From assembly GCF_028752835.1 (NCBI RefSeq), contig NZ_CP087952.1, positions 1,407,041-1,471,040 on the forward strand: a stretch of DNA of 64,000 nucleotides. The letters are read 5' to 3'. Source of the stretch: Desulfosarcina sp. BuS5 (GTDB taxonomy: Bacteria; Desulfobacterota; Desulfobacteria; Desulfobacterales; BuS5). The position numbers and the translations under genes are program-made. The notes under the pieces are model-generated. The model made no database searches. It was not told where the DNA came from and was given only the letters and a program-made list of their open reading frames with translations. This document shows positions 1 to 64,000 of the stretch, piece by piece. Within the stretch, counting starts at the first letter, position 1; each line of letters opens with the position of its first letter.

Positions 1-2
1 TG

Positions 3-92
3 GAGCGTTTAAATGCCATGGATGAGAAGGCCTTTCTGATAGGGGAAATAGTAGAACGAAAAGAGACAGACGATAGAATTATATGGGTTTAG
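3..92 (+). CDS. purM: C-terminal end of phosphoribosylformylglycinamidine cyclo-ligase (partial)
   Basis: An open frame enters from the left edge and ends at TAG 90-92. The 29 visible residues include AFLIGEIVERK, which resembles the last strand of the AIR synthase (PurM) C-terminal domain, where a short IGEI/IGRV segment ends the protein. PurM makes aminoimidazole ribotide in purine synthesis. The frame stops 15 bases before tsaD on the same strand, so the two may be cotranscribed. The call rests on a short tail and would be settled by the sequence to the left. Confidence 0.5.
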   Translation, partial: ERLNAMDEKAFLIGEIVERKETDDRIIWV

Positions 93-107
93 GGTTCGGA
101 ATTATCT

Positions 108-1121
108 GTGATAATACTCGGCATTGAAACATCATGTGACGAAACTGCCGCATCCCTGGTTTCGGAAGGAACTAAAATTTTATCTTCCGTAATCTCATCC
201 CAGATCGGAGTGCATCATCCCTATGGAGGCGTTGTTCCGGAACTTGCCTCGCGCAAACATATAGAAGCAATCGATTATGTTGTTAACGATGCTATCAATC
301 AATCCGGCATCAGCTTGAACCGGATAGATGCAGTGGCTGTTACACAGGGACCTGGGCTGGTGGGATCTCTGCTGGTGGGTTTCTGCTTTGCTAAAGGCTT
401 TGCCTATGCCCTTGATCTGCCATGGATAGGCATTAACCATCTTGAGGGCCATATAAACTCAGTATTCCTGACCGATACCCCCCCACCATTTCCTTTTGTT
501 GCGCTGCTGGTGTCAGGCGGACATACAAGCATATACCACGTTAAATCCCATACAGAATCCGTACTTATGGGACAAACACGCGATGACGCAGCCGGAGAGG
601 CTTTTGACAAAGTCTCCAAAATGCTTGGATTAGGGTATCCCGGAGGAGTCATAATAGACCGGCTCGCAAAACAAGGCAATTGTCAAAGCATTCGATTTCC
701 AAGATCATATCTTGATAAATCCGCATTCGATTTCAGCTTCAGCGGGATTAAAACATCAGTAAACCGTTATATTCAGACTCATGGTGATATATATAAAGAA
801 CAAGTACCGGATATTGTAGCGAGTTTCCAGGAGGCGGTAGTCGACGTACTGACTTATAAAATAATAAACGCCGCCAAAAAAAAAGAATGCCGCCATATAG
901 CCCTTGTAGGCGGTGTTGCGGCAAACAGCAGGTTACGCGCAAGACTCATGCAAGATGCTTCTGCTGAAGGTTTCCATGTTCATATCCCGCCCCATATCCC
1001 GCCTATGGACCTTTGCGGGGACAACGCAGCCATGATTGCCGCCACAGGTTACCACTACCTGATAAAAGGAATAACCTCGGACATCAATCAGGACGTATAT
1101 TCAAGATCGATAAATTCGTAA
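108..1121 (+). CDS. tsaD: tRNA N6-adenosine threonylcarbamoyltransferase TsaD
   Basis: TsaD (Kae1/Gcp family, ASKHA fold) transfers threonylcarbamoyl from TC-AMP to A37 of ANN-decoding tRNAs, acting with TsaB and TsaE in the cytoplasm. The protein is 337 residues, the usual length. It opens with the phosphate-binding motif LGIETSCDETA, carries the metal-binding HxxxH in NHLEGH (H111, H115), the glycine-rich LVSGGHTS and FDFSFSGIKT segments, and the C-terminal MDLCGDNAAMIA containing the third metal ligand Asp. The start is GTG at 108, because the conserved MIILGIETS begins there and no in-frame ATG precedes it. It is convergent with the NagZ-like gene, with one base between the stops. Confidence 0.97.
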   Translation: MIILGIETSCDETAASLVSEGTKILSSVISSQIGVHHPYGGVVPELASRKHIEAIDYVVNDAINQSGISLNRIDAVAVTQGPGLVGSLLVGFCFAKGFAYALDLPWIGINHLEGHINSVFLTDTPPPFPFVALLVSGGHTSIYHVKSHTESVLMGQTRDDAAGEAFDKVSKMLGLGYPGGVIIDRLAKQGNCQSIRFPRSYLDKSAFDFSFSGIKTSVNRYIQTHGDIYKEQVPDIVASFQEAVVDVLTYKIINAAKKKECRHIALVGGVAANSRLRARLMQDASAEGFHVHIPPHIPPMDLCGDNAAMIAATGYHYLIKGITSDINQDVYSRSINS

Positions 1122-1122
1122 A

Positions 1123-2124
1123 TCAAAATAAAAAATTCTTTTTTTGCCGCATTATTCTTGAAACAGATTCCATTCCCGCTCCTGCAACAGCCCGAGACGT
1201 TCCAATGGAACGTAAGATTTCGTCAAAGGCGTTCTCAATCCACGGCCCTTTATGACAAATAAGAACTAGGTCGATATCTGCCAAAAGAATCTGTTTAATA
1301 ATTGTTTTGATATCATAACGCCCTGCGATTGATCCCATATCAAGATCATCCGTCATGACTAGGCCGTCAAACCCCATTTTTGCCCTCAGCAAATCTTTTG
1401 CAATAACGGGGGAAAGACTTGCAGGCCATTCTGTGTCAATTCCGCTGTAAAGTATATGGGAGAGCATTATACCGGCAACACCGTTTCTGATTGCTGCTTC
1501 GAAAGGGGGCAAGTCAAAAGCAAAAAGCGCTTCAGAATCGACTTCCAGAAAAGGCATATCAATATGCGAATCGAGTGTTGTGCGGCCAATGCCTGGAAAA
1601 TGCTTTGCAACAGCCATAATGCCGTTACCCTGCAAATGCTTTATTACTGTGATCCCCATTTTTGACACCCACGCCGGATTATCACCAAAAGCCCTGCCCT
1701 TTATAACACTTTCAACACCTCTATAAGCCACATCCATAACAGGCGCCATATTCATGTTGATCCTGACGCCGGAAAGTTCTTTCGCAGAAATAACGGCAAA
1801 CTCTTCCGCATCCTTTTCAGATTTTATATACGGATTTCCAGGAAATTGAGTAAATGGCTTCTTTAATCTGGCAACCTCCCCACCTTCCTGATCGATTGCA
1901 ATAAATAAGGGTGGCTGCCCGCAGGATGCAGCATACGCCTGGGTAGATGAACAAAGCTCTTTGATCTGTTCGGGATCAGATAAATTCCCTGAAAAGAGAA
2001 TAAGACCGCCTATCTTGACCGTGTCGATCAGGAATTTCAGCTCGCTGTTAAGTTCAGTGCCTTCAAATCCGGCCATTATTCTCTGGCCGGCCAATTGCTC
2101 TAATGTAAACTCTGTAATATTCAT
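1123..2124 (-). CDS. nagZ: Glycoside hydrolase family 3 beta-N-acetylhexosaminidase (NagZ-like)
   Basis: NagZ-type GH3 enzymes remove N-acetylglucosamine from muropeptides during cell-wall recycling. The 333-residue single-domain protein fits this subfamily. Visible motifs are IAIDQEGGEVARL (about residues 76-87), KHFPGIGRTTLDSH (174-187), which contains the Asp-His dyad typical of bacterial NagZ (D185, H187), and GLVMTDDLDMG with the catalytic nucleophile Asp near 259. There is no signal peptide, consistent with cytoplasmic action. Its substrate could be another beta-N-acetylhexosaminide, since the family also contains broader glycosidases. The gene is read towards tsaD, and no partner gene lies on its strand. 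Confidence 0.9.
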   Translation of the reverse strand: MNITEFTLEQLAGQRIMAGFEGTELNSELKFLIDTVKIGGLILFSGNLSDPEQIKELCSSTQAYAASCGQPPLFIAIDQEGGEVARLKKPFTQFPGNPYIKSEKDAEEFAVISAKELSGVRINMNMAPVMDVAYRGVESVIKGRAFGDNPAWVSKMGITVIKHLQGNGIMAVAKHFPGIGRTTLDSHIDMPFLEVDSEALFAFDLPPFEAAIRNGVAGIMLSHILYSGIDTEWPASLSPVIAKDLLRAKMGFDGLVMTDDLDMGSIAGRYDIKTIIKQILLADIDLVLICHKGPWIENAFDEILRSIGTSRAVAGAGMESVSRIMRQKKNFLF

Positions 2125-2364
2125 TTTTTTGTGTTTAATTACAAAAATTATGACTACTTAAGGTGTTGCAAAGTAAAAAAAACTTTTATAATAAAATCAA
2201 TTAGTTAACCCCAAAAAAACCCATTTTTCCATTATGGCGTAACTACCTGTTTTAACTACCGATAATAGCAATTTTTGCAACGCCTTTTACTTGAAAATAA
2301 TTACATAAAACTCTCTGCGCTTGCCTATTCTGGCAGACTGTTGAGCAAGACGATGCTACAGTCC

Positions 2365-2438
2365 GTAGGGGCGGATTTCATATCCGCCCTGTCCATATCC
2401 GTCAAAGATACAGGGGCAGAAATAGATTCTGCCCCTAC
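2365..2438. repeat. Two GTAGGGG/CCCCTAC hairpin repeats in tandem
   Basis: Two near-palindromes sit side by side: 2365-2389 (GTAGGGGCGGAT paired with ATCCGCCC) and 2411-2438 (AGGGGCAGAA paired with TTCTGCCCCTAC). Related hairpins occur at 16987-17014, 17056-17082, 18464-18492 and 36053-36080. The rest of 2125-2493 holds AT-rich DNA in which I see no gene. Confidence 0.8.
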
Positions 2439-2493
2439 CCCGGCTTTTACTTTTGTTCCTATTTCATCACCCCAAGTATAATAGGTCTTTCCT

Positions 2494-3705
2494 CTATCCC
2501 GCTTTTAAATGGCCGCCGCCAAGATCCGGGTCCTCGGTTGCAAGTTCTCCGGCGCCGGATGCGGTGATAATTACCTTGCCGCGGCCTTCTGCAAGGCGTT
2601 CAAGAAAACCGTTGTTCATGACCGTGCGGGTGCTTCATGCAAAAGATTTTCCGCCTGAAGCGCCGCTGTAACAGGTGTCTGCCAGAAAGACTACCCTTTC
2701 GGATGAGAGCCTGTTGAAAATTTTGCGGATGCTTTCCATCTCTACCGCCGTAGCCCACATGCTTTCAGGGTCGGTGTCGCTTGTAAGAAGATATTTTGAC
2801 ACACCATCTCCGTCAGGACTGGAAGGATCCGGGTAAGGCGCCCCATGCCCGGAATAGTAGATGATAACCGTGTCCTGGGGCCTGGCTTTTTTAGGGAGGA
2901 TATCGCCCAAAATTTTTTCCACCTCCTGCTTGCCAGCCTGTTTATTATACAGGGTAAAGATATGGTCCTGCGGTACTTTCATGTTATTATGCAGATAATC
3001 ATACACTGCCCCGGCATCTGCAACCGCATAATCAAGATCAGGAATGCCGGAATTCTGATAATCGTTTATCCCGATTACAGCCGCCCATATTTCGGATTTT
3101 GTCGGGGATCTGTTTATACGGATAGTTTTTTTATTTTCTGCTTTTTATGGGGATATCTGCTGTGTGGTTGTTGTTTACATAAACTGCTACTTTGCCGGAG
3201 GTGATGGGGATTTGTTTGATGGTTATGTTTTCGTTTTTGGTTATTGTTTCGCCTGTGGGGTTGGTTATGGTTGTTTCTGTGCAATCATCGTTATCGCTAC
3301 ATCCGAAGCGTGATAGTGCATCTGGGGAAAAAACAGCCAAAAACGCTTCTTTACAATCTTCCTTCGGAGATTCTCCCACTAAAATAAAAATCGGTGAAAA
3401 CACAAGGTATAGATAACGCCCCATAATATCATACAAAATTTCCCTAAAAACACTCGCCCGTCTCTGATGCTTTACTTTCATTTTTTCATACTTCACCTTT
3501 TGCCCCGTGCTCACATCATGATAAACCCTGACAGAGGAAGGCGACAGGGTTTCAATTCTGTTTTCTCTGGAGATTTCAACCCTATCTTGAGTTCTTGAAA
3601 GTTCATCTAATCTTGTATCTACTTTATAGGTATGCGCGCAGCCCTGAAGCAGGAAAGCTGCGCAATAATCAGTGAAACAACTTTTATTAAAGAACCTTTT
3701 TTCAT
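2494..3705 (-). pseudogene. Broken caspase-family (peptidase C14) lipoprotein gene
   Basis: The start is ATG at 3705, opening MKKGSLIKVV. A single-base shift near 3660 is needed to reach the lipobox LLQGC and the following HTYKVDTRLDEL. The frame then runs through a surface domain and stops at 3131 (IPIKSRK). A second shift is needed to enter the caspase domain (IWAAVIGINDYQNSG, YYSGHGA, DTCYSGASGGKSFA), which carries the His-Cys dyad. An in-frame TGA at about 2635-2637 interrupts it, after which STRTVMNNGFLERLAEG and VIITASGAGELATE continue in the same frame to TAG at 2494. Beyond that, the usual FTYYLL end is lost and hairpin repeats follow. Three lesions make a nonfunctional gene likely. 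Intact relatives are secreted or surface cysteine peptidase-like proteins. Confidence 0.8.
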
Positions 3706-3724
3706 ATCTTATCTTTTTATTTTA

Positions 3725-3770
3725 TCATGAAAACACGAAAAATCTATGAGCCCTCGTTACCACGCTCCAG
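3725..3770. repeat. TTTCGTG-type and CGTTCCCACGCTCC-type dispersed repeats
   Basis: At 3725-3745 there is a degenerate copy of the (A)CACGAAA repeat, followed at 3753-3770 by half of the CTCGTT-CCACGCTCCAG palindromic repeat. Both families recur through the window (see 6170-6225, 8270-8311, 10420-10459, 16385-16415, 18379-18405, 23316-23335 and 46179-46207). Confidence 0.7.
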
Positions 3771-3793
3771 CCCTTCAGTCTTTAACCTTCAAT

Positions 3794-4201
3794 CTAAAAT
3801 CCAGCGATAAACATCACAGGTGAAATAATTTGGATTTTTTCAAACGACTTCAAAGTCAACAAATGCGAATCTCCGGTTATTATATATTCAACATCCGCCG
3901 CTAAAGCACATTCAAGGATGATGTTGTCGTCCGGGTCATCCTTGATTAAATCAACCCTGATTTGAGGGAACACAAAGCAAAATAAATTTTCTATCTCTTT
4001 GTTAATTAAAAAACACTTCTCATGAGTAATGCCGAATTTTGGTCTTATAAGAACTTCTTTAAATTCAATGAATATTGCGGGAGAAATATAAGCGTCAATC
4101 TTGCCCTGAATAACCAATTCAAAAATTTGTCGCGGATTACCGCCGAATAAAATTCCGGATATCAATACATTTGTATCAAGGACTGCCTTTATTTTTGGCA
4201 T
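3794..4201 (-). CDS. PIN-domain toxin of a type II toxin-antitoxin pair
   Basis: PIN-domain toxins are Mg-dependent ribonucleases. This 135-residue protein starts KAVLDTNVLISGILFGG, with the first acidic residue in LDTNVL, has an internal FIEFKEVL acidic segment, and has LIKDDPDDNIILECALAADVEYIITGDSHLL, which contains the DPDDN and TGDxHLL elements of the 'PIN family putative toxin' (COG1569) group. All expected acidic residues are present, so it looks active. It lies 3 bases after a ribbon-helix-helix antitoxin gene on the same strand, the normal antitoxin-first order. Confidence 0.88.
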   Translation of the reverse strand: MPKIKAVLDTNVLISGILFGGNPRQIFELVIQGKIDAYISPAIFIEFKEVLIRPKFGITHEKCFLINKEIENLFCFVFPQIRVDLIKDDPDDNIILECALAADVEYIITGDSHLLTLKSFEKIQIISPVMFIAGF

Positions 4202-4204
4202 TTT

Positions 4205-4450
4205 TTATTTTCTTTTTTCACTGCGATATAGACTAATTTCGTCCAGAACATCTTTTTCAGTAAAAGCCTGTTTGCTTGATTGTATTGATGTTTCAGCAAA
4301 AATTTGATTCCAGCGTTCCTTTCTTTCTATATAGATACGAGCGGCTTCACGAAGAAGTTCAGAGCGGGAACGGGACTCATGCCGGGCAATTTGATCAATG
4401 CTGTCAAGGAATCTATCCTGGAAAGATATATTTACTGTGACTGTGCTCAT
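4205..4450 (-). CDS. Ribbon-helix-helix antitoxin
   Basis: An 81-residue protein starting MSTVTVNISFQDRFLDSIDQIA, with RHESRSRSELLREAARIYI. This is the beta-strand plus two helices of a MetJ/Arc/CopG ribbon-helix-helix DNA-binding domain. The acidic/lysine-rich C-terminal half is expected to bind the toxin. It precedes the PIN toxin gene by 3 bases. Members usually repress their own promoter, and the AT-rich stretch upstream (4450-4500) would hold the operator, though I cannot define it. Confidence 0.85.
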   Translation of the reverse strand: MSTVTVNISFQDRFLDSIDQIARHESRSRSELLREAARIYIERKERWNQIFAETSIQSSKQAFTEKDVLDEISLYRSEKRK

Positions 4451-4507
4451 GTTTTACCTCCTGCCTTTAATATCATACAAATTTTGTATATTGTCAAGAT
4501 TTTTACC

Positions 4508-4565
4508 CTCGTTCCCTGACCCCCACACCCCTCTTCCCCACGCTCCAGCGTTGGAATGCATACCC
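4508..4565. repeat. Degenerate CGTTCCCACGCTCCAGCG repeat
   Basis: CTCGTTCC and CCACGCTCCAGCGTTGGAATG halves of the dispersed palindromic repeat flank a C-rich insertion. It lies in the gap between the antitoxin gene and the first AAA-ATPase-like gene. Confidence 0.6.
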
Positions 4566-4587
4566 TTCCACCTTCCACCTAAACACC

Positions 4588-6135
4588 TTAAACAAACTCC
4601 TCCCACATAAAATTTTGTATATTTTTATCATCCCTGCTGAATTCTATGCCGACAAGATAGATCCTCTTTCCTTTTTGCTGATACTTTTCAGAATATTTTT
4701 TCCTTTTTATCTGTTCAAGGGCAGACCCTTTGGTTTTATCAACTTCAATTACCTTGAACTCTATTATATAAATTTTATCGTCAAGCTTTACAGTTAAATC
4801 AATTCTTCCTTGATTGGTTGTATCTTCGGCAGTTACATCAAGACCTGCGGCTGTAAAGTATGAGTAAAAAATTGAAGCATAATATCCTTCATACTCGGCT
4901 ATTTTATTCTTTCGGTACCAGTCATGGGGAATGGATGAAAAAAAAGAGAGAAATATTTCTTCCATATCATCCAGCCTTGCTTCAAGTAATGCACGGTAAA
5001 TCGCTGTCAGGCGTTTTTCTTTTTTTGCAGGGGGACAGGAATAATGATTAAGAATAACATCGGTAAAACTCATTCGAACCTCAAGGTTGGGAAATCCAAG
5101 CAGATAGCTCTTTCTTGAGCCAAGTCTTATTTCTTCCTTGATAGTTAGATAGCCGGTTTGAAACAGCAGGGTTTCAGGTTCAAGATGCTCAATCTCAAAA
5201 CTTCCCAAGAGTCCTTCTCCTGCCTCGAAACATTCAAGCGAAGGAATATAATATTGATTATCTTTCAGCAGTTTTATCAGAAATGACGGTGTTCCGGTTT
5301 CAAACCAGTAATTACGAAATTCACCTGATTTTAAATAAAGCAGAACATCAAATGGATTATAAACAGGTTCACCAAAAAAATTATAACCATTATACCACTC
5401 TTTGACTTCATTCAGCTCAACGAGTTTAAGGGGTTCTTTGAATACAGATTCAAGCTCGTTCTGGGTATAGCCGCAAATTGCTGAATAACGATTGTCAAGG
5501 CTGATATCTTCAAGATTGTTTAGACCGCTGAAAATACTCACTTTACTGAACCTTGAAACTCCGGTTAAAAATACAAATTTAAGGCAATTGTCCAGATCCT
5601 TGATAACGGAATAAAAATTTTTAAGCTCTTCCCTGATTTCAATGGCAAGGTCAGGTTTATCGATGTTGTCAAGGATCGGTTTGTCGTATTCATCTATCAG
5701 GATTACAACCTGGCGGTTCTGTTTTTTAAATATTTTTCTTACAAGCTCATCAAACCGGTCACTTATATTTTTTTCTTTTAATTCAACCTTATATTCTTCT
5801 GCAAATCTGGAAAGAAGATAATTAAAACGCGAATTCAGTTTGTCAGTATCCCTGAGTACGCCTGCTCCAAAACTGATATGCAGCACGGGAAACTGCTTAT
5901 CCCAGTTCCAGTTGTTTTCAAGAAACAGGCCTTTAAAATATTCTTTCCTGCCTGCAAATGCCTGGTGTAATGTATCAAGAAAAAGACTTTTCCCGAATCT
6001 TCTGGGACGGGAGAGAAAATAATAACCGGATTCTTCTTTAATTAGATTATAAACAAACTCGGTTTTATCCACGTAATAGAAATTGCTTGATCTTATTTTT
6101 TCAAAACTCTGGATTCCGATGGGATATTTTTTCAT
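4588..6135 (-). CDS. AAA-ATPase-like/PD-(D/E)XK nuclease-superfamily protein (DUF1703 type), copy 1
   Basis: A 515-residue protein of the family that couples an AAA-ATPase-like N-terminal domain to a C-terminal PD-(D/E)XK nuclease-like domain. The N-terminus MKKYPIGIQSFEKI and FYYVDKTEFV are family hallmarks. SRPRRFGKSLFLDTL (about 42-56) stands in for the Walker A loop, VVILIDEYDKPI (about 144-155) is the Walker B-like box, and FVFLTGVSRFSKVS is the sensor region. Near the C-terminus GRIDLTVKL followed by IYIIEFKV supplies the D...ExK nuclease-like motif. Function is not established for the family. Copy 2 at 6695-8251 is clearly a duplicate, near-identical through the ATPase part and diverged around residues 270-410. 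Both are read on the minus strand. Confidence 0.88.
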   Translation of the reverse strand: MKKYPIGIQSFEKIRSSNFYYVDKTEFVYNLIKEESGYYFLSRPRRFGKSLFLDTLHQAFAGRKEYFKGLFLENNWNWDKQFPVLHISFGAGVLRDTDKLNSRFNYLLSRFAEEYKVELKEKNISDRFDELVRKIFKKQNRQVVILIDEYDKPILDNIDKPDLAIEIREELKNFYSVIKDLDNCLKFVFLTGVSRFSKVSIFSGLNNLEDISLDNRYSAICGYTQNELESVFKEPLKLVELNEVKEWYNGYNFFGEPVYNPFDVLLYLKSGEFRNYWFETGTPSFLIKLLKDNQYYIPSLECFEAGEGLLGSFEIEHLEPETLLFQTGYLTIKEEIRLGSRKSYLLGFPNLEVRMSFTDVILNHYSCPPAKKEKRLTAIYRALLEARLDDMEEIFLSFFSSIPHDWYRKNKIAEYEGYYASIFYSYFTAAGLDVTAEDTTNQGRIDLTVKLDDKIYIIEFKVIEVDKTKGSALEQIKRKKYSEKYQQKGKRIYLVGIEFSRDDKNIQNFMWEEFV

Positions 6136-6169
6136 CGATTATTCTCCTTATCCCTGTTTTATCACGAAA

Positions 6170-6225
6170 GTACGAAAACACGAAAAATATATACCCTCGT
6201 TCCCACGCTCCAACGTGGGAATGAG
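6170..6225. repeat. CACGAAAGTACG repeat followed by a CGTTCCCACGCTCC palindrome
   Basis: At 6170-6191 is a run of near-octamers (CACGAAAG, TACGAAAA, CACGAAAA). At 6195-6225 is an almost perfect palindrome whose arms are CGTTCCCACG and CGTGGGAATG around CTCCAA. Both are dispersed families in this window. Confidence 0.8.
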
Positions 6226-6265
6226 AATTAAATCCCACTGGCGCTTTTACCCATTGCCTGTTTTG

Positions 6266-6412
6266 CTACATAACAGACTCCGGATCAAAAATTGGGAAAT
6301 AATCCTTTGCAATATTAGAAAGGATTTTGTCGGAAGTCACAAAATACTCAAACTGAAAAATCTGATTTGTGATAATAGCAGTTGATAATTGCAACGAATC
6401 AAGCGTTCTTAA
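6266..6412 (-). pseudogene. C-terminal fragment of a PIN-domain (VapC-type) toxin
   Basis: Immediately overlapping the stop of the small antitoxin gene, an open frame reads LRTLDSLQLSTAI, then FVTSDKILSNIA and FPIFDPESVM, ending at TAG 6266-6268. LRTLDSLQLSTA is the PIN-domain helix that holds the third acidic residue, and FVTSDK is the final strand with the last acidic residue. The first ~90 residues of the toxin, including the initial acidic motif, are missing, so the toxin is dead and only the antitoxin remains intact. Confidence 0.75.
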
Positions 6413-6609
6413 TCCCTCTCTTCACTTATATCATTAGAAAGATTACCCTTGATTTTTTTGGTCAATTCCTGCGCTTTTTCAAAGGACATCTGCGATAGTT
6501 CAACCTTTGGAATCAAAACTACCTTAACTTTCGTGTTGTCCTTAAATGGAATCTTATTTAATGCCAATTGACCGTGCCTGATTGAAGTTTCTGTAACAAA
6601 TTGTGCCAT
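6409..6609 (-). CDS. Small antitoxin of a VapBC-like pair (toxin truncated)
   Basis: A 66-residue protein, MAQFVTETSIRHGQLALNKIPF, then KVKVVLIPKVELSQMSFEKA and KGNLSNDISEERD. This pattern (short beta-rich N-terminus with KVKVxxIPK, then a helical toxin-binding tail ending in SEERD) is seen in small antitoxins encoded next to PIN toxins. The first base of its stop region overlaps a truncated PIN frame. It sits between the two AAA/nuclease copies. It may now act alone as an orphan antitoxin. Confidence 0.65.
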   Translation of the reverse strand: MAQFVTETSIRHGQLALNKIPFKDNTKVKVVLIPKVELSQMSFEKAQELTKKIKGNLSNDISEERD

Positions 6610-6694
6610 TTTACTCTCCTCTCATCTATTATCCGATTCCTTGATCTTGCGACTATCATACTCTTTTTTTACTCATTTCCGGGTTTCAGTTTTT

Positions 6695-8251
6695 TTACCC
6701 TGAAATTTCCTCCTCCCACATAAAATTTTTTATATTTTTATCATCCCTGCTGAATTCTATGCCGACAAGATAAATCTTTTTCCCTTTTTGCTGATATTTC
6801 TCAGAATATTTTTTTCTTTTTATTTGTTCAAGGGCAGGCCCTTTGGTTTTATCAACCTCAATTACCTTGAACTCGATTATATAAATTTTATCGTCAAGTT
6901 TTATTGTTAAGTCAATTCTTCCCTTGTTTGTGGTATCTTCGGCTGTTACATCAAGACCCGTTGCAGTAAAATATGCATAAAAAATTGATGCGTAATATCC
7001 TTCATATTCTGAAATTCTGTTTTTTCTGTACCAGTCATGGGGGATTGAGGCAAAAAAGGAGTGAAAATTTTCATTTACTATTTCAAGATCACCTGCAGCA
7101 AGAGCTTTTCTGATATTAATCCAGGTTTTTGTTCTATCGGATATGGAGACCTGGCTGAGAGATTTAAGAATATATCTGTTCAGGCTTTTTTTAACTTCAA
7201 GATTAGGGTATGAAAGCGTGTAAACATATTCAGTATCAAGTTCAGCCTGATTTTTTATGGTAATATAGCCTGTCTGAAATAAAACAGTCTCAAGGGATAG
7301 ATTATCAATCTCAAAACTGCCCAAAATTTCATCTCCCGCATTAAAAGATTCAAGATCCGGGACATAATATCTTCTCTCCTGAATAAGTTTTATCAAAAAA
7401 GAAGGGGTTCCGGTTTCAAACCAGTAATTTCGGAATTCACCTGTATCAAGATAAATCAAAACATCAAATGGATTGTAAACAGGTTCACCCAAAAAATTAT
7501 AACCATTATACCACTCTTGAATTTTATTCAGATCAGCGAGTTTAAGAGGTTCCTTAAATACATATTCAAGTTCGTTTTGGGTATAACCGCAAATTGCTGA
7601 ATAACGATTATCAAGGCTAATGTCCTTGAGATTATTCAACCCGCTGAAAATACTCACCTTGCTAAACCTTGAGACTCCGGTTAAAAATACAAATTTAAGG
7701 CAATTGTCCAAATCCTTGATAACGGAATAGAAATTTTTGAGTTTTTCCCTGATTTCAATGGCAAGGTCAGGTTTATCGATGTTGTCGAGGATCGGTTTGT
7801 CGTATTCATCTATCAGGATTACAACTTGCCGGTTTTGTTTTTCAAATATTTTTCTTACAAGCTCATCAAACCGGTCACTTATGTTTTTTTCTTTTAATTC
7901 AACCTTATATTCTTCTGCAAATCGGGAAAGAAGATAATTAAAACGCGAATTCAGGCTGTCAATATCCCTGAGTACGCCTGCTCCAAAACTGATATGCAGC
8001 ACAGGAAACTGCTCATCCCAGTTCCAGTTGTTTTCAAGAAACAGACCTTTAAAATATTCTTTTCTGCCTGCAAATGCCTGGTGTAATGTATCGAGAAAAA
8101 GACTTTTCCCGAATCTTCTGGGACGGGAGAGAAAATAATAACCGGATTCTTCTTTAATTAGATTATAAACGAACTCGGTTTTATCCACGTAATAGAAATT
8201 GCTTGATCTTATTTTTTCAAAACTCTGGATTCCGATGGGATATTTTTTCAT
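6695..8251 (-). CDS. AAA-ATPase-like/PD-(D/E)XK nuclease-superfamily protein (DUF1703 type), copy 2
   Basis: A 518-residue duplicate of the 4588-6135 gene. The first ~265 residues are nearly identical, with RPRRFGKS at about 43-50 and VVILIDEYDKPI present. The middle third differs much more (for example LIQERRYYVPDLESF versus LLKDNQYYIPSLECF). The nuclease-like end (GRIDLTIKL, IYIIEFKV) is again nearly identical. That mosaic pattern suggests duplication followed by recombination or diversifying pressure in the central region. The frame is intact and begins MKKYPIGIQS as in copy 1. No cellular role is known to me for the family. Confidence 0.88.
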   Translation of the reverse strand: MKKYPIGIQSFEKIRSSNFYYVDKTEFVYNLIKEESGYYFLSRPRRFGKSLFLDTLHQAFAGRKEYFKGLFLENNWNWDEQFPVLHISFGAGVLRDIDSLNSRFNYLLSRFAEEYKVELKEKNISDRFDELVRKIFEKQNRQVVILIDEYDKPILDNIDKPDLAIEIREKLKNFYSVIKDLDNCLKFVFLTGVSRFSKVSIFSGLNNLKDISLDNRYSAICGYTQNELEYVFKEPLKLADLNKIQEWYNGYNFLGEPVYNPFDVLIYLDTGEFRNYWFETGTPSFLIKLIQERRYYVPDLESFNAGDEILGSFEIDNLSLETVLFQTGYITIKNQAELDTEYVYTLSYPNLEVKKSLNRYILKSLSQVSISDRTKTWINIRKALAAGDLEIVNENFHSFFASIPHDWYRKNRISEYEGYYASIFYAYFTATGLDVTAEDTTNKGRIDLTIKLDDKIYIIEFKVIEVDKTKGPALEQIKRKKYSEKYQQKGKKIYLVGIEFSRDDKNIKNFMWEEEISG

Positions 8252-8269
8252 GTCTTATTCCTTTGATTA

Positions 8270-8311
8270 TTTTATCACGAAAGCACGAAAGTACGAAAAC
8301 ACGAAAAATCC
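8270..8311. repeat. CACGAAAG/TACGAAAA tandem-like repeat
   Basis: Just upstream of the second AAA/nuclease gene, four near-octamers (CACGAAAG, CACGAAAG, TACGAAAA, CACGAAAA) follow each other. The same array occurs inverted at 10420-10459 and 23316-23335. Confidence 0.75.
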
Positions 8312-8350
8312 TCGTACACTTTGAGTGCAGAAATAAACGCAAATAATATT

Positions 8351-9313
8351 CTATAAAGTACTTCCTATTGCAACAAAAAGCGTGTCGCCCTTTTCATCCT
8401 CCCAGGTAACGACAACAGGCAGGGCCTTGACAATGCCTTTCACCTTTTCTTCTTTCACTGAAAAAAACTGCGACAGGAGAAGATATTTTTCTCCTTTTTC
8501 TGAAAGGGAGAGATACTCCTGATCAGCGAGGTATTCGACAGACGATATCTGAACACCTTTTTTAAGACCGAGCAAAGAGCGCAGGGCTTTAAGTCGGGCT
8601 ATTTTTTCCGCCTTGTGATATGAATCCTTAATCAGCGCAGAGCCGACTGCAAGCAGGACTTTGCGATTATCTTCAAGCATAAAACCCCGTACTCCGCCGG
8701 TTTTGCAAAAAACAGGCGAGGCGCAGAGGATAGAAAGAAAAGGCTCTTCACCCTTCATGTTTCGCATGCGCAAAGAGTTGTTCGTGCCCATGCTCACAGG
8801 CTGAAGATTCTTGCAGTCCGAATTCTTGCAATTCGGGCCGGTTATTATCTTTCCCACAGCAGCGTAAAAAATTGCGTGATTTTTTGACCACCATGTGCCG
8901 ATTATGGAAAGTTGTTCGATTTTTCCTTTCAGAGATGTTTCCGTGGCTTGAAAAAAAGAAGAAAATGCTGCGTCTTCTTTTGCGCCGCGAACGGTTGATA
9001 CGTCGATGCCCCGGCCAAGCTCAAAGATAGCGGCTTTTGCTTGTATCTCGCAGATTCTTGCAAGCTTTGGCGTGTTATGAAGATCGGACGGATCAGGAAA
9101 AGCCTTGCCGATGCCGATTATGGCCTGGCCCGGGCCTTTTATTTCCAGCACGCGGGCGCCGCCTTCCTGCATAAAATCAGGCCGGGAATAAAGACATTCC
9201 TGGAATGCGGGTTCAATATTAACCTCCGGAAAGTCTTTTTTTTCCTGCGCCAGGGCAGGGAGGGAAAGGGTCAAAAGTATTAACAGGATTATTTTTATGC
9301 GTATGATTTTCAT
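8351..9313 (-). CDS. Exported protein with a duplicated LPP20-like domain
   Basis: A 320-residue protein with a signal peptide (MKIIRIKIILLILLTLSLP, cleavage likely after ALA-Q). The mature part appears to contain the same unit twice. One unit reads AIIGIGKAF...KLARICEIQAKAAIFELGRGIDVSTVRG, ending in FYAAVGK; the second reads VLLAVGSAL...KIARLKALRSLLGLKKGVQISSVEY, ending in LFVAIGS. This strand-helix-strand unit resembles LPP20/FlgT-like repeats of cell-envelope proteins. The first domain of the protein at 10383-11693 looks related. Function unknown; probably periplasmic. Confidence 0.6.
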   Translation of the reverse strand: MKIIRIKIILLILLTLSLPALAQEKKDFPEVNIEPAFQECLYSRPDFMQEGGARVLEIKGPGQAIIGIGKAFPDPSDLHNTPKLARICEIQAKAAIFELGRGIDVSTVRGAKEDAAFSSFFQATETSLKGKIEQLSIIGTWWSKNHAIFYAAVGKIITGPNCKNSDCKNLQPVSMGTNNSLRMRNMKGEEPFLSILCASPVFCKTGGVRGFMLEDNRKVLLAVGSALIKDSYHKAEKIARLKALRSLLGLKKGVQISSVEYLADQEYLSLSEKGEKYLLLSQFFSVKEEKVKGIVKALPVVVTWEDEKGDTLFVAIGSTL

Positions 9314-9423
9314 AATATCAAGTAAAAAATAGCGCCTGCGGTGGATTCGATTCGCTTAAGCCGCCAAAACATCTCACGCCAAAGCAAATCGCAGAATAAT
9401 TTACCCCTGTTGCGACAGGGCGC

Positions 9424-9852
9424 TTATGGTAACGTTATCAGACCCTCTTTTCCGGCTGATTTGTTCAGGCTTTTGTCGTAACATGCAAAAACAAATTCTT
9501 CGTCAATTCTTTCCCGCACAATTAATGCCGAGGCGAGATGGATGGCATCAAATCCTTTAAGTGGATGCGTGGCTATCACTCTTTTAATGGTTTTGTTTAG
9601 AGCGCTTGTCACATCGACATGAATGAAACTTTTCCAGTCCTTTTCAAACGCTATTCGGATTGCTTTGAAAATGGATTGATCAATATCAGCCGTTTCCCTT
9701 TTTTTTCTATGGATGGCGGCCAGTGTTTCCGCATAGGCTGCAGTGGAAGTTATAATTGAACTTGTTTTTTTCCACAAACGTATTACCTCTGCGGAACCTT
9801 GTTCGTTGAAATATTTTTTAACTATAGCGCTTGTGTCAAGATAGAGAATCAT
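9424..9852 (-). CDS. vapC: VapC-type PIN-domain toxin
   Basis: A 142-residue PIN ribonuclease toxin. It starts MILYLDTSAIVKKYF (first Asp in YLDTSA), has SAEVIRLWKK, the conserved AYAETLAAI (acidic Glu), and HPLKGFDAIHLASAL (Asp in GFDAIHLA), and ends FACYDKSLNKSA, which supplies the last acidic position. All catalytic positions appear intact. It overlaps the upstream Phd-family antitoxin gene by 4 bases (ATGA-type overlap), indicating translational coupling. Confidence 0.88.
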   Translation of the reverse strand: MILYLDTSAIVKKYFNEQGSAEVIRLWKKTSSIITSTAAYAETLAAIHRKKRETADIDQSIFKAIRIAFEKDWKSFIHVDVTSALNKTIKRVIATHPLKGFDAIHLASALIVRERIDEEFVFACYDKSLNKSAGKEGLITLP

Positions 9853-10136
9853 CGCCGATCCTCACTGACCATTTCTGAGACCTGTTTTCCCGGAAGTTCG
9901 ACAGGGATGGAGATGTCTCTATCGATCCGGTCTGCAGGTAAATTTACCAGGCCTTCCATTATCAGAGGCTGAAGCGCTCGTCTCAAGGAGGTCTTTTGGG
10001 TATCTTCGGGAATTATACGCGCAATCGGTTTGCCCCTGTCGGTAATCAGCACCTCTTCACCTTTTTTAACAAGGGTGAGGTAAGAACTCAACCGGTTCTT
10101 AAGCTCTTTTATCCCTGCTGTTTTCATAACGTTCAC
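9849..10136 (-). CDS. Phd/YefM-family antitoxin
   Basis: A 95-residue protein. KTAGIKELKNRLSSYLTLVKKGEEVLITDRGKPIARIIPE is the classic Phd/YefM fold, with KELKNRLS for the DNA-binding helix and a GKPIARI strand. The C-terminal part is expected to wrap the PIN toxin. It is first in a two-gene operon with the toxin at 9424-9852. Related members autoregulate by binding palindromes upstream; GTAGC repeats at 10150-10175 in front of the gene (TTGTAGCCAC, TGGTAGCTAT) could serve, but I cannot show this. Confidence 0.85.
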   Translation of the reverse strand: MNVMKTAGIKELKNRLSSYLTLVKKGEEVLITDRGKPIARIIPEDTQKTSLRRALQPLIMEGLVNLPADRIDRDISIPVELPGKQVSEMVSEDRR

Positions 10137-10279
10137 CTCTACATATTTGTAGCCACTTTGTTGCTATGGTAGCTATAATTAAATTGTGTGTCAAGAAGAT
10201 TTGATCTCTTTGGGACTGCAATGCCGGTGGATTAAACAAAGCGACGAATCCACCAAAGTTAACAATATCAAACAATTAT

Positions 10280-10393
10280 TCAGTTTGTAAATTTTTGATA
10301 AATACTTTCTAAAAAGCCGGGTCCAGGCTCTTTATGCACAGCAATTGCAGCGCCAATTATTTTTTCACTTAATCCTTCAAAATCATACCCCAT
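10280..10393 (-). pseudogene. N-terminal fragment of a GxxExxY-type protein
   Basis: MGYDFEGLSEKIIGAAIAV followed by HKEPGPGFLESIYQK matches the N-terminus of GxxExxY proteins (small PD-(D/E)XK-like family, named for the GxxExxY motif, here GPGFLESIY). The frame stops 37 codons in (QKFTN), while intact members are about 120-130 residues. It overlaps the end of the TPR-protein gene. It is a remnant. Confidence 0.6.
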
Positions 10394-11693
10394 AATTATT
10401 TCCCTTTTGCCCTTGCCCTTTTTCGTTCTTTCGTACTTTCGTGTTTTCGTGATTAAATTTTTCACGGCATCCCCGCACCCAATCATTCCCACTATTTTTC
10501 ACAGCATCCTGCCCAAAATAATACTCTGCCGCCCGCATCAAACCCAGTTTCCCGCAGCATAATCCCAGATTTACCAGCGCAAAATCGTATTCCGGTTCAA
10601 GATTAAGCGCCTGCCGCAAAAACGGAAGCGCTGTTTCATATTTTCTTAGATGCCGATAACAGGCCCCGATTAAATTATATGTTTCAGGTGATAAAGGTTG
10701 TTTTTCACATGCCAAAAACAGCAGATCAATCACCCTGCCGACATCTTCGTCCGTCTTTGCCCGGTTAAACAGGTTTACAGCCTGGATGTATTCAGCGGCC
10801 GGCGGAGCGGGCTTTCCTGTTACTGCATGCCCAAAGCTTGCGACAATCAGATTTGACACAGGATTGTCTTTAAGACGTTTCATCTCGCTTTTCCACGCCA
10901 AAGGCCATATTTCCGACCATGCGTAGTATTCAGTATCAGGCGGGGCAGTGTATTGAGATAATATAAACTGATAAACCTCGGCTTCCGGGCAGCTCAAAGC
11001 TTTTAAATATGCAGCTTTCCGTTCAAGCGCGTTTTTAAAACAGCCGCCGTCCTGCAAACCATTTTCCGTTGTACAAAGGGCAAACTCTTTTTGATCATTA
11101 TCTTTAAACCACTTTGTTATACGGTTTTTAATTTTATTATTTAAAGAGGAATGCTCCGGCACGTGACGCAGGCAAAAGGCAAGACCGGAAATTGAAGGAT
11201 TGTCAATCACGATATAGCTAAAAATTGCCGAGGATAAATCGGGGAATTTACATTTTATATTGCTGACCTCCGCAAGGGGCGCCGCAAGCGTCGTGTAATG
11301 AATACGCTTTTTTTCCCATTGACGGATGACGGTGATGCCTTTGATATGGTCATCGGCCGCAAACGGGGCAAAAATTTGAATAAACTGAAGCTGCTCATCA
11401 GGTTTAAGATCTGCAATCAGGTCTTTGCAGGATGAGGCAATCTGAATCATTTGAAGCGCGCGCAGAAAAGATTTTTTGCGGGCGATTTCATGGGCCTTGT
11501 CTGCCCGGATATTTTCCGCGCCGGCCGTAGCGGTGGCAAATAAAAAATTTCCTTTTTGCGCCGTGCCGGACCGGGTCCTGATTATTTCAGGCACGTTTTG
11601 CCACTTTGGTTCTCCGGCCATGGCTGCAAGAGGGATAAAAATCGCTGCAAACAAGGTCAGGGCGGCAATTATGATTTTGTGTATTGGTTTCAT
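10383..11693 (-). CDS. Exported TPR protein with N-terminal LPP20-like domain
   Basis: A 436-residue protein. A signal peptide is visible (hydrophobic core IIIAALTLFAAIFIP, cleavage near AMA-GE). Residues about 45-150 (FLFATATAGAENIRADKAHEIARKKSFLRAL) resemble the repeat unit of the exported protein at 8351-9313. Two TPR-like helical pairs follow near 345-405 (ETYNLIGACYRHLRKYETALPFLRQALNLEP and YDFALVNLGLCCGKLGLMRAAEYYF). The last ~20 residues (NHENTKVRKNEKG) are simply the translated CACGAAAG dispersed repeat, so the original stop was probably overwritten when the repeat arrived. Role unknown; likely periplasmic. Confidence 0.7.
   Translation of the reverse strand: MKPIHKIIIAALTLFAAIFIPLAAMAGEPKWQNVPEIIRTRSGTAQKGNFLFATATAGAENIRADKAHEIARKKSFLRALQMIQIASSCKDLIADLKPDEQLQFIQIFAPFAADDHIKGITVIRQWEKKRIHYTTLAAPLAEVSNIKCKFPDLSSAIFSYIVIDNPSISGLAFCLRHVPEHSSLNNKIKNRITKWFKDNDQKEFALCTTENGLQDGGCFKNALERKAAYLKALSCPEAEVYQFILSQYTAPPDTEYYAWSEIWPLAWKSEMKRLKDNPVSNLIVASFGHAVTGKPAPPAAEYIQAVNLFNRAKTDEDVGRVIDLLFLACEKQPLSPETYNLIGACYRHLRKYETALPFLRQALNLEPEYDFALVNLGLCCGKLGLMRAAEYYFGQDAVKNSGNDWVRGCREKFNHENTKVRKNEKGQGQKGNNYGV
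10420..10459. repeat. TTTCGTG repeat inside the 3' end of a coding region
   Basis: TTCGTTC, TTTCGTACT, TTCGTGTTT and TCGTGATTA units form an inverted copy of the array at 8270-8311. Here it is in frame and supplies the C-terminal residues of the TPR protein. Confidence 0.8.
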
Positions 11694-11770
11694 GTTTTAT
11701 AGAAATTTTTCCACTCGTTCCCACTGTCCTGCATGATAATGCATGTTTTAAAGTTCTGCCTTATACGTTC

Positions 11771-12070
11771 TTATGCCGAAGCTTGACGCCGGACTACCTT
11801 TTTGATTTTCGAGGAGAGCGCATCTTCTGCTGCATCAAGATCATATTCCATTTGGAGCCCGGGCCAGAATGATGGGGAATTGCCAAAACAGGCCGCAAGA
11901 CGAAGAGCCGTATCCGCGGTTATGCTTCTTTTACAATTGACTATTTCGTTTATACGGCGCGTAGAGACGGCAAGGTCTCCGGCAAGCTGATTTTGGCTTA
12001 TATTCATCGGTTTGAGAAAATCTTCAAAAAGAACCTCGCCGGGATGAATTGGGGAAATTTTATTTACCAT
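11771..12070 (-). CDS. higA: HigA/VapI-family HTH antitoxin
   Basis: A 99-residue helix-turn-helix protein. ISPIHPGEVLFEDFLKPMNISQNQLAGDLAVSTRRINEIVNCKRSITADTALRLA is the HigA signature (IHPGExLxE...R.NEI..GKR.ItxdTALRLa), and SPSFWPGLQMEYDL follows. HigA normally follows a HigB RelE-fold toxin; none is present here. Instead the gene overlaps the 3' end of a frameshifted PIN gene by a few bases. It may be an orphan regulator/antitoxin. Confidence 0.85.
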   Translation of the reverse strand: MVNKISPIHPGEVLFEDFLKPMNISQNQLAGDLAVSTRRINEIVNCKRSITADTALRLAACFGNSPSFWPGLQMEYDLDAAEDALSSKIKKVVRRQASA

Positions 12071-12452
12071 ATAATATCAACAGGATAAATTTTAAAAGCA
12101 TAATCGCAGGTAATAATAGGAATTCTTTCGGAAATTCCCTGCGCAATAATAAGTCTGTCAAACGGATCCCTGTGATGAAATGGAAGTTTCATCATTTCAG
12201 AAAAATGCTTTAGATTTATTTGAAGAATATCAATTTCGTTTTCTTCAATTTTTTCAGAAATAAGCACTTCAAAACATTTGTAGAATTCAAGTTTGCCTAT
12301 ACTGATTTTAATTGCTGTTTCCCATAAGCTTGCCACACTCATAACAAGCTCATTTTCAAAACTCTCTATAAATTTTCTGGCTTCGTTGCTTAATTTTTTA
12401 TTGCCTCCGATAAACCACAGAAAGGCACTTTTGTATCAAGTATTGCGCGCAT
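12064..12452 (-). pseudogene. PIN-domain toxin gene with a frameshift near its start
   Basis: ATG at 12452 begins MRAILDT, the first acidic strand of a PIN domain. The frame is then lost at an AAAA run (about 12430-12434). One frame over, SAFLWFIGGNKKLSNEARKFIES continues and joins MSVASLWETAIKISIGKL, HHRDPFDRLIIAQGI and IITCDYAFKIYPVDIIW, which complete a normal PIN toxin (SLWE and DPFDR acidic sites present). One indel in a homopolymer breaks it. A sequencing error is possible; otherwise the toxin is inactivated while its antitoxin is kept. Confidence 0.8.
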
Positions 12453-12679
12453 TAAATGTAATCCCGGAAATCTTCAGGTGTTTTATCAAAGTCGGCGGCC
12501 ATTTTTATTAAACCTTTTGCGCTTCCGAACAAACGCTTTTTTTTATGCTTTTTCATAAGTGCAATCAATTTTACAACTGGTTGACCTTGTTTTGTTATTA
12601 TAATTTCATTTCCTTCGATAGTTTGTTCAATAAGAGCCGAAAAACTGTTTTTAGCTTGTTCAATATCAATATTGAGCAT
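12452..12679 (-). CDS. Phd/YefM-family antitoxin (partner of frameshifted PIN toxin)
   Basis: A 75-residue protein. NIDIEQAKNSFSALIEQTIEGNEIIITKQGQPVVKLIAL has the Phd fold pattern, with the QPVVKL strand, and KGLIKMAADFDKTPEDFRDYI is the typical C-terminal toxin-binding tail (D.P.DF.dY). Its stop overlaps the toxin ATG by one base (TAATG), so the pair is coupled even though the toxin is frameshifted. Confidence 0.85.
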   Translation of the reverse strand: MLNIDIEQAKNSFSALIEQTIEGNEIIITKQGQPVVKLIALMKKHKKKRLFGSAKGLIKMAADFDKTPEDFRDYI

Positions 12680-12796
12680 TATTCCTCCTGCAGTATTTTC
12701 ATTTTTTCAGTTATTAGCGCAAAGAGACTCCAATGTCTCTGCCAAACTTATTTTAGCTGATTTTATAACACGCAATGTTATGCAACAAGTTGTTTT

Positions 12797-12830
12797 TCCC
12801 TCAATTCCACGGAGAACCGTGGGAATAAGA
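12797..12830. repeat. Dispersed palindrome (AATTCCACGG...CCGTGGGAAT)
   Basis: CAATTCCACGG and CCGTGGGAATAAG arms around AGAA form a hairpin of the same general design as the CGTTCCCACGCTCC family. It lies between the antitoxin and the caspase fragment. Confidence 0.65.
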
Positions 12831-12863
12831 ATCTTCCACCTCCTGCCTGCCTCATAAACTCCA

Positions 12864-13257
12864 TTATCTCACCTTGGAAAGCGGTGTTTCTCCACTTAAT
12901 CTATTATTCATTTTGGGTTTCTGTTTTCCCCCGGTTAATACCATGATCTTTTTTCTCAAATAGTTATCTATTTCGTTTATATCTACCCATTCATCACCGT
13001 TTTTGTTTGCCGCGCCTTTGAGCCCATTGATCAGGCAATGAGTAAAAACCCCGCCGTCCCATTTTTTATTTTCAAGGGAATAGCCTTCCGTGCTCGATGC
13101 CGAGAAGGTTACAACACCCGTTTGGCTGATCTTGCTCAACGCACCTGCAAGCCCGTTAATCCTTTCATTAACATCACAGTACACACCAATATCCCTCCTC
13201 GTGCCAAGATAAATCCGAATCGTTGGGATAAGACACAAGGTCTTTGAAACTCGATAT
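12864..13257 (-). pseudogene. C-terminal remnant of a caspase-family protein, next to the group II intron
   Basis: RINGLAGALSKISQTGVVTFSASSTEGYSLE, WDGGVFTHCLINGLKGAA and DEWVDINEIDNYLRKKI are the end of a C14 caspase domain (strand VVTFSAS, then GGVFTHCLxxGLKG). The core with GHG and DxCYSG is absent. The reading frame extends back to a stop (TAA) a few bases from the intron edge at about 13267. On the far side of the intron a signal-peptide frame begins at 15551. If the intron is removed at my predicted ends, the two are in the same frame with that TAA between them. Confidence 0.75.
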
Positions 13258-13266
13258 TGTTACCAA

Positions 13267-15462
13267 GTGGGTGCTCGGGAAACGGTTTGTTTCCTTCATC
13301 TCTGCAGGGCTTGCTCTGGCATTGATGTTAAGATAGTCCCACCTGACTAAAGACTAACCAGCAGGTCAGTAGCGAAGTCCACAGGTAAACCCGGTAACGG
13401 GAGTCTGGAGCTGGACGGAGCAAGATTGCAGGCTCTGTATTGAGCCCCGAAAAATGTATGGTTGTGGTCATTGTGATAATCCTGCTTGCAGGAAAAAGCC
13501 GACGCTTTGGAGACAGCGGAAGGCAGCAGTCCTGAATATGCTAAGGCAAGTATTCAGGACACCACCGGGGTCTTAGACCAGGGCATGTACTCAAAGGGGT
13601 AGCTCGGGAACTTGGGAGACCCGGATGTTTCCTTGGGTAAAAAGAACGGTAACAGGAAATCCAGCGCAAGCGAAATCCCGGCGTTGCATAGGAATGTCCC
13701 GCCTTGCAACGAGTCTGCCATTGGCAGAAACACAAACATTAAAAGATGGGCGATACAAGGTATCAGGGGAGGATAGCGAAGAGCGAACGAACCTGAGATA
13801 AACATTCGGAAGTCTTAGCAGATCATAGTACCGATGATTAAGAATTGAACTATCTTGATCGGAAAGGTGGGGAAGTGATGCCCAAGCGACCCACTGCAGG
13901 GAAGGTGAAGCAGGGTATAACGTTTTTTTGGCAGGAATTATGGGAGATACACAGATGTCACAAACCATATCAACAAAAAGCCGAGAAATTGCAAGAACGG
14001 TCGCTTGCAATTCCAGACCGATAGAATGGGGACAACCACCGGTGTTAACAGGTGGGTCATCCCTTATCAAAATCGAGCTGCTTGCTCAAAGTAATCCTGA
14101 ACTGGTATTTACATCAGTAGTCCATCGGATAGACTTTGATTTACTGAAACAATCCTTTCGTAAAATTCGGAAAAGCAAATCTGCAGGAGTGGACAAGGTT
14201 ACGGCAAAGGAGTATGCCGAAAATCTTGATCAAAACCTCTATAATCTGTATGAACGACTGCGGAGAGGACAGTACGTTGCGTCTCCTGTAAAGCGTATCT
14301 GGATAGACAAGGAAGGAGGGAAAAAGCGTCCAATTGGCATACCTGTACTTGAGGATAAAATTGTCCAGAAAGCAGCAGCAGCCATATTGAATGTCATATT
14401 TGACAGGAATTTTTACAATTTTTCCCATGCATTCAGAAAAGGTCGGAGCCAACACATGGCAATCAAAGATTTACGTGAGCAATGCTTGAAGCAGAATATC
14501 AGCTGGATAGTAAGCGCAGATATTACAGGACTATTTGACAATATTAATCACGAGTTACTTAAAGACATGATACGTCGGAGAGTAAGTGACGGCGGAATGA
14601 TTCGCCTGATAGGGAAGTGGTTGAATGCAGGCGTAATGGAGGAAGGCAACCTGACGTACTCTGAAACGGGCACTCCACAGGGAGGAGTAATTTCCCCTGT
14701 GCTCAGTAATATCTTTCTTCATTATGTTTTAGATGACTGGTACGTGAAAGAAGTGATCCCCCGGATGAAAGGGAGATGCTCCATCATACGCTGGGCGGAT
14801 GATTTCATCCTCGGGTTCGAGTATGAAAAAGACGCATTGCGTGTCATGGATGTATTACCCAGGCGGTTCGAACAGTTCGAGCTGTCACTTCACCCGGAAA
14901 AGACAAAACTGATTCGATTTTCCAAACGCATTAGCGGAAAGGGAAACGGGACGTTTGATTTTTTAGGGTTTACATTTTACTGGTCAAAATCATTAAAAGG
15001 GTACATGGTAATAAAGAAAAAGACGGCAAGAAAGCGTTCAAGCCGTTTTATGAAGAGAATATGGATATGGTGCAAGGATAACCGTCATAAGCCAATGGCC
15101 GAGCAGTATGAGATTCTTTGCAGTAAACTGCGAGGTTTTTACCAGTACTTTGGAGTAATAAGTAACTACAAAGTGCTGGAAGTTGTGTTTGAATATACTG
15201 AGAAAGCATGGCGTCGATGGTTAAGCCGAAGAAGTCACAAGGGCGAAGTAATGTTCGAGGACTTGCGCACAACATACCCACTGCCATTACCCAGAATAGT
15301 CCATAATATTTGATGCCGTAAGGGCTGCAAAGTTATACGCCAAACGGGGTGTCGCCTGTTTGGTTGATAATCCGGTAAAAAGGATTTGAACCGAGGAACC
15401 GTATGAGGGAAATCTTCACGTACGGGTCTGTAGGGGGGGCGTCGGGTAACCGATGCTCCTAC
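13267..15462 (+). mobile_element. Group II intron (retroelement) with its reverse transcriptase
   Basis: The 5' end is placed at GTGGGTGC (13267), in keeping with the GUGYG-like start of group II introns. The region 13267-13950 is a GC-rich structured stretch with many short palindromes. The RT gene follows (13955-15313). Downstream, GAACCGTATGAGGGAAA and CACGTACGGGTCT (15393-15430) look like domain V, and the stem from TAGGGGGGGC to GCTCCTAC (15431-15462) like domain VI, with a terminal AC. It is about 2.2 kb. Boundaries are estimates. It is antisense to the surrounding minus-strand genes and splits a signal-peptide coding segment from caspase debris. Confidence 0.85.
13955..15313 (+). CDS. 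ltrA: Group II intron reverse transcriptase/maturase
   Basis: The protein has RT palm motifs in order: KSKSAGVDKVTAKEYAENL, RRGQYVASPVKRIWI...GKKRPIGIPVLEDKIVQKA, WIVSADITGLFDNINHELL, ETGTPQGGVISPVLSNIFLHYVLDD, then IIRWADDFILGF at the catalytic box, where Trp replaces the usual Tyr of YADD. FDFLGFTFYWSK and a C-terminal maturase (X) segment follow, with LRGFYQYFGVISNY. No HNH endonuclease domain is visible. The longest frame opens at TTG 13928, but ATG 13955 has GGGAG eight bases upstream and is preferred. It is intact and could support splicing and mobility. Confidence 0.9.
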   Translation: MSQTISTKSREIARTVACNSRPIEWGQPPVLTGGSSLIKIELLAQSNPELVFTSVVHRIDFDLLKQSFRKIRKSKSAGVDKVTAKEYAENLDQNLYNLYERLRRGQYVASPVKRIWIDKEGGKKRPIGIPVLEDKIVQKAAAAILNVIFDRNFYNFSHAFRKGRSQHMAIKDLREQCLKQNISWIVSADITGLFDNINHELLKDMIRRRVSDGGMIRLIGKWLNAGVMEEGNLTYSETGTPQGGVISPVLSNIFLHYVLDDWYVKEVIPRMKGRCSIIRWADDFILGFEYEKDALRVMDVLPRRFEQFELSLHPEKTKLIRFSKRISGKGNGTFDFLGFTFYWSKSLKGYMVIKKKTARKRSSRFMKRIWIWCKDNRHKPMAEQYEILCSKLRGFYQYFGVISNYKVLEVVFEYTEKAWRRWLSRRSHKGEVMFEDLRTTYPLPLPRIVHNI

Positions 15463-15551
15463 CTGGAAACTATGATTTCTGCGTTTGCGGTTGATGCAAA
15501 TCCGATCAAAAGACAAATTACACCAATAATGCTTAAAAGCCTGGTCCCCAT
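15463..15551 (-). pseudogene. Signal-peptide fragment of an exported protein, cut by the group II intron
   Basis: Starting at ATG 15551, the frame reads MGTRLLSIIGVICLLIGFA then STANAEIIV, a clear Sec signal peptide with an ANA cleavage site, preceded by a GGGA ribosome-binding site. It runs into the predicted intron edge. The intact gene would continue on the other side, where only a caspase C-terminus remains. It is the last gene on the strand of the 15566-16327 gene, 15 bases away. Confidence 0.55.
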
Positions 15552-15565
15552 AACCCAAATTCCCT

Positions 15566-16327
15566 TTATTCCGGTTCAGTGTAAAATAATACTACGGCTG
15601 CATATGCTGTATACCTATTCTTATATACTGATATTTTGTGATACATATCCGGGGTAAGCAGGGAAAAATTGATCTCACCATCTGCAATACGCCAACCGCC
15701 AGCGAAACTTAAATCACCAAGCTCCACCCCATCAATTTTAAGATTGGAGGTTGCGTTGTAAGAAGAATTATTAGTAAAATGATAAAGCGACCACATTGCT
15801 TTATGTATGGTATAATCGCCTGGGATATTGATCCTGAATGTTTCGGGCACATTACTCCCTTCATCGGAAATAATTTTAATCAGTTTTGCATTTGGAACCC
15901 GGTAATCATAATAGTTGACATCTCCAGGGCTGACAGACATTGCATCACATATTTTGCTTAAAGCATCCTCAAGGTTCGATCCTGAAAGCGAAAGGTGGCC
16001 GCCTGAATAATGCCTCCAGTCAATAATTTTGGTTGCCGGTTCAGTATTTCAATAATAGGCAATCATGCCCCCGGTTGTGTCAAGATATACATGCACATCA
16101 TAGGTTTCATTATAATCCGCCAGGCTGACTGAGCCGATAATATATGTTGCCGTTTTTATTTCAATGTTTTTATAAGCTGTCGCGGCAAGATCCAAATCAA
16201 CCGCGGCTACATGTGTATAAGCTGAAATCCCTGCTTCTTCTTCCAGGAAAGAAGCCGCCAGGGAAACCCCTGGAATCATCAGCATTAAAAACATTGATAC
16301 GATAATAATTCTTTTAAATTTCATCAT
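15566..16327 (-). pseudogene. Exported protein of unknown function with an in-frame TGA
   Basis: ATG at 16327 has AGGAG in front and starts MMKFKRIIIV, with a signal peptide ending GVSLAA. The mature part includes EEEAGISAYTHVAAVDLDL and YNETYDVHVYLDTTGGMIAYY, then TGA (16049-16051). Without any frame change the sequence continues NTEPATKIIDWRHYSGGHLSLSGSN, LEDALSKICDAMSVSPGDVNYY and on to YAAVVLFYTEPE at 15566, for 253 residues in all. The part after TGA has no own ribosome-binding site and begins with coding-like sequence, so it is one gene. The TGA is probably a nonsense mutation; selenocysteine or recoding is less likely because no typical hairpin motif is evident right after it. I do not recognise the family. 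Confidence 0.65.
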
Positions 16328-16384
16328 TAATCTCCTTTGCTTTATTAATGGAAAAGCTCTGCCCCCCCGGTAAAATAAATTTTT

Positions 16385-16500
16385 ATTTCTCGTTTCCAGG
16401 CTCCGGCCTGGGAACATAATTGCGTTGGAAACTCCGGCTTCCCGAAACAGAACTTGAAGCTGGAGCTTCAAGTTCAAGTCTGTTCTTAAACTTGAGTTTG
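16385..16500. repeat. Cluster of short dispersed palindromes
   Basis: Three hairpins follow each other: CGTTTCCAGGCTCCGGCCTGG (16391-16411), the GAAACTCCGGCTTCC half-repeat (16427-16441) and ACTTGAAGCTGGAGCTTCAAGT (16451-16472), followed by a weaker one. They resemble the CGTTCCCACGCTCC family in design (arm, CTCCRG centre, arm). Confidence 0.65.
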
Positions 16501-16711
16501 AGAACAAGAAAAATTTAAAATAAATGTAATTTAAGGAATGGATAAAATTGAATGCTTTAAAGCGGCATTAATTTTTAAATTTAATAAAAGATGCAATAAT
16601 TATGCCAAATTAATAAAAAATATTATTTGTTTATTTATCAACAGGTTATCGAAAAACAGAAAGTTCGGTTTATGAAAAATATGTAATAAACTTCACAATT
16701 GTTATATATTT

Positions 16712-16740
16712 TGTTACATACATATATAATAAATGTAACA
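16712..16740. promoter_or_regulatory. Inverted repeat TGTTACAT-N13-ATGTAACA (operator-like)
   Basis: Perfect 8-base arms at 16712-16719 and 16733-16740 flank an AT-only spacer in a very AT-rich stretch, about 385 bases upstream of the gene starting at 16327. It looks like a dimeric regulator site, but no gene starts close by. Apart from this and repeats, 16510-17250 shows nothing gene-like. Confidence 0.35.
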
Positions 16741-16819
16741 CTCATAGAAGCTGTCAACAAATCTTCAAAATGATAATTTTGTCGAAAACACAGCTACCGG
16801 ATTAAGAGGGAGTTACATT

Positions 16820-16895
16820 GTAGGGTGGGCACTGCCCACCGTTTTACCTGATTTGCGGTAATTGCCATTAATGGTGGGCAATGCCCACCTTACGA
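16820..16895. repeat. Double GTAGGGTGGGCA hairpin
   Basis: Two palindromes, GGTGGGCACTGCCCACC (about 16824-16840) and GGTGGGCAATGCCCACC (16873-16889), are bounded by GTAGGG on the left and CTTAC on the right, so the entire block is itself an inverted repeat. A single perfect copy occurs at 19234-19258. Confidence 0.8.
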
Positions 16896-16986
16896 ATTGC
16901 TTCGTTTAAAGTTTGTAGTTAAAAATGGGGATATGGTTCTCACAAATGTTTGATTTAAGAGTTGCATAATTTCGGGTATTGCTGGG

Positions 16987-17082
16987 GTAGGGGCAGAATC
17001 CATTTCTGCCCTTGTATCATTTTGGCGGATATGGATGGGGCGGAGCGGATATGGACAGGGCGGATATGGAATCCGCCCCTAC
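16987..17082. repeat. Two GTAGGGG/CCCCTAC-type hairpins
   Basis: 16987-17014 pairs GGGGCAGAA with TTCTGCCC; 17056-17082 pairs GGGCGGAT with ATCCGCCC and ends CCCCTAC. The arrangement mirrors the pair at 2365-2438. Confidence 0.75.
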
Positions 17083-17086
17083 GTTC

Positions 17087-17420
17087 GTGAATATGGTTTG
17101 GTATAATGACAAATTTATGCCATTGAATATTGTGGAAATCATTCGGTATTTCGTTCCAAATCCGATGGACCATCATTCCCGCGTCATTCAATATCACCTA
17201 ATATTTTTGATCGGTTTTGAGTACAAATGGTGATAAAATACAATCCCGGTTGGGAATAATCATATCCTTTCAAGCGAATGGATCGGCGGCGGTGGATGTC
17301 CGGATTGTATTTTGCCATTTTGATTTACCTTTGTTTTCCATTGCGGCACGCCCTGAGTTAGGTTGCGGGTAAAGTCCGCCTTGGCACCATTATATCCACA
17401 AAAGCCCGTTTCCTTTTCAA
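17087..17420. repeat. Duplicated block, copy A (copy B at 18511-18990)
   Basis: About 330 bases starting GTGAATATGGTTTG and ending near AAAGCCCGTTTCC are repeated at 18511-18990 with some substitutions. Copy B contains an extra 159-base hairpin element. Copy A supplies the translated tail of the PIN fragment at 17260-17553. No gene is evident inside the block. Confidence 0.85.
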
Positions 17421-17688
17421 GTGGATTGATAATTCCCAAATTTTCAATCCACTTGAAATTTTTAATATTAGCAGTAGCCAATTTTAAATTGTGTATTAAT
17501 GCCGTAGCAGCAATAATTGCATCACCTAACCCGGACAAGCCGGAACCAAACAAGTTTGCAGGAAAAACTGGATGATATATTTTTTTCCATTATCAATCGG
17601 ATATCTTGTACTATCTCATTCCAAGGTAAAATTGTATTTTTTTTTGTCCCCCTTCCAGCAGCTTGTTCGATTTTTTCAAGTTTGGTTT
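17400..17688 (-). pseudogene. Remnant of a VapBC-like pair (antitoxin tail fused to PIN C-terminus)
   Basis: From 17688 a frame reads KLEKIEQAAGRGTKKNTILP and WNEIVQDIRLIMEK, resembling the C-terminus of a small antitoxin. It runs with a frame change into GLGDAIIAATALIHNLKLATANIKNFKWIENLGIINPLEK (about 17430-17540), which is the last third of a PIN toxin (acidic GDAIIAA, then TANIKNF). The toxin N-terminus is missing, and the open frame then runs on into the duplicated repeat block until 17260. Confidence 0.7.
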
Positions 17689-17947
17689 AATAGTGATATC
17701 TACATGAAATAATAGCGATAAAATTGTCATTGACAGCATATACTAAACGATTTGTGTCATCTATTCGACGAGACCAAAACCCAGACAAATTTTCACGCAA
17801 TGGTTCAGGTTTTCCTATTCCCACAAAAGGTTCTCTTTTCGTATCTTCAATCAGTTTATTAATTCGCTTAAGTGTTTTTCTATCTTGCGATTGCCAATAG
17901 AGATATCCTTGCCATGCTTCATCAGTCCAAGCAAGTATCCTACTCAA
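17687..17947 (-). CDS. yoeB: YoeB-family mRNA interferase toxin
   Basis: The 86-residue protein has the YoeB/RelE fold signature: ILAWTDEAWQGYLYWQSQDRKTLKRINKLIEDTKREPFVGIGKPEPLRENLSGFWSRRIDDTNRLVY, then IISCRYHY. The catalytic residues of YoeB (Glu in PEPLRENL, Arg of SRRID, terminal His-Tyr) are all present. YoeB cleaves mRNA at the ribosomal A site. It overlaps yefM by 8 bases on the same strand, the normal YefM-YoeB arrangement, and looks intact. Confidence 0.95.
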   Translation of the reverse strand: MSRILAWTDEAWQGYLYWQSQDRKTLKRINKLIEDTKREPFVGIGKPEPLRENLSGFWSRRIDDTNRLVYAVNDNFIAIISCRYHY

Positions 17948-18194
17948 CTATCAATTCCTTTTCTTGAACTTTTCCATTTTTATATTGTTCAATTGATTTT
18001 GATAGATGAGCAGCATTAGCAGGCGATCTGAGAAGATGGAATGTCTCCATATAACTATTGAAGGTGTCTAAGGACATTACCACCGCATTTTCTGAATCCC
18101 GCCGAGTGATTATAGTGTAGTTAGCATCATCAACGACTTGATCTAAAACGGATTTTAAATTGTTTCTGGCTTCACTAAAATTGACAACTCGCAT
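17940..18194 (-). CDS. yefM: YefM-family antitoxin
   Basis: An 84-residue protein, MRVVNFSEARNNLKSVLDQV, DDANYTIITRRDSENAVVMSLDTFNSYMETFHLLRSPANAAHL, the full Phd/YefM fold (SEARNNLK DNA-binding helix, AVVMSLDTFNSYMET). The tail KNGKVQEKEL is the toxin-neutralising segment. It is first in the operon with yoeB. The AT-rich region 18195-18260 would hold the promoter/operator. Confidence 0.95.
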   Translation of the reverse strand: MRVVNFSEARNNLKSVLDQVVDDANYTIITRRDSENAVVMSLDTFNSYMETFHLLRSPANAAHLSKSIEQYKNGKVQEKELIVE

Positions 18195-18378
18195 AATACC
18201 CTCCTTATTTGCATTATTTAATATATACCAAATTTATTTTAAATTGTACAATATTTTGTGCAAGTTGCGGAAAAATTTTAGAACCTATCAAGGTATCCTG
18301 TTTAAATTTCGGGGTAAAATTTTGTGATATTAAAGCATATTATTAAAAATAGATTACACTTTTAACAATTTTTGCTTT

Positions 18379-18405
18379 TTCGTTCCCATGCTCCAGCGTG
18401 GAAAC
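18379..18405. repeat. CGTTCCCATGCTCCAGCGTGG palindromic repeat
   Basis: Arms TTCCCATG/CGTGGAAAC around CTCCAG form a degenerate copy of the dispersed palindrome also found at 6195-6225. Confidence 0.7.
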
Positions 18406-18463
18406 CAGGGAGTGTAACCAAAACAGCACAGAGCACCAAGCCATAATTGAAATTTTTACCTAC

Positions 18464-18492
18464 GTAGGGGCGGATTTCATATCCGCCCCTAC
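18464..18492. repeat. GTAGGGG...CCCCTAC hairpin, best-preserved copy
   Basis: A 29-base near-perfect palindrome: GTAGGGGCGGAT, a five-base centre and ATCCGCCCCTAC. It directly precedes copy B of the duplicated block, just as hairpin 17056-17082 precedes copy A. Confidence 0.85.
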
Positions 18493-18510
18493 GGTTATTT
18501 CAATGATTCC

Positions 18511-18990
18511 GTGAATATGGTTTGATATAATGACAAATTTATGCAATTGAATATTGTGGAAATCATTCGTTATTTCGTTCCAAATCCGATGGACCATCAT
18601 TCGCGCGTCATTCAATATCACCTGATAATTTTGATCGGTTTTGGGTACAAATGGTGATAAAATACAATCCCGGTTGGGGATAATTATATCCTTTCAACCG
18701 AATGGATCGGCGGCGGTGGATGTCCGGATTGTATTTTGCCATTTTGATTTACCTTTGTTTTCAATTGCGACACGCCCTAAGGGCTCGCCCAAAAATAACT
18801 TTACATTTTAAGCGTCGATGTATCCTGCCTGACTGCGTTACGAAAGCGTAGAAATATTTTGATATTCCTACGTTTTCGCGCCTTGCCAGGCAGGCGCCTC
18901 AACACTTAAAATTGCGAACTTATTTTTGGGCGAACCCTAAGTTGGGTTGCGGGCAAAGCCCGCCTGAGCACCATTATATCCGAAGCCCGT
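18511..18990. repeat. Duplicated block, copy B, interrupted by a hairpin MITE
   Basis: Copy of 17087-17420. It is colinear up to CACGCCCT (18778), interrupted by the 159-base element, and resumes at GTTGGGTTGCGGG (18941). Confidence 0.85.
18780..18938. mobile_element. MITE-like hairpin element, 159 bp (family member 1)
   Basis: Long imperfect inverted repeats: the left end reads AGGGCTCGCCCAAAAATAA and the right end, reverse-complemented, AGGGTTCGCCCAAAAATAAG. The inner arms pair CTGCCTGACTGCGTTACG with GCGCGAAAACGTAGG-side sequence. CTAA is found on both sides, whereas copy A of the host block has the position once. No coding capacity. It should be mobilised in trans by an unidentified transposase. 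Confidence 0.8.
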
Positions 18991-19229
18991 TTAATTTTAA
19001 AGAGGACGGTATTCTTATCATTAAAGCGGAGCGGTTTCGCACGCAGGCTCTGAATCGTCAGGACGCAATCAATCGTTTGACCGGGTTGATCAGGGAAGCC
19101 CTGAAAGAACCGAAAATTCGGAGAAAGACAAAACCTTCAGTATCATCAAAAAGGCGCATGCTGGACGGCAAACGTCACAGAAGTAATCTCAAAAAGTTAC
19201 GAAAACTTGCTCAAACTACTGATGATTAA
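18975..19229 (+). pseudogene. arfB: C-terminal fragment of an ArfB-like peptidyl-tRNA hydrolase
   Basis: DGILIIKAERFRTQALNRQDAINRLTGLIREAL then RRKTKPSVSSKRRMLDGKRHRSNLKKLR matches the C-terminal half of ArfB (YaeJ), the codon-independent release factor that rescues stalled ribosomes: RFRTQ.xNRxDAL, then the basic tail that enters the mRNA channel. The N-terminal half with the catalytic GGQ motif is absent; upstream sequence is the duplicated block. It is a 3' remnant. Confidence 0.8.
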
Positions 19230-19233
19230 CCAT

Positions 19234-19258
19234 GCAGGGTGGGCATTGCCCACCCTGC
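19234..19258. repeat. Perfect GCAGGGTGGGCA palindrome
   Basis: A 25-base perfect palindrome with 12-base arms, five bases after the arfB fragment stop. It belongs to the same family as 16820-16895. It could stall transcription, but no T-run follows. Confidence 0.8.
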
Positions 19259-19294
19259 TATTATTACGGGCAATCAATCCGGCCGAAATCTTCC

Positions 19295-19779
19295 GAAACT
19301 TCCGGTTCCATGTTTGACCGTGTTTTTATAACAGGTGTTTTACCTGTTGTTATGAGCGATATTACAAGCGGGTATAATATTGCACAGAATATTTATTTTG
19401 AGCCTGAGTTTAATGATCTGTGCGGGTTTAAAATGATATTATCTACATCATGGATTCTGAAACTGAAATTGATCGCAGATATGCAGATCTTGTCATGATC
19501 ATCAGGCCGGATAAAAGATACGGCAAAGTATTTGATGTTTTGATCGAATTCAAGTTTGTAAAGTTAAAGGATGCAGGAATGAGCGCTGATAAGGCACGAA
19601 AACTGTCTGACGATGAATTAAGGCTGATTCCTGAAATTACAAACCGGATAAAGGATGGTGCAAAGCAGGTGCAAGAGTATGGAAAAAAGCTTGAACAAAA
19701 GTATGGGAACTTAAGGCTGCAGAAATTTGTAGTTGTGGCCCTGGGGTTTGAAAGGGTATACTTTAAAAAGTTGCACTAA
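19295..19779 (+). pseudogene. Internally deleted copy of the 41057-42865 AAA/nuclease gene
   Basis: SMFDRVFITGVLPVVMSDITSGYNIAQNIYFEPEFNDLCGFK matches residues in the middle of the protein encoded at 41057-42865. The sequence then jumps out of frame to IIYIMDS-type coding (19440s) and continues DRRYADLVMIIRPDKRYGKVFDVLIEFKFVKL...LRLQKFVVVALGFERVYFKKLH to TAA. About 260 residues between the two parts and all of the N-terminus are missing. The nuclease-like DVLIEFKF motif survives. A MITE begins at the stop codon. Confidence 0.85.
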
Positions 19780-19940
19780 GGATCGCAAATTAAATAACTT
19801 GAACAATATTATTTGTCTTTTGGCCCATCTGCTGTGTTGCATTAAAGGCCGAATACTTCGAGTATTCAACCTTTAATGCGCCTTGCAGATGAACCAAAAT
19901 CCTTCATAATCTTTGTCCAGTTTATTTAATCTCCGATCCT
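19779..19940. mobile_element. MITE-like hairpin element, 162 bp (family member 2)
   Basis: The left end AGGATCGCAAATTAAATAA pairs with the right end read as AGGATCGGAGATTAAATAA. The inner arms pair CATCTGCTGTGTTGCATTAA with TTAATGCGCCTTGCAGATG, and the centre is ATACTTCGAGTATTC. CTAA lies on both sides. It shares overall size, the GTTGC/GCGCCTTGC arm design and the flanking CTAA with the element at 18780-18938, so they are probably one family. Confidence 0.8.
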
Positions 19941-19949
19941 AAATAGAAA

Positions 19950-20010
19950 GGGTGCGGCTCTTATGAAACAAGTTAAAATAGTTGCAAATAGAGGGGTTAA
20001 GCATTATCAG
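19950..20010. repeat. 61-bp direct repeat, copy 1 (copy 2 at 22915-22974)
   Basis: GGGTGCGGCTCTTAT...GCATTATCAG is repeated almost exactly about 2.96 kb downstream. The two copies bracket the M24 peptidase and the fused ABC transporter gene. Copy 1 opens a short frame (MKQVKIVANRGV) upstream of the peptidase start. Confidence 0.85.
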
Positions 20011-20067
20011 TTTTATAAAAGTTCAATATCTAAAGAGATGGAAATATTTAAAAAGGGGTTAAATTAT

Positions 20068-21267
20068 ATGACAGGATTAAAATATACGCCAGCTGTAGAA
20101 ATTGAAGCAAGGATTGTGAAATTCCAGGATGGTTTGATCCAACTTGGTTTTGATGCAGCATTGATAACCCAGCATACAAATCTTTTTTATCTTAGCGGTA
20201 CATCCCAGAGCAGTCATCTTTTTGTGCCGGCCTCAGGCGAGCCTTTATTAATGGTAAGAAAGAGCTTTCAAAGGGCAAAGGAAGAATCGCCCATAAAAGA
20301 TATTATTAATATTGGGAGCATTAGAAAAATACCTGATGTTTTAAAAAAAGCGGGTTTTAAAACATCAGGTATTATCGGCATGGAACTTGATGTTATCCCT
20401 TATAATAACTGCCTTTTTTATCAGAAGATTTTTAGTGATTATGAGATAATGGACGTATCCGACCTGATTAAAAAGTTGAGACTTATAAAATCTCCTTATG
20501 AAGTAGGGCTGTTAAGGGGTGCATGTGGTGTTATTGATGCTGTCTTTAAGGAAACGCCTTGTATGCTGAGACAGGGGATGACTGAAGTTGAGCTTGCAAG
20601 TCTTTTTGAGGCAGGGATGCGACGCCGGGGATATGGCGGAAATTGCAGGATGCGCGCCTTTAATCAGGATTTTTCCTTTGGGAATATTACCTCCGGCAAA
20701 AATGGCGCCATAGCCACATACTTTGACGGGCCTGTTGGCGGGGCAGGACTTACACCAGCGAATCTGCCCCATGGCGCGGGGTGGAAGGAGATTGGCCTGA
20801 ATGAGCCTATATACATAGACTATACCTGTGTTGTGGACGGCTATACAGCAGATGAAACAAGGATGTTTGTAATCGGCAATATCTCTTCAGATTTGAAAGA
20901 TGCTTTTATGGCTGCGCTGGCAATTCAGGATGAACTTGTTAAAATGGCGGTGCCCGGTGTCGAGTGCGGAGAACTTTATGAAAAGGCTGTCAGCCTTGCG
21001 GAAGGGTTTGGCCTGGCCGGACATTTTATGGGAATGGGAAGCGAAGGGGTAAGGTTTGTTGGCCATGGAGTAGGGCTTGAACTTGATGAATGGCCTATTT
21101 TTGCAAAGGGGGTTAAAATGAAACTTGAGCCGGGCATGACATTTGCCATTGAGCCCAAATTTGTTTTTTCTGATGGCGCAATAGGTATTGAGAATACATT
21201 TGTGATGGAAAAAGGCGGTGTTCAGGTTTTAACGCACGCCAGCCAGGATATTGTCTCTGTTTCTTAG
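20068..21267 (+). CDS. M24-family metallopeptidase (Xaa-Pro aminopeptidase-like)
   Basis: A 399-residue protein with an N-terminal creatinase-like domain (VEIEARIVKFQDGLIQLGFDAALITQHTNLFYLSGTSQ) and a C-terminal pita-bread domain. Metal ligands are visible: Asp in YIDYTCVVDGY, Asp in TADETRMF, His in GHGVGLELDEWP, Glu in IEPKFVF and Glu in IENTFVM. It is likely a dinuclear metal aminopeptidase cleaving Xaa-Pro bonds in the cytoplasm. ATG 20068 is chosen, with AAGGGG upstream. A longer frame back to 19963 runs into the direct repeat and is unlike the family. The ABC transporter gene follows 194 bases later. Confidence 0.85.
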   Translation: MTGLKYTPAVEIEARIVKFQDGLIQLGFDAALITQHTNLFYLSGTSQSSHLFVPASGEPLLMVRKSFQRAKEESPIKDIINIGSIRKIPDVLKKAGFKTSGIIGMELDVIPYNNCLFYQKIFSDYEIMDVSDLIKKLRLIKSPYEVGLLRGACGVIDAVFKETPCMLRQGMTEVELASLFEAGMRRRGYGGNCRMRAFNQDFSFGNITSGKNGAIATYFDGPVGGAGLTPANLPHGAGWKEIGLNEPIYIDYTCVVDGYTADETRMFVIGNISSDLKDAFMAALAIQDELVKMAVPGVECGELYEKAVSLAEGFGLAGHFMGMGSEGVRFVGHGVGLELDEWPIFAKGVKMKLEPGMTFAIEPKFVFSDGAIGIENTFVMEKGGVQVLTHASQDIVSVS

Positions 21268-21460
21268 GGCACGCTATAGATTGTCACATCAATAATTTTA
21301 CAAGGCCAGGGTGAGGAAGGCACCTGGCTGATATTCCAAGGATTGTTTTTTTGAGCATAACTCATAGATTGGGCAAAAAGACCATTTGTGGATGGACACT
21401 GTTTAAGATTGTACACGCGGTTATACATCTGCGCTACGCAATAAACAGGTTATAATAATT

Positions 21461-22882
21461 ATGACACATGCAGTAATTATCTCACATATATATAAAAATT
21501 TTGGTGCACTGCAGGCTCTTAAAGATATTAACTTTACCATAGATCAAAATACCTATTTCGGTTTGATAGGACCAAACGGCGCAGGGAAATCTACACTTAT
21601 AAATATTATGAGCGGATTGTCCCACGCCACCAGGGGTTCTATTGATATAATGGGATACAATGTCCGCTCAAATTGGAAAAAAGCCAGACAGTCTATAGGT
21701 GTTGTACCACAGGAACTGATTTATGATTCATTTTTTACGGTGCGTGAAATGTTACGCCTTCAGTCCGGTTATTTCGGACACGGTACTGAGAATTATCCAT
21801 GGATTGATGAATTAATAGAAACCCTTGATCTTACCGACAAAACCAATGAAAATCTGCATCGGCTTTCCGGAGGCATGAAAAGAAGGGTTCTTATTGCCCA
21901 GGCCCTTGTACATAAACCAAAGGTTATTGTTCTGGACGAACCCACTGCAGGGGTTGATGTTGGTTTGCGCCAGGTTTTATGGCAATTCACCAAAAAACTG
22001 CACAGGGAAGGCCACACCATACTTTTAACCACGCATTATCTTGAAGAAGCAGAATCCTTATGCCAAAAGATCGCCATACTCGATAAAGGCCGTCTTGTTG
22101 CTATAGACAAAACCAGGGCATTGCTTGAACTTTATCCATACAAATTATTAAATATAAAATTTGCTGGGGACAAGAAGGTCTCAATTCAGACTATTTTAGC
22201 TCCGGTGGTGACTTCTCTGCTTTATATGCTTGTTTTTGCTTCGGTAATGAAAGAACATCCGGAAATTTACAGCGGTATTGAATATACTGAATTCTTTATT
22301 CCAGGCCTGATAATGATGGCAGTACTTCAAAATGCTTTTGCCAACAGCTCATCCAGTCTGTTTCAGTCCAAGCAAAACGGGAGTATTACTTTTATTTTAC
22401 TTGCACCACTGTCCAGTTTTGAGTTTTTTTTGGCATATATTGCTTCATCAATAGTAAGAGGTTTGTTCGTAGGTATTGGGGTGTGGGTAGTTTCATGTTT
22501 TTTTGCCGTGCTGCCGGTGAATAATATTTTGGTTATATTCTGCTTTGCTGTTATTGGAAGCGGTGTTCTGGGCGCGCTTGGGCTTATAGCTTCTATATGG
22601 GCAGTTAAGTGGGATCATATCGCAGCGTTTCAGAATTTTATAATTCTGCCGCTTTCTTTTCTAAGTGGAGTCTTTTTTTCAATAAAATCCCTGTCTCCTT
22701 TCTGGAGCAGGTTATCTTTTTTTAACCCTTTTTTTTATTTGATAGATGGCTTCAGATTTGGGTTTCTTGGTGTTTCAGAAATATGTTCACTGCTGAGTTT
22801 TTTGGTTTCCGGTTTTTTTTTCTTACTGGTAAGCTGTCTTTGTATAATCATGCTGAAAACTGGATATAAACTCAGAACATAG
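21461..22882 (+). CDS. ABC transporter with ATPase fused to a truncated ABC-2 permease
   Basis: Residues 1-235 form an ABC ATPase: GPNGAGKST (37-45), LSGGMKRR signature (135-142), VIVLDEPTAGVD (155-166), H-loop in TTHYLEE. From about residue 241 the protein becomes an ABC-2 type permease (IQTILAPVVTSLLYMLVFASV, then FFIPGLIMMAVLQNAFANSS, with five or six hydrophobic segments). Stand-alone ATPases of this family are ~300 residues and the permeases ~255. Here the ATPase C-terminal ~70 residues and the first ~15-20 permease residues are missing, with an in-frame joint, so a deletion probably fused two adjacent genes. Efflux substrate unknown. It might still assemble as a half-transporter fusion. 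Confidence 0.85.
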   Translation: MTHAVIISHIYKNFGALQALKDINFTIDQNTYFGLIGPNGAGKSTLINIMSGLSHATRGSIDIMGYNVRSNWKKARQSIGVVPQELIYDSFFTVREMLRLQSGYFGHGTENYPWIDELIETLDLTDKTNENLHRLSGGMKRRVLIAQALVHKPKVIVLDEPTAGVDVGLRQVLWQFTKKLHREGHTILLTTHYLEEAESLCQKIAILDKGRLVAIDKTRALLELYPYKLLNIKFAGDKKVSIQTILAPVVTSLLYMLVFASVMKEHPEIYSGIEYTEFFIPGLIMMAVLQNAFANSSSSLFQSKQNGSITFILLAPLSSFEFFLAYIASSIVRGLFVGIGVWVVSCFFAVLPVNNILVIFCFAVIGSGVLGALGLIASIWAVKWDHIAAFQNFIILPLSFLSGVFFSIKSLSPFWSRLSFFNPFFYLIDGFRFGFLGVSEICSLLSFLVSGFFFLLVSCLCIIMLKTGYKLRT

Positions 22883-22914
22883 GCTCTTCTTCGGCGAAAA
22901 GCATAAAATCATAG

Positions 22915-22974
22915 GGGTGCGGCTCTTATAAAACAAGTTAAAATAGCTGCAAATAGAGGGTTCAGCATTATCAG
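22915..22974. repeat. 60-bp direct repeat, copy 2
   Basis: Copy of 19950-20010, lying 33 bases after the ABC fusion gene. Confidence 0.85.
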
Positions 22975-23146
22975 CATTGGCTTTACTCTACTTTCCGGCA
23001 AGATAATCCAGTTGCCTATGGCTATCTTATCTGATTGTTTAAAAAATACTCATGACAAGGCTGCGTGATGAGGCAGATTCCGGCAGCATTATTTTTTACT
23101 GGACTACGTTTTTTTCGTTATGGAAGGGTAGCAGGAGCTATATGGC

Positions 23147-23277
23147 ATGCAAATCATAAAGCGACAAATATTTTGTGGCCGAGAGTTTACCGGCGAAGAG
23201 ATATCATTGATTCAGTCAAATACGCCGTGTTATTCATGGAGCCCGCCAGTACAGCTTCCTCCTTTAAAAAGATATGA
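23147..23277 (+). pseudogene. Possible N-terminal scrap of a DUF4338/DruA-like protein
   Basis: MQIIKRQIFCGREFTGEEISLIQ resembles the N-terminal motif (GRxFTxEEIxLI) of DUF4338 (DruA-like) proteins. The similarity ends after ~24 residues and the frame then looks noncoding. The rest of 22975-23393 shows no gene. Weak call. Confidence 0.3.
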
Positions 23278-23315
23278 GGACGAAATAATGCATAGAAATC
23301 AAGTTACTGACTTTC

Positions 23316-23335
23316 TTTTCGTGTTTTCGTGATAA
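23316..23335. repeat. TTTCGTGTTTTCGTG repeat
   Basis: CTTTTCGTGTTTTCGTGATAA is an inverted relative of the arrays at 6170 and 8270, about 60 bases from the 3' end of lysA. Confidence 0.7.
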
Positions 23336-23393
23336 TTCTTTTATTTTTCGTGTGTTGCACAATCCAACATGTAACCGCACAGGTCGAAAGATA

Positions 23394-24647
23394 TCATATA
23401 AATGCTGGTATTGACTCCCCCTTTACAAGATCCTCATAAGTCTGGCGCTGATTAACAACCTGAAATTCTGCATCCTTGACCATAACTTCGGCTATCCTGA
23501 CCCTGGAGCAGTAATTGGACGACATCGTAAAACCATAAGCGCCGGCGCTCATCACGGCCAGCAGGTCTCCGCCCCTGACATCCTCTATATGGCAATCAGT
23601 AGCAAGAAAATCTCCTGTTTCGCATATGGGGCCTACAATATCCGCAGTAATCTTTTCCGTACCTTTTCTTATGACAGGCTCCACAGCATGGAAGGCCTTG
23701 TATATTGAGGGCCTCAAAAGATCGTTCATGCCGGCGTCTGTAATAACAAATTCTTTAAGATCATTTCTTTTTCTGTAAAGAACCTTTGCTATCAGTATCC
23801 CTGCATTACCTACCAGAACCCGGCCCGGTTCCAGTACAAGTTTTACATCCAGGCCGTTTATAGAACTGATAACCGCATCCGCATATTCTACCGGCTGAGG
23901 CGGAACTTCATCATCATACGTGATGCCCAGACCGCCGCCTATATCCAGATGGGTGATTGCTATACCAATATCCTTTAATTTGTATATCAACTTTTTGACG
24001 TTTTCCAGTGCATCTGCAAAAGGCCGTACCTCGGTAAGTTGAGATCCTATATGGCAATCTATGCCGATCAGGTTAATATGCTTTTTTTCAACAGCGTATT
24101 TGTATCCTTCAAGAGCAGAGTTTACATCTATACCGAATTTATTTTTTTTCAAGCCTGTTGAAATATAAGGGTGCGTTTTGGGATCCACATCAGGATTGAC
24201 CCTTATAGCCACAGGAGCTTTAAGATTTAAGGCTTCAGCTCTTTGATTTATTAGTTCAAGTTCCTCAAGCGATTCCACATTGAACATCAGGATACCTGTT
24301 TTCAAGGCATAGTCGATCTCATCAGCCCGTTTACCAACTCCGGAATATACAATTCTGTCAGGAGAGAACCCTGCTTTGAGCCCGCGAAATAACTCCCCCC
24401 CGGAAACTATATCCAGTCCACTGCCTGCCTGCTCAAATATTTTTAAAACTGCAAGGTTTGTGTTTGCCTTGGCTGAATAACATACAAGACTGTCGATTTT
24501 TTTAAAGGCATCCTTAAAAACCGAAAAATGACGTTTCAGTGTAGCATGACTGTAAAGATAAAAGGGTGTTCCGACTTTTTCCGCTATCTTTGCAATCGGA
24601 ACATTTTCGCAATAAAGTTCATTATTTATATATTCAAAATGGTTCAT
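23394..24647 (-). CDS. lysA: Diaminopimelate decarboxylase
   Basis: LysA, a PLP enzyme, makes lysine from meso-diaminopimelate. The 417-residue fold-type III protein shows LVCYSAKANTNLAVLKIF (PLP lysine in SAKANTN), GSGLDIVSGGELFRGLKAGF, NKFGID, HIGSQLTE, LDIGGGLGITYDD (glycine loop), EPGRVLVGNAGIL, VGPICETGDFLA (Cys-Glu of the active site) and GAYGFTMSSNYCSR. It is the last gene of the arg operon, one base after the lipoprotein gene. In related genomes dapF follows; here repeats and gene scraps follow, and dapF is at 61,011. Confidence 0.97.
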   Translation of the reverse strand: MNHFEYINNELYCENVPIAKIAEKVGTPFYLYSHATLKRHFSVFKDAFKKIDSLVCYSAKANTNLAVLKIFEQAGSGLDIVSGGELFRGLKAGFSPDRIVYSGVGKRADEIDYALKTGILMFNVESLEELELINQRAEALNLKAPVAIRVNPDVDPKTHPYISTGLKKNKFGIDVNSALEGYKYAVEKKHINLIGIDCHIGSQLTEVRPFADALENVKKLIYKLKDIGIAITHLDIGGGLGITYDDEVPPQPVEYADAVISSINGLDVKLVLEPGRVLVGNAGILIAKVLYRKRNDLKEFVITDAGMNDLLRPSIYKAFHAVEPVIRKGTEKITADIVGPICETGDFLATDCHIEDVRGGDLLAVMSAGAYGFTMSSNYCSRVRIAEVMVKDAEFQVVNQRQTYEDLVKGESIPAFI

Positions 24648-24648
24648 A

Positions 24649-25086
24649 TTATTCTCTTAAAAATTCAACAATATTGGAGTCCCCACTATCATTGCCTTTA
24701 TCCGTATATAATTTAACTTTAAATTTATATTTATATCCGTACCCAAGGTTTTCCTGGTATATTATCCGGTTATTTGAGGTCCTCCCCTGAAGAGGAATAT
24801 CGGCAACAAGCCTGTATCTGTCTGGACAGTCTTGACAATCAGGGTCTATTAACAATTTCCTTGCCCTTAAGACCTTAAATCCTGCCAGATCTTCAGGTGT
24901 TGTTTTACCTTTCTTCATGGGGATAGGCCAAGTAAGGGTCAGCAAATCGCCTTCAATGTTCTTTGATAAATCCTTCACCACAGGAAGAGTGGCAATCTTC
25001 GGAGGAACCGGAGGCCCCTTTTTGCCGCAAGATTGCAGAAATGTAAAAAAAAGAATAACAAATAAAAACAGACTCCAAGTTTTCAC
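24649..25086 (-). CDS. Small lipoprotein (LptM-like start, fibronectin type III-like body)
   Basis: MKTWSLFLFVILFFTFLQSC is a lipoprotein signal with lipobox LQSC, followed by GKKGPPVPP, the CGxKGPxxxP motif seen in LptM/YifL-type lipoproteins next to lysA in many proteobacteria. The 145-residue protein goes on with LLTLTWPIPMKKGKTTPEDLAGFKVLRARK and YGYKYKFKVKLYTDKGNDSGDSNIVEF, a strand pattern like a fibronectin type III domain. Likely outer-membrane anchored. It lies between argH (68 bases) and lysA (1 base). Confidence 0.75.
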   Translation of the reverse strand: MKTWSLFLFVILFFTFLQSCGKKGPPVPPKIATLPVVKDLSKNIEGDLLTLTWPIPMKKGKTTPEDLAGFKVLRARKLLIDPDCQDCPDRYRLVADIPLQGRTSNNRIIYQENLGYGYKYKFKVKLYTDKGNDSGDSNIVEFLRE

Positions 25087-25153
25087 GATTTACTGCTGCT
25101 CCCCAGTTTTGTTTTTAGAAGGGCGATCACAAGTGTGCGCCCCTACAACGCCT

Positions 25154-26569
25154 TCAATCCCTCTCTCCGTTTTCCCGTTTTCCCGTTTCCCCGTCAGCCA
25201 GCTCTTCCCCTGCTTTTTTAATAGCTTGATTTACATTTGCAGGAGCTGTTCCTCCCAGTGATAATCTTCTACCCACCACCTGCTCAACTGTAAGAAAATC
25301 GAACACATCATTTTTTATGATTGATGCAAATTTGTTAAGCTCTTTTAATGTCAATTCATGAAGCTCACAGCCTTTTTCAAGCGCGTAGCCTACAGCCTTC
25401 CCAACGCATGCGTGGGCCTGGCGAAACGGCATACCCAGTCCTGCAAGGTAATCGGCCAGATCAGTGGCATTCAGAAATCCTGATGAGACTGCGGATTCCA
25501 TTCTTTCCTTATTGACAGCGATATTAGGAAGCATCCGCACATATATTTCTATGCACGACTTCAAAAGATCAACCGAATTAAACATCGGTTCCTTATCCTC
25601 CTGCATGTCGCGATTATAGGCAAGCGGCAAGGATTTCATCATGGTTAAAGCAGAGATCAAATCTCCAAAAACACGTCCTGTTTTACCCCGTACGAGTTCA
25701 CAAACATCAGGATTTTTTTTCTGCGGCATGATACTGCTTCCGGTTGAAAAAGAATCAGACAGTTCAACGAACCCGAATTCGGATGAAGACCAGATTATAA
25801 GTTCTTCCGATATTCTGCTGAAATGCACCATGCATATACTTGCCGCAGAGAGAAATTCCAGTATGAAGTCCCTGTCCGCAACTGCATCAATACTGTTTAA
25901 AGATATTTCAGGAAAATTCAGAAGTTCCGCAGTATATTCCCTGTCAATTGGGTATGTGGTTCCGGCTAGAGCTGCGCTTCCCAGGGGCATGACATTGATA
26001 CGCTTCAGGCATGATTGAAACCTTTCAACATCTCTTGAAAACATTTCATAATAGGCCATGAAATGATGCGCCAGCAGAACAGGCTGAGCCCGCTGCAGAT
26101 GGGTATATCCAGGCAGCACAATATCCGAATGCTTTTTGGCAAATTCAACGATCACCTTTCTTAGCTCTGTCAGATTTTTAATAATATCGATTGTTTCAAC
26201 TCTGAGGAACATTCGCACATCAAGAGCTACCTGATCATTGCGGCTTCTGGCGGTATGGAGTTTTTGAGCGGCTTTGCCGGCCTCCTGAACCAGCCTGGTT
26301 TCGATATGCATGTGTATATCTTCCAGGCTGTCCTCAAAATGGAACTCCCCCCTCTCTATCTCTCTTTTAATTTTGCCAAGGCCCTGTATAATCAGAGAAG
26401 CCTCATCTTCGGTAATAATAGACACCCTTGCAAGCATTTTGCAGTGTGCGATACTCCCTTCAATATCATAAGCATATAGGCGTTTATCTATATCTATCGA
26501 AGAGGTAAAGGCTTCCACGCACTTCTCGGTAGTTTCGGAAAACCTTCCGTCCCACAGTTTCTCTGACAT
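25154..26569 (-). CDS. argH: Argininosuccinate lyase
   Basis: ArgH splits argininosuccinate into arginine and fumarate. The 471-residue protein starts LWDGRFSETTEKCVEAF, has the family signature GSSIMPQKKNPDVCEL, TARSRNDQVALD and GYTHLQRAQPVLLAHH, and ends in the expected QVVGRRLSLGGTAP region. The last ~20 residues (DGETGKRENGERD) are low-complexity and encoded by short GGGAAAACGG-type repeats, so the original stop may have been displaced. In operon with argG upstream (49 bases). Confidence 0.97.
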   Translation of the reverse strand: MSEKLWDGRFSETTEKCVEAFTSSIDIDKRLYAYDIEGSIAHCKMLARVSIITEDEASLIIQGLGKIKREIERGEFHFEDSLEDIHMHIETRLVQEAGKAAQKLHTARSRNDQVALDVRMFLRVETIDIIKNLTELRKVIVEFAKKHSDIVLPGYTHLQRAQPVLLAHHFMAYYEMFSRDVERFQSCLKRINVMPLGSAALAGTTYPIDREYTAELLNFPEISLNSIDAVADRDFILEFLSAASICMVHFSRISEELIIWSSSEFGFVELSDSFSTGSSIMPQKKNPDVCELVRGKTGRVFGDLISALTMMKSLPLAYNRDMQEDKEPMFNSVDLLKSCIEIYVRMLPNIAVNKERMESAVSSGFLNATDLADYLAGLGMPFRQAHACVGKAVGYALEKGCELHELTLKELNKFASIIKNDVFDFLTVEQVVGRRLSLGGTAPANVNQAIKKAGEELADGETGKRENGERD

Positions 26570-26617
26570 ATTTATCCTTATAAATCTAAATTCGCAGTCT
26601 CAGCCTTCAACCTAAAA

Positions 26618-27820
26618 CTACGAATGCATCATCTTCTGAATACGCAGTCTCAGGGCGTTAAGCCGTATAAATCCTTCGGCATCCTTCTGGCTGAAGACAG
26701 TCTCATCTTCAAAAGTGGCAAAGTCTTCACTATAAAGTGATTTATCCGATTTTCGCCCGCGAACAATACAGTTGCCCTTGTAAAGATCAAGAGCCACGAC
26801 TCCGGATACATTTTGCTGGGTTTCGTCAATCATATTCTGCATTAATTTCATCTCAGGCGCAAACCAGAATCCATTATAAACAAGTTCAGCGTATTTAGGT
26901 ATCAGGGAATCTCGAAGATGCGTAATTTCCCGGTCCATGGTTATAGACTCTATAGCCATGTGAGCCGCCCTCAATATTGTGCCTCCGGGGGTTTCATAAA
27001 CACCCCTTGATTTCATTCCGACAAAACGGTTTTCCACTATATCCGCCCGGCCTATGCCGTTTCTGCCGCCAAGTCTGTTCAGCTCTCTCAGCAAAGCTGC
27101 GGGGGAATTTTTTTTGCCGTTAATTGCCACCGGGTTACCCTGTTCAAAGGTGATTTCAATACTTTCAGGTTTATCAGGCGCATCCTGCGGGGAAACAGAC
27201 ATTACAAACATATCCCCAGGCGGCACATTCCAGGGATCCTCAAGCACTCCCCCTTCAAAGCTGATATGAAGCAAATTCCGGTCTGTACTATATGGTTTAT
27301 CCACTGTTGCCGTAATAGGGATACCATGTTTTTTTGCAAAGTCCATCAGGGCCGTACGGGAATTAAGATCCCATTCCCTCCAGGGAGCTACGATCTTGAT
27401 CGACGGATCAAGCGCCAGGTAGCTAAGTTCAAACCGTACCTGGTCATTGCCCTTGCCGGTGGCGCCATGGCTTACGGCGTCCGCTCCTTCGATTGCAGCT
27501 ATCTCCATCTGCCTCTTAGATATTAACGGCCTTGCCAAGGATGTTCCTAGAAGATAGGTGCCTTCGTATATTGCATTCGCGCGAAAAGCCGGGAAAACAT
27601 AATCAGAGACAAAGATTTCCGTCAGATCATCAACATAAACCTTTGAAGCTCCGGTCTTCATTGCTTTTTCTTCAATATAATCCAGCTCTTCATCCTGACC
27701 TATATCGGCTGAAAAAGTAATTACCTCACACTGGTATGTTTCAATCAGCCATTTTAATATTACCGAAGTATCCAGCCCTCCGGAATAAGCTAGAACTACT
27801 TTTTTAATTTTATCACTCAA
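26618..27820 (-). CDS. argG: Argininosuccinate synthase
   Basis: ArgG joins citrulline and aspartate using [23 protein letters not shown] carries the N-type ATP-PPase P-loop (SGGLDTS). [29 protein letters not shown] and APWREW are all typical. I place the start at TTG 27820 because AAAGGAG lies eight bases upstream. An upstream in-frame ATG at 27853 would add 11 residues unlike the family and overlap the end of argF. About 400 residues, normal. Confidence 0.96.
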
Positions 27821-27853
27821 AATCAGATTCTCCTTTTCTATAATCAGGTACAA

Positions 27854-28768
27854 TCAGGACAAAATCAACGTTTCCAGGATGGCTTTATGCATATGCAGCT
27901 TGTTTTCAGATTGATCCCATACAACCGAATTCGGCCCTTCCAGAACATCGGCGCTGATCTCCTCACCCCGGTGCGCAGGAAGGCAGTGCATTACTATGAC
28001 ATCATCGGCAGCGTTTGATATAAGCTCTTTATTAACCTGAAACTTCTCAAATATTTTCTTTCTGGCCTGCAAATCTTCTTCCTGCCCCATGCTGGCCCAG
28101 ACATCCGTATAAATTACATCGGCCTGTTTTACGGCCTGTAAAGGATCAGGGAGAATCTCTATGCTGCCGTTTTGTCTTGCAACAGCCTTATCCAGGATAG
28201 CCTGATCAGGGTAATAACCTTCCGGGCATGCCAGCACCAGGTTGAGGCCAAGCACGGCAGCCGCGTTAATCCATGAATGCGCCACATTGTTGCCGTCTCC
28301 GAGCCAGACTATTTTTATATTCTCATATCCACCCTTATGTTCAATAATTGTTTGTAGATCACTTAATACCTGGCAGGGATGATAGAGATCGGTAAGCGCA
28401 TTTACAACCGGAATTGATGAAAATTCGGCAAATTTTTCTATCAGATCATGCCCGTAGGTTCTGATAACAAGACAGTCCAAGTAGCGGGAAAGTACCCGGG
28501 CGGTATCTTTAGCAGGCTCATTTCTCGACATTTGGGTTTCATTGGCGTTAAGGAAAATAGTCGTTCCGCCAAGCTGGGACATGGCTGTTTCAAATGAAAT
28601 GCGTGTCCTGGTAGATGGTTTATCAAAAATAAGCGCCTGGGTTTTCCCTTTCAGGGGAAAATCGGAAATTCCTTTTTTGTATCTATTTTTAAGTTCTATG
28701 GATCGTTTAAAAAAATGTTCATAATCTTCTTTATCCAGATCCAAAAGTGTCAATATATCTTTTTTCAA
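27854..28768 (-). CDS. argF: Ornithine carbamoyltransferase
   Basis: ArgF makes citrulline from ornithine and carbamoyl phosphate. Its 304 residues include the carbamoyl-phosphate loop FDKPSTRTRISFE (STRT about 52-55), LVIRTYGH, NALTDLYHPCQVLSDL (HPCQ), WLGDGNNVAHSW, DVWASMGQE and HCLPAHRGEEI (ornithine site). It lies between argD and argG with tight spacing on the minus strand. Confidence 0.97.
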   Translation of the reverse strand: MKKDILTLLDLDKEDYEHFFKRSIELKNRYKKGISDFPLKGKTQALIFDKPSTRTRISFETAMSQLGGTTIFLNANETQMSRNEPAKDTARVLSRYLDCLVIRTYGHDLIEKFAEFSSIPVVNALTDLYHPCQVLSDLQTIIEHKGGYENIKIVWLGDGNNVAHSWINAAAVLGLNLVLACPEGYYPDQAILDKAVARQNGSIEILPDPLQAVKQADVIYTDVWASMGQEEDLQARKKIFEKFQVNKELISNAADDVIVMHCLPAHRGEEISADVLEGPNSVVWDQSENKLHMHKAILETLILS

Positions 28769-28809
28769 AACAGCCTCACGCTGAAATTTTATTATTTTTT
28801 TATAGAAAC

Positions 28810-30003
28810 CTATAGATGCCCTGCAAATATTTTATCAAGACAATCAACCAGTGAATCGATCTCTTCAATGCTGATGATAAGCGGTGGTATGAAACGCAAA
28901 ATTTTCCCCTGGATGCAGTTGATAAGAAAGCCCCTATTTATACATTCGTTGACAACTGAATTGCCTTCAATGCCGACCTTCATCCCCAGCAGCAAGCCAA
29001 AACCCCGCACATCTTCAATAAAATCATACCTGTTTTTTAACTCATAAAGACGTTTTTTAAAATATACGCCTGTTGAGCTGCAATATTCGACAATATTCTC
29101 TTTTTCTATTGTCCTTAGCGTCTCCAGGGAAGCCGCCGTCACCACAGGTGTTCCCCCGAATGTTGAAGCATGCGATCCCGGTCCGAATGCTTCTCCAACC
29201 TGCTCTTTGGCCAGCATGGCTCCGGCAGGCAGACCATTGGCAAGAGCTTTGGCAAGTGTCATAACATCAGGTTCAATACCGAAATGCTCATATGCAAACA
29301 ATTTCCCTGTGCGACCTATTCCTGTCTGGATTTCATCAAAAATCAGCAGGGTGCCGGTTTCATCACACAATCGCCTGACAGCCTTCATGTATTTCGGGTC
29401 AGGGCATCTGACACCGCCTTCACCCTGAACAGGTTCCATGAGCACAGCACAGACCTTATTGGAAATCTTTTTACGAAGCGCTTTAATATCGTTGAATGGA
29501 ACAAAATCGAAACCTTGCAAGGTAGGATCAAATCCCTTTTTTATTTTTGCCTGGCCTGTGGCGGAGAGTGTTGCCATGGTTCGTCCGTGAAATGATTTTT
29601 CCATGGCTATTATTCGGAAACGATCGGGTTCATTTCTGTCCTTAAAATATTTTCTGGCTATTTTGAATGCGGCTTCATTTGCTTCAGCACCGCTGTTGCA
29701 GAAAAATACCCGGTCGGCAAAACTATGCTCCACAAGCCAGGCCGCCAGTTCCACCTGGGGTTGAGTATAGTAAAGGTTTGACACATGAAATAATATCTTT
29801 GCCTGGTCGCAAAGAGCTTTGGCTATACCGGGATGAGCATGACCAAGATTGCAGACCGCAATGCCGGCAACAAAATCCGTATAGGATTTTCCATCTTCAT
29901 CCCACAGGGTGCATCCGCTGCCCCTTTTTATTACAATCGGGAACCGGGCGTAAGTCTTTGCAATAACCTTTTCAGCCTGCTCTTTAATATTCATATCGGA
30001 CAT
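28810..30003 (-). CDS. argD: Acetylornithine aminotransferase
   Basis: ArgD is a class III PLP aminotransferase converting N-acetylglutamate semialdehyde to N-acetylornithine, and often also serving in diaminopimelate synthesis. The 397 residues include CTLWDEDGKSYTDFVAGIAVCNLGHAHP, FCNSGAEANEAAFKIARK, SFHGRTMATLSATGQ, LIFDEIQTGIGRTG and the PLP lysine in TLAKALANGLPAGAML, then GSHASTFGGTPV. It overlaps nothing; argB ends 2 bases before its start. Confidence 0.97.
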   Translation of the reverse strand: MSDMNIKEQAEKVIAKTYARFPIVIKRGSGCTLWDEDGKSYTDFVAGIAVCNLGHAHPGIAKALCDQAKILFHVSNLYYTQPQVELAAWLVEHSFADRVFFCNSGAEANEAAFKIARKYFKDRNEPDRFRIIAMEKSFHGRTMATLSATGQAKIKKGFDPTLQGFDFVPFNDIKALRKKISNKVCAVLMEPVQGEGGVRCPDPKYMKAVRRLCDETGTLLIFDEIQTGIGRTGKLFAYEHFGIEPDVMTLAKALANGLPAGAMLAKEQVGEAFGPGSHASTFGGTPVVTAASLETLRTIEKENIVEYCSSTGVYFKKRLYELKNRYDFIEDVRGFGLLLGMKVGIEGNSVVNECINRGFLINCIQGKILRFIPPLIISIEEIDSLVDCLDKIFAGHL

Positions 30004-30005
30004 AA

Positions 30006-30884
30006 TCAGCCTCCTGTAACTTCCGTACCGACTCCCTTGTCGGTAAAGAGCTCCATTATAACAGCATGTTTTTTGCTGCCGTTAATTATGTGAACCTTTT
30101 CAACACCTCTGTTCAAAGCTTCAAGAGCACATTCTATCTTGGGAATCATGCCGCCTGAAATTGTCTTGTCGTCAACCATTTTTTTTATACGCTCAGCTTC
30201 TATTGAAGCTATAAGGTCTCCCCCATCGTCCATGACTCCATCAACATCCGTGAGAAAAATCAGACGTCCGGCTGAAAGAGCCTGTGCAATGGATGATGCA
30301 ACCAGATCGGCATTAATATTATAAGTTTCGCCGTTTGCACCGGCGCCCACAGGAGCAATAACAGGAATAAAATTCCTTTCAACAAGCGTATCTATAACAT
30401 CAGAGCGGATCCGCGTGACTTTGCCGACAAGCCCGGGATCAATTATCTCGGGCGGCTTGTCCGCATCCTCCTGATGAATTATACGAAGCTTTTTTGCTGA
30501 TATGAGCCCGCCATCCTTGCCGCTTAACCCGACTGCCATGCCGCCCTGGCGGTTTATGCCGGCAACAATCTCCTTGTTAACTTTCCCGCCCAGAACCATT
30601 TCCACAACATCCATGGTATGCTCGTCAGTCAAGCGCATACCCCTTACAAACTTCGGCAAGATACCCATCTGGTCAAGTACCGAGTTGATCTGGGGTCCGC
30701 CTCCGTGTACAATAACAGGGTTTATCCCTATAAACTTCATTAAGGTTATATCACGGGCAAAGTCCTCTTTTAGCTGCCTGTCCACCATGGCATGCCCGCC
30801 ATATTTGATCACTATGGTCATGCCGGAAAAACAGCGTATATAAGGAAGAGCTTCTATAAGTATATCTGCAGCGTTCTGTGCCAT
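30006..30884 (-). CDS. argB: Acetylglutamate kinase
   Basis: ArgB phosphorylates N-acetylglutamate, usually the arginine-inhibited step. The 292-residue amino-acid-kinase fold protein has [57 protein letters not shown] and [15 protein letters not shown]. The N-terminal helix ([15 protein letters not shown]) matches that of arginine-sensitive enzymes, so feedback control is likely. Its ATG overlaps the hslU stop (TAATG), so the two are translationally coupled. Confidence 0.97.
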
Positions 30885-32266
30885 TAAAGTATGTACCTGC
30901 TCAGATCTTCATCATCCTTAATATCTTTTAATCGTTCATCAACGTACTTGCTGTCTATAACAACTTTAGAATCCTGCATGTCAGGCGCATCAAAAAGAAT
31001 CTCTTCCAGCAGACATTCCATAACCGTATGAAGCCTTCTGGCTCCTATGTTATCAGTCAGATTATTAACATCTTCAGCTATGCCGGCTATAACTTTCACA
31101 GCCTCTTCCTCAAATTCCAGTTCAATTGATTCGGTCTTCAGCATGGCAATATATTGAAGAATCAGCGCATTTTTCGGTTCAGTCAGAATTCTTACAAATT
31201 CATCTTTACCGAGAGAATCGAGCTCGACCCTGATAGGGAATCGTCCCTGGAGTTCAGGTATAAGATCTGAAGGTTTACTCATATGAAAAGCGCCTGACGC
31301 AATGAAGAGTATATGATCCGTCTTAACCTGTCCATATTTTGTTGTTACAGTACTCCCTTCTACAATTGGGAGTAGATCCCGCTGAACACCTTCTCTAGAA
31401 ACATCAGGACCGTGACCGCCGTTTTTACCGGAAATTTTATCGATCTCGTCCAAAAATATAATTCCGGATTGTTCCACCATTTCTATCGCCTGTTTAACCA
31501 CCTTGTCCATGTCAACAAGATTCTGCGCCTCCTCAGTAGCCAGGATCTCCATAGCCTCAGGTACCTTTATCTTGCGCCTTTTGGTGTTTTTCGGCATCAT
31601 CCCGCCGATCATGTCCCTGATATTTATACCCATCTCCTCTATTCCCATGTTGGAAAAAACTTCCACCACAGGCATGGCGCCGCGATCAGCAATATCAAGA
31701 TCCACATACCTGCTGTCAAGCTTGCCATTTCTCAGCATACTGCGCAATTTTTCTCTTGTTTTTGTATGGGAGGTTTCATCAGCTTTATCTGTAACAAGTT
31801 CCAGCGATGTTTCTTGATTATCCGTCTGTTGGGCAGGCTGAACAGCGCGCGGTTTTGGCAGCAGCAGGTCCAGCATCCTCTCTTCCGCTATCTGGCTGGC
31901 TTTATCCTTAACGGCTTCCTGTTCCCGGTTTCTAACCTTGGTGACGGTCAGTTCCAGAAGGTCACGCACCATCGATTCCACGTCCCGGCCCATATACCCG
32001 ACTTCCGTGAATTTAGAGGCCTCGACCTTGGTAAAGGGAGAATCGGCAAATAAAGACAATCGCCGCGCTATTTCGGTTTTACCGACCCCTGTGGGGCCTA
32101 TGAGTATAATATTTTTGGGAGCAATTTCATCCCGCAGATCTTCCGGAACATGCTGCCTACGCCATCTATTTCTCAATGCGATCGCAACCGAACGTTTGGC
32201 CTTGTCCTGGCCGATGATATATTTATCGAGTTCCTTTACGATTTCTGATGGTTTAAGATTAGCCAT
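30884..32266 (-). CDS. hslU: ATP-dependent protease ATPase subunit HslU
   Basis: HslU (ClpY) is the AAA+ unfoldase that feeds the HslV protease. The 460 residues include [32 protein letters not shown], Walker [12 protein letters not shown], the pore motif [10 protein letters not shown], an I-domain (about 110-240), Walker [11 protein letters not shown], sensor [18 protein letters not shown], and the C-terminal SRYIL tail that docks into HslV pockets. Directly downstream of hslV. Confidence 0.98.
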
Positions 32267-32279
32267 ATAAAATACCTGT

Positions 32280-32810
32280 TTAAATCTCCTCTATGGTTAC
32301 GGAATCATTTGTAAAGACGCATATGGAACCTGCGATTTTCATTGCTGCTTCCACAATACTCCGCGCATCAAGTTCTGTAAATTCCAGCAGCGCCATGGCC
32401 GCCGTCTGAGCTCCGACACCGCCCGAACCTATTGCTATAACGCCTTCATCCGGTTCTATCACATCGCCATTGCCTGAAATAATAAACATCCTTTTATCAT
32501 CAGCAGCAATCATCAGAGCTTCAAGGCGTCTGAGATATTTGTCGGTTCTCCAGTCTTTGGCAAGTTCGACCGCGCTGCGTGTAAGATTACCGTTATATCG
32601 CTCGAGCTTGACTTCAAGTCGTTCCGATAAATTCAAAGCATCAGCCGTGGCACCGGCAAAACCGACAATAATTTTGTTATTATAAATCCTCCTGACTTTT
32701 TTAGCATTATGCTTGATAATGGTATTATTCAGCGTAACCTGACCATCACCGGCAACAGCCAGTTTTTCGTTACGTCTTACCGCCAGGATTGTAGTACCGT
32801 GAAAATTCAT
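32280..32810 (-). CDS. hslV: ATP-dependent protease peptidase subunit HslV
   Basis: HslV is a proteasome-type Thr peptidase. The 176-residue protein begins [14 protein letters not shown], so a five-residue propeptide would have to be removed to expose the nucleophile Thr6. Then [35 protein letters not shown] and [15 protein letters not shown]. The 13-base gap to hslU supports a bicistronic HslVU unit. Confidence 0.97.
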
Positions 32811-32819
32811 ATCCGTTCC

Positions 32820-33749
32820 TTACTTTCTGGGATGTGCTTTGTCATATGTATCCATGAGTCTATCTATACTAACATGGGTATATCGCTGGGTTGTGGAAAG
32901 ACTTTTATGACCCAGCAATTCCTGCACCACTCTTAAATCTGCGCCGGCATCGAGCATATGCGTTGCAAAGGTGTGCCGCAACACATGGGGTGACACCGGA
33001 GTATAGAGACCACATTCTTTTACAAGTTTTTCGAGCAGACGTGCTATGGACCTTGCTGTAAGCCTGCCTTTTCGCAAATTTAAAAAAAGCGGCCCATCCT
33101 GGGGCATTTGCATGCCCGATTCCATATTGAGCCTCTCCCTGTATGCCATGATTGCTGCCAGAGCTTTTTTACCTATCGGCACAATCCTTTCTTTGTTCCC
33201 CTTACCAAGAACACGAATGGATGAATTTACAAAATCAACATCGGTTTGATCCATTCCCGTAAGCTCCGATACCCGTATACCGCACGAATATATGGTCTCG
33301 AATATCGCCCTGTCCCTGAGGCCGGCCAAAGTATTTGTCTGTACAGAATCAAGCAGACGGAACATTTCATCAACCGGCAGATATAAAGGGATCTTCTGAT
33401 CCTGTTTCGGCGTAAGTATGGAATCAGCCGGATTATCAGTAAGCAAACCCCTCTTGACAAGATATCTGAAAAAAGTTCTAAGAGCGGATAATTTACGAGC
33501 CATTGTAGACTTTTTATTTTTTTTATAAAGAAAACCCAGGTAACCCCTGATCATCAGGGTACCCATATCCTCTATAACAAACCGATCATCATCTGCTTCA
33601 GTCTTGTCAAGACCGTTATGTTCTGTCAGATATCCGGCAAACTCTCCAAGATCGTGCCGATACGCACGGCATGTATTTTCGGAATATCCCTTTTCAGATG
33701 ATATCGACTCAAGAAACGAGTCAATAAGATTAGTTACATCGAATGGCAT
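32820..33749 (-). CDS. xerC: Tyrosine recombinase XerC
   Basis: A 309-residue tyrosine recombinase with an N-terminal SAM-like core-binding domain (YSENTCRAYRHDLGEFAGYL) and catalytic residues in order: Arg in YSCGIRVSELTGMD, Lys in LGKGNKERIVP, HxxR in PHVLRHTFATHML, His in LLGHKSLSTTQRYTHVS and the Tyr nucleophile of RYTH. Together with XerD it would resolve chromosome dimers at dif. Its position upstream of hslVU is a widespread arrangement. Confidence 0.93.
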   Translation of the reverse strand: MPFDVTNLIDSFLESISSEKGYSENTCRAYRHDLGEFAGYLTEHNGLDKTEADDDRFVIEDMGTLMIRGYLGFLYKKNKKSTMARKLSALRTFFRYLVKRGLLTDNPADSILTPKQDQKIPLYLPVDEMFRLLDSVQTNTLAGLRDRAIFETIYSCGIRVSELTGMDQTDVDFVNSSIRVLGKGNKERIVPIGKKALAAIMAYRERLNMESGMQMPQDGPLFLNLRKGRLTARSIARLLEKLVKECGLYTPVSPHVLRHTFATHMLDAGADLRVVQELLGHKSLSTTQRYTHVSIDRLMDTYDKAHPRK

Positions 33750-33761
33750 AACATTAATATT

Positions 33762-34331
33762 TCAAAATCTTATAATAGATTCAAGCTCTTTCCAGTTCTC
33801 TACCTCCAGAAAAGTATGATCGCCCCTGTTCCAGGGCTGCTTGAAAAGCAGGGGAGTGATTCCGGCCTCTTCAAGATGAAAACATGTTTCCAGCCTGTCT
33901 TCCACAAAATAGGTCTTATTCCTGCTTAACAGAACATCGGCCTTGTCGTCAAAAGCACCTGTCGCAACGATATCGATCATTTCAGGTTCAACTGATAAAA
34001 TATTCTGCATCCAGTCATATATATAACTCGAATCCGACCGAGCTGTTACAAAAAGAAGCGACCCTGAATTATTTGCAATTTTTGTAAGAACTTCCGGTGC
34101 TCCCGTCATTGGTTTAACGTCATCAGCATCACGGCCGGAAAGAATGCCGCCGATAATCTCTTCAGAAATTCCTGTATCAATACTCAGGCAGTCTTCCAAT
34201 TCATAACTGGTGATATCATTATACCCTATCCCTTTTATATTGTACCGCTTTCGTGCAATCTCAATAAAAAGAGAAGCTATATCCGCCAAAACACCGTCAA
34301 TATCAAAAGCAATTAATTTTGGGTCTATCAT
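33762..34331 (-). CDS. HAD-superfamily hydrolase (5'-nucleotidase-like)
   Basis: A 189-residue HAD protein. The nucleophile motif AFDIDGVLAD (D10, D12) is intact, with LLFVTARSDSSYIYDW (motif II Thr/Ser) and TYFVEDRLETCFHL (motif IV acidic residue). The small size and the cap pattern resemble NT5C/YqfW-type nucleotidases. The substrate is unknown. Twelve bases upstream of xerC in the operon. Confidence 0.8.
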   Translation of the reverse strand: MIDPKLIAFDIDGVLADIASLFIEIARKRYNIKGIGYNDITSYELEDCLSIDTGISEEIIGGILSGRDADDVKPMTGAPEVLTKIANNSGSLLFVTARSDSSYIYDWMQNILSVEPEMIDIVATGAFDDKADVLLSRNKTYFVEDRLETCFHLEEAGITPLLFKQPWNRGDHTFLEVENWKELESIIRF

Positions 34332-34435
34332 TGAAGATACCTGAATATTAATAATAGGTTACGGTTTCCGGTTTTTTAGTGGAAATCTATATATTTTTTA
34401 ATCGTTAACTGCGAACTGTAAACGATACGCAACGT

Positions 34436-34762
34436 TTATGCCGCTCTACGTGTTTTTTTCTTTAACCTGGAAATGCGGCGCCTGAATATTGCGGCCATTT
34501 TTTTATCTTTTGTTTCAATGGCAGCCTGATGTTGAGTTTTCACCGAACTTATTTTTTTCTTTATTTCCCTTACAGACGTATCGCTCTTTTTAGGTGCATC
34601 CTCAGTGATGCCCCGGGCTTTCTTGATGGCGCTGATCAGCTCAGGCTTATTCATTCCATGAACCCCGATTATTTCCGGTATTTCAAGAGCTATAACGGTC
34701 AGCTCCTTGGATGTCATTTTTTCTAACGGTTTTTCCTTTTTCATTTTATCTTTGGAACCCAT
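34436..34762 (-). CDS. Rho N-terminal-domain-like small protein
   Basis: Begins MGSKDKMKKEKPLEKMTSKELTVIALEIPEIIGVHGMNKPELISAIKKARGI, a SAP/Rho-N helical domain (MTxKEL...G..KxELI.AI) that binds nucleic acid, followed by a lysine/arginine-rich tail (FRRRISRLKKKTRRA). About 108 residues. ATG 34762 is preferred, with AAGGAG 11 bases upstream; the GTG at 34774 sits on top of the Shine-Dalgarno. One base separates it from the preceding uracil-DNA glycosylase stop. It is perhaps an RNA- or DNA-binding accessory protein; no specific role known. Confidence 0.75.
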   Translation of the reverse strand: MGSKDKMKKEKPLEKMTSKELTVIALEIPEIIGVHGMNKPELISAIKKARGITEDAPKKSDTSVREIKKKISSVKTQHQAAIETKDKKMAAIFRRRISRLKKKTRRAA

Positions 34763-34763
34763 G

Positions 34764-35498
34764 TCAGTGTACACTCCTTTTCATTTCTCTCATAAGCATC
34801 TTCATGTCCTCCCACACATCACGCTTCCTTGACTCATAACGAAGCAGATAAGCCGGATGATATGTAGGCAAAATCTTTATTCCCTTATAATTATAAAAAC
34901 GGCCCCTGAGTGCTGATACGGATTTATCAGTTTTAAGAAGAACCCCTGCTGCTATTTCACCCAGAGCGCAAATAAAAACTGGTTTTACAGCATCGATCTG
35001 CTGTTCCAAAAAACGAGCGCAAGCACTTATTTCATCCGGCATCGGATCCTGGTCAACCGGCGTACGGCACTTTATAACATTGCAAAAATACGCCTCATCT
35101 TTCGACATTTTGATAGCATTAATTATTTTCTCCAGCAGCTCGCCTACCTCTCCGGCAAAAGGTTCACTTGTGCTTTCTGCATCCATACCGGATGGCCTTC
35201 CACCTACAAACATCAAGTCAGCATCAGGGTTACCGGTTCCGAATATAATATTTTTTCTGCTTGCAGACAGCCTGCATAAAAAGCAGTTTTCCATATCTGT
35301 TTGTATTTTTTTTAAATCGGGAGCCTGCTTTTTAACCGGTTGCCCCCAGGTTGTAATTATGTTAAGACTTTTTTCCGAACAGTCAAAGCCCTTGAATCCT
35401 ATTTCGTGAAGATATTGCAAATGATTCTTTAAATATTCTGCGACCTGTACAATATATAGCGACTTTGTTTGTGATTTGTATTCTGACGATATGGGCAT
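34764..35498 (-). CDS. Uracil-DNA glycosylase superfamily protein (family 4-like, Fe-S) with divergent motif 1
   Basis: A 244-residue protein with four Cys in family-4 spacing (C72, C75, C144 in VIKCRTP, C160 in DEISACARFL), which bind an iron-sulfur cluster. The C-terminal PTYHPAYLLR is the family motif 3. Motif 1, normally GE(A/G)PG..ED, reads VGGRPSGMDAEST here: the usual Glu is Gly and the spacing is altered, although PFAGEVGELL follows as expected. The N-terminal ~60 residues form an extension. Repair of uracil is the likely role, but substrate range may differ. First gene of the operon running to lysA. Confidence 0.85.
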   Translation of the reverse strand: MPISSEYKSQTKSLYIVQVAEYLKNHLQYLHEIGFKGFDCSEKSLNIITTWGQPVKKQAPDLKKIQTDMENCFLCRLSASRKNIIFGTGNPDADLMFVGGRPSGMDAESTSEPFAGEVGELLEKIINAIKMSKDEAYFCNVIKCRTPVDQDPMPDEISACARFLEQQIDAVKPVFICALGEIAAGVLLKTDKSVSALRGRFYNYKGIKILPTYHPAYLLRYESRKRDVWEDMKMLMREMKRSVH

Positions 35499-35540
35499 TA
35501 TACAACCTGTTATAAATTTTCACGGTAAAAACCTTCGGTA

Positions 35541-35577
35541 GAGGTACTATAGTATGCCTTCCTTGGGTGTACCTCTT
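35541..35577. repeat. Hairpin AGAGGTAC...GTACCTCT
   Basis: Eight-base arms flank a ~21-base loop, just upstream of the uracil-DNA glycosylase gene. A related AAAGAGGTAG occurs at 35706. Possibly part of a leader or promoter region. No T-run follows on either strand. Confidence 0.4.
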
Positions 35578-35670
35578 TATCCTTGTGATAATTATTATAT
35601 GAAAATTTATAATAAAACAAAATTAAAAACTAATTTTAATATTATTTTATTAGTTAAAAGTCAAATCAAA

Positions 35671-36000
35671 ATAATCATCACTAAAACTCCGATATGATTT
35701 TTAAATAAAGAGGTAGCTTTCAACGCCTACGTTACGAGGGGTTTTAAAGCGCGTACAGGCGCGTAATTGCATAAATAGAGGTGTTTGTATGACTGTGTGG
35801 CTATCAAGTTTACTTAATTAACATATTGATATAATTAGTATTTCATACTATTATCTTTGCTTAAATCCTTATATCGGAGTTTTAGAATCATCAGCAATTC
35901 TAATTTTGGAAGGTTGTGGCACATCATATTGTAGCAACGCTATGCTTCATAATTTATATATAGATAAAAATATGCCATAATTAGAATTGCTGAATAATCA
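35671..36000. repeat. Nested inverted repeats in a 650-bp gene-free region
   Basis: CTAAAACTCCGATAT at 35681-35695 is repeated inverted at 35871-35885, and TTAGAATTGCTGA at 35980-35992 is the inverse of 35891-35903. The enclosed DNA is AT-rich with one GC-richer stretch (about 35709-35775). No open frame of note. Could be a decayed MITE or an untranslated RNA region; a covarying GTAGGGG-type hairpin follows at 36053. Confidence 0.5.
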
Positions 36001-36052
36001 TAGATTTTCAAATAATTACCTGATTGTAAAATTTGCTACAAGGCCAGAGGGG

Positions 36053-36080
36053 GTAAGGGTTCAAAATCTTGAACCCCTAC
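36053..36080. repeat. GTAAGGGTTCAA...TTGAACCCCTAC hairpin
   Basis: Same outer frame as the GTAGGGG/CCCCTAC family but with a different, still complementary, inner stem (GGGTTCAA/TTGAACCC). It precedes mtnA by about 70 bases. Confidence 0.75.
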
Positions 36081-36147
36081 TCCGACGACCGATAACGCAG
36101 TAAAATTATTTATATGTAAATCTATATTTCAATGGTAGGTTGACAAT

Positions 36148-37251
36148 ATGATAGTAGACGGCAAACAGATCAGACCCATTTGGTTGGATAAAGATTTAAA
36201 GACTGTTAAAGTTATAGACCAGCGTATGCTCCCGCATGAATTCATTGTAGCCGACTTAACAACGGTTGACCACAATATTCAAGCCATCAAGGAAATGTAT
36301 GTAAGGGGGGCGCCGCTTATCGGCGTAACTGCAGCTTACGGAGTATATCTTGCCACACTGAATGCCCCTGATAACAATATTTCGGATGAATATATTAAAA
36401 AAGAATGCAACCGGATTAAGGCGGCCAGACCAACAGCAGTTAATCTTGCATGGGGTGTTGACAGGGTTTTGACGGAAATAAAAAAAACAAAAAACAATGA
36501 GGATAAAATTACGACAGCAAGAATTGAAGCTCAAAATATAGAAGAGGAGGAAGCTGAAAACTGCCGCAAAATAGGCGAGTACGGTTTATCCCTGATAAAA
36601 AATATAAGCAGCTCCAAAAATGGGAAAACAGTCAATATTTTAACCCATTGCAATGCAGGATGGCTTGCATGTATTGAATACGGAACAGCTACTGCTCCTA
36701 TGTATACTGCTTTTGACAATGGTATAGATGTACACGTTTGGGTGGATGAGACACGCCCTTTAAACCAGGGCTCCAGACTCACAGCATGGGAACTCGGTAA
36801 GCACGGGATTAAACATACCGTTATTACGGATAATGCGGGTGGACATCTGATGCAGCACGGAATGGTTGACATTGTCATTGTCGGTACGGACAGAACCACA
36901 TGCACAGGAGATGTTGCCAATAAAATAGGCACATACCTCAAAGCGCTTGCTGCCCAAGATAACAATATCCCGTTTTATGTAGCTTTGCCATCCAGCACTT
37001 TTGACTGGACTTTCAGGGATGGAATAAAAGAGATACCGATAGAAGAGCGTGACCCCGACGAGGTAAGATATGTGCAGGGTATGAATCAAGGGGTAACGAA
37101 AAATGTTCTTGTTCCACCGAAAAACAGTCCTGCTGCAAACTTTGCCTTTGATGTTACACCTGCAAGGCTTGTTACCGGTTTTATTACGGAAAGAGGAATA
37201 TGCAAAGCGGACGAAAAAAATATTCTTAGACTTTTTCCGGAAAAGGACTGA
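36148..37251 (+). CDS. mtnA: S-methyl-5-thioribose-1-phosphate isomerase
   Basis: MtnA converts methylthioribose-1-phosphate to methylthioribulose-1-phosphate in methionine salvage. The 367-residue eIF2B-alpha-like protein has MYVRGAPLIGVTAAYG (substrate loop), LTHCNAGWLACIEYGTA with the catalytic Cys, WVDETRPLNQGSRLTAWEL, and VIVGTDRTTCTGDVANKIGTYLKALAA with the catalytic Asp. Start ATG 36148 has a GGTAGG element upstream. No other salvage gene is adjacent, so in this organism it may work with dispersed genes or in an anaerobic salvage shunt. Confidence 0.96.
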   Translation: MIVDGKQIRPIWLDKDLKTVKVIDQRMLPHEFIVADLTTVDHNIQAIKEMYVRGAPLIGVTAAYGVYLATLNAPDNNISDEYIKKECNRIKAARPTAVNLAWGVDRVLTEIKKTKNNEDKITTARIEAQNIEEEEAENCRKIGEYGLSLIKNISSSKNGKTVNILTHCNAGWLACIEYGTATAPMYTAFDNGIDVHVWVDETRPLNQGSRLTAWELGKHGIKHTVITDNAGGHLMQHGMVDIVIVGTDRTTCTGDVANKIGTYLKALAAQDNNIPFYVALPSSTFDWTFRDGIKEIPIEERDPDEVRYVQGMNQGVTKNVLVPPKNSPAANFAFDVTPARLVTGFITERGICKADEKNILRLFPEKD

Positions 37252-37359
37252 TCAAGAATTTGTAAAACCATCATTGCTATAGACCGTCAGACAATTAATT
37301 ATGGTTCATCACGGATTAGTGTGGTAATCCATGATGAACAGCTATTAGCGCTTAGCTTT

Positions 37360-37405
37360 TTAGCTGTTAGGTATTAACTGCTAAAAGCTAATACCTAACG
37401 GCTAA
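37360..37405. repeat. Hairpin TTAGCTGTTAGGTATTA...TAATACCTAACGGCTAA
   Basis: 17-base arms with one mismatch around a 12-base loop between mtnA and the ahbB-like gene. A GCTAATACCTAAC half-copy occurs at 46419-46431. No T-tract, so an ordinary Rho-independent terminator is not obvious. Confidence 0.65.
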
Positions 37406-37518
37406 TATCTGATGGCATAAGTTTAATTAGTATATGCTCAATAAATAGAATCTCCACAATAATCCGCTATGATCCTTAATTATTTATGTGACGGTCTATA
37501 TTTACAGACAGACACAAT

Positions 37519-38007
37519 ATGAGAAACTATAAAATGCTAACAGAACTTGAAAAACGAATTATCGCAGCAATTCAAGGTGACATACCAGTCTGCAAATATC
37601 CGTATAAAGAACTTGCCGAAAAGACAGGGGTTTCTGAAAAGAAATTCGTAGAGACCCTAACCGACCTTTGTTCCAGAGGTATAATCCGTCGTTTCGGAGC
37701 TACAATAAGGCACCAGCAATCAGGTTTTAATGCAAATGCCATGGTAGCATGGAACGTGGATGAGGCACATATCAATGCCATGGGCGAGAAGCTGGCTTCA
37801 TTCAAACAGATCACACACTGTTACAGAAGAAATCCACATAATGGATGGCCGTATAATCTTTATACAATGATTCATGGGAAAGATGAAAAAACTTGCCGGG
37901 AAACAGTACACAAAATATCTAAGAACAATTTTATTAACAATTATACCATTCTCTTTTCCCGCAGAGAATTTAAAAAAACATCCATGTGTTATTTTCCGGA
38001 CTTTTAA
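37519..38007 (+). CDS. ahbB: Siroheme decarboxylase-like Lrp/AsnC-family protein (AhbA/AhbB type)
   Basis: A 162-residue protein with an N-terminal winged helix (LTELEKRIIAAIQGDIPVCKYPYKELAEKTGVSEKKF) and a C-terminal ferredoxin-like domain. The motifs RRFGATIRHQQSGFNANAMVAWNV, ITHCYRRNPHNGWPYNLYTMIHG and FKKTSMCYF are those of AhbA/AhbB, which decarboxylate siroheme to didecarboxysiroheme in the alternative heme pathway of sulfate reducers. AhbA and AhbB work as a pair; only one is here. His/Arg in ITHCYRR are the likely siroheme-binding positions. The next gene, a radical SAM protein, overlaps its end. Confidence 0.85.
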   Translation: MRNYKMLTELEKRIIAAIQGDIPVCKYPYKELAEKTGVSEKKFVETLTDLCSRGIIRRFGATIRHQQSGFNANAMVAWNVDEAHINAMGEKLASFKQITHCYRRNPHNGWPYNLYTMIHGKDEKTCRETVHKISKNNFINNYTILFSRREFKKTSMCYFPDF

Positions 38008-38015
38008 GACAATGT

Positions 38016-39389
38016 ATGTTCATCAGCGGCTTACCAGTGCGTAAAAATTCACCCGAAATCCTTCTGATAAATCCCTGGATCCATGACTTTGCAGCATATG
38101 ATTTCTGGGCCAAACCTGTCGGCCTGTTATCTCTTGCCTCTATATTGAGGCAGCACGGGCTTAACGTTTCATACATGGACTGTCTTGACAGGTTCCACCC
38201 TAATATGCCAAAAACAGATCCGCATGCCAGGAATGGCCGCGGCCCTTATCTAAAAACCCGGGCACCCAGGCCTGAAGGGCTCCAGGATATCGATAGAAAA
38301 TTTTCCAGATATGGAATAAAAAAAAGATGGTTTATGGAAGATCTAAGGACCATTCCCCGGCCGGATCTTGTACTTGTCACATCTTTGATGACATACTGGT
38401 ATCCCGGTGTTAAAGAGACAATAAAAATTATAAAAAAAATTTTCCCGAACACTCCGCTTATTCTCGGGGGCATATACGCAACTCTCTTTTATTCCCATGC
38501 CTTGCAACACTCCGAAGCCGATATTGTTATAAAGGGGGAAGGAATCAAAGAAATCCTTGAACTGACTGAAAAACTAACGGGTTTTACGCCTGTAAACAAA
38601 AAAGGCTGCCCAAAATTCAGCGCCGACAGCCTTGACACTTATCCATATCCTGCCTTTGACCTCCAACACCTGATAAACTATATCCCGCTGATCACTTCCA
38701 AAGGATGTCCTTTTGCATGTTCATACTGTGCATCCAATTTTTTAAATCCGGGCTTTAAGCAGCGCTCTCCGGAATCGGTGATACAAGAGATAGAATACTG
38801 GTATAAAAAATATAAAGTAAAAGAGTTTGTATTTTATGATGACGCCCTGCTTGTAGATTCCGCGAATCATGCAGTCCCTATCCTGGAAGGTATACTAAAA
38901 AAAGGATACAATATCTGTTTCCATACTCCCAATGCACTTCACATAAGGGAAATCACAGAAACGAATGCCGCATTAATGTTCAAGGCCGGCTTCAAGACTC
39001 TGCGTTTGGGACTTGAAACAACCTTGTTTGAAGATAGAAGCTCAATGGATCACAAAGTTACGGAATACGACTTTAAAAAAGCTGTAACCTGTTTAAAAAG
39101 CGCAGGCTTCAAAAAGAATCATGCCGGCGCATACCTGCTGGCCGGCCTGCCCGGACAAACCATTGACTCTGTTAAAGATTCAATCAGAACAGTAAAACAA
39201 ACCGGCATAACCCCTATTATTGCATATTATACTCCCATACCTCATACGAAAATGTGGCCCATGGCTTTGGCTTCATCCCGTTACAACCTTGAATCAGACC
39301 CGATTTTTACAAACAATGCAATCCTGCCATGCCGGCGTGATCCGTTTTCGTGGGAAACGATTTCGTCCTTCAAAAAACTTATACTGTAA
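38016..39389 (+). CDS. B12-binding-domain radical SAM protein
   Basis: About 457 residues. The N-terminal part (PEILLINPWIHDFAAYDFWAKPVGLLSLASILRQHGLNVSYMDC) resembles a cobalamin-binding Rossmann domain, and ILGGIYATLFYSHAL...ADIVIKGEG is its end. The radical SAM cluster motif CPFACSYC lies about residue 236, followed by FVFYDDALL and LRLGLETT. Methyltransfer or rearrangement on an unknown substrate is likely. Start is uncertain: ATG 38016 is used; the frame is open back to 37986, and GTG 38037 is possible. Genes like this sit near ahb genes in several sulfate reducers, but that link is inference. The IS begins 10 bases after its stop. Confidence 0.85.
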   Translation: MFISGLPVRKNSPEILLINPWIHDFAAYDFWAKPVGLLSLASILRQHGLNVSYMDCLDRFHPNMPKTDPHARNGRGPYLKTRAPRPEGLQDIDRKFSRYGIKKRWFMEDLRTIPRPDLVLVTSLMTYWYPGVKETIKIIKKIFPNTPLILGGIYATLFYSHALQHSEADIVIKGEGIKEILELTEKLTGFTPVNKKGCPKFSADSLDTYPYPAFDLQHLINYIPLITSKGCPFACSYCASNFLNPGFKQRSPESVIQEIEYWYKKYKVKEFVFYDDALLVDSANHAVPILEGILKKGYNICFHTPNALHIREITETNAALMFKAGFKTLRLGLETTLFEDRSSMDHKVTEYDFKKAVTCLKSAGFKKNHAGAYLLAGLPGQTIDSVKDSIRTVKQTGITPIIAYYTPIPHTKMWPMALASSRYNLESDPIFTNNAILPCRRDPFSWETISSFKKLIL

Positions 39390-39392
39390 CTC

Positions 39393-41049
39393 TAAATAGT
39401 ATCTGCTGAATTTCTTTTTTATGAAAGAAATGCTTTGCTATCCATAGCAGTATATGCCATTTTTTAAATTGCAGCTAAATGGTATTTTAAGCACTCTAAA
39501 AAGGATAGGAGGTATTCTGATGATAAAAAATACTTTTGAAGAAGTTCTTTCTGATGAATGGGTGAAAGCAAATATAACCAATCCAGTTCAGGAATTGGTT
39601 ATTATCCGTGGGATAATTCCATGGCAAAAAATGATTACAAAGTTGTGTAAATTTTATAACACCAGTCAGGGTGCTTTTGGAAAATCTCTCAGGATGATGA
39701 CAGCGATTTTGATTTGTATAAAATACTATCAATTAAGTGATAGGCAAATGGTTAAGCATATAAAAGAAAACCACTATATTCAATATTTTTGTAACATCAC
39801 AAATGAGGAATTGCAAACATGCCTGGATCCGAGTTCTATATGTGTATTTCGAAAACGTATAGGTGAAGAAGGTGTTGAAATTATAGAAAAAGAAGTTTTT
39901 GAGGTTCTACGCAAAGCTGGGATAATACAGGGTGATAATGCTATGATAGATTCAAGCGTATTGAAAAATAACGTTATCTATCCAAATGATGTACATTTAA
40001 TTTTTAAAGCTTTTGACAAAATGAAACAATTTGCCGTTTTGCATCAAATCTCCTTGTGGTGGGACAATAATGAAGTAAAAAAATTATGGCGAGAATTTTT
40101 TTTGAACAAAAAACAAAACCGTTTGGAATGGTTACTCAAATTTAATATATTATTTATTCCTGCTCTAAAAATATTTGATAAAAAAGTTGAATCATTAAAG
40201 ACCACAAAGAAAAAACAAATAAAAGCTGACAATATGTTTGCTATTCTTACTATTCTTGAAGCACAAACCTTAGAAAAACTCGAAGGTAAAAAACAGATAA
40301 AAAACCGGATTGTATCCATTGATGAACCGGATGCCCGCCCGATTGTAAAAGGAAAAGAGCATCCGAAGTGTGAATTCGGCACAACAATGGAAATGACTTT
40401 CAATAGGGAAGGATTCATGATTACCATTGAAAATTTTATCGGTAATCCAAATGATAAAACGCTTTTTGCTGGAACACTCGAACAGTTCAAAAAACGGATG
40501 AAAGGCGAACCGGAAAATATTATTACCGACCTTGGTTACAGAAGCAATGGTAATTTTAAAATTGCAGACAATATCAGTAACGTTTTTTTGGGGCGTAAAA
40601 AAGATGTATCCGAAGAAAAACAGAGTTTTTGCTGTAAAGCCCGTTCAGCAACAGAAGGTTTCATAGCTATTGCAAAAAATATTAGAGGTTTTGGATGCAG
40701 TCTTTATAGAGGATTTGAAGGAGACCGTATATGGTCATTGCTTTGTCAAACCGCTTATAATCTTAAAAAGTTTATTCAGCTTCTAATGGGAGAAAAGATT
40801 GAAGAAAAAAAACTGATGAAACTCGGGCTGGCATAAGCCGAACAAGGATTTTATCAAAAATAGTTGATTTTAAAAAATATGCGGATAGGAGAGGTGCGTC
40901 TATAGGTGTTAACAATTTGCCGTTTTTTACCAAAATTCAATTAAAATACCACAAATGAGCTTAAAATTTTAGATTAAAATTCTCTATGATTAATATATGA
41001 ACAATGCTGATATACTATGTTATTATCGAAATTCAGCGGATACTAAATA
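39393..41049 (+). mobile_element. Insertion sequence, 1645 bp, with TIRs and TAAATA target duplication
   Basis: Left TIR begins at 39399 (GTATCTGCTGAATTTC) and right TIR ends at 41043 (complement GTATCCGCTGAATTTC), 15 of 16 matching. TAAATA directly flanks both ends (39393-39398 and 41044-41049). It encodes one DDE transposase of IS5-like organisation. The element landed between the radical SAM gene and the AAA/nuclease gene without disrupting either. Confidence 0.9.
39523..40836 (+). CDS. DDE transposase (IS5/IS1182-like)
   Basis: The start MIKNTFEEVLSDEW at ATG 39520-39523 region follows GATAGGAGGTATTCT, an excellent ribosome-binding site; the frame is open further up to 39454. N-terminal helices (QGAFGKSLRMMTAILICIKYYQLSDRQMVKHI) resemble the DUF772-type DNA-binding region. 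Catalytic Asp/Asp/Glu: GDNAMIDSSVLKNN, IITDLGYRSNGN and SATEGFIAIAKN. It has IDEPDARPIVKGKEHPKCEFGTT between them. Full length and apparently active. Confidence 0.9.
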   Translation: MKNTFEEVLSDEWVKANITNPVQELVIIRGIIPWQKMITKLCKFYNTSQGAFGKSLRMMTAILICIKYYQLSDRQMVKHIKENHYIQYFCNITNEELQTCLDPSSICVFRKRIGEEGVEIIEKEVFEVLRKAGIIQGDNAMIDSSVLKNNVIYPNDVHLIFKAFDKMKQFAVLHQISLWWDNNEVKKLWREFFLNKKQNRLEWLLKFNILFIPALKIFDKKVESLKTTKKKQIKADNMFAILTILEAQTLEKLEGKKQIKNRIVSIDEPDARPIVKGKEHPKCEFGTTMEMTFNREGFMITIENFIGNPNDKTLFAGTLEQFKKRMKGEPENIITDLGYRSNGNFKIADNISNVFLGRKKDVSEEKQSFCCKARSATEGFIAIAKNIRGFGCSLYRGFEGDRIWSLLCQTAYNLKKFIQLLMGEKIEEKKLMKLGLA

Positions 41050-41056
41050 AGCTGAC

Positions 41057-42865
<1,809 letters not shown>

Positions 42866-43144
42866 TGCCTGCCCCTTTTTATGTCCATTTCCATAATGAT
42901 AATATACAAATATTATCATAAACTTCACAATAATTGCAACATTGCTGCAGCACCAGCTCTTTAATCTCTAATTCAGATCATCACCAAGCGAGGAAATCGG
43001 ATAACATCTTATATTATCATGAATGAACTGGACGACTATTTTTTAATCAAAGGATATAAACAAAAATGTGATCCCATACCCCATGGTTATGGTTGATCCC
43101 TTAAATAGATAATGCGTTTGCTCTGTAATAACCATGCAATTCTA

Positions 43145-43173
43145 TTGACAATATTAATTATAGTATATATTAT
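43145..43173 (+). promoter_or_regulatory. Sigma-70-type promoter for the CooC-like ATPase and helicase genes
   Basis: TTGACA at 43145-43150, a 17-base AT-rich spacer and TATTAT at 43168-43173. A small hairpin (AAGGTC/GACCTT, 43184-43198) follows in the leader, then GAAAGGAA seven bases before the ATG at 43234. Nothing gene-like is seen in 42929-43144. Confidence 0.75.
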
Positions 43174-43233
43174 TAAGTGTTGAAGGTCAGGGACCTTGGA
43201 TAATATTTTTTATGACATTGAAAGGAAATATAA

Positions 43234-43989
43234 ATGAAAATAGCGGTAAGCGGGAAAGGCGGGGTCGGCAAGACAACCTTTGCAGCGCTTTTGATTAGAG
43301 CATTAAACCTGGAAGGGAAGCATATACTGGCGGTTGATGCGGATCCTGATGCCAACCTGGCTGCGGCCATCGGCATCACCGATGCTGATAAAATTACGCC
43401 AATATCAGATATGAAAAAACTGATATATGAAAGAACGGAAGCAAAGCCCGGTACAGTGGGAGGTTTTTTTAAGCTGAATCCCAAAGTAAATGACCTACCG
43501 GACAAATTGTCAGCAAAATTTGAAAACATCAGCCTCATGCGGCTGGGGAGTGTGAAAAAAGGAGGCTCCGGATGTTTATGCCCTGCCAGCACCCTGTTAC
43601 GCGCCCTTATTACGCATATCGTGCTGATACGTGATGATGTGGTTGTTATGGATATGGAGGCCGGTATAGAACATCTTGGCAGAGCAACGGCTTCGGCGGT
43701 CGACAAACTGATTGTAGTCGTGGAGCCTGGTCGCAGAAGTATAGAAACCGCTTCTCATATCAGGGAACTGGCATCTGAAATAGGTTTAAAGAATATCGCT
43801 ATGGTCGGTAACAAGACCCGGGGTAAAAAGGATGAAGAGTTTTTGAAAAAAAATCTTTCCGATTTCACATTTCTCGGCCTGATTCCCCATGATGACGCTT
43901 TAATTGAAGCGGATCTGGGCGGTATTTCTCCTTTTGACGTAGATTCTCCTGCAAAAAGCATTGTCTGCAATATGATATCGGAACTTTAA
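43234..43989 (+). CDS. CooC-family ATPase (CO dehydrogenase maturation factor-like)
   Basis: A 251-residue MinD/ParA-like P-loop protein. MKIAVSGKGGVGKTTFAALL is a deviant Walker A with the signature lysine, VDADPDANLAAAIGI is switch I, GSGCLCPASTLLRALI carries the CxC that bridges nickel/zinc at the CooC dimer interface, and VVMDMEAGIEHLGRAT is switch II. CooC and AcsF-type proteins insert nickel into CODH/ACS. No CODH gene is in the window, and the gene is coupled to a helicase. The role could therefore be nickel insertion at a distance or a different metalation. Confidence 0.88.
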   Translation: MKIAVSGKGGVGKTTFAALLIRALNLEGKHILAVDADPDANLAAAIGITDADKITPISDMKKLIYERTEAKPGTVGGFFKLNPKVNDLPDKLSAKFENISLMRLGSVKKGGSGCLCPASTLLRALITHIVLIRDDVVVMDMEAGIEHLGRATASAVDKLIVVVEPGRRSIETASHIRELASEIGLKNIAMVGNKTRGKKDEEFLKKNLSDFTFLGLIPHDDALIEADLGGISPFDVDSPAKSIVCNMISEL

Positions 43990-46112
43990 TGTATAAAAAA
44001 AAACCCATGCCGCGCGACAAGCGATTTAAAGCAAAACTCCGCTTGAAAATTAAACCATCGGCAGATTCGGCTTTGAAAAAAATTTTTGCGGGGATCGGTG
44101 TACCTGAAAAAGTTAAATTCAAACCCGATCCTTTTCAACTCGATGCCGTCCAGGCCATACAAACATCAGACTGTTTGGTAACTGTTCCAACAGGAGCAGG
44201 TAAAACCTGGATTGCCGAAAAAGCCATAGAGCGAACCCTGAAAGAGGGGGGGCGATCCTGGTATGCTTCTCCCTTAAAGGCTTTGACCAACTCGAAGTAT
44301 AATGAATTTGCAAAAATTTTCGGGCCGAATAATCTGGGCATACTTACCGGTGACAGAAAGGAAAATCCCGATGCTCCGGTTATAACCGGAACTACCGAAA
44401 TATTGCGTAATCAACTTTACGATGCCATGCACCGCGGAGAAACCTTGAATACCGATCTGGTAATTCTGGATGAGGCCCATTTTCTAGGCGATCAGGAACG
44501 TGGGGTAGTTTGGGAAGAGATAATGATATACCTGCCGCCCCGCATACCTCTTCTCATGCTTTCCGCAACTATCGGGAACGCCGGACAGATAGCCGCCTGG
44601 CTTGAATCTATACGCCTTAAAAAATGTACGGTTATTGAAGAAACAAAAAGACCGGTGCCCCTTTCCCCTCTTTTTTTCCATCCCTCCGGCCATCTTCTGC
44701 CCCTCACCAGGCATGGCAGCCGGACAGAAAAAAGGAGTAAAGCCAAAAACAGGCTGCACCCCAAGGTAATATCCTTTTTAGATGAAAAAAAACCTCCCCG
44801 CCTGGCTATACCAGGGAGACTTCCTCCATTCAGCGATATAATGAAGGTAATGAAGAAATACGACCTCCTGCCGGCCATCTTTTTTCTTAAATCCCGCGCT
44901 GACTGCGACAACGCTTTGAAACTATGTGCTTCCGGGCTGCCCCAAGATAGAAAAAGAGCCATAAAGCATAGAATCGGCGAACTTGTGCACGAAAATGCTC
45001 ACATAGCCCTCCACCCCCAGCTTCAACACTTAAAAAGTATGGGAGTAGGCGCCCATCACAGCGGCCAGCTTCCGGCCTGGAAGCTGCTTCTCGAAACCTT
45101 AATGGCCGAAGGTATGCTCGATGCTATTTTCGCAACATCCACAGTCGCCGCTGGGGTAAATTTTCCGGCACGCACCATTGTAATGCTTAATTCAGACAGG
45201 TTCAACGGTCGGGAATTCGCTTCTCTCAGCCCGAGTGAATTCCACCAGATGACCGGGCGGGCCGGTAGAAGAGGCATGGACAATATCGGTTTCGCGATGG
45301 TAATTCCCGGTAAATTTATGGACCTGCCGCTTACGGCCAGGCTCATAAATTCAGACTCTTCAGAAGTACTCAGCCAGATCAGGATTAATTTTTCCATGGT
45401 TTTGAATCTTCTCCTTTCCCATACACCGGATCAAATTGAAGGCCTGCTTAAACAATCCTTTGCCACCTATTTGATCAGAGAAACCAGAAAAAAAACAACC
45501 ACGAAAAACACAATAAAATTCAGACATAAAGCCCTGGAAGATGATTTCAAGAGACACCTAAACTTCCTGGAAGAGAACGGATATGTAACCGAAAAAGGTG
45601 CCTTGACAAAGGTCGGTTTCTGGGCATCAAAGCTGAGGGTCGATCATCCTCTTTTAATAGCAGAAGGCCTTAGAATAGGAATCTTTCCGGAAGACGATCC
45701 TGCGCTGCTGGCTGCTATCATCGCATCATTTGTTAATGAAAAAGATACAGACGAAAATATTGACAAAAACAAATTTCCCCAAAATCTTGTGGAAACTTAT
45801 GAAATGGTCACAAATGCCCTTGAACCGTTTGCAAAAAAACATATTGCCAAAGGATTTGATGTTAGGCAGCTCTTCTTGAAACCTGCAGCAGCGGTTTATC
45901 AATGGGCTTGCGAAAAACCATGGGAAGATGCCCTTGCAGTTGCGGCAACAGATGAGGGAAGTCTGGCCATGCTGATATTAAGAACAGCGGACAACCTGAG
46001 ACATATCAGGGCTCTTGGAGACGTTTTTTCCATAGCAGCCCGGAATGCATCGAAAGCAATCGAACTTATAGTCCGGGATCCGGTTATAACCGGGTATGAC
46101 GATCAGGGATAA
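43989..46112 (+). CDS. Ski2-like DEAD/DEAH-box helicase
   Basis: A 707-residue helicase. FKPDPFQLDAVQAIQTSDCLVTVPTGAGKTWIAEKAI (motifs Q, I), ASPLKALTNSKY (Ia), ITGTTEILRNQLYD, VILDEAHFLGDQERG (II, DEAH), LLMLSATIGNAGQIAAWL (III), then VGAHHSGQLPAWK, FATSTVAAGVNFPART (V) and FHQMTGRAGRRGMD (VI) are in Ski2/HelY order. A helical C-terminal region follows. Probably an RNA helicase. The ATG shares its A with the TAA of the CooC gene (TAATG), so the pair is translationally coupled. The reason for that pairing is unknown. Confidence 0.92.
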   Translation: MYKKKPMPRDKRFKAKLRLKIKPSADSALKKIFAGIGVPEKVKFKPDPFQLDAVQAIQTSDCLVTVPTGAGKTWIAEKAIERTLKEGGRSWYASPLKALTNSKYNEFAKIFGPNNLGILTGDRKENPDAPVITGTTEILRNQLYDAMHRGETLNTDLVILDEAHFLGDQERGVVWEEIMIYLPPRIPLLMLSATIGNAGQIAAWLESIRLKKCTVIEETKRPVPLSPLFFHPSGHLLPLTRHGSRTEKRSKAKNRLHPKVISFLDEKKPPRLAIPGRLPPFSDIMKVMKKYDLLPAIFFLKSRADCDNALKLCASGLPQDRKRAIKHRIGELVHENAHIALHPQLQHLKSMGVGAHHSGQLPAWKLLLETLMAEGMLDAIFATSTVAAGVNFPARTIVMLNSDRFNGREFASLSPSEFHQMTGRAGRRGMDNIGFAMVIPGKFMDLPLTARLINSDSSEVLSQIRINFSMVLNLLLSHTPDQIEGLLKQSFATYLIRETRKKTTTKNTIKFRHKALEDDFKRHLNFLEENGYVTEKGALTKVGFWASKLRVDHPLLIAEGLRIGIFPEDDPALLAAIIASFVNEKDTDENIDKNKFPQNLVETYEMVTNALEPFAKKHIAKGFDVRQLFLKPAAAVYQWACEKPWEDALAVAATDEGSLAMLILRTADNLRHIRALGDVFSIAARNASKAIELIVRDPVITGYDDQG

Positions 46113-46178
46113 CCTTTATACGGATCACAACATGAAAAAATTAATATAGACGGGTGAAATATGGAAAAATTATTTTAC

Positions 46179-46207
46179 CTTCGTTCCCAGGCTCTGCCTT
46201 ACGCACC
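46179..46207. repeat. CGTTCCCAGGCTCTGCC half-palindrome upstream of a RAYT fragment
   Basis: CTTCGTTCCCAGGCTCTGCCTTACGC is a degenerate member of the CGTTCCCACGCTCC family, 28 bases before the RAYT-like start codon. Confidence 0.65.
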
Positions 46208-46234
46208 AAAACTTACTAAAATATAATACTTTTT

Positions 46235-46372
46235 ATGGGAAGAAGCAGATATAAAATTGTTGAGAGCGGTAAAACATATTTCATAACAAGCAGTTTTATA
46301 AACCGGCTTTCTTCGTTTGCCTGCCCGCGCCAGAACGTGCTATACTATATATTTATTGAAATAAAGATTTAG
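46235..46372 (+). pseudogene. N-terminal fragment of a REP-associated tyrosine transposase (RAYT, IS200-like)
   Basis: MGRSRYKIVESGKTYFITSS then FINRLSSFACPRQNVLYY is the typical RAYT start (MGRSRYKIxExxxPYFiTxtixxxlPvF), followed by TAG after 45 residues. Intact proteins are 150-300 residues with HUH and catalytic Tyr, all missing. It lies just after a copy of the palindromic repeat, as RAYT genes often do with their REP sequences. The rest of 46113-46488 shows only AT-rich DNA and a GCTAATACCTAAC half-repeat. Confidence 0.75.
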
Positions 46373-46488
46373 GTTTTCAGTGTTAAGTTTTAAATATTAA
46401 AAGCAAAACACAGCATTGAGAGCTAATACCTAACTCCTCAAAGCTAATCGCTTTAAATCTCAGGAATGGTGAACAAGGATAAACTTTT

Positions 46489-46926
46489 TTACGAAATATC
46501 AAGGTTATCAGCAAGATCTCCGATTTTGGATAAATTATTTTTTATTAACTCCATTTCATTTGGCATTATCGGTCTCCATTTTACAGAATAAAGAGTCTCA
46601 CTGCCGATTCTTGTTATAGGTTTAAACACAGCGACCTCCATATGGGCCGATTCCTTTGGAAAATATTCAATCCAAAGGGTCCTGGAGATATCAAGGTTAA
46701 AATCCCTGCATATACTCTTTGCCAGGTTTTGGAAGTGGTTTATAACAGAATAACCTTCGCCTGTATCCGATATCAGTACTATTACGGGTTTCAGATTATA
46801 TACTCCGGGCCGGTGTTTTGATATATCTATAATTGTCAACCGGTATGATCCGGGCCACCATGTTATGGGCTTGGAGTTGCTTGTCTTTTTTCCGCTCCAG
46901 TTATATTTTCCATTATAAATTATCAT
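46489..46926 (-). CDS. Hypothetical protein
   Basis: A 145-residue protein without signal peptide or membrane segment. Visible elements: WWPGSYRLTIIDISKHRPG, VIVLISDTGEGYSVINHFQNLAK and DISRTLWIEYFPKESAHMEVAVF, then LYSVKWRPIMPNEMELIKNNL. The pattern of alternating strands looks like a real folded domain, and codon use matches the neighbours. I do not recognise the family. It is 65 bases upstream of the FMN reductase/ArsC fusion on the same strand. Confidence 0.7.
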   Translation of the reverse strand: MIIYNGKYNWSGKKTSNSKPITWWPGSYRLTIIDISKHRPGVYNLKPVIVLISDTGEGYSVINHFQNLAKSICRDFNLDISRTLWIEYFPKESAHMEVAVFKPITRIGSETLYSVKWRPIMPNEMELIKNNLSKIGDLADNLDIS

Positions 46927-46991
46927 TTTATTTAAATATTGAGCAATTTTTTACTCGATCAGCGCGTGCCTTATTCATCAAAAAACCCCGT

Positions 46992-47960
46992 TCAGGATTC
47001 GTCAATCAATTTCATTACTCTTGTTTCGATTTCATCACGAATCTTGCGCATAAAACTGATAGATTCACCTGCAGGGTCAGCCAGTGCCCAGTCTTCTTTC
47101 CCGGCACCGGAAACGGCAGGACATTTTTCTTCGCAACCCATTGTTATGATATGATCAGGTTTTACATAAGCAATAGCATCATCTATGCTTTTTGGAATAC
47201 GAAAAGCCATATCTATCCCTTTTTCGGCCATCACCTCTGCCATTACAGAATTTATTTTATCTGCAGGCTCGCTTCCACCGCATAATACTTCAAATTTATC
47301 TCCAGCCATATATTGAGCGAAAGCGGCGGCTATCTGGCTTCTGCAAGCATTTTCTTTACAGGCGAAAAGAACCTTCTTCCTTGCTAAAAGCGGTTTGAGA
47401 AGATTTCCGGCAGCTTCTTTTACTTCCTTTAAAACAGACGGATGTTTTTCCATATCCCCGGGTTTTTCTATGTGTCTGTATGTCAGCATGCCATCAAAGC
47501 TTGCTCCGGCAGCATCGAAAAAATATTTCGTTGTAAGTCTTAAACCATCGAAGAGATTTTTACCTTTTGTAGCGCCGAGGGAAAGTAGAAAACCTCGTCT
47601 GAATTTGCAACCGGGATCGGACACCTGTAATATATATTTTCTGGACCATAGGGCCTGGCTTCTGTCAATAAGAGCTTTAAGCTGTGCCGTTGCATTATAA
47701 AAAAATATGGGCGTAGAGGCCACTATAACATCTGCCTTGCGGAACAGTGGATAAATATCACTACTCATCGTGTCTTTAATAACACAAAAACCTTTTTTTC
47801 CACAAGAAGCACAACCCATGCAAGGAACGATATCCTGGTCTGCTACCATAATGACTTCTGTCTGAGCTCCCAGCCGGTCGGCTTCTTTCATGAAAAGAGA
47901 TAGAAGATAATTTGTATTCCCATTTTTTCTAGGACTTCCCATTAAACCGAGTACAAGCAT
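46992..47960 (-). CDS. Fusion of NADPH-dependent FMN reductase and arsenate reductase-like LMW phosphatase
   Basis: Residues 1-185 are a flavodoxin-like reductase: GSPRKNGNTNYLLSLF (FMN phosphate loop), CMGCASC (47-53) and ASTPIFFYNATAQLKALIDRSQ. Residues about 195-322 are a low-molecular-weight tyrosine phosphatase/ArsC domain: VLFACKENACRSQIAAAFAQ has the CX5R loop (C201-R207), then CGGSEPADKINSVMAEVM and DHIITMGCEEKCPAVSG, with the conserved Cys pair of thioredoxin-linked arsenate reductases. Each part occurs separately elsewhere; joining them suggests a flavin-dependent source of electrons for arsenate or another oxyanion/thiol substrate. No ars genes adjoin. Confidence 0.85.
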   Translation of the reverse strand: MLVLGLMGSPRKNGNTNYLLSLFMKEADRLGAQTEVIMVADQDIVPCMGCASCGKKGFCVIKDTMSSDIYPLFRKADVIVASTPIFFYNATAQLKALIDRSQALWSRKYILQVSDPGCKFRRGFLLSLGATKGKNLFDGLRLTTKYFFDAAGASFDGMLTYRHIEKPGDMEKHPSVLKEVKEAAGNLLKPLLARKKVLFACKENACRSQIAAAFAQYMAGDKFEVLCGGSEPADKINSVMAEVMAEKGIDMAFRIPKSIDDAIAYVKPDHIITMGCEEKCPAVSGAGKEDWALADPAGESISFMRKIRDEIETRVMKLIDES

Positions 47961-47966
47961 TATAAT

Positions 47967-48671
47967 TTACTCCTTCTCCAGCATTGTCCATTTTCTTATT
48001 TCAGCATCCAGGCCAATAATTCTGTCTCGATACTTGGTCAGCAAATTTTTATTATGCTCCGTGATGACCTCATCTGGAAGACTATTTTTTTCCATCTCTT
48101 TCATGCCTTCAGAAATAGATTTTAGCTGTTCGTCAAAGATACCGCGCATTCCTTTTGAGGCGGCCGCGTCTCTCTGTTTTTCCAGCTGTTCCTTCATACC
48201 GCTATATGCTGATTTTGCATACTTCACAGCATTTTCTTGAATTTCAGCCGCCTGAGTCTTCAGGATAATCTCCTGTACCCATTGGTATTCCTTTGGATTA
48301 TAACCTAGTTTTGTAGCTGCCCTTAGATCTGATGTCATGAAATCGGCCACATCGTCCAAATTTTTAAAAGCAGTCAGATAATCACCGATTCCGGGTTCTG
48401 CCTTATCATTCTTATCTATCTTTTCAGAACTCTTTTTAAGATTATCCGCCGCCTGCTTTGCATATGCTATCGCCGCTTCTTTCACTTTTATATACATATC
48501 CATCTGTTTTACGCTAAGATTGCCATCCTTGGGAGGTGTATAACTCTCTTTCTCAACCTCCTCCATCAGCTTGACTGTCCCCTTATCGGAAAATTCCTTG
48601 TTGATACTCTCTTCTTCATTACTGCATGCTATAATAAAAAGCATCGCCATAATAAATATCAGTCTGACCAT
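47967..48671 (-). CDS. Lipoprotein of unknown function, helical
   Basis: MVRLIFIMAMLFIIACSNEE is a lipoprotein signal (lipobox IIAC). The 234-residue product is almost all predicted helix, with long charged stretches (SVKQMDMYIKVKEAAIAYAKQAADNLKKSSEKI and IQENAVKYAKSAYSGMKEQLEKQRDAA) that could form coiled coils. It ends 6 bases before the flavodoxin/ArsC gene on the same strand. No recognised family. Confidence 0.75.
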   Translation of the reverse strand: MVRLIFIMAMLFIIACSNEEESINKEFSDKGTVKLMEEVEKESYTPPKDGNLSVKQMDMYIKVKEAAIAYAKQAADNLKKSSEKIDKNDKAEPGIGDYLTAFKNLDDVADFMTSDLRAATKLGYNPKEYQWVQEIILKTQAAEIQENAVKYAKSAYSGMKEQLEKQRDAAASKGMRGIFDEQLKSISEGMKEMEKNSLPDEVITEHNKNLLTKYRDRIIGLDAEIRKWTMLEKE

Positions 48672-48730
48672 TTTAACCCCTTATGCTTCTGACTTTTTTT
48701 AAAAAAGCAAAAAATTTTATCATTAACTCC

Positions 48731-49417
48731 TTAAACTCCTCTTATAAAGTCGTTTTCTTTTGCATCATTGAAATATTCATTAACCATCGTAAGCATCGCA
48801 CTAAGTTTAAATGGCTTTGCAAGGGTACGATAATTATATTTTAAAACTTCCTGATTAAGATTGTTTTTGAGGTCTTCTATTTCAAAAAAACCACTGGTAT
48901 ATATCACTTTTATATCGGGTTTAATTTTTCTTATTTTTTTCACCAGGTTAATACCATTCAAATTCGGCATTACAACATCGGTAAAGACAAGATCAGGTTT
49001 AAACTGGCAAAAGGCATCATACCCTGCGATACCGTCCATAGCCACTATCACATCATAGCCTTCCATAATAAATATATTTCTGAATATATCCTGAAGCCCG
49101 AACTCATCTTCCACGACCAATATTTTCTTTTTTCCATCATTTTTTTTTAGATTACCCTTTCTAATAACCTCTATTAATTCCATGTCGCTCATATTACTAA
49201 TCAGGCGGCTCACCCTGTTTAATCTATGCTGGGTTAGATTAGCCATATTTTGCTTTTCAGGATTCAGATCCGGATGATAAACTTTGCTTAAAAGGCGATA
49301 ACTCGATTTAATATATGAAAGAACAGCCCTTTCACCCAATTCAAAATAAATCTCCCTGGCTTTGTCAAGCAGACCTAAATAACTGAGTTCCTGCTCTAAA
49401 TTAATTTTTTTATTCAC
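48731..49417 (-). CDS. J-domain-like/response-regulator receiver fusion protein
   Basis: Residues about 10-75 resemble a J domain: LSYLGLLDKAREIYFELGERAVLSYIKSSYRLLSKVYHPDLNPEKQ, with the essential HPD at 48-50 between helices II and III. Residues 97-220 are a receiver domain: KILVVEDEFGLQD (acidic pocket E103-D104), LVFTDVVMPNLNGINLV (phospho-acceptor D147), VIYTSG (T174) and LAKPF (Lys). There is no DNA-binding output domain. It could couple a phosphorelay to DnaK recruitment; that is inference. The upstream region 49420-49595 is AT-rich with no gene. Confidence 0.85.
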   Translation of the reverse strand: MNKKINLEQELSYLGLLDKAREIYFELGERAVLSYIKSSYRLLSKVYHPDLNPEKQNMANLTQHRLNRVSRLISNMSDMELIEVIRKGNLKKNDGKKKILVVEDEFGLQDIFRNIFIMEGYDVIVAMDGIAGYDAFCQFKPDLVFTDVVMPNLNGINLVKKIRKIKPDIKVIYTSGFFEIEDLKNNLNQEVLKYNYRTLAKPFKLSAMLTMVNEYFNDAKENDFIRGV

Positions 49418-49595
49418 TTTAAATAAATTCCTTCACTCGAATAAACCGAAAATCTATACTGAGCGTCTAGTTATTTAAGGCACGGTTAAAATAAAAAAAA
49501 TTTATAATAAGAATGATATTATAACAATATAAAAATTATAATCAGATCAAAATGGTTATTTTGTCAATCTTTTTAAAATAATTGCAAAAATTTTA

Positions 49596-49781
49596 CTATT
49601 TTCTTCCAAAGTATACGCTCAACAGACCAATAATCATAAGCGTAAAACCAAACCTTTGCAAAGCGCCGTCTGAGATATCAAGGATTTTTGACACCCATAA
49701 TTTCATCTTTGCAGGAAATGCAAAATACGGTAGGCCTTCTATAATCATTACCATTCCGATCAAACAAAGTAAGAATTTCAT
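49596..49781 (-). CDS. DUF2065-family small membrane protein
   Basis: A 61-residue protein. MKFLLCLIGMVMIIEGLPYFAFPAKMKLWVSKI, DISDGALQRFGFTLMIIGLLSVYF has two hydrophobic helices and the EGLPYFAxP motif with LRxxG-like QRFGF, matching DUF2065 inner-membrane proteins that in many bacteria sit beside hflC. Here it follows the RND operon on the same strand, 45 bases after the pump gene. Role unknown. Confidence 0.85.
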   Translation of the reverse strand: MKFLLCLIGMVMIIEGLPYFAFPAKMKLWVSKILDISDGALQRFGFTLMIIGLLSVYFGRK

Positions 49782-49826
49782 TATATCACCAGTTTTTGTA
49801 ATTAAAATTATTTTAATTCATATATA

Positions 49827-52800
49827 TTAATTTTTTCTGCGAATATCTTCCACAATAAGGTAAAGAGAAGGCACCAGAATAAGTGTAATAAATGTGGCGA
49901 AAAGAATGCCGAATCCTAGAGAGATTGCCATGGGAATAAGGAACCGGGCCTGGCGGGAGGTCTCGAAAATCATGGGAGAAAGTCCGAAAAATGTGCTCAG
50001 GGTAGTGAGAACTATCGGCCTGAACCTGTATATACCGGCAGAATGGATTGCTTTGTGGGGAGTGATCCCTTGCTTGCGACTGCGATTGGCAAAGTCAATG
50101 AGTATAAGGGAATCATTAACCACCACCCCGGACAGCGCAACTATGCCGAACATACTCATGACGCTGAGGCTGTATCCCATTATTATGTGGCCGATTACAG
50201 CGCCGACTATTCCCGAAGGGATGCTCATCATAATAATCGACGGTTGGATGTAACTGTTAAAAAGAACTGCCAGCAAAGCATACATAACCATCATGGCGGC
50301 CCCCAGCCCCATCCATAGAGTAGTCATGCTTTCTGCCATATCCGCCTGCCTCCCTTCGAATCCGTAGTTGAGCCCCGGATAGCGTTTGATAAGAGAGGGC
50401 AGAAAGTCTTTTTTGAGAGATTCAAGTATACGGCCGGCATTACGTTGTGGGGTTACATTACATGTTACAGTTACAACTCGTCGTCCGTTACGGCGGTCTA
50501 TAACAGTATAGGCTCTGCCCCTGGTAACTTCTACCGCTGTTTTAAGAGGAACTTCAACTCCCCCTGGAGACCTGAGCATCAGTTCTTCAAAATTATAATG
50601 GTATATACGTTCATTTTCCGGAAGCCGCACCATAACTTTTATTTCATTACGGCCTCGCTGCTGCCTTAGGACTTCCGCTCCGTAAAAAGAATCGCGGACC
50701 TGATTGGCGACCTCGCGCGCTGTAAGCCCAAGGCTCCGGCCTTCAGGTTTAATTTTAAAATCGAACTGTTCCTTGCCGGGCTCGAACCCGTCGTCAATAT
50801 CGGCAACATCCGGGAAATAACTTAGGGCCTCGGCCAGAGCGGTACCGGCAGCCTCTAAAACCTTCAGGTCCCTGTGGCTTAACTCAATTGTTATAGATGG
50901 CCCGGATCCTGGACCTCCTGCATCAGATTGAAAAACCAGGGATTCCAGTCCGGGGATTATGCCGGTCTCTTTTCTCCATAGTTTAGTAACCTCATTTGTA
51001 CTGATTGTTCTTTCCCCGGGAGAGGTCAAAAACATCTTGACCCTTGCAAGATGGCCCCCGGAAACTTTTCCGGGCGCATATCCGATCTCGGCATATATCC
51101 CTTCTGCCAGCCGACCATCACCATTTGCTTTAATCACTCTTTTTGCGGCATCGATTAATTTCTGCTGCACGGCCCCTGTTTTTTTTACTGAGCTGCCGTA
51201 CGGTAAAACTGCTGTTGCAACAGCATATTCGGCCTCGACTTTAGGAAACATGGTCATCCCCATACGACCGCTCATTACATAAGATAAAGTGATTACAAGA
51301 ATAATGATACCTGTGGCAAGTGTCATGTATCTATACTTTAGCGCGCATTCCAGAAAAGGACCGTACCTGTTTTCTATTAACCGCGATAGTCGATGGCTGA
51401 AACGCTGTTGCCGGTTCAAGATGAAATTGATGATTCTGCCATGTCTGTTTTTTTTGTTCTGGTGACCTATATGGGCCGGCAGGATAAAGAGGCTTTCTAT
51501 TAAGGATATTACAAATATTGTAATTACGACTATCGGAATTACCCTGAAAAACTTTCCGATATTGCCCGGGACAAAGCATATGGGTAAAAAGGCTATAATA
51601 TTGGTCATAATGCTGAAGATTACCGGCAGGGCTACTTCCCGGGTGCCTTGAACAGCGGCCTGAATAAACGGCAGGCCTTTTTCATGAAATTTATATATGC
51701 TTTCTCCGACAACAATGGCATCATCAACCACAATCCCCAGGGCAATTATAAACGCAAACAGTGAAACCATGTTGATGCTCATGCCAAGACCAGGAAGAAA
51801 TAAAAGTGAACCTAAAAAAGATATCGGAATTCCCATGGTAACCCAGAATGCAAGACGCGGGTCAAGAAAGATTCCTAGCAGGATCAATACCAGGATTAAA
51901 CCCATGCATCCGTTTTTCTGTAAAAGCTCAAACCTTTGACGATATATTCTGGAAAAATCGTTCAGAGTAGCAACCTCCAGGCCGGGCGGCAAAGTTGCTT
52001 GTAACTCTGCCGTCAGTTTGTGCACAACTTCAGCCACTTCTACAGGTGTCTGATCTCCCACTCGAAAAACATCAATCATTACAGCGCGTTTGCCGTTATA
52101 GGTTGCATACTTGTCAACATCCCTGAACCCATCAATTACTGTAGAAATGTCCTCAAGGAGAACTTCGGTGCCGTTGTTGTTAGTGATAACAGGGATGGCG
52201 GCAAACTCCCGGCCGTAATCTCTGCGCTCCATCATGCGCACCAGGACTTCACCTGAATCGGTTTTAATCCTTCCCCCGGGAAGCTCAACAGATGCCTTTC
52301 TCAGTCTGCGGGCAATTTCTCCCAGGGTTAATTTATAGGTTCGGAGAATATCCTGAGAAACTTCAACACTGATTTCAAGCGGACGCACACCAAAAAGTTC
52401 AACCTGGGTAATAAACGGATCCTGAAGCAGGCGATCACGAATTTTTTCTATCATTTCACGTAATACGCGCTCATCCTGATCACCATAAAGCACAAGGGAA
52501 ATTACCCTCCGGTGATGAGAGATCGTAGAGACCCTGGGTTCTTCGGCTTCAACCGGGAATGTAAGAATGCGGTCGACCGCGCTTTTAACATCCTGGGCCA
52601 GTTTTTTTAAATCTCCACCTGCAAGCATGTCGATCTCTACCATCCCCGATCCTTCCCGGGCGCTCGAGGTGATCTCATCGATATCATCCAGACCCTGCAC
52701 AGCTTCTTCCACAGCCAGAACAATGCCTTGTTCAACTTCAGCCGGGCTGGCTCCAGGATATGGAACCGTCACGATCACACGATCCATATCAAAGGAGGGG

Positions 52801-52940
52801 AACAGTTCCTGTTTCATATTCATTCCAAAACAAAGACCACCCACAAGAAACAGAACCATTAAGAGATTGGCCGGTACAGGATGCTCTACCATCCAGAATA
52901 TCGGCCCCTTAATTCTTTTGTTTTCCGTTGATGAGGTCAT
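49827..52940 (-). CDS. RND efflux pump inner-membrane transporter (AcrB/HAE1 family)
   Basis: A 1037-residue proton-driven exporter. It has an N-terminal membrane helix (VPANLLMVLFLVGGLCFGMNM), two large periplasmic loops, and TM4 with the two essential Asp in LGIVVDDAIVVGE. A second 6-TM bundle has NDSLILIDFANRSRKQG near 960 and FGLSPMIFETSRQARFLIPMA. The substrate is unknown; the sequence lies outside the heavy-metal group, which lacks the DD pair. It is the last gene of the OMF-MFP-RND operon and starts 9 bases after the membrane-fusion gene. Confidence 0.93.
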   Translation of the reverse strand: MTSSTENKRIKGPIFWMVEHPVPANLLMVLFLVGGLCFGMNMKQELFPSFDMDRVIVTVPYPGASPAEVEQGIVLAVEEAVQGLDDIDEITSSAREGSGMVEIDMLAGGDLKKLAQDVKSAVDRILTFPVEAEEPRVSTISHHRRVISLVLYGDQDERVLREMIEKIRDRLLQDPFITQVELFGVRPLEISVEVSQDILRTYKLTLGEIARRLRKASVELPGGRIKTDSGEVLVRMMERRDYGREFAAIPVITNNNGTEVLLEDISTVIDGFRDVDKYATYNGKRAVMIDVFRVGDQTPVEVAEVVHKLTAELQATLPPGLEVATLNDFSRIYRQRFELLQKNGCMGLILVLILLGIFLDPRLAFWVTMGIPISFLGSLLFLPGLGMSINMVSLFAFIIALGIVVDDAIVVGESIYKFHEKGLPFIQAAVQGTREVALPVIFSIMTNIIAFLPICFVPGNIGKFFRVIPIVVITIFVISLIESLFILPAHIGHQNKKNRHGRIINFILNRQQRFSHRLSRLIENRYGPFLECALKYRYMTLATGIIILVITLSYVMSGRMGMTMFPKVEAEYAVATAVLPYGSSVKKTGAVQQKLIDAAKRVIKANGDGRLAEGIYAEIGYAPGKVSGGHLARVKMFLTSPGERTISTNEVTKLWRKETGIIPGLESLVFQSDAGGPGSGPSITIELSHRDLKVLEAAGTALAEALSYFPDVADIDDGFEPGKEQFDFKIKPEGRSLGLTAREVANQVRDSFYGAEVLRQQRGRNEIKVMVRLPENERIYHYNFEELMLRSPGGVEVPLKTAVEVTRGRAYTVIDRRNGRRVVTVTCNVTPQRNAGRILESLKKDFLPSLIKRYPGLNYGFEGRQADMAESMTTLWMGLGAAMMVMYALLAVLFNSYIQPSIIMMSIPSGIVGAVIGHIIMGYSLSVMSMFGIVALSGVVVNDSLILIDFANRSRKQGITPHKAIHSAGIYRFRPIVLTTLSTFFGLSPMIFETSRQARFLIPMAISLGFGILFATFITLILVPSLYLIVEDIRRKN

Positions 52941-52949
52941 ATGATAAAA

Positions 52950-54221
52950 TTATTCCGTTAATATTTTAAGCGGCATATTTGCAGTCGGCACGGCAATATC
53001 GGATATTACAATCCTTTCATTTTCATTAAGGCCATCCCCTATGAATACTGTCCTGGCATTCTTCCATATAATCTCAACATCTCTTATATCAAGCCGTCCG
53101 TCGTCCTTTACAATCCAAACACGGTTATTATGCAATGCAGTCCTGGGTATACTGAAAATTCCTTTTATACTGAGTCCGCAAATTTCAACACGCACATAAT
53201 CACCTAACAGAAGTGGAGAAACTGCTGCTTCAGCCTTTTCAGGATCAAGTTGCAAATTAAGCGGGTCATCAACAGATACCAGAATTCTTGCCATGCGTCC
53301 TTCGGCTTCAAGGTTACCGAGCAATTTAATAACCATTCCTTTACGTTCAAAATGTCGGCCTGGATTATTACCGTAAATAATTTTGGCATGGGAACCAATA
53401 TCACCATCAGACTTTGGAATAAGAAGCCATTTTAGACGATCCACAGGTATATTTACGTTTATCCAGAATGCGTCTGTACCCGCCACGACTGCTAAGCTGT
53501 CCTGCGTGGAAACCTGGGAACCTGTGTCGACAAATTTTTCAAGAACAATCCCGTTAAAAGGCGCTTTCACAGAAGTCCGTTCAAGGTCGAGCATGCTTTG
53601 TTGAAGTTCGGCCCTGGCAGCAAGCAAGGTTGCGCGGGCCTTTTCCAGTTGGGGTTGCCGCAATGCAAGTTCCCGGTCGAATTCATCTCCTATGCTATTC
53701 TGATTAAAGTTATTCTGATTAAGCTTACCTTGATTAAACTTGTTTTGGCTCAAGAGTTCCCATTCACGTTTTGCTACATCCTGACGACCTAGTTCCAGTG
53801 TCAGATCATTGGCAGCCATTGCAACATTGCTCTCTTTACGTTTTACCGCCAGCTCATAATCTTCCGGGTCAATCTGAAGAATGAAATCTCCAATGTTAAA
53901 ACAGCCGCCGATCATGAATTTTTGATTGATATTTATTATCTTTCCGCTTACACGAGGTTTAAGCAGGATCTCCCGTGACGGAATCACATTTCCCATTGCA
54001 TGGAGTATGATTTCTTCCGTGGTGCGGTGAGCGGGCATAACATGCACATGTTCGACCGGTTTGACAGGTGATTTTTTTCGTGCTTTAGGCGCTGTTTCAT
54101 AAAGATACCAAGCAATTACAGATCCTGTAAGAATAATCAAAAATGGTAAAATGATTTTGAAGAAACGGGATTTTTCCCCCTCTTTTTTGTTAGGGGTGGG
54201 AATCGAGGTGTCAGGGTTCAT
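52950..54221 (-). CDS. RND efflux membrane-fusion protein
   Basis: A 423-residue periplasmic adaptor with one N-terminal membrane anchor (IILPFLIILTGSVIAWYLY). The lipoyl halves are at LKPRVSGKIININQKFMIGGCFNIGDFILQIDPEDY and LERTSVKAPFNGIVLEKFVDTGSQV, with a coiled-coil hairpin between. Inside the hairpin a 15-base repeat encodes three NQ-containing pentads (KFNQG, KLNQN, NFNQN). The gene overlaps the TolC-like gene by 11 bases and is 9 bases from the pump gene. Confidence 0.92.
   Translation of the reverse strand: MNPDTSIPTPNKKEGEKSRFFKIILPFLIILTGSVIAWYLYETAPKARKKSPVKPVEHVHVMPAHRTTEEIILHAMGNVIPSREILLKPRVSGKIININQKFMIGGCFNIGDFILQIDPEDYELAVKRKESNVAMAANDLTLELGRQDVAKREWELLSQNKFNQGKLNQNNFNQNSIGDEFDRELALRQPQLEKARATLLAARAELQQSMLDLERTSVKAPFNGIVLEKFVDTGSQVSTQDSLAVVAGTDAFWINVNIPVDRLKWLLIPKSDGDIGSHAKIIYGNNPGRHFERKGMVIKLLGNLEAEGRMARILVSVDDPLNLQLDPEKAEAAVSPLLLGDYVRVEICGLSIKGIFSIPRTALHNNRVWIVKDDGRLDIRDVEIIWKNARTVFIGDGLNENERIVISDIAVPTANMPLKILTE
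53698..53742. repeat. 15-bp tandem repeat, three units, in the adaptor hairpin
   Basis: TTCTGATTAAAGTTA, TTCTGATTAAGCTTA and CCTTGATTAAACTTG follow directly. They encode five residues each and lie in the coiled-coil hairpin that meets the outer-membrane channel. Confidence 0.85.
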
Positions 54222-55635
54222 TATTCAAACCTTCCCTGTCAAGTTCATCAGTCCAGTCTCCGCCCAGGGCGCGATAAAGATTTACACGATAAACAAGCAG
54301 AATTGTGCGCTGGGTAATAAGATCCCGTTCCAGGCGCTGGACAGCAATAATTTGAGTCAAAACCGGAAGATAATCAATGATCCCCTTTTTATATCGTTCG
54401 CGAGCCTCAAGTAGGGCCCGGCCTGCAGCATGCAATTGTAATTCAAGGGCCTTGATATGCTTTTTCTGCATTTTCTCCTGCACCATAGCATTCTCAACCT
54501 CTTTGACGGCATTTAAAACCGTGTATCTGTAAAACGCCAGCCTTTCTTCCGCAACGGCACGCACTCTGTCTACCTCTGCGGCTCGGCGCCTGCCGTCGAA
54601 AACAGGCCCCGCAAGACCGGCTGCCAGGTTTAGAATCCAGTTATCAAACAGGCTGTCTATATCTTCTGCTCCATATGATGCTCTTGCAGTTAATCTTATC
54701 GCCGGCAAGCGGTCTGCAAGCGCTGCCGAAACCTGCCAGTCGGATGCCTTCAGACGTAATCCCGATGAACGCACATCCGGCCGTTTTGCTAAAAGATCAA
54801 CGGGAATCCCTGTATAAGGAATATTTCCGATTGCAGGCAAACTAATACCTTTAATTTTATTGCATTGATAAGGGCTTTTTCCCAGAAGCAGTGCAAGTTC
54901 ATTGAACATGACTTGTTTTCTTGCCTCTACCAGGGGTATGGCAGCTTCAATTTGATGCAAAATCTGTTTTTGCTGGAAAACATCCAGCGCAGATGCCAGA
55001 GATTTTCTGTATCTCAGCTCCATAAGTTCAAGAAAAAATTTATTTGTTTGAAGCTGTTTTTCTAAAATGTCTTTTTGCATTTTTTGAGAAATTATATTAA
55101 GCCAGTGCACGGTAACCTCCGCCGCCAGGGTCATGGCGGCGGAGTTCAGATCTTCCCTGGCTGCTTCCGCATCTAATTTTGCAGCTTCCCGGTCTGAACG
55201 TATTCGGCCCCAGAGATCTATTTCATAACTTGAAGCAACGCCCAAAGAGTAATTATCTACGCTGGTTCGTTCCGTGTGGGAAAAAATGTCAGATTTTTGA
55301 TATGTATGCGTATAATCAGCGGTGACATTAAGCTCAGGATATAAATAAGAACCCATCTTTACTGCAGATGCCTTCACCTGGTCGAGTCTCGCCCAAGCTT
55401 CCTTCAAAGAAAAATTGTCTGATAAGGCTTCCTGGATCAGATAATTCAATTCCGGCGCCGAGAAAGTTTCCCACCATGATCCAGGAAAATATTCACCATT
55501 TTCATAAAGTGAAAAATTTTCCGGTAAAATTCCAGGTCTGTTTTTTTTAAAATCCGGTTTAAACAGAACACAAGAGGAAAGCATTGCGGTCAATACGATT
55601 AAAGTCAGATTTAAAAAAAAAAAATTATTTTTCAA
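54211..55635 (-). CDS. Outer-membrane efflux lipoprotein (TolC/NodT family)
   Basis: A 474-residue factor. The signal MKNNFFFLNLTLIVLTAMLSSC has lipobox LSSC, so it is lipid-anchored. The body has the two internally repeated halves: WWETFSAPELNYLIQEALSDNFSLKEAWARLDQ and GKSPYQCNKI...LLAKRPDVRSSGLRLKASDWQV (RPDV motif), then YRYTVLNAVKEVENAMV and RYKKGIIDYLPVLTQI. It is the first gene of the efflux operon. Confidence 0.93.
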   Translation of the reverse strand: MKNNFFFLNLTLIVLTAMLSSCVLFKPDFKKNRPGILPENFSLYENGEYFPGSWWETFSAPELNYLIQEALSDNFSLKEAWARLDQVKASAVKMGSYLYPELNVTADYTHTYQKSDIFSHTERTSVDNYSLGVASSYEIDLWGRIRSDREAAKLDAEAAREDLNSAAMTLAAEVTVHWLNIISQKMQKDILEKQLQTNKFFLELMELRYRKSLASALDVFQQKQILHQIEAAIPLVEARKQVMFNELALLLGKSPYQCNKIKGISLPAIGNIPYTGIPVDLLAKRPDVRSSGLRLKASDWQVSAALADRLPAIRLTARASYGAEDIDSLFDNWILNLAAGLAGPVFDGRRRAAEVDRVRAVAEERLAFYRYTVLNAVKEVENAMVQEKMQKKHIKALELQLHAAGRALLEARERYKKGIIDYLPVLTQIIAVQRLERDLITQRTILLVYRVNLYRALGGDWTDELDREGLNNEP

Positions 55636-55974
55636 AGTTTCCGCCTGATTTTTTGTAATTTCTCAATAAATTAGTGCAGCCCCTTACGCACAGGTTAACG
55701 AAATCAAGACGCATATATTGTTATCTTAAATGTAAAGCCGTATCAAATAAATTTTTAAAACGAAATAATAACAAAGAAACCTGGGTTAATAAAATCTTGA
55801 CAAGGATATTAATTTTAGAGTAGTCGAACAATGGGGAATTTATTAAATATCTTAAAAAATAACTTTCATGTGGTATAATTTTTGCATAATTGTTGATTGA
55901 ATTAGTCAAATTTAGTGTAATTCTGATCTTACCCATAGACTCTAAAACTATAGCACCGACGAAAAGGATTTTGT

Positions 55975-57810
55975 TTGATAAAAATAAAGCTTGTAATTAT
56001 TTTAAATATTATTACAGTCATTTTTTGTGGATGCAGCACAAACCTGCATAAAAGCTCCGATTTAAAATATAATAATCATATACCCCATAAAAACAATATT
56101 AAAGCCGCATCGTTATCTATCGATCCCGATTCCCTGGAGACCCAATCTTACCCGAAGGGTAGATCATTAGCCGGCGCCGGAGATCATAAAAAACCCACGT
56201 CAAAATTATACTTGAAGGAGTTTTTTACAACCGGCTCCAATATTGATGTATCGGAAAATACACAAAGATCTCTGGATGAAGCGCTTGATTATTGCCAGGT
56301 ATCCCAGGATTTTTGGCAAAAAGGAGAGTTTGAAAACGCAATTGAATCCCTGGATCAGGCTTACTCTTTAATATTAAATATAGATACCGATGAAAATCCA
56401 AAGCTTATCCAGCAAAAGGATGATCTTCGCTTCATGATTTCAAAACGAATCCTTGAAATTTATGCTTCCCAAAATATTGTTGTAAACGGGAATCACAATG
56501 AGATTCCGATTGTTCTGAATAAATATGTTCAAAAAGAAATCGATAACTTTACTAAAAAAAGAGAAAGAAAATTTTTTATAGAGTCTTATAAACGTTCAGG
56601 GAAATATCGTCCTTATATTATTGCGGAACTTAAAAAAGCAGGCCTGCCCATGGAATTATCCTGGCTTCCTCTTATAGAAAGCGGGTTCAAGGTGAAAGCT
56701 TTCTCAAAGGCAAGGGCTCTCGGTCTTTGGCAATTTATTCCCTCTACAGGCTATAAATTCGGTTTGAAGCGTAACATTCATATAGATGAACGTATGGATC
56801 CGGATAAATCGACAAAATCTGCGATACAGTATTTAAAGCAATTACATCAAATTTTCGGTGATTGGGCTACTGTCCTTGCGGCTTATAATTGTGGGGAAGG
56901 AAGGGTTTTACGTATAATAAGAAGTCAGAATGTTAACTATCTCGACAATTTCTGGGATCTTTATGAACGTCTTCCAAGAGAGACCGCCAGATATGTCCCC
57001 AGGTTTCTTGCCACTCTTCACATAATTAAAAATAAAGAACAGTACGGGCTTGATTCTGTAAAGACAGACAATCCCCTTAAGTTTGAAACCATTATAGTAT
57101 CAAAAAAGATGCATCTTAAGAGTATAGCAAAATCGATAGACGTCTCGGAAGCAAAACTCGTAGAGCTTAATCCGGAGCTGCGTTACAAAGTATTACCGGA
57201 TGACAAATATCCCCTGAAAATTCCTGCAGGTAAAAGCGAAATCCTATTATCCCGGATAGACAATATACCAATTGCATCCATACCACGCAAAGCCTTTGTT
57301 TATTACAGGATAAGACCAGGCGATTCACTATCGACAATTGCCAGACGCTACCATACAAGCATCGGCAGAATTGCAAGGGCAAATAATATATATAAAAAAA
57401 GTGTTATTAGAGCCGGAAAGGTCCTTAAGATTCCGCGAAAGGGAACAGTGATTCCAAAAAGGAAAAGGTACCGTACGCAGAAATATGGCAAGTCCGTTAA
57501 ATATTATGTAAAGAGAGGCGACTCCTTATGGATTATTGCCGGTAAATACGGAACCAGTACAAAAGAAATCCGCTCCTTAAACAATCTCAATTCTTCCAAA
57601 CTTCACATAGGGCAGACATTGATTATTCCGGAGCGTAAAAAGAACGAATCGATAGATAAGAAAAAATTAGGGCAATATCTTGTTAAAAGAGGCGACAGCC
57701 CTTATTCTATCGCCCAAGAACATAATCTGCCTTTGGAACGTTTCCTGCGTCTAAACAATCTGGAACCGAGAAACAAGATATATCCCGGACAGCATCTTGC
57801 AATAGAATAA
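55975..57810 (+). CDS. mltD: MltD-like lytic transglycosylase lipoprotein with three LysM domains
   Basis: A 611-residue protein. The N-terminus MIKIKLVIILNIITVIFCGC is a lipoprotein signal (FCGC). The GH23 catalytic domain has LPMELSWLPLIESGFKVKAFSKARALGLWQFIPSTG with the catalytic Glu in LIESGF, and YNCGEGRV and LPRETARYVPRFLA. Three LysM repeats follow in the C-terminus (YYRIRPGDSLSTIARRY, YYVKRGDSLWIIAGKY, YLVKRGDSPYSIAQEH). It cleaves peptidoglycan glycosidic bonds at the cell wall. Start is TTG 55975, preceded by AAAAGGA. 30 bases separate it from the convergent caspase gene. Confidence 0.92.
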   Translation: MIKIKLVIILNIITVIFCGCSTNLHKSSDLKYNNHIPHKNNIKAASLSIDPDSLETQSYPKGRSLAGAGDHKKPTSKLYLKEFFTTGSNIDVSENTQRSLDEALDYCQVSQDFWQKGEFENAIESLDQAYSLILNIDTDENPKLIQQKDDLRFMISKRILEIYASQNIVVNGNHNEIPIVLNKYVQKEIDNFTKKRERKFFIESYKRSGKYRPYIIAELKKAGLPMELSWLPLIESGFKVKAFSKARALGLWQFIPSTGYKFGLKRNIHIDERMDPDKSTKSAIQYLKQLHQIFGDWATVLAAYNCGEGRVLRIIRSQNVNYLDNFWDLYERLPRETARYVPRFLATLHIIKNKEQYGLDSVKTDNPLKFETIIVSKKMHLKSIAKSIDVSEAKLVELNPELRYKVLPDDKYPLKIPAGKSEILLSRIDNIPIASIPRKAFVYYRIRPGDSLSTIARRYHTSIGRIARANNIYKKSVIRAGKVLKIPRKGTVIPKRKRYRTQKYGKSVKYYVKRGDSLWIIAGKYGTSTKEIRSLNNLNSSKLHIGQTLIIPERKKNESIDKKKLGQYLVKRGDSPYSIAQEHNLPLERFLRLNNLEPRNKIYPGQHLAIE

Positions 57811-57840
57811 TAGGGTAGGGTATAGGGTACACATCCAACT

Positions 57841-59790
57841 CTATGGGGTCCTGGCAAGGCGAAAGCCCAGAAGGCTGAAGCGGCGGCCCGGCGAATAGTA
57901 GTTAATACTCGCTGACCGGCAGTAGCGGGCACTGCTGAACCATCCGCCGCTGCGACACACCCGGAAGGAGCCTTCAGTGCAAAGAGGATCAACAATACCA
58001 TCACGATATATTTTCCTCATTAATTGCCCTTTCCAATTAAAATTATCCTGACACCACTCCCATACATTGCCGTGCATGTCATACAGACCCCAGGCGTTGG
58101 GTTTTTTTTGTCCCACAGCATGCGTTTTCTTTCTTGAGTTACTTCCATACCAGGCATAATAACCAAGCCTGTTGTCGCTATCACCAAAGCAGAATCGGCC
58201 AATACTCCCCGCCCGACATGCATACTCCCATTCCGCCTCTGTTGGTAAACGGTATTTCCCCCCCCCTTCTTTCCGATTCAGATTCCTTATGAATTCTTGT
58301 GCATCATTCCAGGATACCTGCTCCACCGGACAGTCATCGCCACAGTTATTAAAGTAGGATGGATTATTACCCATCACCGCCTCCCACTGCCCCTGGGTCA
58401 CCTCCGTGGTTTGCATGTAAAATCCCTTTGCAAGCGTTACCTTATGTTGCTTTTCGTCAGACTCACGGCCGGATTCATCAGGTGGACTGCCCATTATAAA
58501 CGTGCCTGGCTTGATATATACAAACTTCATGCCGATGGCGTTTGTCATACCTCTATCCTGCTGAACAATTGCAACCGGTTTTAATCTTATGCTGATTTTT
58601 TCATCTCCACCGGCTTCAAGTCCTATCCATTTTTTTTCTGTTTCATACCCGTTTGATGACACCTCCACATGATATTTCCCGGGATCAAGCTCAATGCCCT
58701 GGTAAAATTCGGGGCTGATGTTCAATATCCTTATCTTTGCGTCAGACGGGCTTGTATCCACATAAAGACTGCTTTTAGGCGCTGATTCAGGTTCGAGATA
58801 TACGGTAAGTCTCAAGGTTTTCCCTGTTTTAATACGAACCGTTTTGGAGTATGGTTCATATCCATCCTTTTCCACCCTGATGCGATGCTCTCCGGGAGAA
58901 ATTTCAATATTATCCAGATTTGTTGTGCCCATCATTTCTCCGTCCACAAAGACCCTGGCTCCTGAAACATTGGCCTTTACGTAAAGGCCGGACTTCTTGC
59001 CGGCTGGTTCATCTACGATCAGACTTGAACCGGATGCAAAATAAAAATTTTCGTTTAAAGAGGTGGATTCCCAGGGTACTTGCTTTTTGCCTGATTCAGT
59101 CATTACCGTTGAACGAACCTGCTGAAACATCTCCAGAATCGTAATACCAGGTGAATCAATATGTTCCAGCAAAGCTGATGTGTAAAGGCCGTGTTTTCCC
59201 GCACCGTCCAAAGCTGTTTTGCCTGGTGAAGTGGCATAAGCAATGAGCGAGCCTGGGGGAGCGTTCATAGAGGCTAATCCGTTGCCATTGGAACCTCTGT
59301 TCCAACTACGTTCAAAAGGGTTGTCACGACAGGCATCCAGAATAACGATATTTGTCTTTGTGCCCGCGTTTTCCATCTTGGCCAGCACCCGGCCGACCTT
59401 TACGCAATCGTATTCAACGTCATTCTCGTTTTCCAGTTTTGCGTCAGCAGGTATCAGATAATTATTTCCCTTTACCTGGACACCATGCCCGGCATAGAAA
59501 AACAGGCCTACATCATACTGTTTCAGCTTTTTCCCAAATATGTCAATTGCCTTTTTTATATCTTTCTGAGTACAATTTTCATATTTGATAACTGTAAAGT
59601 TCAGATTTTCCAAGGCTTTTTTGATTGCCCTGGCGTCATTCACCGGGTTTTCAAGACTTGCGCCGGCCGGATACCTGGCATTTCCTATAACAAGAGCTAT
59701 ACGCCGATCATGTCCGGAAACAGAGATATCCGGCCGCACAAACCAGGCCAGCAAGAGTAACACCGCAAAAAAGATTATCTTTTGTTTCAT
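57841..59790 (-). CDS. Exported caspase-PEGA-FGE-sulfatase multidomain protein
   Basis: A 649-residue protein. The signal KIIFFAVLLLLAWFV opens it. The caspase (C14) domain has RRIALVIGNARYP, LFFYAGHGVQVKG (His ~102) and IVILDACRDNPFE (Cys ~154), so the dyad is intact. Two PEGA units follow (GARVFVDGEMMGTTNLDNIEISPGEHRIRV and SDAKIRILNISPEF...ELDPGKYHVEV), then an FGE-sulfatase/C-type-lectin-like domain (FVYIKPGTFIMGSPPDESGRESDE through SGGWFSSARYCRSASIN to LGFRLARTP). ATG 59790 is chosen, with AAGGA eight bases upstream. It is in an operon with an OmpA-like gene. Its last ~45 residues resemble a DGR variable region (see findings). Confidence 0.9.
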   Translation of the reverse strand: MKQKIIFFAVLLLLAWFVRPDISVSGHDRRIALVIGNARYPAGASLENPVNDARAIKKALENLNFTVIKYENCTQKDIKKAIDIFGKKLKQYDVGLFFYAGHGVQVKGNNYLIPADAKLENENDVEYDCVKVGRVLAKMENAGTKTNIVILDACRDNPFERSWNRGSNGNGLASMNAPPGSLIAYATSPGKTALDGAGKHGLYTSALLEHIDSPGITILEMFQQVRSTVMTESGKKQVPWESTSLNENFYFASGSSLIVDEPAGKKSGLYVKANVSGARVFVDGEMMGTTNLDNIEISPGEHRIRVEKDGYEPYSKTVRIKTGKTLRLTVYLEPESAPKSSLYVDTSPSDAKIRILNISPEFYQGIELDPGKYHVEVSSNGYETEKKWIGLEAGGDEKISIRLKPVAIVQQDRGMTNAIGMKFVYIKPGTFIMGSPPDESGRESDEKQHKVTLAKGFYMQTTEVTQGQWEAVMGNNPSYFNNCGDDCPVEQVSWNDAQEFIRNLNRKEGGGKYRLPTEAEWEYACRAGSIGRFCFGDSDNRLGYYAWYGSNSRKKTHAVGQKKPNAWGLYDMHGNVWEWCQDNFNWKGQLMRKIYRDGIVDPLCTEGSFRVCRSGGWFSSARYCRSASINYYSPGRRFSLLGFRLARTP

Positions 59791-59800
59791 GATGTTTTCC

Positions 59801-60388
59801 TTATTTTTCAAGCTGAATCTCAACCCGGCGGTTAACTTGTTTGCTTGCCGCTGAGTTGTTGGGCACCAGCGGTAAGGCTTCGCCGTAGCCCACGCTTCTA
59901 AGCCTGGATGCTTCGACTGGAAAATTTGCCAGGATATAATTTAGTACGGAGAGGGCTCGGTTTAAACTCAGTATCAGGTTATAGGCATCGCTGCCGTCCG
60001 AGTCTGTATGGCCTTTAATTATAATTGTTTTATCGCTTAACTTTTTATCTGTAATTGCTTTGGCAAGTTCATTCAGCAAGGTGAAAGAGGATCTTCGGAT
60101 AAGATAGGAGTTATAGTCAAATTCAATTTTCATGTTTACCCGCGGAGAGGTGTCATTTTTTGTAACAATAATGGTTTTTTCCACAATCTGGTGTTCATCT
60201 TTTTCCACGACTTTGATGTCACGGGATTTTATTTTTGAATTCGGGACAAATCCTCTTGTTTTGACCGCTGGACGGGTCAGCTTTTTTACGATTTCATCCG
60301 CCGTATCTTGAAACATATCTTCCTGGGCACGGAGCGCGGCAGCAGGAAAGATTGTCACCAAAAAAATCGTCAATAATAATGTGCGCAT
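59801..60388 (-). CDS. OmpA-family peptidoglycan-binding protein
   Basis: A 195-residue protein. MRTLLLTIFLVTIFPAAALRAQ is a signal peptide. The OmpA-C domain comprises MKIEFDYNSYLIRRSSFTLLNELAKAI, IIIKGHTDSDGSDAYNLILSLNRALSVLNYIL, RLRSVGYGEALPLVPN and NRRVEIQLE, with the conserved D and R that grip diaminopimelate. It lies 10 bases upstream of the caspase gene, so both are probably exported and anchored near the cell wall together. Confidence 0.9.
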   Translation of the reverse strand: MRTLLLTIFLVTIFPAAALRAQEDMFQDTADEIVKKLTRPAVKTRGFVPNSKIKSRDIKVVEKDEHQIVEKTIIVTKNDTSPRVNMKIEFDYNSYLIRRSSFTLLNELAKAITDKKLSDKTIIIKGHTDSDGSDAYNLILSLNRALSVLNYILANFPVEASRLRSVGYGEALPLVPNNSAASKQVNRRVEIQLEK

Positions 60389-60548
60389 AATTCCTCCGTT
60401 GTTTTTTTATTCATTATTTTTACGCGAACCCTTCGGAAGGTTATAATTTGCGTTACTGTCTGTCCTGCTTTATACATGTAGACGCCATTAAACCGGTTTT
60501 CTTCAAAAAAATCAACTTAAGGCCGAATTGGCCCAGATTCCACACGAC

Positions 60549-60577
60549 CGGTTCATCCCCATGACTGTGGGGAACAT
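60549..60577 (-). CRISPR. Solitary type I-E-like CRISPR repeat
   Basis: A 29-base sequence on the minus strand begins ATGTTCCCCACAG and ends GTGGGGATGAACCG: the dyad GTTCCCC...GGGGAT and the GAACCG end are those of type I-E repeats. No second copy lies at the expected ~61-base distance on either side, and no cas gene is in the window. It is a lone repeat or array remnant. The rest of 60389-60800 has no gene apart from a 15-base tandem repeat. Confidence 0.6.
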
Positions 60578-60587
60578 GGCCCCAGAT

Positions 60588-60617
60588 ATAGAATAAAAGT
60601 CCATAGAATAAAAGTCC
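60588..60617. repeat. Perfect 15-bp tandem duplication
   Basis: ATAGAATAAAAGTCC occurs twice in a row, next to the solitary CRISPR-like repeat. Confidence 0.9.
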
Positions 60618-60804
60618 GCCAATGCCGGCGGGGCCAATGTAAGCAATTAAACAATTGATCAAACGTTCGGCAAGATTGCTGTCATTCTAAATGTTTTTGT
60701 AGCCAATAAACTATTGTAAAAACGTATTTTTGCCTGTAAATGATGTCATTAATGTTGATTGAACCTAAAAAATGATTTTCAATACAGCCCTAACCCGGCT
60801 CGGT

Positions 60805-60990
60805 CAGAAAATGCGGATGCTCCCTGTGAGGAAGAGTTACCCCCCCCATGCGCCATGGAAAGAAATGGCTGGAATGAGAGACCTGCTGATTCATGCTTTG
60901 GTGGATTATTATCTTGTCCGGCGAACAATTAAAGAACGTTTGTTTCAGTTAAAAGAAGATATACATAAAATACAGAAAAATATTGCCTGA
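60805..60990 (+). pseudogene. hepT: C-terminal fragment of a HepT-like (HEPN) toxin
   Basis: APWKEMAGMRDLLIHALVDYYLVRRTIKERLFQLKEDI matches the end of HepT/DUF86 RNases (PWKxMAGMRdxLiHaYfxvDyxxVWxTikerLp). The Rx4H catalytic motif (RDLLIH) is present, but the AYF part of HAYF is altered and the N-terminal ~80 residues are absent. The MntA-type antitoxin partner is absent too. It directly precedes dapF. Confidence 0.7.
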
Positions 60991-61010
60991 TAAGGCAGGT
61001 GGTACTATAT

Positions 61011-61859
61011 ATGAAAAAAATAAATTTTTTAAAACTGAGCGGCAGCGGTAATGATTTTATAATTATCGATAATAGAAAAAATATTATTGAAGAAAATAAT
61101 CTGCCGGAATTCATAAAAAAAGTCTGCCGCCGCAAGATGTCTGTGGGTGCAGATGGTCTAATCCTGATAGAGGATACTGAGACTGCTGATTTTAAATGGC
61201 GGTTTTACAATTCAGACGGCAGTAGTGCGGAGATGTGCGGAAACGGGGCGCGATGTGCAGCGCGTTTTGCTCTTTTAAATAATATCGCCGGCAAAAAAAT
61301 GGTCTTTGAGACTATTGCCGGACGGGTGAACGCAATCGTAAATCAGGAAACTGTAAAGATCGGCATGCCGAATCCTTTTGATGTGAGAATCGGCTATGCA
61401 CTCGCTTTGTCAGGCGGCCCCTTGAAGCTTAGCAGCATCAATACCGGGGTTCCCCATGTAGTTGTAATTAAAGATAGCATTGATGATATCGATATAGTTA
61501 AAACTGGCAAGGAGATAAGATACCATAAAGATTATGCTCCGGCGGGAACCAATGTCAATTTCGTAGTCCGCCTTGATATGGATTTGATTGGAATCAGAAC
61601 CTACGAAAGGGGGGTTGAAGATGAAACTCTCGCCTGCGGCACCGGTTCTATTGCGGCCGCGCTTGTAATGGCCGGTATTCAAGGAATGGAATCTCCTGTA
61701 AAGGTTAAAACAAAAAGCGGTGGTATTCTTGTAATTCATTTTAAAAAAACAGCAGACAAGTTTACGGATATCTTCCTTGAAGGCGACGCGCGTGTAATAT
61801 ATAAAGGCGAACTTATGGAAGATGCCTGGAAAAGTTTAGGAGCTATAAATAGTTATTGA
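61011..61859 (+). CDS. dapF: Diaminopimelate epimerase
   Basis: DapF interconverts LL- and meso-diaminopimelate. The 282-residue protein starts MKKINFLKLSGSGNDFIIIDNR and has the first catalytic Cys in SSAEMCGNGARCAARF, the second in EDETLACGTGSIAAAL. GTNVNFV and YERGVEDETLACGTG are typical. The ATG at 61011 is preferred over the GTG at 60999; GGCAGG lies upstream. dapL follows after a degraded IS607; lysA, normally nearby, is at 23,394 on the other strand. Confidence 0.96.
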   Translation: MKKINFLKLSGSGNDFIIIDNRKNIIEENNLPEFIKKVCRRKMSVGADGLILIEDTETADFKWRFYNSDGSSAEMCGNGARCAARFALLNNIAGKKMVFETIAGRVNAIVNQETVKIGMPNPFDVRIGYALALSGGPLKLSSINTGVPHVVVIKDSIDDIDIVKTGKEIRYHKDYAPAGTNVNFVVRLDMDLIGIRTYERGVEDETLACGTGSIAAALVMAGIQGMESPVKVKTKSGGILVIHFKKTADKFTDIFLEGDARVIYKGELMEDAWKSLGAINSY

Positions 61860-61892
61860 TATTTTATTCATTTTTATTTATAATTATCTATT

Positions 61893-62495
61893 ATGAGTAA
61901 AATATATAGAATAAACGAATTTGCAAAAAGAATAGGAAAATCAGCCTCAACATTAAGACGTTGGGACACAGAGGGTAGGTTGATAGCCAAGAGGACACTT
62001 ACAGGTCAAAGATATTACGATGAATCAGATGTAAGGAAAATTTTAGGTATTAAAGATATTGATCGAAAAACTATTGTGTATTGTCGTGTGTCCTCTTCTA
62101 ACCAAAAAGATGACCTCAAATCTCAAATAACAGCAATGGAACAATTTTGTTTGAACTGCGGAATCGCTGTTGATGAATGGATTCAAGAAATTGGCGGCGG
62201 GATGAATTTTAAAAGGAAAAAATTTCTTTTTTTAATGTCGCGGATAGCTACCGGGGAGGTTAAAATATTAATCGTAGCTCATAAAGACAGATTATGCCGA
62301 TTTGGATTTGATTTTTTTGAACATATGGCAAATGAAAATGGATGCAAAATAAAGGTGGTAAATCAAGAATCTTTGTCCCCTCATCAGGAAATGGTCGAAG
62401 ATTTAATGGCAATTATTCATACTTTTAGTTGCAGGTTATACGGCTTACGCAAGTATAAAAAAAACATAAAAAAAATAATCCAGGAAATTGAATAG
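61893..62495 (+). CDS. tnpA: IS607-family serine recombinase TnpA
   Basis: A 200-residue protein with a MerR-like winged helix (YRINEFAKRIGKSASTLRRWDTEGRLIAKRT) and an IS607-type serine recombinase domain (TIVYCRVSSSNQKDDLKSQITAMEQF) in which the catalytic Ser is in RVSS. VAHKDRLCRFGFDFFEHM and ESLSPHQEMVEDLMAIIHTFSCRLYGLRKYKK are typical IS607 motifs. The frame is complete. Confidence 0.93.
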   Translation: MSKIYRINEFAKRIGKSASTLRRWDTEGRLIAKRTLTGQRYYDESDVRKILGIKDIDRKTIVYCRVSSSNQKDDLKSQITAMEQFCLNCGIAVDEWIQEIGGGMNFKRKKFLFLMSRIATGEVKILIVAHKDRLCRFGFDFFEHMANENGCKIKVVNQESLSPHQEMVEDLMAIIHTFSCRLYGLRKYKKNIKKIIQEIE

Positions 62496-63327
62496 TGAAC
62501 ATTCAATTGGCCCATAAAATCGAACTTAAACCCAATGACGCGCAGAAAGGCTATTTTGCAAAAGCGTGCGGCATATCAAGGTTTACGTGGAATTGGGGAC
62601 TGGCTGAATGGAAACGGCAATACGAAGACGGATTGAAGCCAGCCGGATTGGAGCTGAAAAAACAGTTCAACGCTATTAAAAAAGAACTATATCCTTGGGC
62701 TTTTGAAGTGCTAAGAGATGCCAACAGTCAGCCGTTCAGTAATTTACAAACGGCATTTAACCGGTTTTTCAAAAACAGTTCAAAATATCCTCAATTTAAA
62801 AAGAAAAGCGTAAATGATAGTTTTTATATTGCCAATGATAAATTCAAGGTTGAAAAAAAGAAAATTTACATTCCAAAATTAGGTTGGGTGAGAATGCGGG
62901 AATGCTTAAATATTTCCGGTAAAATTTTATCAGCAATGGTGAAGTCTTTGAAGGGCCGAAGCCGCATAATGCCCTACTGAATAGATTAAGACGGTTGAAC
63001 AAATCATTATCCAGAAAGGTCAAAGGGTCTAATAACTGGAAAAAAGCAAAGCTAAAGTTGTCACGATTACATATGAAGATTGGTAATATCCGTAAAGATG
63101 CCCTTCACAAACCAACTAATCATCTGGTTTGTGAATACGACATTATCGGGATTGAAGATCTAAACGTGAACGAGATGTCTAAAAACCATAAATTAGCCGG
63201 ATCAATTTTGGATATGGGATTTTATGAGTTTAAACGTCAACTTGAATATAAAGCTTTGATTGCCGGGGTCAAAACTGTTCAAGCTGACAGATTTTATCCG
63301 TCTTCAAAACAAGGTAAGAATGAGTAA
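62495..63327 (+). pseudogene. tnpB: TnpB with deleted RuvC-I region and truncated C-terminus
   Basis: GTG 62495 opens IQLAHKIELKPNDAQKGYFAKACGISRFTWNWGLAEWKRQY, the TnpB N-terminal domain. After ISGKILSAMVKSL the frame shifts and resumes as GPKPHNALLNRLRRLNKSLSRKVKGSNNWKKAK, so the first RuvC segment (DxG) is deleted. IIGIEDLNVNEM with the catalytic Glu remains, then the protein ends at VQADRFYPSSKQGKNE. The zinc ribbon and final RuvC Asp are missing. TnpB is an RNA-guided nuclease in intact elements; this one is dead. Confidence 0.88.
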
Positions 63328-63353
63328 GAAGAAAGGAACAGCAATAAAGTCAG

Positions 63354-64000
63354 ATGAAAATTGAAAAATCAGAAAGGTTGAAAAGCCTGCCTCCGTATTT
63401 GTTTAAGGAGATTGACAGGCAAAAGGATGAGGCCAGGGCACGGGGTATAGATATAATAGACCTGGGAGTGGGAGATCCGGATATGCCGACTCCACCCCAC
63501 ATAATAAGAGAGCTGGAAAAAGCCGCCAATGATCCGGCTAATCATCAGTACCCGTCCTATACAGGCATGGATGCTTTTAACAAGGCTGTTGCAGGATGGT
63601 ATGAAAAACGGTTTAAGGTGGATCTGGATCCGTCAAAAGAGGTGGTTACGCTAATCGGGTCCAAAGAGGGGATTGCTCATATACCCCTTGCCTTTATCAA
63701 CCCTGGTGACATGGCGCTGGTTCCCAATCCCGGGTATCCTGTTTATGAAATAGGCGTAAATTTTGCCGGAGGCGATGTCTGTTTTATGAATCTTCTCAAG
63801 GAGAATGATTATCTGCCCGATTTGGATGCTGTGCCCGAGGAGGTTGCACAAAAAACGAAACTGATGTTTATAAATTATCCTAATAACCCGACATCTGCTG
63901 TTGCTGGCATGAGTTTTTTTGACAAGCTGGTATCTTACGCCAAAAAACATGATATAATAATCTGCCATGATGCCGCCTACACAGAGATGGCTTTTGACGG
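63354..64000 (+). CDS. dapL: LL-diaminopimelate aminotransferase (partial, runs off the right edge)
   Basis: [57 protein letters not shown], then [64 protein letters not shown] and [13 protein letters not shown] are class I/II PLP aminotransferase motifs in DapL order. DapL makes LL-diaminopimelate from tetrahydrodipicolinate in one step, so it and dapF give meso-DAP, the substrate of LysA. The PLP lysine lies beyond the window. The IS607 debris has probably replaced the original upstream region. Confidence 0.92.

Follow-up and report, generated by a model that had tools for sequence, protein, structure and literature searches.

The 3′ end of a gene encoding a caspase-like protease in Desulfosarcina sp. 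BuS5 raises the question of whether its last codons were written by a diversity-generating retroelement (DGR) and, if so, where the machinery that wrote them lies. The gene is located in a 64,000-nt stretch of DNA, hereafter the window, which corresponds to C1:1407041-1471040 of a 4.18-Mb genome assembled in 2 contigs and 97% complete by marker genes. A reading of the window from the sequence alone had proposed that the C-terminus of the encoded protein is a DGR variable region (VR), and the gene, its coordinates and its codons were as that reading described them. The features are listed below, with codons numbered from the translation of 57841-58530, such that FGE codons 198-220 occupy 57939-57871 of the minus strand.

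57841 to 59823, minus strand: caspase (C14)–PEGA–FGE-sulfatase/C-type-lectin gene, 660-aa ORF
59041 to 59706, minus strand: caspase-like peptidase domain (Pfam C14, 3.8e-44, residues 40-261)
58786 to 58989, minus strand: PEGA domain (Pfam, 8.3e-23, residues 279-346)
57850 to 58524, minus strand: FGE-sulfatase/C-type-lectin fold domain (Pfam FGE, 4.3e-44, residues 434-658)
57871 to 57954, minus strand: predicted orphan DGR VR, codons 193-220, with NNY where relatives' templates have AAY
57841 to 57870, minus strand: constant 3′ end of the VR (CTGGGCTTTCGCCTTGCCAGGACCCCATAG)

The likely true start of the gene is the ATG at 59790, which by eye is followed by a signal-peptide-like stretch (MKQKIIFFAVLLLLAW), and the protein is likely exported. 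The caspase-like domain possesses both the His (GHG) and the Cys (DACRDNP) motifs, and a second PEGA-like module, also recognized by eye, apparently lies 3′ of the first. Among solved structures, the top match of the FGE domain was the DGR variable protein TvpA of Treponema denticola (2Y3C; E 5e-37). The same domain occurs in TaqVP of Thermus aquaticus (PMC6328139), and in proteins of this type, as in the window gene, the VR comprises the last ~40 codons and ends in ...GFRLA. Unlike TvpA and TaqVP, the window protein is fused to caspase and PEGA domains, and neither template nor reverse transcriptase (RT) was found in its own genome.

The last 40 codons of the gene are homologous to bona fide DGR VRs. 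Comparison of 126 homologous C-termini revealed ten hypervariable sites (198, 199, 203, 208, 210, 212, 216, 218, 219 and 220), with entropies of 3.35-3.78 bits and NNY codons in 84-96% of cases, while framework residues R193, G195, W197, P214, G222 and R224 were nearly constant. The proposed pattern of varied NNY codons within a constant framework was thus borne out, and the homologs differ from one another at the variable sites instead of sharing the same residues, as would be expected of orthologues had no diversification occurred. In the window gene, NNY is present at essentially all of the 10-12 codons at which DGR templates from the same order have AAC or AAT, compared to a gene background of 50% NNY. 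The sites facing template AAY are 198-200, 203, 208, 210, 212, 216 and 218-220, together with 211 in some templates; ATT (209) and GGC (215), which had also been listed as variable codons, are not among them. Moreover, the AAC/AAT codons that had been ascribed to related proteins are a property of the templates: in the proteins themselves, they account for only 4-17% at these sites. The window VR further contains two unusual framework changes, G194S and R209I, that could reflect decay or ordinary divergence.

To separate mutation from amino-acid selection, we counted fourfold-degenerate codons alone. At the ten hypervariable sites, 291 of 355 such codons ended in C or T, versus 52% in residues 1-184 of the same domains; when homologs of at least 55% identity were considered, the values were 78 of 86 at the variable sites versus 50% elsewhere in the domain. 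The rows in these counts are related and do not represent independent events. This excess of C/T at the third base is beyond what amino-acid selection alone explains. The window VR holds just two fourfold-degenerate codons, and the proof therefore rests on comparison within the family. The distribution of differences over codon positions was equally skewed. More specifically, in all pairs of five close homologs (the window gene, a paralog from its own genome and three others), differences at positions 1/2/3 numbered 67/66/8 in the VR and 466/394/906 in the domain body. For the window gene and its paralog, the corresponding values were 6/6/1 and 52/42/102 (Fisher p=0.0026). The excess at positions 1 and 2 inverts normal divergence and is the pattern left by adenine-targeted rewriting of AAY codons.

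These data bear on the possibility that the domain has no DGR history, such that lectin surface residues were under diversifying selection and Y, S, N, D and F simply happen to use NNY codons. The fold does tolerate variation at these positions and FGE domains unrelated to DGRs exist. Nevertheless, 82-91% of the fourfold-degenerate codons at the variable sites end in C or T versus 50-52% elsewhere, changes avoid third positions, and the variable sites coincide with AAY codons in the templates of relatives. We consider this explanation highly improbable, the synonymous third-base test largely contradicting it.

Complete DGRs in the same order provided a direct comparison. In one of these, L218 (G144:C263), a template and a DGR RT are accompanied by bAvd and several VRs, whereas neither RT nor template was found in the window genome. 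Two of the L218 targets are caspase–PEGA–FGE proteins, one of which is 53% identical to the window protein over the full length. The hypervariable sites are the same in L218 and the window gene: the L218 template has AAC at 198-200, 203, 208, 210, 212, 216 and 218-220, that is, at the ten hypervariable sites plus 200. The 3′ ends are also similar. The VR of the window gene shares GCCAGGACCCC at its 3′ end with the caspase–PEGA–FGE targets of L218, whereas the L218 template differs (GCCAGCACACGG). Such a difference between target and template is as expected for an initiation-of-mutagenic-homing site, and the constant 3′ end may represent one. No DNA hairpin of at least 6 bp was detected downstream of the VR in either the window gene or the L218 targets, so that its absence from the former carries no weight.

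In L218, template and VRs mismatched at 18-20 of 39 adenines versus 9 of 101 other bases. Similar biases were observed in L221 (13-17 of 34 versus 3 of 106) and L227 (18 of 32 versus 3-4 of 108), which are bona fide DGRs beside homologous targets. Compared with 12 template-type sequences from the same order, the window VR differed at 63-75% of template adenines, whereas for the other bases the proportion was 27-44% (p 0.015 to 0.00014 for the adenine bias), and it kept the C/T third base at 10/10 to 12/12 AAY sites, with 11/12 in three of the comparisons. Overall, the assignment of the region as a DGR-type VR, as judged from sequence, is strongly supported. With respect to adenine mutagenesis by a DGR, the origin proposed in the sequence-only reading is upheld by the codon-position bias, the adenine-biased mismatch and a homolog of the same architecture in a complete DGR. 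By contrast, a working DGR belonging to the genome itself is not, as whole-genome searches yielded neither a template nor a DGR RT.

Within the window, template and DGR RT are absent, as had been stated; the RT at 13928-15310 belongs to a group II intron (13333-15468, plus strand; RF02005 and RF00029 matches). We then considered the whole genome. A DNA search for a template returned only the gene itself and the paralog at C1:2492282-2493034, a caspase–PEGA–FGE gene with an orphan VR (DNA match 74%). The paralog was rejected as a template: its VR codons are mutated too, making it another target. Patterns allowing A at every base of either VR, with three mismatches, matched only the VRs themselves and a poly-A tract, and thus gave no template for the paralog either. 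The tract (C1:2347043-2347120, plus strand) contains ~60 nearly pure A and is odd for a bacterial chromosome. Finally, a generic template pattern had no match in this genome. Among 146 genomes from the order, 18 contained matches to this pattern and none to its reversed control; many of the matches adjoin RTs with the DGR motif (I/V)GNLxSQ, and a few may be VRs instead of templates.

No DGR RT occurred among the 51 RVT_1 matches in the genome, all of which fit group II introns. Inspection of 22 of these loci and of the window copy showed a single group II intron RT, complete or fragmentary, with one exception, which was a different group II RT; the remaining matches, of equal or nearly equal score, were taken as the same RT. 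As a positive control, BPP-1 Brt scored 61.6 bits with the RVT_1 model used. As a query against the genome, Brt retrieved nothing better than group II intron RTs. A profile of 11 same-order DGR RTs gave a best score of 117 bits, on group II introns, while in relatives, full-length DGR RTs of the type that the profile represents scored about 450-540 bits (14 of 56 candidates scored). The near-copy template beside a DGR RT that the sequence-only reading anticipated was therefore not found, which counts against present activity but not against a DGR origin.

Several candidates were discarded. The five matches to PF05635 (23S rRNA intervening-sequence-type protein), a model other than the bAvd model PF22296, were rejected as Avd, none being beside a DGR RT; one of these genes, at C1:61699-62005, is split into two frames. 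The phrog_1423 matches are group II introns, as is the RT 0.9 kb from another FGE gene (C1:4035163), a copy of the common intron; the C-terminus of that FGE gene differs. The surrounding region (C1:4034000-4044000) contains two related FGE proteins interspersed with group II intron and transposase-like genes, and their C-termini do not have the VR pattern. Genome-wide, the group II intron occupies about 50 places, with fragments in addition to some 35-40 near-identical copies of the full-length RT, a load that is unusually high for a 4.2-Mb bacterial genome.

The paralog was informative in its own right. Both it and the window gene have NNY at 10/10 sites, and they have the same VR third base at nine of the 10 sites, despite differing at 102 of 174 third positions in the body. 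This suggests that the bodies diverged first and that the two VRs were then written from related templates, and DGR loss may therefore be recent. The VRs are nevertheless identical at only 67 of 84 bases, the framework bases being among those that differ. This last observation argues against a working DGR that still rewrites both VRs in trans from a plasmid, phage or missing contig, as one current template would not leave such differences inside the copied stretch. Three kinds of search yielded no template, and no DGR RT was found, in the 2-contig, 97% complete genome. Although the fingerprint is unblurred in both copies, the 3′ end of the window gene resembles those of the L218 targets, and remote targets have been documented in cyanobacteria (PMC7517822), we regard rewriting in trans as quite unlikely.

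A phylogenetic tree of the family mixed DGR-adjacent genes with others. Nesting of the window gene within the former was unsupported, resolution around it being poor. The two paralogs were placed apart in this poorly resolved tree, and their VRs may therefore stem from different DGRs. The mixed topology, as well as the presence of the family in many members of the order, both those that have a DGR and those that lack one, would suit a VR that was acquired ready-made from a DGR-bearing relative, by horizontal transfer or gene conversion, and never diversified in this lineage. However, another genome of the same genus (G002) contains homologs with the fingerprint and pieces of the caspase–PEGA–FGE architecture, which suits vertical presence. 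A ready-made VR thus appears unlikely, though a short converted tract is hard to distinguish.

Among the 31 homologs that we examined, 25 come from genomes in which no DGR RT reached the cut-off, and even so the fingerprint was retained: NNY was present at 226/250 sites in these genomes versus 55/60 in DGR genomes. As many of the genomes are drafts, the 25 of 31 is a lead and not a result. Two homologs have an in-frame stop inside the VR, at codon 206 in G002:C189 and codon 204 in G039:C40, which may reflect decay after DGR loss or sequencing or assembly error.

Together, the codon fingerprint, the homology to true DGR targets and the failure to detect a template or DGR RT in the assembly make it quite probable that the C-terminus of the gene is a DGR VR that lost its diversifying machinery. 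By descent, both the gene and the paralog are DGR targets, in a genome without the RT and template of a complete DGR. Since no DGR machinery was found in a nearly complete genome, the gene is probably a frozen DGR leftover. According to the mechanism we propose, an ancestral error-prone DGR RT would have copied a template in which about 11 codons were AAC or AAT, its adenines being scrambled and the copies written into the 3′ ends of the gene and the paralog. The RT and template would since have been lost from the genome, presumably recently relative to the divergence of the homologs. With these gone, both genes would now carry fixed variants of a C-type lectin ligand-binding face, fused to an exported caspase-like protease that the lectin domain may control by sensing ligand. 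That the machinery was lost, and does not reside on an unassembled element, is an inference, and an assembly that is 97% complete leaves some room for a DGR on a plasmid or prophage that went missing.

VRs stranded in this manner have published precedents, and the present case fits that kind, although our literature search on orphan or degenerate DGR VRs returned nothing relevant. In cyanobacteria, the DGR targets described include orthocaspase–lectin proteins and remote targets, as well as a remnant with no RT in its vicinity (PMC7517822). These variable proteins (e.g., Nostoc all3226) resemble the window gene in combining an orthocaspase with a hypervariable lectin domain and in the occurrence of remnant targets away from the RT. 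In those cases, however, a DGR remains elsewhere in the genome, whereas none was found here. In Thiohalocapsa PB-PSB1, DGR loci lost the RT or template through mobile elements, leaving targets behind as in the window genome, and such proteins were proposed to be antigen sensors (PMC10907252). Transposons or MITE-like arrays mark the loss in Thiohalocapsa; no scar was identified here.

The present case adds a genome that is nearly complete, contains two targets and yielded no DGR, together with a template-free test for such targets. As DGR surveys usually take the RT as their starting point, targets that persist after its loss escape them; the third-base test recognizes DGR targets without a template or RT. 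If the share of orphans holds in closed genomes, the fate of hypermutated sensors after diversification stops becomes directly askable. We tentatively suggest that stranded VRs may be a common end state in this order: a DGR is gained, useful binding faces are found, the machinery is lost and the frozen variants are kept, some perhaps still being rewritten in trans by passing mobile DGRs. If true, a stranded VR would be comparable, in microbes, to a somatically generated receptor that has become fixed in the germ line.
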